Shown here: positions 1 through 24,176 of the stretch, piece by piece
Layout of the letters: each line of letters opens with the position of its first letter
Numbering within the stretch: position 1 is the stretch's first letter
Virus record (IMG/VR): IMGVR_UViG_3300030060_002172
Span: 3,965 to 28,140 of that record
Source: a virus
Direction: 5' to 3' (one strand)
DNA length: 24,176 nucleotides
Translations under genes and position numbers: made by a program
The notes under the pieces: generated by a model
Database searches by the model: none
What the model saw: the letters and a program-made list of their open reading frames with translations, nothing else
What the model was told of the DNA's origin: nothing

Positions 1-105
1 TTGATTTGTGACGAGACCGTAGACGAAAAAATCGTAAAAGCTCTCCGTAAAAAAATAAACATAGCATCAGAAGTTTTAGGAGAAGAATTAAAGTCATGGA
101 TATAG
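1..105 (+). CDS. C-terminal end of a helicase (SNF2/DEAD-like), partial
   Basis: The frame is open from the first base and encodes 34 residues before the TAG at 103-105; the start lies outside the window. The tail contains TVDEKIVKALRKKINIASEV followed by LGEEL, which I recognise as the typical C-terminal end of phage SNF2/DEAD-type helicases from the replication module: a 'T-I/V-DEKI' segment followed by a basic amphipathic helix that closes the second RecA-like domain. The recognition is from family memory and only the last helix is visible, so the helicase motifs themselves are not seen. It is the only plus-strand gene supported here. It converges on the late operon, as expected if early/replication genes and late genes are transcribed toward each other. 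Confidence 0.65.
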   Translation: MICDETVDEKIVKALRKKINIASEVLGEELKSWI

Positions 106-114
106 TAGGATATA

Positions 115-138
115 CACGCGAAGCGCGCTAAAATTTTA
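115..138. terminator. possible bidirectional terminator between convergent genes
   Basis: The 30-base gap between the helicase stop (105) and the peptidase stop (136) contains a GC-rich hairpin in otherwise AT-rich DNA: CGCG at 117-120, loop AAG, CGCG at 124-127. An alternative register forms the compact mini-hairpin GCGAAGC (118-124). It is followed by the palindrome TAAAATTTTA (129-138), which gives a short T run on either strand and overlaps the peptidase stop codon. A bidirectional terminator is expected between convergent genes, but the stem is only 4 bp and the T runs are short, so this is tentative. Confidence 0.35.
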
Positions 139-621
139 AGATACGACTTTTCCGCCAGACCACTTCATTTCTGGAAGGCCGTTCTCGTAAGATTTTCCGT
201 CGTAGGTTAATACTTGTTTTCTGTTAGCACCTTGTTCATTGTAGCTAACGTGTACCCAGCCACCTGCTGGATCATCTGGATTATAAAATTCTAAAATTAA
301 TTGGTCAAAGTCTACGTTGTTTTGTAGCCAGTAAGCTATTTGAATATTTGGAACACCAGCTATTTCAAAATCAACCGCTTGTCCCTTTGCATGCTGCGAC
401 GTTTTTTTGCTGCCGATCGCTTCACACAGCGCCTCAGACCTGTAGCCCGATGTAATAGTTATTGGTTTGTCAAAGTGTGCACGAGCGGGTTCTAATATTT
501 CGTAGCATACGTTTTCTAAATTTTTTATATCACCTGCTCCTGGTGAGTTATCAATGTTTTTTCGCGTTGCGGTCATTGACTTAGTCATTTCTTCAAGTTT
601 AAAATGTTTCGACAGTTGCAT
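136..621 (-). CDS. Endolysin: M15-family peptidoglycan peptidase
   Basis: A 161-aa single-domain protein of the peptidase M15 (M15_3, D-Ala-D-Ala carboxypeptidase / L,D-endopeptidase) type. The motif SQHAKGQAVDFE gives two zinc ligands, His77 and Asp84; WVHVS supplies the third, His124; Glu111 in LILEF is the likely catalytic acid/base. The conserved SGYRS lies at 58-62. No signal peptide or cell-wall-binding domain is visible, so access to peptidoglycan would depend on a holin. It is the last gene of the late operon, six bases downstream of a small one-TM protein, which fits a holin/endolysin pair. The start is ATG without a clear ribosome-binding site, so coupling to the upstream gene is likely. 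The family assignment is firm; the exact bond cleaved cannot be told from sequence. Confidence 0.9.
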   Translation of the reverse strand: MQLSKHFKLEEMTKSMTATRKNIDNSPGAGDIKNLENVCYEILEPARAHFDKPITITSGYRSEALCEAIGSKKTSQHAKGQAVDFEIAGVPNIQIAYWLQNNVDFDQLILEFYNPDDPAGGWVHVSYNEQGANRKQVLTYDGKSYENGLPEMKWSGGKVVS

Positions 622-627
622 GATTTT

Positions 628-819
628 TTATTTTGTAAGTAAAGTGAAGATAACATATCCCATGCCTGTAATCAAGGCACCAACAGACACCAATAGAATA
701 CTTTCTATTCTATGTATTTGTTTTTCAATAGAATGAATTTTATCATGAGTTTGTTTTTGCATAATTCTGCAAAGTTTCTCATGAGAATCAATTCTTTGTA
801 ATGCGTTATCTTTACTCAT
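628..819 (-). CDS. Small single-TM protein, holin-like
   Basis: A 63-aa protein: a charged, probably helical or coiled-coil N-terminal half (about residues 1-40, rich in K, H, E and Q) followed by one hydrophobic segment (about 41-60, ILLVSVGALITGMGYVIFTL) and a terminal Lys. This layout resembles XhlA-type haemolysin/holin-associated proteins, which have an N-terminal cytoplasmic helix and a C-terminal TM helix. It lies directly upstream of the M15 endolysin, which supports a holin or holin-accessory role. The ATG overlaps the stop of the giant upstream gene (TAATG), and a GGGGAG Shine-Dalgarno-like stretch precedes it inside that gene's last codons. No sequence motif proves the function; the call rests on size, topology and position. 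Confidence 0.55.
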   Translation of the reverse strand: MSKDNALQRIDSHEKLCRIMQKQTHDKIHSIEKQIHRIESILLVSVGALITGMGYVIFTLLTK

Positions 820-3800
820 TAAGTTCTCCCCGCAATTATTTTTTCTGCTGGTGATAGTAATGCTTCTTCTGTTCGTGTCAAGTTAGTTTGTGGGTTTTTT
901 GCCATTGCCATTTGTGCATTATTTACTACTGGCATAGGTGTTTTAGCCAATGGTTGACCTTTGTTTTGTGCTCCCATTATTCCAGGTGCATTCATCATTG
1001 GTTGTTCAGCAATTATGTATCGCTCTTCATCAATTCTAAAATCTTTATTAAGTTTTTGTCTTTGTAATTTTTTTTCTATTTTTTCAAGTTTTCTTCTTAT
1101 TCTTCTATTTAATGGATTTTTAATTTTATATTTATCAGATAATCTTTCATAAGCTTCTTCCATACCTTCTGTAATACCCAAAGGTTTAAATTTATTTCTT
1201 GATATTAATCTAAATAAAGAACCTTGACCCCTGTCTTCAAAAATTTGTCTAATTTTCTTTTTGCTGTAACCTAAAACTCTGGCTGCATCATATTGTCTTC
1301 TCATTTTATTAAAAGTTTCTAATCTTTGTTTGTTAGCAAAGATATATTGTTTAATAATTTTGTTATCATCTTCAACTGGATCACCTGTTAGAGTGCCAGC
1401 GTAAATTAATTTTCTTTCATCTCTTTCTGCCTTCATAAAGTTTCCTATAAATATTTCCATTGATCTCTCAATATCTAATGGTGCTTTTCTTAAACCAATC
1501 AATCCTAACAATTCATCTGTAACTTCATATTCAGTTCCTTTAATTGTTGTTCCTCTAATTGCACTATATAATCTTTGCATTTGAACTTGAGAACCTGGAG
1601 TATATAATTTAGCTAAATGTTTAAACGTTTTAAATATTTTATCACCTTCAGAATCTCTTTCGTTCCAGATCCGTGATCCTTGTTTCGTTTGTCCGCCTCT
1701 TGCATAAATATCTAGTACACCACCAATCCAAATAGATTCTGATACAAATGGCTCTACTAGTCTAACAAAAGCTTTAACTAATCCCATGGTCATAGCAGGA
1801 ATAACTGGTCTGTCTTCATCTCTATTTAATTCTGTAAACATAGCTTGAATAGGATTAGTCACTGTGTCGTAGAAAAATGCTCTACTAAAATCTATGTATT
1901 TATATTTACCATCTTCATAGACTGGTATTAATGTAGAGTCTTCCGAAAACCATGGAACGAATTCTCTTAACGCCATTAATTTATCTTTAGTAAATCCATA
2001 AGCCTGCATTCCTCCATACACAGCAGCTGGTCCAATAATACCTACAGTTGTTGCAAAACCTGCCGCTCTTTCCCAACCTATTCTTTTTAATATTGGATCT
2101 TTAATTTCTCTTTTAGCTCCTGCCATAATATTATTAGAAGTTCTAATAATTTCTGCAGGCCATGATACGAAGTTTCCAAGTGGGGATCTTCTAGATGCTT
2201 GAACTAATTCAGAAACGTAAGCATAGTTAGGTAACATTTCTCTTACGTTTTTAGTCGCCATTTTCATTATTTCTAATCTATTTGGCAATTGATTTTTAGT
2301 TATTGTACCTGCTTTTAAGGCAGCTTGATACGCTCTGTTAATTTTAAAATCTTCTGCAAAAAAATTAAATATTTTCCATACATCATCTTCAGCAATGTAC
2401 ATGTCTTGCGCACCTTTTAAAAATCTTTTAGTTTTACTACCAAGTTTGTTCCACATCTTTTGAAGGAATCCTGTTTTAGCTGTGTCTTCAATTAAGCCAA
2501 TAACATCTCTATAGATAGCACTAGCATTAACCATACCTTCATCTAATAAAAATCTATATAAAGATTGACCAGCTTCTCCTCTTAATGCATCTGAATAATC
2601 ACTAATATTTTTATATTCTAACATTGGTCTTGCACCTGGTTTGTTTCGATATAAAATTTGTGGTTGCAAAGTATTAAAAGCAGATTTTATAGATTTTAAA
2701 ACAAACAAAGGATTAGTTAAAGCTAAAGATATATTACCTAAAGATACAGTTGTAACTGCACCTGATGCAAAGTTTCTTGAGTGAGTAAACGGACCACCTA
2801 CTGTTTTACCAGCTTGAATTAATCCTTTAGGCACCATAACCGCGTATTGATACGCAGCATTTTTGGTAATGCTTCCTAAACTATTTAATGCACCAAACTT
2901 TAAACCTTGAGCAATAGCTTCAGTTGTATACATATTATTGATAGGAACTGTGTATGCTTTTTCACCCAGTTTTTGTGGGAGCTGTAATCCTCTGCTGGCA
3001 TCTACTAATCTTTCATCTAAACCAAATGCTTTTCTAGCACTATTATAAGTTGGATATACAATTCCTTTTTCACCACGTTTAATCATATCATCAGACGCAG
3101 TTTTAATTACATTATAAAATCTATCTCTTGCTGCAATTTCTGCTAGGTCCGTGGTTACATTAGCTATAATTGAATTAGCATTTTTATATTCTCCAAATAA
3201 TTTTTTAAATGCATCTAAATCTTTTTTAGTTTGAATTAATCCACCTTTCTTATCTGGTTTAAATTTACCAGCACCTGTAATGTTATCTGCTATACTTTTA
3301 GTAATTAAAGCTTTTTCTTTAGCAAAGTCTGCTGCTTCATATTTAAATATTGGTGCTCCTGTGTTTGGATCTAATTGAACATTTTTAACAATGTCTTTTA
3401 CAATTAACATTGCATCATCTGGATTTAATGTTTTACGATTAGCTCTTGCACTTCTTACAAATATATCAGCTACTTCTTTTATAACATCATTTGATGGTGC
3501 GTATTCTGAAACTGGTCTTAGACCATTATCTTTAAAAATTTTGTATTCAGTAGATAAAGTATCTCTGATTCTTTCTTTCATTATGTTAACAAACTCTTTA
3601 GTTGATACATTTAAATTTTTACCTTTAACAACTACATTTAAAAAATCAGCCCATGAACTATGAACCTTAGATAATTCGTTCACTAATGCACTTGCGTCTG
3701 CTTTAGAAACTTTTAACTTATCGGTTAAGGCAGAATAAAAATCATCAATCATATTTTTATCAAAACCTTTAACAATTACTTTGTTTCCGCTAACACCTAG

Positions 3801-5279
3801 CTTGCCTTTTAAAATAGTGTTAACAATTAAATCCGATAATTCGTTAGTCATGCCTGATTTATCAGCAGCGCTTTGTGAGTATTTAGAAATTCTTTTTATA
3901 ATTTCATCAAAGTTTCTTAGATAATCTGTAGCCATTAAATTAGCTGAAGATTTTTTTCCTTCTAATCTTTGAATAGCTTGAAATTCTTCTTCAGGAAAAG
4001 GTCCTCTAGATCTTAAAGGTCTTGCTACAAATTTATCTACAAACTTATCAAACTTAGAGGCATTTGCAGCTCTTTTCATAACACCACTTGTAATACTTTT
4101 AGCTACTTTACTACCGCCTACGATAGCTGGAATAATTGGAAAGCCCATTTCTCCTGCAAACTTAAGTTTGTTGTATAGCATTCTTGTTGCATCTTCTTGG
4201 GCTGACTCTCTACCATCCCTGTCTAAAGCTGTAAGTTCTCCTTCATCAAAAAATAAATCTCCAAAAGTTCCAATGTTTTCTGCATCATAAACTACACCAC
4301 CAGTCACTGCTCCACCTACAAAAACACCAGCAAATTTTTGTTTGCCTGATAACCTGTTCCATTTAGAAACGTCCTGTGCTAATTTATATGCTTCTTTGTT
4401 TCCTGCGGTCTTTATATATTTACCTTGTCTCAAACCACTAATAGCTTTGTTGTACATTTTAAATGCCGTAGTAGTTAGTTGATCCGCATACTTTCCAGCA
4501 CTTTTCCAACCACCATACAACTGTACAAGTGTTTCAGTTATTTTTCCAACTGCGGTCTCTCTTGCTTTTTCTTCTGCATATTTTTCAACTTGACCAATAA
4601 AAGTTTGTTCCCACCAATTTTCTAATTGAGCTACTCTTCCTTTATCAACAGGTAAATTTCTATCATCGGCCCAATCCATAACCATTGCTCCAAGATTAGC
4701 AAAACCTTTCGGAATTTTAATAGAACCAGATAACACAGCTCCATAAATAGATTCAGTTATACCTACTTCACTTTCAAAAGGAATTCCTTTAGACGTTACT
4801 TTCATTTTACCAGTTGAACCGGCTAAAACCATTTGATCTGTAAAAGGTTGTTTTTCTGGTTTGTCACCATACTTAGATTCTAATGTAGGTCCTTTGCCTT
4901 CGTCCCATACGGTATCGTATGTTTCAAAATCTAATTTAGCACCGGATAACATTCCTTTCATAGAAGCTATTTCATCTCTATAGTATTGTTTGTTTTCTTG
5001 TTCGGTGTAGTTTCTTGGATCTCTAAAGTCTGGATCTTGTTTTAATTTTTCATCATAGTAAGCATCATCACCATATTTTTTTCTGTATTTAAATTCTCTA
5101 ACAATTTGACTAACAGAATCTAAAGCATTTTTAATGTTGCTATTCTTTCTAATATTAGCTTCACTCTTTTCGAGCTCTTCATCGTAAGTTAACTGTTTAT
5201 TAACAGCTTCTACTACTTCTTCTTTTTTTAGTTTTTTTTCGTCGTCAACTAATTTACGAGGGTCAAAACCAAATGGCAT
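819..5279 (-). CDS. Giant internal virion (ejection) protein, 1486 aa
   Basis: By far the largest gene here. It is lysine-rich and mostly helical, without recognisable enzymatic motifs; I see no lysozyme or transglycosylase signature. Several Gly/Ala-rich hydrophobic stretches lie inside charged sequence: near residues 318-331 (FAGVFVGGAVTGGV), 380-400, 895-920, and 1098-1115 (AAGFATTVGIIGPAAVYGGM). They could insert into or cross a membrane. The C-terminus (from about 1410) is rich in Met, Asn, Gln and Pro. Large helical proteins with membrane-active patches at the end of a podovirus structural operon are usually internal core proteins ejected with DNA (compare the role of T7 gp15/gp16). A strong AGGAGG at 5284-5289, overlapping the upstream stop codon, lies four bases before the ATG. 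The role is inferred from size, composition and order. Confidence 0.6.
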   Translation of the reverse strand: MPFGFDPRKLVDDEKKLKKEEVVEAVNKQLTYDEELEKSEANIRKNSNIKNALDSVSQIVREFKYRKKYGDDAYYDEKLKQDPDFRDPRNYTEQENKQYYRDEIASMKGMLSGAKLDFETYDTVWDEGKGPTLESKYGDKPEKQPFTDQMVLAGSTGKMKVTSKGIPFESEVGITESIYGAVLSGSIKIPKGFANLGAMVMDWADDRNLPVDKGRVAQLENWWEQTFIGQVEKYAEEKARETAVGKITETLVQLYGGWKSAGKYADQLTTTAFKMYNKAISGLRQGKYIKTAGNKEAYKLAQDVSKWNRLSGKQKFAGVFVGGAVTGGVVYDAENIGTFGDLFFDEGELTALDRDGRESAQEDATRMLYNKLKFAGEMGFPIIPAIVGGSKVAKSITSGVMKRAANASKFDKFVDKFVARPLRSRGPFPEEEFQAIQRLEGKKSSANLMATDYLRNFDEIIKRISKYSQSAADKSGMTNELSDLIVNTILKGKLGVSGNKVIVKGFDKNMIDDFYSALTDKLKVSKADASALVNELSKVHSSWADFLNVVVKGKNLNVSTKEFVNIMKERIRDTLSTEYKIFKDNGLRPVSEYAPSNDVIKEVADIFVRSARANRKTLNPDDAMLIVKDIVKNVQLDPNTGAPIFKYEAADFAKEKALITKSIADNITGAGKFKPDKKGGLIQTKKDLDAFKKLFGEYKNANSIIANVTTDLAEIAARDRFYNVIKTASDDMIKRGEKGIVYPTYNSARKAFGLDERLVDASRGLQLPQKLGEKAYTVPINNMYTTEAIAQGLKFGALNSLGSITKNAAYQYAVMVPKGLIQAGKTVGGPFTHSRNFASGAVTTVSLGNISLALTNPLFVLKSIKSAFNTLQPQILYRNKPGARPMLEYKNISDYSDALRGEAGQSLYRFLLDEGMVNASAIYRDVIGLIEDTAKTGFLQKMWNKLGSKTKRFLKGAQDMYIAEDDVWKIFNFFAEDFKINRAYQAALKAGTITKNQLPNRLEIMKMATKNVREMLPNYAYVSELVQASRRSPLGNFVSWPAEIIRTSNNIMAGAKREIKDPILKRIGWERAAGFATTVGIIGPAAVYGGMQAYGFTKDKLMALREFVPWFSEDSTLIPVYEDGKYKYIDFSRAFFYDTVTNPIQAMFTELNRDEDRPVIPAMTMGLVKAFVRLVEPFVSESIWIGGVLDIYARGGQTKQGSRIWNERDSEGDKIFKTFKHLAKLYTPGSQVQMQRLYSAIRGTTIKGTEYEVTDELLGLIGLRKAPLDIERSMEIFIGNFMKAERDERKLIYAGTLTGDPVEDDNKIIKQYIFANKQRLETFNKMRRQYDAARVLGYSKKKIRQIFEDRGQGSLFRLISRNKFKPLGITEGMEEAYERLSDKYKIKNPLNRRIRRKLEKIEKKLQRQKLNKDFRIDEERYIIAEQPMMNAPGIMGAQNKGQPLAKTPMPVVNNAQMAMAKNPQTNLTRTEEALLSPAEKIIAGRT

Positions 5280-5287
5280 TTATCCTC

Positions 5288-6184
5288 CTAATCTATTGAT
5301 ATATCTTCTGCGATATATGTTTCGTACGGTATAAATTCAGCACCTTGTTTAACGTAAACTTTTTTAGTAACAAAATCTACATATATTCTACCGTCTTTGT
5401 AATCTCCTGCGTCAGGATTGTAGTTTCTAATAGCAATTTTTTCTCCGTCTCTAACAATTTCATCGACATCGTCTTCAATATAATATTGATCAGGATCATG
5501 AGGTACTTTATATGTGCCTTCCATTATGTCATCCATAAAACCATTTAAAACGTCTGCATCAACTAACCCTATTTTGTAATCAGAAGCAAGTTGTTCTACT
5601 CTTCTGTTGTTTATTTTTTGTTCTGTTAAAATTTCATCTCTTTTAACATCAGTAGGACTTTTTGATTTTCTAAATAAAACGTGTTCTAAAGCTTCATCTC
5701 GAGTCATATTACCACCTTCTTCAGACATAAAAAAATCCATTTGTTTTTGATATAAAATTTTGTCATCTTTGCTCATGTTTTTAAAAGCTGCTAATAAAAG
5801 CTGTCTGTTTGCTGCAAATTTAGACCTTCTAAAATCTTGTAAATTTTTAAAATCTGCTGCTTGAGTTTGACTTAATTGTTGCAAAGGTGCTTGAGCAGCT
5901 CTACCTATTGTTTGAAATATCGATTGGCCACCTGGCTGTGCTAATATTCCTGAACCCAAACCCATAAAAAAATCAGAAGCTTTATAAGGATATTTTCCAG
6001 GATGTGGCATTGGTTTATCTTGAGATTTTAAAAAATTTAAATTATCTTCAAATTCAGTTGTAACTCTTTGGTCAGCAGCATTATCTGTTCCAGAGTATCC
6101 TTGTCTACGTAAGCCAGTCGTAATCCCTGTGCCAGCAGAGCCGCCCATTTTAAACATCGGTCTATTTAAAGTTCTATTAAACAT
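5288..6184 (-). CDS. Putative internal virion protein, 298 aa
   Basis: I place the start at the ATG at 6184, giving MFNRTLNRPMFKMGG, rather than at a TTG at 6229 that would run 44 bases into the preceding gene. The ATG follows that gene's TAA by a single base, which suggests reinitiation; no good Shine-Dalgarno is present. The N-terminus has a short basic stretch with PMFKMGG and a Gly-rich region. The middle (about 75-150) is Ala/Gln/Lys-rich and probably helical, and the C-terminal third is acidic (EDDVDEIVRDGE). I know of similar 'RPMFKMGG' proteins beside GGRIGF-type proteins in uncultured marine phages, but no function has been shown to my knowledge. Position among the internal-protein genes suggests an ejected or core component. 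Confidence 0.5.
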   Translation of the reverse strand: MFNRTLNRPMFKMGGSAGTGITTGLRRQGYSGTDNAADQRVTTEFEDNLNFLKSQDKPMPHPGKYPYKASDFFMGLGSGILAQPGGQSIFQTIGRAAQAPLQQLSQTQAADFKNLQDFRRSKFAANRQLLLAAFKNMSKDDKILYQKQMDFFMSEEGGNMTRDEALEHVLFRKSKSPTDVKRDEILTEQKINNRRVEQLASDYKIGLVDADVLNGFMDDIMEGTYKVPHDPDQYYIEDDVDEIVRDGEKIAIRNYNPDAGDYKDGRIYVDFVTKKVYVKQGAEFIPYETYIAEDISID

Positions 6185-6185
6185 A

Positions 6186-7031
6186 TTACGTATCGAAAGC
6201 TTTGTATGCTCCAATTCCTGTTGCTGCAATACCTAACGCCTGCTGCAACGGCGATTGGTTTGGTGTTACTGATGATTGATACTGACCCATGGCACTACCG
6301 AATAAGCTACCTAAACCTGTGCCCATAAAACCTAATCTTTCATATGGTTCATATGCTGCAAGTCTGTTGGCTTCTCTTTGTTGATCTAATTCAGCTTGTG
6401 TTTGTGCTTGTTGGATTGCGCCCGCTTGACCCAACGTTGCTATATCTCTTCCACGTAATTGTGGTACTAATTGAGCTAATCTTTGTTGATCTGCTCCTAA
6501 TTGTTGTGCTTGACCAAATGCAGTTTGTGCTCCTCTTTGCGCATCTTGATAACCTTGTTGTAGCATTCTTGCTTGAAGTGCAGCTCTATCTAAATTAGAT
6601 TGTGATTGATATTCTGATCGCATTACACCTTCTCTACCACCTCCTACATTTCCACTATTTGCTGCCATTAATCCCATACCTCTTAAATCTTTTGCTCTTT
6701 GTGTGTCGTATTCTTTTAACGTTGCATCAATAACTTGTTGTTGATACGGCGACATAAATTGTTGATATGCACCCGGTCCTGTTAATCCTGCTGCTTGTTG
6801 TTGAAACTGTCCTGCTTGAGTTAAGTATGGTTGATATGCACCTATACCTTGACCAGTCGTTGTTGCCATTGTGTAGGCATCTTTTTGCGCTTGGTCTTGA
6901 CCAGCCAACATAGGCTGAAATTTTGTGGTATCTAACGGTTTCGATGTTAGAGCCAACATCTGTGTAGCGTAATCTTTACCTAGATCGCTTACAAATTGTG
7001 GGGGTAATGTTTGAGTTTGTGATATTGCCAT
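6186..7031 (-). CDS. Gln/Ala-rich internal virion protein, 281 aa
   Basis: A low-complexity, strongly helical protein rich in Gln, Ala and Gly. Recognisable elements are MSPYQQQVIDATLKEYDTQR (about 98-117) and the Gly-rich NSGNVGGGREG near residue 130; a long Gln/Ala coiled region follows (about 145-225). Near the C-terminus a small-residue patch (MGTGLGSLFGSAMG) may be membrane-active. 'PYxQQVIDAT' proteins occur in many podovirus-like marine phages beside other ejection proteins, so I call it an internal virion or ejection protein, with moderate confidence. It starts with ATG one base after the preceding TAA. The start of the next gene lies two bases past its own stop, so the three internal-protein genes look translationally coupled. 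Confidence 0.5.
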   Translation of the reverse strand: MAISQTQTLPPQFVSDLGKDYATQMLALTSKPLDTTKFQPMLAGQDQAQKDAYTMATTTGQGIGAYQPYLTQAGQFQQQAAGLTGPGAYQQFMSPYQQQVIDATLKEYDTQRAKDLRGMGLMAANSGNVGGGREGVMRSEYQSQSNLDRAALQARMLQQGYQDAQRGAQTAFGQAQQLGADQQRLAQLVPQLRGRDIATLGQAGAIQQAQTQAELDQQREANRLAAYEPYERLGFMGTGLGSLFGSAMGQYQSSVTPNQSPLQQALGIAATGIGAYKAFDT

Positions 7032-7032
7032 T

Positions 7033-9315
7033 TTATAAAACTTCTCCTATTCTCTCTGATACACTAAACATCTCTTGAGCGCCAGCATTTCCTTGCGATT
7101 CTTCTGACATTTTTCCGCCTTGTTCTAGGTTCTTCATCACGTTTTCCATGATTTCCGCACCTCTGTCAATGTCTCCGCCGCCTGCTCCTCTTACTGCATC
7201 AGCTGTAAATACAAATTCGTTTCTAGATAATCTTGCAGGAACATCGTCAGCTCTTTCTTCTCCGCCTAAAGCGACAAAGCCTCCTTCGTTTCTGTAATCT
7301 TTTTCCATGCCTCCAAGGTTCATGAGCCCACCTTCTTGAGCACCGATTCTTCCGCCTTGAGCATGAGCATTGTTATCTCTATGCATATCTATAAACTCTT
7401 CTTTAGATACATATTCTTCCCCTAATTTAATTTGTTTTAATTTATAATCTTCGTAAATCTCATCCCATTCTGCTTCCCAACCACCTTCAGAAAATCCTAT
7501 TCTTCCGCCATCTTTAACTCCGTACTTTGGATATGGTAAATTTTGTCCTAAGTTTAAAAAAGGATATGCTTCATTGATAGCTGCTATTTTAACTGGATCA
7601 TCACCCGCTTCTTCAATAGCCATATTTAAATTTGATCTTAGTTGAGTTGGAGTAACTTCTTGTTTTGTTAAAGGATCAATTAATTGTCCACCTCTGTCAG
7701 TCATACCAGATAGTGTGTCTTGTTTAGCTTTAGTTCCTATTCCTAGTAATGGTAATGCGCTTAATCCGGCTATTCCAATTTTAAATGGATTAAATTCATT
7801 ATCATCGTAGTCACCACCTCCCATAAATAATTTTTTAGCTCCTGATTTTAAAAAACCAGATCCTCCTAAATTTTCAAATGTACCACCTTTTGCAAAAGGT
7901 CCGATACCTAATCCATAAGAACCTAGTCCTGCAAATAATGCAGCTTTACCTAAATCACTTCCTAAAACTTTTTTTGCTGCTTTAGCAACACCTTTAAAAG
8001 CTTTCTTAATACTACCTAAAAAATATCCTCTTCTTCCAGTTTCTGTATCCATGATACCACCGAAAGCTGCAGGTATTCTACCGCCGTAAGCTGCCATAAC
8101 AGGTCGTTGTCCTGGTAGTGATACTTGATCATAGATACTTCTTATTGTTTCTGGTGAAACACCTTCTAATCTGTCATCTATAGATGGATTACGTATAATT
8201 GTATCTACATCAAACTCCATAGTATTTTTTAAAGAATCAATAGCTTGTATAGTTCCTTGATTAATTTGTTTTCCTTCCGGAGAATCATCTCCTAATACTT
8301 TTTGATTGTGTTCTTCTATTATAGCTTCTGCATCAAAATTATTTTTAGGTGCAGCCATGCCATACAAATCTTTAGTTTGATCATAAAGTCCTTTTGCGGC
8401 TATAAGTTTTTGTAAATCTCTTGTAGGAACACCCATTGAATTTAAAGCTCTGTTTCCAGCAAAACCTAAAATACTTTTAAATATATTTTTTTTCATGTCT
8501 TGCTTATTGGTTTCTGGAGCAAGCGAAGTTTTGTTTATTGAAGCAATGCCACTACCACCACTAGCTGGAGGAGGTACAAAACTAGTTTGTGAAGCATCTG
8601 TTCCACCACCACCGGTAGGTGCTAAAGTTTTTTGTTGTTTGGGTTGTTGATCATATTCTCTACCCGATACACCACCTACTCTATACTCAGCTCTACCGCC
8701 ATCTTTAGCCCCGTATGCATCGTAAATTACTCGTTGAGTAAAATCTTGTGGTGTTGGAGATTTTTCTTCTTCCATTATATCTTGTGTCATTATTCCTTGT
8801 GGAGTTTTTCTCATTATCTGAGCGTCCATGTAGTCATCATATATTAAAGGTGAATCACCACGACTATCTAAAGGATTTCCAGAAGCATCAATAACTCCCG
8901 CTAGTCTATCTCTCATATAGTTTTTGTAACCTGTTTCATCTTTTGTATATCTTCCTGTTTTATCTTTTTCAGAAATTTTTTCTAATTCATCAAAATATTT
9001 AACACTTTCATTTAATCTTCTTTGTCTTGATGGCGAAGAAATATTTAACGCAAAATTAATTGGGGCAGCATAAGGAATTCCACGAGGTATCCTACCTGAT
9101 GGAATTCTAATATTATATGGATTATCTGCTACTAATTTTCGTAAAGCTTGTTCTTTATCAATAGCTTTTTTAGCTTTAGCTGCAGTTTGTTTTTTTCTTT
9201 TGCTTTTAGCTACTCTTTCAATTCCGCCCCCTCGATCTGGGCCAGCATCAAAAGTTTGTGATCTTTGATAATTAGTTTGTTGGTCTTTTTCTTTTTGAAC
9301 GTCTGCAAATGCCAC
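7033..9315 (-). CDS. GGRIGF-repeat internal virion protein, 760 aa
   Basis: It starts with GTG (AGGGG six bases upstream). The N-terminal 60 residues are Lys/Arg/Gln-rich. Short glycine motifs recur along the chain: DGGRAEYRVGG (about 205-215), AYGGRIPAAFGG (about 403-414), DGGRIGFSEGG (about 608-618), AQGGRIGAQEGG (about 648-659) and NEGGFVALGG (about 675-684). A Lys/Ala-rich amphipathic stretch, SIKKAFKGVAKAAKKVLG (from about 429), runs into a hydrophobic Gly-rich segment, which looks membrane-active. The last 80 residues hold ERADDVPARLSRNEFVFTAD and GGGDIDRGAEIM. I know that C-terminal block from many uncultured marine phages, where its function is not established. Position before other internal proteins favours an ejected/core protein; tail-length or scaffold roles are alternatives. 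Confidence 0.5.
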   Translation of the reverse strand: MAFADVQKEKDQQTNYQRSQTFDAGPDRGGGIERVAKSKRKKQTAAKAKKAIDKEQALRKLVADNPYNIRIPSGRIPRGIPYAAPINFALNISSPSRQRRLNESVKYFDELEKISEKDKTGRYTKDETGYKNYMRDRLAGVIDASGNPLDSRGDSPLIYDDYMDAQIMRKTPQGIMTQDIMEEEKSPTPQDFTQRVIYDAYGAKDGGRAEYRVGGVSGREYDQQPKQQKTLAPTGGGGTDASQTSFVPPPASGGSGIASINKTSLAPETNKQDMKKNIFKSILGFAGNRALNSMGVPTRDLQKLIAAKGLYDQTKDLYGMAAPKNNFDAEAIIEEHNQKVLGDDSPEGKQINQGTIQAIDSLKNTMEFDVDTIIRNPSIDDRLEGVSPETIRSIYDQVSLPGQRPVMAAYGGRIPAAFGGIMDTETGRRGYFLGSIKKAFKGVAKAAKKVLGSDLGKAALFAGLGSYGLGIGPFAKGGTFENLGGSGFLKSGAKKLFMGGGDYDDNEFNPFKIGIAGLSALPLLGIGTKAKQDTLSGMTDRGGQLIDPLTKQEVTPTQLRSNLNMAIEEAGDDPVKIAAINEAYPFLNLGQNLPYPKYGVKDGGRIGFSEGGWEAEWDEIYEDYKLKQIKLGEEYVSKEEFIDMHRDNNAHAQGGRIGAQEGGLMNLGGMEKDYRNEGGFVALGGEERADDVPARLSRNEFVFTADAVRGAGGGDIDRGAEIMENVMKNLEQGGKMSEESQGNAGAQEMFSVSERIGEVL

Positions 9316-9317
9316 GG

Positions 9318-9671
9318 TTAACCCCTTCTGTTTACCATATCTTCACTTAAAGTTTCGATACCGGTAGGAGTTCGTTCAGTCATGCTCATTCGTTCTTCCA
9401 TCATGCCTCTAGGCATTTGTGAAGCAATACCTTCTTCTTGTTGGTCTTGTTGCATTTGAGCTAAAATCTGTTTCCAAATTCCACTTTGATAAAACTTTTC
9501 AAAATTTCCAAACATCATTTTTTGTTGGGGCTCCATTTGCTCCCATATTTGAGCTGCAACTTGCATGGATTCTTGGTCTTCTTGACCTTGGCCCATTCTT
9601 ATGTCGCCTCTATCATACTTAATGCTTGGTGCGCCTGCTTCTATAGATTCTGTGATTTTTTCTTCAAACAT
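9318..9671 (-). CDS. Met/Gln-rich small protein of unknown function, 117 aa
   Basis: Not assigned to a known function. The protein is acidic and rich in Met, Gln and Glu (QMEPQQKMMFGNFEKFY, ILAQMQQDQQEE), likely helical in residues 30-85 and disordered toward the Arg-Gly end. The ATG is preceded by a good AGGAG seven bases upstream. It ends two bases before the GTG of the GGRIGF-repeat gene and follows three other small genes, so it belongs to the group between the nozzle and the ejection proteins. By composition it could be a chaperone or scaffold for the internal proteins downstream, or a minor core protein; neither can be decided from sequence. Confidence 0.65.
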   Translation of the reverse strand: MFEEKITESIEAGAPSIKYDRGDIRMGQGQEDQESMQVAAQIWEQMEPQQKMMFGNFEKFYQSGIWKQILAQMQQDQQEEGIASQMPRGMMEERMSMTERTPTGIETLSEDMVNRRG

Positions 9672-9695
9672 ATTAAATCTCCTGAGTTTATTAGT

Positions 9696-9866
9696 TTACT
9701 TGGTTTTAGCAAATAAATCAAGGGGTGGCATGATAAGCTTAACGTCTCTTCGAATGTCTTTTTCATCAATACCTTTTGCCTTCCATTCTTCTTCTGTTTT
9801 ATATATTTCCCCTGTTTTTAAGTTAGAAATAGTAGTTATTATTTCTTTTGGTTCTATTGTTAGCAT
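9696..9866 (-). CDS. Small charged protein, 56 aa
   Basis: A short gene filling the space between its neighbours. It begins MLTIEPKEIITTISNL, continues with TGEIYKTEEEWKAKGIDEKD and ends with PPLDLFAKTK before TAA. The ATG overlaps the TAA of the 111-aa gene (TAATG), and GAGG lies about ten bases upstream inside that gene. The product is rich in Lys, Glu and Ile, with no hydrophobic segment, so it should be a soluble protein. The tight overlap, sense direction and protein-like composition make it a real gene. Function unknown; similar short proteins occur at this position in related marine phages as far as I recall. Confidence 0.75.
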   Translation of the reverse strand: MLTIEPKEIITTISNLKTGEIYKTEEEWKAKGIDEKDIRRDVKLIMPPLDLFAKTK

Positions 9867-10201
9867 TATGTTGTTACCTCTTTCTTAATGTTTAGATAGC
9901 TAATAGCTACATCAAACGAATCTGATGTGCTTGATTGTACTGTAAAGGTTTTACCACCTTCTACTATTAACGGTTGGGTTAATAATTCTGTTGTAACATT
10001 GGCAGATAAAGCTGCTGATTTAATAGCTGTAATACTATTATTTGTAATAGTTACGCTAGGTGTGCCAGCTGATGTAACAAGTATAGATTTAATAACATAA
10101 GTTTCACTTACTAAAGGATTACTTGATCCAAATGGAGTTAATGCAGCACCACTTGTACTGTCATCAACACCTACAAATTTATACTGATTTACTACTGCCA
10201 T
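9866..10201 (-). CDS. Small beta-rich virion-like protein, 111 aa
   Basis: A Ser/Thr/Val-rich sequence with alternating hydrophobic residues (VIKSILVTSAGTPSVTI, GGKTFTVQSSTSDSF, VAISYLNI), as in a small all-beta sandwich. The N-terminus is MAVVNQYKFVGVDD. Such proteins in phage structural operons are commonly decoration, tail-completion or minor surface proteins, but I see no diagnostic motif. The ATG overlaps the preceding TAA (TAATG), no clear ribosome-binding site is visible, and the following gene starts inside its own stop codon, so expression is probably tied to its neighbours. The call as a virion component is inference from fold-like composition and context. Confidence 0.6.
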   Translation of the reverse strand: MAVVNQYKFVGVDDSTSGAALTPFGSSNPLVSETYVIKSILVTSAGTPSVTITNNSITAIKSAALSANVTTELLTQPLIVEGGKTFTVQSSTSDSFDVAISYLNIKKEVTT

Positions 10202-10365
10202 TAATCTAAAAAGAAACTTCTAGCTTCTATCTCCTGTTTTAATTCTTGTTGAAACGATGTATTTAATTTTTCTAACACAGCATCTAAATCTCTAATTAAA
10301 GATGATGCTACATCTTCTTGGTATTCTTTACTAGCTCGTGTTAAAGTTTGTACTATTTTAGCCAT
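10201..10365 (-). CDS. Small helical protein, 54 aa
   Basis: Found by translating the gap between the nozzle-like gene and the 111-aa gene. The product begins MAKIVQTLTRASKEYQED, continues with VASSLIRDLDAVLEKLN and ends EIEARSFFLD before TAA; it is charged and very probably one long amphipathic helix. A strong AGGAGG (10375-10380) sits nine bases before the ATG, within the last codons of the nozzle-like gene, and both ends overlap neighbours as TAATG. The ribosome-binding site and the two exact overlaps are good evidence for a real gene. Function unknown. Helical proteins of this size between tail genes may act as small chaperones or coiled-coil virion parts. Confidence 0.8.
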   Translation of the reverse strand: MAKIVQTLTRASKEYQEDVASSLIRDLDAVLEKLNTSFQQELKQEIEARSFFLD

Positions 10366-12584
10366 TATCTTCTTCCTCCTGCATGTATGTCTAATCTAAA
10401 AGTTCCTAGTTTCCAATTAGCATCAACTGCAGTATTAGAAACAGTAAGCGCAACAGCTCTAGCCCTAGCTCTAGTATCAATTTTTGTAGTGCTTGATGTA
10501 ATTGTAAAAGGACCTAGTGATGAACTTGCAGAACTATCATTTGGATAATTTCTTAAATCTAATTGAACAATAGTATTGCCAGTTTGAGAAATAAAATCAG
10601 GAACAACTCTACTAACTCTCATTATAAATTCTCCATCTCCTCTAAGATCCGCAAGACTAGTAGCTGCTCCTCTCATTGTTTTTTGAGTTATGTCATAATC
10701 TCCAGAAGTTATGTTAGCAGGAATAGCACTTGTAGTTCCTATTTTAACTTGGTTAACTCCTGTTTCATGTTCATAATAATACGTAACTCCTTCAGTGTTT
10801 CCAGTAACATCAAAAGATGAATCAGTACCAGCATCATAATAGGTTGCATGAGGAAGACCAAATACAGCAGAATCTATCCATGTAGTTCGTGGAAATAATG
10901 AATTTGCATTTGTATACCAAATTGGTCTTTGAGATGTAGAATCTAAATAACTATATAGAACACATCTATTAATCACATTAGAATTAGCTTGTGGATAAAA
11001 CCACATAACTTCACCAAACAAATTATTAATTCCGCAAAATATTAATTGACCAGATGTGGTGTTTAAATCATCATAAACATAGTCCTCTACTAAACAATCC
11101 ATAGATTCTAGTTTACCAGTGTATCTAAAGAAACCATTTTCTGACATCCAGTACGCAGCACCATCAACTTCAGCTGCTGCATTTTTACCAATAAGTCCGC
11201 AGTTAGTTCCTACTTGTTCATAAGCAAAAACAAAATCCCCACCCACAAAACGCATAGTAAATAATGAGGTGTCCGTCCAAACATATATTGCATTTCTACC
11301 TAGTTTAGCTCCAATGATCCGTGATCCAGCGGCCAGTCTTTGTGTACCAGCTGTATTGGTTATTGTTGGTGCCCAAGTATTTATATCTTCTTGATTTGAA
11401 AATCTTAAAAACATATCATCTTGACTTGTTGTATCACCTATTGTTGTTTCTGTTCCAAATAAAACTAAGTGACGATCGGGAGTTGATACTAACATATCAC
11501 GTGACGCTGTTGGTGCGCCAGTCACAACAGTTGCTCGAGTAGCAGTAGCATTAGCAGCATTTGAATCCCATTCAAAAACAGGTCCATTACAAATTAAAGC
11601 AATTAAATTAGAACCTAAATTATCTAATGACCATAAACCAGGTTCAGCTACTTTATCAGATGTAGATGCAGCTTGGCCCCATGCAGCATAACCACTAGTA
11701 TTAGTTACTGTTGCTCCGTTACTGTGCGAAGCATTTGTAGTTCCTCTAACATTTCTAGTTATTCCAGTAAAACTTGTAGACGTTATTCCTGTGTAAGAAA
11801 TTTCTTCAGTTCCCACTTGAATATAATTTGTTCCTGTGCTTGGAAAACCTGTAGTACTAGCTACATTAATTGTAGTTCCTGAACCACCAGTTCCAAATGC
11901 GTCAGCACCTAATGCTCCATTTAAAGTTGTTGTTTGTGGGTTAGTAACTGTACCGCCCCATTGAGATATACCATAACCATAAACTCCGACTTGTTCAGCA
12001 GGTCCTACGTGGTAGTATCTAAAAAAAGTAATACCTCCAGAAGTTGATGCTCCAGCTCCACCTTCATTACTGTCCATTGTAATAGTAATAGTGGTTGTTG
12101 TTGGAACAGTGGTAACCATAAATTTTTTATCACAAAAATCTGAAGCGCCAAAATTAGATCCTGTAATTGAACTAAACGTAGATGTGTCTCCAAATAAAAT
12201 AATATCTCCCGCTTGAAAATTGTGAGCCGAAGAAAAAGTTATTGTAACAGTTGGTTGTCCATTAGTTGTGCTAAATGCATTTGTAAGAGCTGTGCCTGAT
12301 GGATTTACTAAAGGATGAATATCATAATAAACACCTCCTGAGTATGCATATAAAATTCTATTAGTACCTAGAATAGCATACTTAATACCTTCTTTGTTAA
12401 CCATGTGGTGTAAAGCTCTTGTAGCTCCTGTAAGTTTTTTATCTCCTAGAGAAGACCAACCACCTATTTTTTCAGGTGTTCCATATCTAAATCGAACGTT
12501 TTCTCCGCCAGTCCATTGGGACTCGGCACCTGTAGGGGTTACTTGTTTATTGAAACCGGGTAAAAAAGCAATTTTTTGTAGCAT
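10365..12584 (-). CDS. Short-tail nozzle-like structural protein, 739 aa
   Basis: The N-terminus, FLPGFNKQVTPTGAESQW then VRFRYGTPEKIGGWSSLG, is of a type I know from podovirus tail proteins that act like P22 gp10 or the T7 gp12 nozzle: beta-propeller proteins at the distal tail tube. YAILGTNRILYAYSGG (about 70-85) and LVLFGTE (about 375) look like propeller blades. Inserted sections include a region at about 100-190 resembling the FCCH-like insert often seen here (TVTITFSSAHNFQAGD), followed by YGYGISQWGG, and a beta module at about 205-275 (TGFPSTGTNYIQVGTEEISY, GITRNVRG). It has its own promoter-like sequence and a start-codon hairpin, and is the first structural gene after the oxygenase cassette. 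The start is ATG with only a weak GAG upstream. Nozzle function is inferred from similarity in memory. Confidence 0.65.
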   Translation of the reverse strand: MLQKIAFLPGFNKQVTPTGAESQWTGGENVRFRYGTPEKIGGWSSLGDKKLTGATRALHHMVNKEGIKYAILGTNRILYAYSGGVYYDIHPLVNPSGTALTNAFSTTNGQPTVTITFSSAHNFQAGDIILFGDTSTFSSITGSNFGASDFCDKKFMVTTVPTTTTITITMDSNEGGAGASTSGGITFFRYYHVGPAEQVGVYGYGISQWGGTVTNPQTTTLNGALGADAFGTGGSGTTINVASTTGFPSTGTNYIQVGTEEISYTGITSTSFTGITRNVRGTTNASHSNGATVTNTSGYAAWGQAASTSDKVAEPGLWSLDNLGSNLIALICNGPVFEWDSNAANATATRATVVTGAPTASRDMLVSTPDRHLVLFGTETTIGDTTSQDDMFLRFSNQEDINTWAPTITNTAGTQRLAAGSRIIGAKLGRNAIYVWTDTSLFTMRFVGGDFVFAYEQVGTNCGLIGKNAAAEVDGAAYWMSENGFFRYTGKLESMDCLVEDYVYDDLNTTSGQLIFCGINNLFGEVMWFYPQANSNVINRCVLYSYLDSTSQRPIWYTNANSLFPRTTWIDSAVFGLPHATYYDAGTDSSFDVTGNTEGVTYYYEHETGVNQVKIGTTSAIPANITSGDYDITQKTMRGAATSLADLRGDGEFIMRVSRVVPDFISQTGNTIVQLDLRNYPNDSSASSSLGPFTITSSTTKIDTRARARAVALTVSNTAVDANWKLGTFRLDIHAGGRR

Positions 12585-12599
12585 ATAGTCTCACTATAT
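12583..12599 (-). repeat. Inverted repeat overlapping the nozzle gene start codon
   Basis: On the minus strand ATATAGT, loop GAG, ACTATAT forms a perfect 7-bp stem with a 3-base loop. The last two bases of the 3' arm are the first two of the ATG (12584-12582), and the weak Shine-Dalgarno-like GTGAG lies in the 5' arm and loop. The 5' arm also coincides with the proposed -10 hexamer, so the symmetry could be an operator rather than an RNA hairpin. The repeat itself is directly visible; its role is not. Confidence 0.5.
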
Positions 12600-12620
12600 A
12601 TTAGTTTTTAAAATTATCAA
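12593..12620 (-). promoter_or_regulatory. Promoter-like sequence before the nozzle gene
   Basis: Reading the minus strand, TTGATA (12620-12615), a 16-base spacer and TATAGT (12598-12593) match the sigma70 pattern with one mismatch per hexamer. Initiation about seven bases downstream would fall within a base or two of the ATG at 12584, giving an almost leaderless mRNA. The element lies in the only gap (12585-12635) between the oxygenase cassette and the structural genes that follow, where a restart of transcription makes sense. AT-rich DNA gives such matches by chance, which limits confidence. Confidence 0.45.
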
Positions 12621-12635
12621 TGGGATTTAAAACCA

Positions 12636-13115
12636 CTAAAAATAATTAAAATTTATAATATATCTTTTTTCAAAACTAGAAGTTAATATAGGTCTATGTA
12701 ATGTATTGCATTTAAATATTATCATTTTATTTTCTTCTGCTTTTATGGGTTTTATTTTATTATTAATTTTAAACTCTGTGCCCCCATCTGTAGTATTTAA
12801 ATATAATATACTTGTCCAATTATTATAATTATAATCTGTATGCCATTGAGCTTTTTTATTATTAAACAATAAAGAAAAAAATAAATTTGCTCGTGCTTCT
12901 ATTAAAGCTGTTGGTTTTAATATTTTATATATATCTTGAGTGCACTCATAATTTAATGTAGAGTTAATTTGATTGTTGTAAAAGAAAGAATGACAAAAAT
13001 AACCACCTTTTATTTCAGTATTGTCTTTATAAAACCATGGGAAATAATCGCCTGTAATTAATTCTTTAACTTTTATAAATTTATTTTGTGGTAAAAAATT
13101 TTTAATAATTTTCAT
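12636..13115 (-). CDS. 2OG-Fe(II) oxygenase-like protein, 159 aa
   Basis: The last gene of the cassette. It is a compact double-stranded beta-helix oxygenase with all key residues: His92 and Asp94 in WHTDYNYNNW, the distal iron ligand His140 in TLHRP, and Arg151 in KRYIINFNYF for the 2-oxoglutarate carboxylate. TSILYLNTTDGGTEF after the HxD is the usual core strand. At about 160 residues it has little beyond the catalytic core. It is clearly paralogous to the 156-aa protein encoded at 13956-14426 (shared FxWFxxxNT, HxFF, INS, ARxNL, HTD and NKIKxIK). Its ATG abuts the upstream TAA with no gap, and no Shine-Dalgarno is visible. The substrate is unknown; phage relatives are thought to hydroxylate amino-acid side chains, but other small-molecule substrates are possible. 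Confidence 0.85.
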   Translation of the reverse strand: MKIIKNFLPQNKFIKVKELITGDYFPWFYKDNTEIKGGYFCHSFFYNNQINSTLNYECTQDIYKILKPTALIEARANLFFSLLFNNKKAQWHTDYNYNNWTSILYLNTTDGGTEFKINNKIKPIKAEENKMIIFKCNTLHRPILTSSFEKRYIINFNYF

Positions 13116-13634
13116 TTAACAACCATTGTCTTTTAAATTAAAACTAATGCCGTATTTAATTTTTTGAGATCTATGTTTATCAGCTTTATGAAGTAGAAAA
13201 GGAGAAAAAATAGCAAACGCCCCTGGCTCTGGTTTAACGATTTGATTAATATCATTAAAATCTAATGTTTGTTCATGACTGTTTAAATATATTACACCCG
13301 ACCATTCGTTTGACCTATGATTATGTTCTACAGTTTTAGAACCATAGGAACAACTTACACCCCATGATTCAACTAAAGAATATGATGGAAAAGTAAAATG
13401 GTCGTCAACATAATCTATCATTTTATCTAATATTTTTAAAAACTCAGGATCGTTATTAAAGAAAGTAAAACTTGTCATCTTATCTTTTACGTTTGTTTGA
13501 TAATTTTTATTATCTTGTCTTTCACAACCTATTTTTATTTTATCTATAAAGTATTTACAATTAATGTTTAGTTTTCCTTTTACAAAAAAATAATCTAAAG
13601 ATACCTTTTTTTCAATATGTTTGTGTATAATCAT
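13116..13634 (-). CDS. 2OG-Fe(II) oxygenase-like protein, HxH variant, 172 aa
   Basis: I place the start at the ATG at 13634, which forms an ATGA overlap with the upstream stop; a TTG at 13649 would add five residues. The C-terminal half has the cupin-like oxygenase layout: VEHNHRSNEWSGVIYLN (His104-Asn-His106 in this numbering), a GAFAIFSPFLLHKAD segment with distal His149, and KYGISFN. This is the pattern of the TIGR02466-like putative 2OG-Fe(II) oxygenases, which carry HxH where most members have HxD. Lys160 stands where an Arg usually binds 2-oxoglutarate. Iron binding by three His or by water is possible, and loss of activity cannot be excluded. The substrate is unknown. Confidence 0.7.
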   Translation of the reverse strand: MIIHKHIEKKVSLDYFFVKGKLNINCKYFIDKIKIGCERQDNKNYQTNVKDKMTSFTFFNNDPEFLKILDKMIDYVDDHFTFPSYSLVESWGVSCSYGSKTVEHNHRSNEWSGVIYLNSHEQTLDFNDINQIVKPEPGAFAIFSPFLLHKADKHRSQKIKYGISFNLKDNGC

Positions 13635-13963
13635 AATACAATGTTCCAATTTAATTTAGATAATATTTCTTTTATATTAATAATTTTTAATTTATTAATT
13701 TTTATATAAGAATGTAATTCTTCTACGTCTATAAGTAGATATTTATTTTTTAATTTATAAACCATTTTGTCTGCTTTTGTATTAATGTGACTTTTCTTTC
13801 CTACACCTTCTTTAAAAGAAGAAAGGTTTCTTGTATCAAATTTTAAAAACCTATTGCTTTTATTTTTAATAATTCCTGAAACATCCCACAATTCTTTTTC
13901 TTGTTGTTTTTTTGTAGCATATGTAATGTCAATTAAATACTTATTAATAAAATCTTTATTCAT
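13631..13963 (-). CDS. Unidentified 110-aa protein inside the oxygenase cassette
   Basis: I do not recognise this gene. The product is very Lys-rich with an alternating pattern: KSNRFLKFDTRNLSSFKEG (about 35-53), then VGKKSHINTKADKMVY, then KYLLIDVEELHSYIKIN (about 74-90) and the C-terminal LNWNIVL. It has no HxD...H signature and is too short for the oxygenase fold, so it is not a ninth member. The strand-rich core with Asp65 and IDVEEL faintly recalls small PD-(D/E)XK-like or restriction-fold proteins, but the match is too weak to call. It overlaps the upstream gene by eight bases and the downstream gene by four, so it is transcribed with the cassette. It might be a partner, adaptor or substrate-binding protein for the enzymes. 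Confidence 0.75.
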   Translation of the reverse strand: MNKDFINKYLIDITYATKKQQEKELWDVSGIIKNKSNRFLKFDTRNLSSFKEGVGKKSHINTKADKMVYKLKNKYLLIDVEELHSYIKINKLKIINIKEILSKLNWNIVL

Positions 13964-14426
13964 AGTTTAAATTTAAAATTAATCTATACTCTTTGTCTGT
14001 ATGGCAAACTGCTCTATGTTTTAAATTACTATTAAAAGTAACTGCCGTGTTTTTAATTGATTTAATTTTGTTTTTATTTTCAAATTCGGTATATCCATTA
14101 TTAGTATTTAAATATAATATGGTAGTTTTCATGTTTAAAAAATCTGTGTGAAAGCCAGACTTAATTTGTTTAGATTGTTTTAAACAAAGGTTAACTCGTG
14201 CATGCACTAAATTTTTTAATTTAAGTCTAAAAAGAACTGGCTCTAATAATTGAAAATAATCAGAATTAATGCGGCCATCTTTAAAAAAAGTATGTATAAA
14301 ATAAGGGCCATCTTCGACACCTGTTCCAGTATTGTTTCTAAAAAACCAACCAAAATTATTTTCAAGTAGTTGGTCAAAAGGTGCTAAAGCTTGTTTACTT
14401 AAAAAATTTTTCTTTGTTTCAATCAT
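13956..14426 (-). CDS. 2OG-Fe(II) oxygenase-like protein, 156 aa
   Basis: A minimal oxygenase core with a complete active site: His93 and Asp95 in SGFHTDF, distal His137 in NLKHRAV, and Arg148 in KEYRLILNLNY for the 2-oxoglutarate carboxylate. The strand TTILYLNTNNGYTEFE follows the HxD. I know this type (GxHTD, YLNTNNGYTEF) from cyanophages and other marine phages, where its substrate is unknown. It is paralogous to the product of 12636-13115, with matching motifs along the whole length, so the pair arose by duplication or repeated acquisition of one family. Its start overlaps the upstream stop (TAATG) and no ribosome-binding site is visible, so translation probably depends on the upstream gene. 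Confidence 0.88.
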   Translation of the reverse strand: MIETKKNFLSKQALAPFDQLLENNFGWFFRNNTGTGVEDGPYFIHTFFKDGRINSDYFQLLEPVLFRLKLKNLVHARVNLCLKQSKQIKSGFHTDFLNMKTTILYLNTNNGYTEFENKNKIKSIKNTAVTFNSNLKHRAVCHTDKEYRLILNLNYE

Positions 14427-14959
14427 TATTTAAAAGTAAAAACTATGACCACTCTCATTCCTTTTTTAGGATAAGTTAAATAATGATTATAGTTTTCAAA
14501 ATACAGTCCTCTATATTTTTTGGTTAATACTTCTTTAAATTTTTTACCTTTTTTTTCTAAAACTGTTTTAGCATCAGGATTATCGGTGCAATAAACTAAT
14601 AAAGATTTATGATTAAACTTATGATCCACATGACTTAATGTTCTTTTAAACCCATTATTAAATGATAGATTAACAGCACATCTCAATATCCTTGTGCAAG
14701 AAATATTATTTTTTTCTATAAAATCATTTAATATTTCTAGTAAAGGAACGGCCTCAGTTGAGTTAACTGATTTAAAATTAGGGTTTCTATTTTCTGGTCT
14801 TACCACAGCCACATGAGCTAAAAATTCGTGGTTGTCATTACCAATAGAATTATTGGTTATATAATATGGATAATTATTTGCTAAAACAAATTCATTAATA
14901 TATTTTTTATTTTCATCTGATAAAAAATTATCATCTACAATAACTTTACCTTCTTTCAT
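14426..14959 (-). CDS. 2OG-Fe(II) oxygenase-like protein, 177 aa
   Basis: The active-site residues are in place: His110 and Asp112 in LSHVDHKFNHKSLLVYCTDN, distal His159 in YNHYLTYP and Arg169 in GMRVVIVFTF. Between them lies a Lys-rich insertion (about 131-150) instead of the usual GG-E/T-F strand, so this is a different subfamily from the other cassette members. The N-terminal half (VIVDDNFLSDENKKYINEF) has the typical lead-in of phage oxygenases. It overlaps the upstream gene by 14 bases and ends as TAATG into the next. AGGA lies about 11 bases before the ATG. Function beyond a probable hydroxylase is not known. Confidence 0.8.
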   Translation of the reverse strand: MKEGKVIVDDNFLSDENKKYINEFVLANNYPYYITNNSIGNDNHEFLAHVAVVRPENRNPNFKSVNSTEAVPLLEILNDFIEKNNISCTRILRCAVNLSFNNGFKRTLSHVDHKFNHKSLLVYCTDNPDAKTVLEKKGKKFKEVLTKKYRGLYFENYNHYLTYPKKGMRVVIVFTFK

Positions 14960-15539
14960 AATTTAACCATCCTGTCAGTATGTATTTGTGTTGTTTGTTT
15001 GTTATAACTCCTCTATGGGTATGGGTCCAATCTGAAGGCCACAACAAAGTTAATCCTTTTTCTGCTTCAACTTTTAATTTTTGATGATAAAATTCTGTTC
15101 CACCATTCTTAACGTCATTTAAATAAGTCATAAAAACCATAACTCTAGTTGTTTTTTGTATTACTAATCTTTCTGCATGCCAAATTTTAAAACCCTCACC
15201 AGGTTTGTAATGTTGAAAATTAATACCTTCAGTATCTCCAAATTTTTTATTATTTTTAAACAATGGGTAAATTTTTGAATACTCTGTTACACCTTGATCT
15301 ATGTATTTTATATATTTTTTGTATAAGTCAAAAGCAGTTATTACAGTAAAATCTTGATCAGAAGATTTTTTATAACTATCATTTTTAATAGGTTTACCTT
15401 CTTCAGACAAACAACCTCCGTCTCTAATTAAATCAGAATTTTCTTTATGCCATTTCATTACATCATCGCAAAATTTTTTAGGTATGTACCAGCCATAAAC
15501 AAAACTACTATACGGAAATTTTAAATTATCTGTGGACAT
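14946..15539 (-). CDS. 2OG-Fe(II) oxygenase-like protein, HxE variant, 197 aa
   Basis: I use the ATG at 15539 (MSTDNLKFPYSS); an upstream TTG at 15548 would add three residues. The core reads KIWHAERLVIQKTTRVMVFM followed by TYLNDVKNGGTEF, KGLTLLWPSDWTHTHRG and KYILTGWLNY. The first iron pair is His121-x-Glu123 instead of HxD, the distal His is in WTHTH (173 or 175), and Lys185 takes the place of the Arg that normally holds 2-oxoglutarate. I recognise this as a prolyl-4-hydroxylase-like family common in cyanophages and marine phages ('YLNDV-GGTEF', 'WTHTHRG', 'KYIxTGW'); as far as I recall the HxE and Lys are family features rather than damage. The substrate is unknown. Confidence 0.85.
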   Translation of the reverse strand: MSTDNLKFPYSSFVYGWYIPKKFCDDVMKWHKENSDLIRDGGCLSEEGKPIKNDSYKKSSDQDFTVITAFDLYKKYIKYIDQGVTEYSKIYPLFKNNKKFGDTEGINFQHYKPGEGFKIWHAERLVIQKTTRVMVFMTYLNDVKNGGTEFYHQKLKVEAEKGLTLLWPSDWTHTHRGVITNKQHKYILTGWLNYERR

Positions 15540-16101
15540 TGAAATCAATATTTAAAGTTTGTCTAATTCCTTTTATTTGCGGATAAGTACCATGCCAAAT
15601 CCAACAAGGAAATATAAAAAAATCATTTGTTCTAGGATACACAGAATTAAATAATAGTCTATTGTCTTTATTGTTTATAAAATAATAAAACTCTCCTCTG
15701 TCCATTAACTTTGGATCATTTAAATCTTTAGGTGGAGCGCTTAAATACATAACTGTTGAAATAGTGTTTTCTGGATTATTCTTATGTCGATGAACAGCAT
15801 GAAAACTATTAACATGACCAATAACAGTCCATGCATTATTTAAAGAAAGAGAAGGATTGTCTCCATTTCTTTTTTCAAATTCTTCAGTAATTTTTTGAAT
15901 ACAGTTTTCTAATATAAATTGAAAACTTTGTTCTTGTTTAAAAATATTTTTTAAATTATATTGTCTTGAATTTCTACCTCTAGTGCTTAATTTTTTTAAA
16001 TCTGTTCTAGGCAAATTTTTAATCCATTGATTAACTAGTTCTTTAGTTTTAGACACTTGTAAAATTTTTGTTTGTATTAACCAGTCTTCGTAAAATCTCA
16101 T
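15526..16101 (-). CDS. 2OG-Fe(II) oxygenase-like protein, HxH variant, 191 aa
   Basis: The C-terminal two thirds match the TIGR02466-like putative 2OG-Fe(II) oxygenases: NNAWTVIGHVNSFHAVHRHK, then STVMYLSAPP, GEFYYF, and DFFIFPCWIWHGTYP with RQTLNIDFN. Candidate ligands are His104-x-His106, distal His170 and Arg180. As in its family, the acidic ligand of HxD is replaced by His. The N-terminal third is helical and basic. The ATG overlaps the upstream stop as ATGA, and AGGA lies eight bases upstream inside the previous gene. The next gene starts within its last codons. It differs from the other HxH member (13116-13634) in keeping the 2-oxoglutarate Arg. Confidence 0.78.
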   Translation of the reverse strand: MRFYEDWLIQTKILQVSKTKELVNQWIKNLPRTDLKKLSTRGRNSRQYNLKNIFKQEQSFQFILENCIQKITEEFEKRNGDNPSLSLNNAWTVIGHVNSFHAVHRHKNNPENTISTVMYLSAPPKDLNDPKLMDRGEFYYFINNKDNRLLFNSVYPRTNDFFIFPCWIWHGTYPQIKGIRQTLNIDFNVHR

Positions 16102-16709
16102 TTTTTTAATCCTAAACTTGTGTGTGCAGGTAATCCTAAGTGTAACCTATTATCATATGCCTTCATATTTTTTTCTTTTAATTGTTTAACGGTATTGTAA
16201 TGTAAAAAAATTTGAACACATTCTGCTTCTTGTAATGGTTCTCTCCAATGTGGAATACTTCCATCGTAAATTAATAAATCTCCTGGTTCTAATATAAATT
16301 GTTTTCCATCTACAAACATAGGCCACTCATTTCCTCCAACAGGTAAAGTAACGGAAAGTTTGCATGCATTTCTATCAGTGTGTTTTTTTAAAACATTTCC
16401 TTTTTTATATATTCTTACATAACTATAATTCTCTACCACTCTTCCAAAATCTGTTTCTTTTTGAACAATGCTTCTTACTTGTTTTAATAAAGTTTCACTA
16501 ACTATATCTGCATACATAGTGTAATCTGTCCCCAAAACTTGTAAATCTTCGGTTTGACCAAATAAATGTTCTAAGTAAGGCGGTATAATTTTTTCTTTTA
16601 AAAGAGTTCTAAACACTCTTCTTTTTAATAAAAAATATTCATGAATAAATTGTAGAACATTTTTTGAAATAACGTTTTTAATTAGTTTATATTTAAATTC
16701 TTTATTCAT
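16098..16709 (-). CDS. 2OG-Fe(II) oxygenase-like protein, 203 aa
   Basis: Core motifs: NYSYVRIYKKGNVLKKHTDR gives His110-Thr-Asp112, CKLSVTLPVGG is the following strand, LEPGDLLIYDGSIPHWREP holds distal His154 and Arg156, and VQIFLHYNT is the last core strand. I know this family (KKHTDR...EPGDLLIYDG...HWRE...FLHY) from marine phages and some bacteria. The usual C-terminal Arg for 2-oxoglutarate is absent at the expected place, so Arg156 or another residue may serve. The N-terminal third is helical, and the C-terminus (NRLHLGLPAHTSLG) extends past the core. The start overlaps the upstream TAA (TAATG) without a ribosome-binding site. Enzymatic activity is likely, substrate unknown. Confidence 0.85.
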   Translation of the reverse strand: MNKEFKYKLIKNVISKNVLQFIHEYFLLKRRVFRTLLKEKIIPPYLEHLFGQTEDLQVLGTDYTMYADIVSETLLKQVRSIVQKETDFGRVVENYSYVRIYKKGNVLKKHTDRNACKLSVTLPVGGNEWPMFVDGKQFILEPGDLLIYDGSIPHWREPLQEAECVQIFLHYNTVKQLKEKNMKAYDNRLHLGLPAHTSLGLKK

Positions 16710-17329
16710 TATTTAAATGGATACCCCAATGCCCAGCCTACTAAAGAATTTCTTTCTCCTTTTGTAATGGCAGCTACCTTGTGTTTAACAAAAGAAGGAA
16801 AAATAATTATTGAACCTTTTTCTTTTATTTCTAGACACTCTACAACATTGTTTATTGGAGAGTTTAAAAATTCAAAATAAAACTCACCTCCTTTAAAATC
16901 TTTAGGATCAGATAAGTTTATACTAAAAGATAGTTTTCTATAAGTGCCGTGAATATTAGGATTGTGTGGGGTGTCGTATGTACTAGTTAAATTATCAAGG
17001 TGCCAATCGTAGTGTTGATTTTTTTTATATTTTGTAAATTGTAAGTCTTCAAAATAATTAATATCAAAATTCCAATTAGCCATTTTATTTGCTTCTTCTA
17101 TATAAGGACTAATTACATCATAAAGCCATTGATCATTTAACCAACACACATCAGAATCTCTTAATTTTAATTTGTGTGTAAATTCATTTTCTCCAAGAAC
17201 TGTTTCATTTTTATTTTTAGAAACAACTCCTTTTTTTAATTTTTGTTTTTTTGCTAAATCTTTTACTGATTTGCAAAAACGATCATCAAAAACATTTTTA
17301 AAGTAGTAGTAATAATAATTTAAGTACAT
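16709..17329 (-). CDS. PKHD-type 2OG-Fe(II) hydroxylase-like protein, 206 aa
   Basis: The first gene of the cassette and its most classical member. QHYDWHLDN gives His110-x-Asp112, RKLSFSINLSDPKDFKGGEF is the PKHD/prolyl-4-hydroxylase core, and GSIIIFPSFVKHKV with GERNSLVGWALG provides distal His183 and the 2-oxoglutarate ligand Arg193. All catalytic residues are present. PKHD-type enzymes hydroxylate protein side chains in the few characterised cases. The N-terminus has an unusual run of tyrosines (LNYYYYYF). It starts with ATG behind a promoter-like sequence with a leader of only about a dozen bases and no Shine-Dalgarno, which suggests it is the first gene of a separate transcript. It ends as TAATG into the next gene. 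Confidence 0.92.
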   Translation of the reverse strand: MYLNYYYYYFKNVFDDRFCKSVKDLAKKQKLKKGVVSKNKNETVLGENEFTHKLKLRDSDVCWLNDQWLYDVISPYIEEANKMANWNFDINYFEDLQFTKYKKNQHYDWHLDNLTSTYDTPHNPNIHGTYRKLSFSINLSDPKDFKGGEFYFEFLNSPINNVVECLEIKEKGSIIIFPSFVKHKVAAITKGERNSLVGWALGYPFK

Positions 17330-17346
17330 ATTGTCTGTCTACACTA

Positions 17347-17375
17347 TGTATAGTACAGCATACTTAAATAGTCAA
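17347..17375 (-). promoter_or_regulatory. Promoter-like sequence before the oxygenase cassette
   Basis: On the minus strand TTGACT (17375-17370), a spacer of exactly 17 bases and TATACA (17352-17347) match the sigma70 consensus at five of six and four of six positions. The gap 17330-17378 is one of only three longer gaps in the window, and the ATG of the first oxygenase gene follows about 18 bases after the -10. The bases after the hexamer read TAGTG, so the -10 region is TATACATAGT, nearly the same as in the element at 20010-20038. A small palindrome, ACTATGTATAGT (17343-17354), covers the -10 and could be an operator. Confidence 0.5.
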
Positions 17376-17378
17376 TAT

Positions 17379-17828
17379 TTACTCCCAGCTAAAAGTAGAA
17401 GGATTCCAGACAACTTGATCTTCATTTGCATCAAAAGAAACCCATTGTTGATTTGCTTCGTCCCATGCGGGAGCACATGAATAGTCGGGAATTAAAGGAT
17501 CTGTAAAATTGTCAGGTCTTTCTATTGGTGCTTCCCATTTCCAATTGGTGTTATTTAAGGACCAACTGTCAAAAGGTTTAACTTCAATAAATACATTATT
17601 AGTTGGATCATAGTAACCACCCAGAGGTTCAGCACCATTTGCTCTAAAAGAGTTATCTATAGAAAATTGTTTTACAATAGCAGAATCATTTTTAAGTAAA
17701 TTTGTTTTTACCCAATTTTCTGCTTCAATTGATTGATCGCCGCCGTTAGCATCCACATCTGCTTGGTCTACAGCCAATATGTTTAATACTTTGTTTTCTG
17801 AATCTAATGTGGCAAAATAAGCTATCAT
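17379..17828 (-). CDS. Conserved 149-aa protein linked to tail fibres
   Basis: Residues in order: MIAYFATLDSENKVLNILAV (a strand pair with NKV), a helix with ENWVKTNLL, FRANGAEPLGGYYDPTNNVF, then KPFDSWSLNNTNWKWEAPIE and a Trp-rich C-terminus (WDEANQQWVSF, VVWNPSTFSWE). I recognise the pattern 'R-N-A-x-x-G-x-x-YD...F...P-F-x-SW-x-L...W-x-W-E-A-P' from many cyanophages and marine phages, where it is annotated as a hypothetical or tail-associated protein. Trp-containing repeats after PFxSW resemble carbohydrate-contacting or fibre-capping segments. It directly follows the glycine-rich fibre gene and ends the tail-fibre module before the oxygenase cassette. It may be a fibre chaperone or a small virion protein; sequence alone does not decide. 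Confidence 0.6.
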   Translation of the reverse strand: MIAYFATLDSENKVLNILAVDQADVDANGGDQSIEAENWVKTNLLKNDSAIVKQFSIDNSFRANGAEPLGGYYDPTNNVFIEVKPFDSWSLNNTNWKWEAPIERPDNFTDPLIPDYSCAPAWDEANQQWVSFDANEDQVVWNPSTFSWE

Positions 17829-17834
17829 TTTTTA

Positions 17835-18737
17835 TTAACTTATGGTTAAGTTTCCTCCAACATTAAATACAGCCACTCTATCACCACCATCTGTACTAAT
17901 TGAATTAGAACCAGGAGATACAGATCCACTTAATTTATTACTAAATCTTAAAATTATTTTTCCATTTCCACCTGAACCGCCGCCTCCGAGTCGGTTTGAT
18001 CCACCGCCTCCACCTTGGCCATCAGTTCCGCTTTGAGCGCCTGAGTTTCTCATTCCAGCACCGCCGCCACCGTTTCCACCTGAACCATTAGGTGATGCTG
18101 GGTAACCGTGTGTGCTTCCACCTCCGCCACCACCAAAAGTTTGTGATGATCCATTAATACTTGATGCAGTTCCATTTCCTCCAGGTCCTGCGCTGTCGGT
18201 CATTGAACTATTTGATCCGTCATTAGTCGTTCCGCCACCACCAGCAGATGGATTAGCGTTTGATCCAGGAGAGTCTCCGCCATCGCCGCCTTGTTGTCCT
18301 GTACCGCCAGAAGCACTACCGTTTCCGCCGCCGCCTCCGCCGCCGCATCCACCTTCACTTCCTGCTTGACTTTGACCGTTTCCAGTGCCACCACCATTAC
18401 CGGTAACAGTTGAAAATGCAGGAGAACTAATAGCACTATCTCCACCTTGGCCATTTCCTCCACTACCTATATTGACAGTAATAGAATCTCCTCCCGTAAT
18501 TTGAGAAGCGCTTCCACTAGGATAGTTTGTTGTTAGACCCCCAGCACCGCCTCCGCCGCCAGATTGACTAGAACATCCGCCACCGCCACCTAAAACTAAA
18601 TAATATAGCTCAGCTTTAGCTTTACCTGCTCCAGAACCAAATCCTAAAATTTGATATCCAAAAGATTTTCCTTTTCGATTGTTTTTATTTTTTAAACCTT
18701 TGCCTACTTCACTAGTAAGTTCGTTTAATTTTCTCAT
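17835..18737 (-). CDS. Glycine-rich tail fibre / adhesin-like protein, 300 aa
   Basis: After a Lys/Asn-rich N-terminus (1-40) comes LYYLVLGGGGGC, about 200 residues dominated by Gly with Ser, Asn and Thr (runs such as GGCGGGGGGGNGSASGG), and then GGGGSGGNGKIILRFS. This is the layout of the phage glycine-rich domain found on fibre tips, and it resembles the polyglycine sandwich of T-even gp38 adhesins. The C-terminal 35 residues (STDGGDRVAVFNVGGNLTIS) look like a beta cap. A strong AAGGAG lies before the ATG. It follows the 411-aa fibre gene by 11 bases, so it is probably the distal, host-contacting part or a second fibre. Its codons are far more GC-rich than the oxygenase genes. Receptor specificity cannot be told. 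Confidence 0.75.
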   Translation of the reverse strand: MRKLNELTSEVGKGLKNKNNRKGKSFGYQILGFGSGAGKAKAELYYLVLGGGGGCSSQSGGGGGAGGLTTNYPSGSASQITGGDSITVNIGSGGNGQGGDSAISSPAFSTVTGNGGGTGNGQSQAGSEGGCGGGGGGGNGSASGGTGQQGGDGGDSPGSNANPSAGGGGTTNDGSNSSMTDSAGPGGNGTASSINGSSQTFGGGGGGSTHGYPASPNGSGGNGGGGAGMRNSGAQSGTDGQGGGGGSNRLGGGGSGGNGKIILRFSNKLSGSVSPGSNSISTDGGDRVAVFNVGGNLTIS

Positions 18738-18748
18738 GATTATTCTCC

Positions 18749-19984
18749 TTACACATCGTTAGCAGCGTCTGTAGTATAAAAAAGTTTAAGACCTACTAAA
18801 CGTGCATCTGAAGTTTGATCGTCTGCAGAAACATCTCTAAATATATTAAAGAAACATTCATCGCCTGCTGCTGGAGAACCTCCAATAGTTACAGCACCAC
18901 TTTCTGCGTTAACCATTAAATCATTAGCTGTTCCAGAAGCTGCTAAAGCAGTATTTGGTACCGCAGTTCCCATAGCAACATCTAAAGTATCATCACTTGA
19001 TACAGCTACACCTTGCAATGCAAAACATACTGTTCCTGTATTAGTACCGCCAACACTCCAATAAGTTTGGAAAGTAACTGTGCCTTCATTCCAAGATTTT
19101 GGAAAAGCCACTCCAAATTGTGCGTATTCATCTGATGAAGCATCAAAGTCTAAAGACTTTACTTCAGGTCTTTGAGCTGTTAATTCTGTTTGAGCTAAGT
19201 CAGCACATCCATTTGAGCTTGCTGGATACATTGCTGAAGCTGGCACCCATATAGTTTCTTTTCCTGCAATTTTAACTGCAGCAACAGTTCCACCACCATC
19301 TTCTGCTTGAATAACTCCAGTGCCTTTTGTCTTTAAAGCAATACCAATATTTGAATCATCACCTGTTGCAGTTAGTGTAGGATTATTTCCAGTAGCAGCA
19401 TTGGCTAGTGTAACTTCATTAACAGCAGAACTTGTTGCAGTTAATAAAGTTAATTCATTTCCATTAGTATCTAAAATAGAAGTTCCGATTTTAGGGGAAG
19501 TTAAAGTTTTATTTGTTAAAGTTTGTGTTCCACCAGTTGTAACATTACCATTAGGTAAAGTATCAATGTCAGGGTTAGTTCCATCATTTCCCGTAGCAAA
19601 AACAACAGCATCACCTTTGTCAGTTGCTGCAAAAGTAAAACTATCTCCTGATCCAGTTACATATTTAAATTGAACTGTATATGCTCCTGATGTTGAATTT
19701 CTTAAATAATAAAAAGTTTGAACATCAAGTGGTATAGTTACAATTCTGTTTCCTGTAATTGAACCTGTAAATTCTATCATTCTGTGAGAAAGAGTTGCTC
19801 CAGTTGATCCGTCAGAAACTGATAATGTAGTAGTTCCCGCTCCGCCAGCTATATCTTGTGTTGTATAACCACCAGCTATTTGTTCAAATATCTGTAAATT
19901 TGTATTAGTTTTTGTTCCCCATGTACCGGCGTTTTCACCAGTTGCCATTAGCTCGACACCGAGAGGCGTGTATGTTGATGCCAT
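18749..19984 (-). CDS. Tail fibre protein, 411 aa
   Basis: The N-terminus (STYTPLGVELMATGENAGTW) is the well-known start of many marine and cyanophage tail fibres and probably binds the tail. Residues about 40-130 form a beta domain (FTGSITGNRIVTIP, FYYLRNSTSGAYTV). GGTQTLTNKTLTSPKIG at about 151-167 is a typical trimerising fibre repeat. From about 225 a second beta domain begins (WVPASAMYPASSNGCAD, SLDFDASSDEYAQFGVAFP, WNEGTVTFQTYWS) of a kind found at phage virion surfaces. AGGAG stands before the ATG, and a promoter-like element lies in the 59-base gap upstream. It is followed by the glycine-rich gene. The call as fibre is firm; which domain binds the host is unknown. Confidence 0.85.
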   Translation of the reverse strand: MASTYTPLGVELMATGENAGTWGTKTNTNLQIFEQIAGGYTTQDIAGGAGTTTLSVSDGSTGATLSHRMIEFTGSITGNRIVTIPLDVQTFYYLRNSTSGAYTVQFKYVTGSGDSFTFAATDKGDAVVFATGNDGTNPDIDTLPNGNVTTGGTQTLTNKTLTSPKIGTSILDTNGNELTLLTATSSAVNEVTLANAATGNNPTLTATGDDSNIGIALKTKGTGVIQAEDGGGTVAAVKIAGKETIWVPASAMYPASSNGCADLAQTELTAQRPEVKSLDFDASSDEYAQFGVAFPKSWNEGTVTFQTYWSVGGTNTGTVCFALQGVAVSSDDTLDVAMGTAVPNTALAASGTANDLMVNAESGAVTIGGSPAAGDECFFNIFRDVSADDQTSDARLVGLKLFYTTDAANDV

Positions 19985-20009
19985 AATTTTGTTCTCCTAC
20001 TTGTTACTA

Positions 20010-20038
20010 TTAATAATATGTTTTAAAAAGCAAGTCAA
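20010..20038 (-). promoter_or_regulatory. Promoter-like sequence before the tail-fibre gene
   Basis: On the minus strand TTGACT (20038-20033), 17 bases, then TATTAA (20015-20010) followed by TAGT, giving TATTAATAGT. The -35 hexamer, the spacer length and eight of ten bases of the -10 region agree with the element before the oxygenase cassette. A good AGGAG follows about 20 bases later, before the ATG at 19984. The gap 19985-20043 has no coding potential. The match to sigma70 is moderate; the agreement with the second element is the stronger argument. Confidence 0.45.
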
Positions 20039-20043
20039 CCTAT

Positions 20044-21543
20044 TTATCCAGCATGTTTTTTCTCTGTATAAGTTGCACTTGTATTGTAATCTTCTATTGT
20101 ATAATTTGCGCTTGTATTATACTCTAAAATTCTAGTATATAAAGGTGAAATTTCACCAAGTGAAATAGTTCCTGAAATTCCTGTTAATCCTATTGCCATA
20201 TCTGCAGGAGAAATTGATCCTACACCAGTTGTTGCAACTCCAGCAGTGGACAATCCTATTGCCATATCTGCAGGAGAAATTGATCCTACTGAAGACGTTG
20301 CTCCAATTCCAGTTAAACTAAATATTTGAGTATCACTAACAACAAGAGACCCTACTGAAGATGTAGCCCCTAATCCTGTTAAACCAACCACGTCTGCAGG
20401 GGAAATTGAACCTACGGAAGCTGTCGCGCCAACTCCACTTATTTGAATTTCGTTACCTATTATTACCGTTCCAACACTTATTGTACCCACACCCGCTGAA
20501 GAAATTGGTTCCGTGCTTACACCAAATGATAAACCTGGAGTTCCTACTGAAGATGTTGCGGATTGACCTGTTAAGCCAATAGACATTTCAGTTGGTGATA
20601 TCGCACCTACACTAGAACCTAAAGAAACACCAGATACATCAACAACAACTGTCATTGCTGACTCACCCCAGTTTTCATAACCCCAAGGATCTCTACCCCA
20701 TCCTTGTTCATTGAAAGCTGTAACACTTCCAATTGAAGTTGATAAGCTTGAAGGTGCTGTTATACTTACAACAGAGTCATTTGAACTACCCCATGGCTCT
20801 TCACCCCATTCATCTCTACCCCAACCAATAGCATATACGTCTTCACTAATTTCTCCAACTGAGGTAGTTAAACCCGCTGGAGCAGTAATTGGAACTGTAA
20901 GACTAATACTTATTGAACCTAATGAAGATGTTAAACCTAATCCCGTAAGGTCAACAGGAATTTCTTGTGCTGCAGTTAATGTTCCAAGTGATGATGTTAA
21001 ACCTAATCCCGACAGTCCAACTGAGTATTCTACACTCCAGCCAGAATTTCCCCATTCTTGTCGACCCCAACCTTCTTCATTAGCTGCTTCTACATCACCT
21101 ACCGCAGATGTTAAACCAGATGGAGCTGTTACACTTACGTCAAATGCATCTTGGTCTCCCCATTGATTATTATTCCAAGGAAAAATTCCCCATGTATTGG
21201 CCGTAGGAGTATCAGCTTGGCCGCCCATACCCGAATGGACAGCACAATAATAATATAAAGTTGGCGCGCTAGCGGCAACAGTTATTTGAGTGTAAGCTCC
21301 TGAATCTCCAGGTGAACCAGAAGTGGTTACACCGGTTGTATATTCGCTTCCGCTATTGTGTGTTCCATCACTTGTTGTAGAAAATCTTAAAGGGTGACTA
21401 CCGTTTGAACTATCTGATTGATCAAATTTATATGTTCCAGTTTCAGCTATGTTTATAGTAGCTTGTTGTACTCCATCAATAAAATATTTATTACCTGAAC
21501 CGGTGCTGACTACCGTAACTGTAAAAGTTCTGGTTATGGACAT
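20044..21543 (-). CDS. Tail appendage protein: cupredoxin-like domain plus repeats, 499 aa
   Basis: Residues 1-108 look like a cupredoxin sandwich. NKYFIDGVQQATINIAETGT and YKFDQSDSSNGSHPLRFS contain His50, and LYYYCAVHSGMGGQ contains Cys100, His103 and Met106. These are the four type-1 copper ligands, with the Cys-x2-His-x2-Met spacing of amicyanin. I know this domain from marine phage structural proteins; whether it binds copper is not established to my knowledge. Residues 120-300 carry GWGRQEWGNSGW, GWGRDEWGEEPWG and GWGRDPWGYENWG, separated by repeats such as GLTSSLGTLT. From 300 a roughly 22-residue repeat (TGIGATSSVGSISPADMAIG) continues to 465, then YNTSANYT and YNTSATYT end the chain. 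The start codon and its Shine-Dalgarno lie in one hairpin. A fibre, spike or decoration role is inferred from repeats and position. Confidence 0.7.
   Translation of the reverse strand: MSITRTFTVTVVSTGSGNKYFIDGVQQATINIAETGTYKFDQSDSSNGSHPLRFSTTSDGTHNSGSEYTTGVTTSGSPGDSGAYTQITVAASAPTLYYYCAVHSGMGGQADTPTANTWGIFPWNNNQWGDQDAFDVSVTAPSGLTSAVGDVEAANEEGWGRQEWGNSGWSVEYSVGLSGLGLTSSLGTLTAAQEIPVDLTGLGLTSSLGSISISLTVPITAPAGLTTSVGEISEDVYAIGWGRDEWGEEPWGSSNDSVVSITAPSSLSTSIGSVTAFNEQGWGRDPWGYENWGESAMTVVVDVSGVSLGSSVGAISPTEMSIGLTGQSATSSVGTPGLSFGVSTEPISSAGVGTISVGTVIIGNEIQISGVGATASVGSISPADVVGLTGLGATSSVGSLVVSDTQIFSLTGIGATSSVGSISPADMAIGLSTAGVATTGVGSISPADMAIGLTGISGTISLGEISPLYTRILEYNTSANYTIEDYNTSATYTEKKHAG
20186..20289 (-). 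repeat. 38-base direct repeat inside the repeat protein gene
   Basis: The same 38 bases occur at 20186-20223 and 20252-20289, offset by 66 bases, i.e. one 22-residue protein repeat; the encoded block includes VGSISPADMAIGL. Sequence identity at the DNA level, not only in protein, points to recent duplication or gene conversion, while other copies of the unit (for example near 20380 and 20580) have diverged. Confidence 0.8.
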
Positions 21544-21561
21544 AAGGACTTACTCCTTATG
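21541..21561 (-). promoter_or_regulatory. Hairpin pairing Shine-Dalgarno with start codon
   Basis: The minus strand carries CATAAGGA, loop GTAAG, TCCTTATG: a perfect 8-bp stem with a 5-base loop. The 5' arm contains the Shine-Dalgarno core AAGGA (AAGGAG with the first loop base) and the TAA stop of the 146-aa gene. The 3' arm contains the ATG of the 499-aa gene. Free mRNA would hide both initiation signals; a ribosome finishing the 146-aa gene would open the stem. This predicts translational coupling; the structure is visible, the effect is inferred. Confidence 0.65.
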
Positions 21562-21997
21562 CTATACGAATTATCGCCGTAGTAGCTGCTGCCGCAGGAA
21601 ACTGGATTGTAAAAGTTCCAGAAGAAACTGTTTTATCTCCACCAAATGCTACTGCACAAACAGCTGCATCTGTTGAATGTGAATCATTAAAAATTAAACA
21701 TCCATTAGCTGTGAATGAAGCTGATGTCCAAGAGACATCTGCAAAATCACAAACTGCAGTTGATGAATCAAGAGTTGGTGTAACACTTGTTAATGCTTTT
21801 CCTTTTGGCTGATAAGCAGTTCCTGAAGTGTTTGTTATTTCTTGAGTGGTTGTATAAGCAGTAGTACCTGCTCCCAATGTAGCTGAACTTGTGTACAACG
21901 CTAAATTAAAAGTGTTTCCAGTAGAAGCCGTAAAATTATGTTCTGCCTCTAAGATTTCTTGTTTAAAGCTATTACAAATTGCCGATGTTATTGCCAT
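21557..21997 (-). CDS. Conserved beta-rich virion protein, 146 aa
   Basis: MAITSAICNSFKQEILEAEH followed by FTASTGNTFNLALYTSSATL, then a Thr/Ser-rich beta region with SGTAYQPKGKAL, CDFADVSW, GCLIFND and a C-terminus of strands (GTFTIQFP). I know this family from many marine and other phages as a conserved structural or hypothetical protein in the tail region. The all-beta composition and position next to the tail appendage gene fit a virion surface or tail component. A strong TAGGAG lies before the ATG. Its stop codon sits inside the hairpin that hides the next gene's start, so its translation may control the 499-aa protein. Confidence 0.65.
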   Translation of the reverse strand: MAITSAICNSFKQEILEAEHNFTASTGNTFNLALYTSSATLGAGTTAYTTTQEITNTSGTAYQPKGKALTSVTPTLDSSTAVCDFADVSWTSASFTANGCLIFNDSHSTDAAVCAVAFGGDKTVSSGTFTIQFPAAAATTAIIRIA

Positions 21998-22011
21998 AAT
22001 TTATCTCCTAT

Positions 22012-22743
22012 TTACTGAGGCGGTGACTCGATTGGTATACGGATAGTACCATCTGTATAGTCGTCTCGTCTTCGTCTCCCAATTTGCATTGCTGCAAACT
22101 TTTGTAGTTCTTGTTTATACTTTTGTTCGTATAATGTCAACATATCTGTTGGACCTTTTAAATAAGAATATGCTTCTGTCAAACAGCAATATAATAGCCC
22201 TTGAGGGAAGTATAAACTGACATAGGTCCCAGACGTATTGCTCTCTAAAGAAGCCGGAATTTTATTATAATGGATAATATATTGATAATTTTTATCTGGC
22301 GTAGGGGCTATATACATTCCTCCAGAAGTAGTTGAACTTGTTCCTGTAGCTCCTCCAAACATTGAATAATATTTAGGTAGTCCAGTAGTATCTTGACCAC
22401 TTTGATCTCCTTCATCCCCTGTTAATTCTCCTACATATTCTTGTATAAAAGTCTGATCTCGTCTCTCTAGATAAACACCTTGTCCAGTGCTGGCAGTAGT
22501 TGAATCAAATACCTGTACGGCTCTAACAAACAAACATCCTGCTGGAACATTTATTGAATTATTGTCTGTTGCAAATTGTGCTTGAGCCTGAACTCTGTCT
22601 GAATCCATAGGAAGGTCATATGCAATTCTATATTCTGCATTTTCTATAAATCTATTTAACACGGCAGCAGTAAAAACATTACTATCTACTTCAGTGTAGT
22701 TTCTAATATCTGTTTGTAAATTTGATAAATTGTACCCAGCCAT
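22012..22743 (-). CDS. Head-tail adaptor protein, SU10-adaptor type, 243 aa
   Basis: The N-terminus is helical (YNLSNLQTDIRNYTEVDSNV, AVLNRFIENAEYRIAYDLPM), followed by a beta part with INVPAGCLFVRAVQVFD, YLERRDQTFIQEYVG and MYIAPTPDKNYQYIIHY, and then a C-terminal helix pair ending in LYEQKYKQELQKFA and RRRRDDYTDG. This is the pattern of the SU10-type adaptor family, proteins that sit below the portal as a ring and connect it to the nozzle. AGAGG precedes the ATG. Its place between the 280-aa structural protein and the tail genes agrees. Family assignment is from memory of these motifs; P22 gp4-like or T7 gp11-like function is the same idea under other names. Confidence 0.75.
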   Translation of the reverse strand: MAGYNLSNLQTDIRNYTEVDSNVFTAAVLNRFIENAEYRIAYDLPMDSDRVQAQAQFATDNNSINVPAGCLFVRAVQVFDSTTASTGQGVYLERRDQTFIQEYVGELTGDEGDQSGQDTTGLPKYYSMFGGATGTSSTTSGGMYIAPTPDKNYQYIIHYNKIPASLESNTSGTYVSLYFPQGLLYCCLTEAYSYLKGPTDMLTLYEQKYKQELQKFAAMQIGRRRRDDYTDGTIRIPIESPPQ

Positions 22744-22748
22744 AATAA

Positions 22749-23591
22749 TTAACCTCTATCATTAACCGGTCCAATTGTACATTGAAAACCGCCTCCTGTT
22801 GCTGCACTTGAAGCATTAGATACTAATGGTACAGTTAATGAATTATATAGTGTTTCTGTTTGTGATGCTTTTGGACCTACTATTACTGTTGTTGAAACAG
22901 CTGTAGCTAAATAAGATCCATATACTTTAGCACCAGAAGAATGAGCATTAGCAGGTGTATTTGATAAAGTTGTTCCTCTATAAGGAGCCGCTGTTCCACG
23001 TGTACATCCTGTTAAAGTATGTGTGCTTCTACCTGTGTATTGAATTGTTTCATTTTGATAAGTTCCAACTAATAAAGGATCAGTAATTGTACCAGCATCT
23101 AAATCTGCTTGTGTCCAAACTTTTTCTATAACAATATATCCTGCTGTTGGAAATTCAGATCCATCAGTCAATACTATAGACGTAGCTGAATCAGTTAAAG
23201 CTCCATTTAACGTTGTAGATAATTCTAAAGTTGTAATTGCAACTCCGCCCACTGGTTGCTTAACACTACTAAATCTTACATATGATGTACCTTCATTTAA
23301 ACCATTATTTGGAAAGGAAACACTTAAAACTTTTGATGCAGCTGTTGTTGTAAAGGGATTGTTTGGTAAAATATCTTGCACAGCAAATTCTACTCTTGCA
23401 GGTTTTGCATGTTGCAAGGCTTGTGGATCAGCGCCCACGGGCCTTGGATCTATTTGTGGTTGTTTAGGTTCAAATTCAGATGTGTGTACCCAAAGACCAT
23501 TCCACTCTTGCACCATTTCTCTGTAAGGAAATGCCGCACCAGAACGGTCAGAAATCATTAATGCATTTCTACCTTTTGCAAATCGTGCCAT
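22749..23591 (-). CDS. Conserved structural protein, 280 aa
   Basis: The N-terminal block (FAKGRNALMISDRSGAAFPY, REMVQEWNGLWVHTSEFEPK, QIDPRPVGADPQAL) is strongly conserved in marine phage neck/tail regions as I remember it. Then comes SVSFPNNGL, a beta-domain lead-in, and an inserted beta module at about 125-225: SIVLTDGSEFPTAGYIVIEK, ETIQYTGRSTHTLTGCTRGT, NAHSSGAKV. The C-terminus ends with a Ser/Ala-rich stretch and GPVNDRG. It is probably a proximal tail or neck protein that contacts adaptor and fibres; no enzyme motif is visible. The ATG overlaps the previous stop, with AAGGA about 11 bases upstream. Confidence 0.65.
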   Translation of the reverse strand: MARFAKGRNALMISDRSGAAFPYREMVQEWNGLWVHTSEFEPKQPQIDPRPVGADPQALQHAKPARVEFAVQDILPNNPFTTTAASKVLSVSFPNNGLNEGTSYVRFSSVKQPVGGVAITTLELSTTLNGALTDSATSIVLTDGSEFPTAGYIVIEKVWTQADLDAGTITDPLLVGTYQNETIQYTGRSTHTLTGCTRGTAAPYRGTTLSNTPANAHSSGAKVYGSYLATAVSTTVIVGPKASQTETLYNSLTVPLVSNASSAATGGGFQCTIGPVNDRG

Positions 23592-23998
23592 TATTTAGTA
23601 ATTCCTTTTGCTTTTCTATTTTTACGTATTTCTTTAATTGTTTTTTTTGAAAATGTTCCACCACTATGTTTTGCATCTCCTCCCGGCATCATACGAGATT
23701 TATATTTTTCAGGATTTTTTGATGCTTTTATTTTAGTAGCAGTAATATCTCTTTTAAATTGATCTCTATGTACTCTTTTAATAATTTCTTCTCCTGTAAA
23801 TTTTTTACCATGAGGGTGGCCTCTAACTATATATTTTTTTGTCTTTTTAAAATTTTTACCAAAAGATCTAATACCACCTCTTTTATTTAATTTTTTAACA
23901 GCTCCCTCAAATATATCTGCCATAGGTGGACTTTTTTTACTTTTTTGTGACTCTACAAAAGCTTTGCCCAAACCTGCAATTGCTTTTATTTTTCCCAT
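23591..23998 (-). CDS. Very basic small protein, 135 aa
   Basis: About 40 of 135 residues are Lys or Arg, spread over the whole length (NFKKTKKYIVRGHPHGKKF, TIKEIRKNRKAKGITK), with a short Ala/Gly-rich N-terminus. No zinc-binding or nuclease motif is evident. The location between two adaptor/neck genes implies a virion or packaging-related role; a nucleic-acid-binding or head-completion protein is plausible. Both ends overlap neighbours as TAATG, so it is coupled to them. I do not recognise a named family, although similar basic proteins occur here in related phages. Confidence 0.65.
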   Translation of the reverse strand: MGKIKAIAGLGKAFVESQKSKKSPPMADIFEGAVKKLNKRGGIRSFGKNFKKTKKYIVRGHPHGKKFTGEEIIKRVHRDQFKRDITATKIKASKNPEKYKSRMMPGGDAKHSGGTFSKKTIKEIRKNRKAKGITK

Positions 23999-24176
23999 TA
24001 TATATTTGGATAATAAGTCTTAGGCGTTATGTACGCACTAGCTGATGATCCATCCTCCTGTAAAGCTCTTGCTAATTCATCTTCGTATAATAATTTCATT
24101 TCTTGTGTTCTTTGTGGTGCATATTTTTGTGATAAATAATATGTAAGTCCTGACACCATACATGGTATAAATCTAT
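23998..24176 (-). CDS. Adaptor-like neck protein, C-terminal part only
   Basis: The frame is open at the right window edge and encodes 59 residues before TAA (24000-23998): RFIPCMVSGLTYYLSQKYAP, QRTQEMKLLYEDELARALQ, then ITPKTYYPNI. The sequence is of the kind found at the C-terminus of phage adaptor or tail-tubular-like proteins, with two helices around LLYEDELARA. It resembles the C-terminal helices of the neighbouring SU10-type adaptor (LYEQKYKQEL), so the two may be related proteins stacked in the neck. The stop overlaps the next start as TAATG. The start lies outside the window, so size and full domain content cannot be judged. Confidence 0.6.
   Translation of the reverse strand, partial: RFIPCMVSGLTYYLSQKYAPQRTQEMKLLYEDELARALQEDGSSASAYITPKTYYPNI

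Follow-up and report, generated by a model that had tools for sequence, protein, structure and literature searches.

The window analysed here, a 24,176-nucleotide stretch of the metagenomic record IMGVR_UViG_3300030060_002172 from an ocean phage, carries 9 consecutive open reading frames on the (-) strand, at positions 17329 to 12636, which ORF calling placed in abutting or overlapping positions without gaps (Table 1). As claimed in the original prediction, 8 of the 9 genes (A to F, H and I) encode putative 2-oxoglutarate (2OG)-Fe(II) oxygenases of the double-stranded beta-helix (DSBH) type, gene G being the exception. GC content is 23% to 28% across most of the cassette versus 33% to 46% in the neighbouring genes. 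No promoter or terminator signals above chance were detected at its borders, and no further oxygenases were found in the whole 28.5-kb record. The nozzle protein aligns with those of HTVC023P, HTVC027P and 023Pt_psg01 at 46% to 49% identity, with the same gene order, the best record match being 023Pt_psg01 (100% coverage, 46% identity). Judging from these homologous, syntenic tail genes, the window comes from a relative of the HTVC023P-type pelagiphages, and the host of this metagenomic contig would, by extension from its relatives, be Pelagibacter. The glycine-rich fibre, for which a sequence search found no relative in the PDB, presumably resembles the gp38 adhesins of T-even-like phages.

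Table 1. Genes of the oxygenase cassette and its borders, in their order along the (-) strand (PHROG E-values in parentheses).
Gene	Coordinates	Strand	Length (aa)	Assignment	Profile matches	Predicted ligands and distal residues
gly300	17835..18737	(-)		glycine-rich fibre/adhesin	phrog_2295 (1e-22)	
w149	17379..17828	(-)		small Trp-rich protein adjoining the fibre	phrog_7759 (1e-20)	
A	16709..17329	(-)	206	predicted 2OG-Fe(II) oxygenase, PKHD/PF13640 type	PF13640, 48.7 bits (cut-off 27); phrog_61 (9e-39)	H110-x-D112 (HLD), H183, R193
B	16098..16709	(-)	203	predicted 2OG-Fe(II) oxygenase	phrog_2954 (1e-33)	H110-x-D112, H154
C	15526..16101	(-)	191	predicted 2OG-Fe(II) oxygenase, PF13759/TIGR02466 type	PF13759, 34.4 bits (cut-off 27); phrog_81 (7e-17)	H104-x-H106, H170, R180
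D	14946..15548	(-)	200	predicted 2OG-Fe(II) oxygenase; start probably internal ATG 15539	PF13640, 35.3 bits; phrog_61 (3e-34)	H124-x-E126, H176/178, K188
E	14426..14959	(-)	177	predicted 2OG-Fe(II) oxygenase	phrog_274 (6e-24)	H110-x-D112, H159, R169
F	13956..14426	(-)	156	predicted 2OG-Fe(II) oxygenase	Pfam below cut-off (E 0.0012); phrog_274, 129.7 bits (2e-37)	H93-x-D95, H137, R148
G	13631..13963	(-)	110	small protein, not an oxygenase		
H	13116..13649	(-)	177	predicted 2OG-Fe(II) oxygenase, PF13759 type; start probably internal ATG 13634	PF13759, 35.7 bits; phrog_81 (1e-14)	H109-x-H111, H154, K165
I	12636..13115	(-)	159	predicted 2OG-Fe(II) oxygenase	PF13640, 30 bits; phrog_274 (1e-35)	H92-x-D94, H140, R151
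nozzle	10365..12584	(-)		nozzle/stabilisation protein, downstream border of the cassette	phrog_3287 (3e-96)	

Families were assigned from Pfam matches at the curated cut-offs and PHROG profile matches, and structures were predicted with AlphaFold for B and E. Oxygenase families were matched for all 8 proteins: A, D and I exceed the Pfam cut-off for PF13640, C and H exceed that for PF13759, and B, E and F, with no Pfam match above cut-off, were assigned through PHROGs 2954 and 274 and profile links. The nearest PDB sequence to gene A is the PKHD-type hydroxylase 3dkq. The metal-ligand motif and distal residues are present in all 8 proteins, with an Arg or Lys listed for all except B. Both models are confident, display the DSBH fold and match 2OG oxygenases in the PDB; the remaining 6 assignments rest on sequence families. 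All 8 proteins are thus placed, by sequence, in the 2OG-Fe(II) oxygenase (DSBH) superfamily, with activity predicted. They fall into 4 PHROG families, namely 61 (A, D), 2954 (B), 81 (C, H) and 274 (E, F, I), rather than the at least 6 subfamilies originally proposed. Full-length resemblance is limited to F and I (37.6% identity over 157 aa), and the accompanying view that the locus is a collection and not one amplified gene is therefore correct.

Two of these families carry misleading names. Members of phrog_2954, annotated as 'ferrochelatase', are 2OG-Fe(II) oxygenases judging from the model of gene B, with activity predicted. In an alignment of 44 family members, H110, D112, H154, R156, Q166 and H170 are invariant, and the model (mean pLDDT 93.9) has as its best Foldseek match the Pseudomonas putida prolyl hydroxylase P4H (4j25, E 6e-9), with 2OG oxygenases and cupins throughout among the matches listed. 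VIA-align likewise returned 2OG oxygenases (Z 14 to 16) and no ferrochelatase, an absence that by itself proves nothing. Given the invariant ligands, the oxygenase-like model and no PF00762 match at E values up to 10, we reject a ferrochelatase identity. Similarly, members of phrog_274, annotated as 'DNA endonuclease V' (E, F and I), are oxygenases according to the model of gene E, their activity again being a prediction. The model (mean pLDDT 93.7) best matches the HIF prolyl hydroxylase PHD2 (EGLN1; E 4e-6), the His and Arg residues are invariant or nearly so in the family alignment, and profile searches of the PDB returned oxygenases (PHD2, E 0.0016). Neither Pfam nor PDB profiles yielded endonuclease V, and the T4 enzyme (denV) was accordingly discarded as a candidate for E, F and I. 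Compared with P. putida P4H, PHD2/EGLN1 and PKHD-type enzymes, the fold and the HxD...H(...R/K) centre are alike, at 8% to 20% identity in structural alignments. Thus, 2 widespread phage annotation labels need correcting.

HTVC023P-type pelagiphages have been reported to carry 8 non-orthologous types of 2OG oxygenases near one another, in varying order and often beside 1 or 2 'ferrochelatases', described as 'not adjacent' (Wittmers et al. 2022, PMC9599517). The phage group and the kind of genes are the same as here, but the partner, taken in that study for an iron-chelating enzyme, is an oxygenase. Since the 'ferrochelatase' and 'endonuclease V' genes are themselves oxygenases, the run is contiguous. 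Beyond that study, we find a linkage between the run and the adhesin module, and count halogenases and carbamoyltransferases as belonging to the cassette.

Hundreds of related viral fragments contain reshuffled versions of the oxygenase set. At the fibre-nozzle site, relatives encode 0 to 11 oxygenases (median 5) in shuffled order, so that 8 in a row, considered striking in the original prediction, lies at the high end of a known and highly variable set; nor are 1 to 3 such genes the usual number, with up to 11 at this site and 13 and about 19 genome-wide in Syn9 and HTVC008M, respectively. The location between fibre and nozzle genes, by contrast, gained strong comparative support. Of the loci anchored on the nozzle gene, 43 extend at least 4 kb upstream of it; 39 of these contain 1 to 11 oxygenases there, and at least 2 of the 4 empty loci have LamG/concanavalin-like fibre genes instead. 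Oxygenases are present in all 29 loci with the glycine-rich fibre or w149 versus 10 of 14 without them (Fisher p 0.008), although p-values overstate the evidence because the loci share descent. Their density is 3.35 per 10 kb at the nozzle compared to 0.10 around the terminase in the same phage group (approximately 33 times), and in the complete genomes of HTVC023P, HTVC027P and 023Pt_psg01 all oxygenases are confined to the fibre-nozzle interval; scattered genes unlinked to fibres are thus not the pattern in this phage group. A constant neighbour of the cassettes is w149: a scan anchored on it revealed oxygenases in 58 of 76 new loci, within 3 genes in 56 of those. The other 18, some on truncated contigs, show that the adhesin module does not need oxygenases. 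In one sub-lineage, the oxygenase block has the opposite orientation to the fibres and hence shared transcription is not universal. The cassette of HTVC027P is short and inverted. The oxygenases are exchanged as a mosaic: all 260 examined have their closest relative in the cassette of another phage. In situ amplification was rejected, none of the 260 having its best match in its own locus, a result which near-identical phages favour.

The arrangement recurs in 3 pelagiphage lineages. In HTVC023P, the podophage HTVC033P and the myophage HTVC008M, homologues of the glycine-rich fibre precede the oxygenases, with w149 homologues directly before them. The cyanomyophages Syn9, Syn10 and S-RIM44 display fibre genes, 2 halogenases and then an oxygenase run; matches to the glycine-rich fibre are weaker in Syn9 and S-RIM44, and homologues of w149 were detected neither in Syn9 nor in the examined part of S-RIM44. 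The linkage between oxygenases and adhesins is thus well supported. It is new, no earlier report having been found in the open-access literature, a scope outside which most subscription papers fall. The initial suggestion of a multi-step modification system for virion proteins or the host surface is strongly backed by the linkage in the 3 pelagiphage lineages and, with weaker fibre matches, in the cyanomyophages. In large myophages, some relatives are scattered as well.

The cassettes of relatives also hold flavin halogenases and carbamoyltransferases, although the window itself encodes no halogenase. In a halogenase-anchored scan, 79 of 80 loci contained oxygenases (directly adjacent in 68), and a fibre gene or w149 lay within 6 genes upstream in 48 of the 51 testable loci; 7 of 13 carbamoyltransferase loci lie within such cassettes. 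For one cassette halogenase (L074:4023-5525), the nearest PDB sequence is VirX1 of cyanophage Syn10 (6QGM, E 5e-88), an enzyme that a table in a review lists without a gene cluster and with non-natural test substrates only (PMC8407142). Judging by length (530 versus 531 aa), the VirX1 gene is probably CPUG_00131, located between the fibre genes and the oxygenase run. Trp enrichment of w149 or the fibre as halogenase targets was considered and rejected: loci that have a halogenase do not differ in the Trp content of these proteins from loci that lack one. Weak differences in Asp, Asn and Cys between those loci are uncorrected for multiple tests or kinship.

Reshuffled cassettes beside fibres, sometimes with halogenases or carbamoyltransferases, suggest that these viruses chemically decorate the parts with which they grip their hosts. 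We see an even chance that this locus of an HTVC023P-type pelagiphage serves as an optional cassette, attached to the adhesin module, whose enzymes tailor the adhesin. The 8 non-redundant hydroxylases would probably be co-expressed late with the tail genes (for HTVC027P gp73, the main text of PMC12753301 names no temporal class) and would act on side chains in proteins of the tail tip, the likeliest targets of hydroxylation being the glycine-rich fibre and/or w149. In relatives, the product may then be halogenated by flavin halogenases or carbamoylated by NodU-type carbamoyltransferases of the same cassette. Phages would reshuffle this repertoire among themselves as they do adhesins, plausibly to adjust binding, stability or evasion where they meet the host surface. 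More tentatively, and with the balance tilting against it, marine phages might diversify their receptor-binding tip not by sequence alone but through modular post-translational chemistry, drawing hydroxylases, halogenases and carbamoyltransferases from a mix-and-match pool common to several phage lineages, the native substrate of VirX1 being a tail-tip protein. If the cassette does tailor the adhesin, phages would be able to vary their host range by chemical means, for which the literature searched holds no precedent, and the native substrate of VirX1 would become directly testable.

Alternatively, the enzymes could act during infection on a molecule of the host surface, such as LPS, a glycan or an outer-membrane protein, for instance in superinfection exclusion, and would then accompany the adhesin because a single receptor is involved in both. 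This would account for the linkage just as well; HTVC023P and HTVC027P have glycosyltransferases a few genes further downstream, and NodU-family carbamoyltransferases can act on sugars. We nonetheless consider it unlikely: the cassette has no transport or lipid/glycan-binding domains, and the solved structures closest to B and E are for the most part peptide or protein hydroxylases (P4H, PHD2 and AspH). Such likeness of fold does not show the substrate class, however, because the same structural lists also contain AlkB-type and natural-product oxygenases. The latter, including OkaE and SnoN/SnoK among the matches of B, would fit a cassette producing a tailored peptide or small molecule, natural-product or RiPP-like, with w149 or G as the precursor, and hydroxylases together with a flavin halogenase and a carbamoyltransferase do constitute the enzyme set of a tailoring pathway. 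Yet the cassettes showed neither a leader-peptide recognition domain nor genes for a protease, an exporter or an NRPS/PKS, and w149 adjoins the fibre and is also present in loci that lack oxygenases, which renders such a pathway quite improbable.

Marine phages carry few auxiliary genes more commonly than those of 2OG oxygenases, and guesses at the role of these enzymes have included nitrogen signalling, DNA repair and iron. T4-like cyanophages share the enzyme classes of these cassettes, encoding 2OG-Fe(II) oxygenases, a PrnA halogenase and a carbamoyltransferase (Sullivan et al. 2010, PMC3037559). These genes were earlier read in terms of nitrogen signalling, DNA repair and protection against antibiotics rather than a link to fibres. 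Cyanophage 2OG oxygenases have indeed been proposed to alter host 2OG, nitrogen status or the use of iron, or to repair nucleic acids or modify them (PMC3037559, PMC2984593, PMC12753301), and in large myophages relatives also occur among replication genes, some adjoining uvsX, uvsY and helicase genes. For the present cassette, we give this explanation little credence: one enzyme would be enough for a 2OG drain, no DNA-metabolism genes are linked to it, and oxygenase density favours the tail module over the terminase, as given above. Equally doubtful is a recombination hot spot at the fibre-nozzle site accumulating oxygenase genes of little adaptive value; the low GC content, mosaic order and variable number would agree with it, but 254 of 263 oxygenase members have intact ligand motifs, and recurrence of the same class with its companion enzymes across lineages is unlike a random hot spot. 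Least probable of all is an action on host translation or other host proteins, as in hydroxylation of EF-Tu by Pseudomonas P4H: P. putida P4H, free or with EF-Tu (4j25, 4iw3), is among the closest Foldseek matches of B, but 8 or more different enzymes, the fibre linkage and the co-occurring halogenases would go unexplained.

Gene G has no family match above any cut-off. Its homologues recur in other cassettes (L009, L018, L042 and L068) and in many halogenase loci, often immediately ahead of the nozzle gene.

The window (positions 3965-28140 within a virus record of 28.5 kb from IMG/VR) carries tail genes matching those of HTVC023P-type pelagiphages, arranged on the minus strand in the order tail protein, fibre genes, glycine-rich fibre, small Trp-rich protein (w149), genes A to I and nozzle. 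Eight of genes A to I had been predicted to encode 2OG-Fe(II) oxygenases, which was confirmed by family matches and motifs. Among the eight, only B and E have no Pfam oxygenase match above or near the cut-off; the models predicted for them, from alignments of 44 and 45 sequences, respectively, are confident (mean pLDDT 93.9 and 93.7), and their matches are prolyl hydroxylases along with other 2OG oxygenases. The proposal that the genes are a collection rather than an amplification also held, with full-length alignment in the window obtained only between F and I (37.6%). Gene G encodes no oxygenase; it belongs to a family of small proteins (about 110 aa, with an end resembling DVEELHxYL...LxWxI) recurring in other cassettes, frequently directly ahead of the nozzle gene. 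Many cassettes start with a gene for a divergent protein (about 167 aa) that is oxygenase-like but lacks the iron-ligand motif, possibly a pseudoenzyme or scaffold.

Coordinates of features in the window, reference phages and related virus loci (L handles)
Feature	Sequence	Position	Strand	Remark
Glycine-rich fibre	window	18737-17835	minus	
w149, small Trp-rich protein	window	17828-17379	minus	
Genes A-I	window	17329-12636	minus	neighbours overlap or abut
Nozzle gene	window	12584-10365	minus	
Family G	window	13631-13963		
Family G	L009	8522-8860		
Family G	L018	6930-7253		
Family G	L042	7146-7478		
Family G	L068	6368-6697		
Divergent ~167 aa protein	HTVC023P	42548-43051		
Divergent ~167 aa protein	023Pt_psg01	42207-42710		
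Divergent ~167 aa protein	L009	6223-6732		
Divergent ~167 aa protein	L055	2879-3382		
Divergent ~167 aa protein	L065	4085-4588		
Oxygenase-like, missed by profiles	L009	7365-7829		
Oxygenase-like, missed by profiles	L010	3547-4095		
Oxygenase block	HTVC008M	56402-59681		opposite in strand to fibre and nozzle genes
Probable internal virion protein	window	819-5279		1486 aa; no PHROG match at E 0.01

Oxygenases are already known from HTVC023P-type phages, and so are the halogenases and carbamoyltransferases of cyanophages. Wittmers et al. 2022 (PMC9599517) described, in the HTVC023P-type group, 2OG oxygenases of eight non-orthologous types as 'not adjacent', often with 'ferrochelatases' beside them. 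The 'ferrochelatase' family includes gene B and the 'DNA endonuclease V' family genes E, F and I; both labels fail for the cassette genes, and runs seemingly broken in annotation are therefore continuous. The labels of PHROGs 2954, 3531 and 274 appear to be wrong for phage members, and both have spread to RefSeq phage annotation and AMG papers. Syn9 gp52, a 'minor coat protein' picked up by oxygenase profiles, may be a third mislabelled case. In the open-access literature, we found neither a description of a contiguous, shuffled, adhesin-linked tailoring cassette nor a report of these label corrections.

All profile-detected oxygenases of the complete phages HTVC023P, HTVC027P and 023Pt_psg01 (5, 3 and 5) lie within the fibre-nozzle interval. 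The nozzle site holds 236 oxygenases in 705 kb, compared with 7 in 702 kb around the terminase in the same phage group (80 terminase-anchored loci). Because the statistics throughout are post hoc and the loci non-independent, weight was put on effect size and recurrence across phage lineages. Among the nozzle-anchored loci, all 29 that carry the glycine-rich fibre or w149 contain oxygenases. Four loci are empty of them, and in the two that were read, L035 and L052, concanavalin/LamG-like proteins occupy the site. A w149-anchored scan recovered oxygenases in 58 of 76 new loci (at most 3 genes from w149 in 56) and none in the other 18; the adhesin module can therefore stand alone, the oxygenases being accessory. 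Another haplotype, that of HTVC027P, combines a tail-collar-type fibre with an inverted oxygenase block, a layout similar in L010, L020, L033 and L044. In these four loci and in L004 and L012, the whole block and the genes for fibre and nozzle occupy opposite strands.

In some cassettes, Trp halogenases (PF04820, with E-values as low as 1e-108) and NodU-type carbamoyltransferases (PF16861/PF02543) are interspersed between the oxygenases. Halogenase-anchored loci contained oxygenases in 79 of 80 cases, directly adjacent in 68, and the fibre or w149 at most 6 genes upstream in 48 of the 51 with sufficient sequence on that side. No oxygenases were detected in 6 of 13 carbamoyltransferase loci (L191-L196, a separate lineage about 40% identical), showing in addition that the profiles do not match everywhere. 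VirX1 of cyanophage Syn10 is the PDB sequence closest to the cassette halogenase (E 5e-88). A table in a review (PMC8407142) lists no gene cluster for VirX1, which we infer from protein length to be CPUG_00131. In Syn10, halogenase genes lie between the fibre genes and the oxygenase run (roles from annotated Syn9 homologues).

Podophage HTVC033P and myophage HTVC008M share the linkage of glycine-rich fibre, w149 and oxygenases, and cyanomyophages Syn9, Syn10 and S-RIM44 that of fibre genes, two halogenases and oxygenases. The cyanomyophage match to the glycine-rich fibre is weak (Syn9, 3e-7 and 2e-4; S-RIM44, 2e-11). Neither Syn9 nor the part of S-RIM44 that was examined yielded a homologue of w149. 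Large myophages have further oxygenases among replication genes; in Syn9, 9 of 13 are in the fibre-side run and the remainder elsewhere. Fibre and oxygenases, in some cases with a halogenase, also occur with no HTVC023P-type nozzle gene within reach in L163, L165, L167 and L180 and in the w149 loci L203, L210, L213 and L233, and additional phage lineages may thus carry the cassette. Linkage, the set of chemistries and fold neighbours together make modification of tail-tip proteins encoded in the same module the best-supported reading; rivals such as modification of the host receptor likewise predict adhesin linkage and are less probable.

The number of oxygenases at the site ranges from 0 to 11 (median 5) across 43 nozzle-anchored loci that have 4 kb or more of upstream sequence, and is eight or more in 7 loci, including that of the window; these counts are lower bounds, the profiles having missed further oxygenase-like genes in L009 and L010, and also take in 9 of 263 members without the iron-ligand motif. 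Every one of the 260 oxygenases compared in the nozzle set has its best match in a different locus, helped partly by close kinship among some loci, and family order varies from locus to locus. GC content in the window's cassette is mostly 23-28%, compared with 33-46% for the structural genes on either side.
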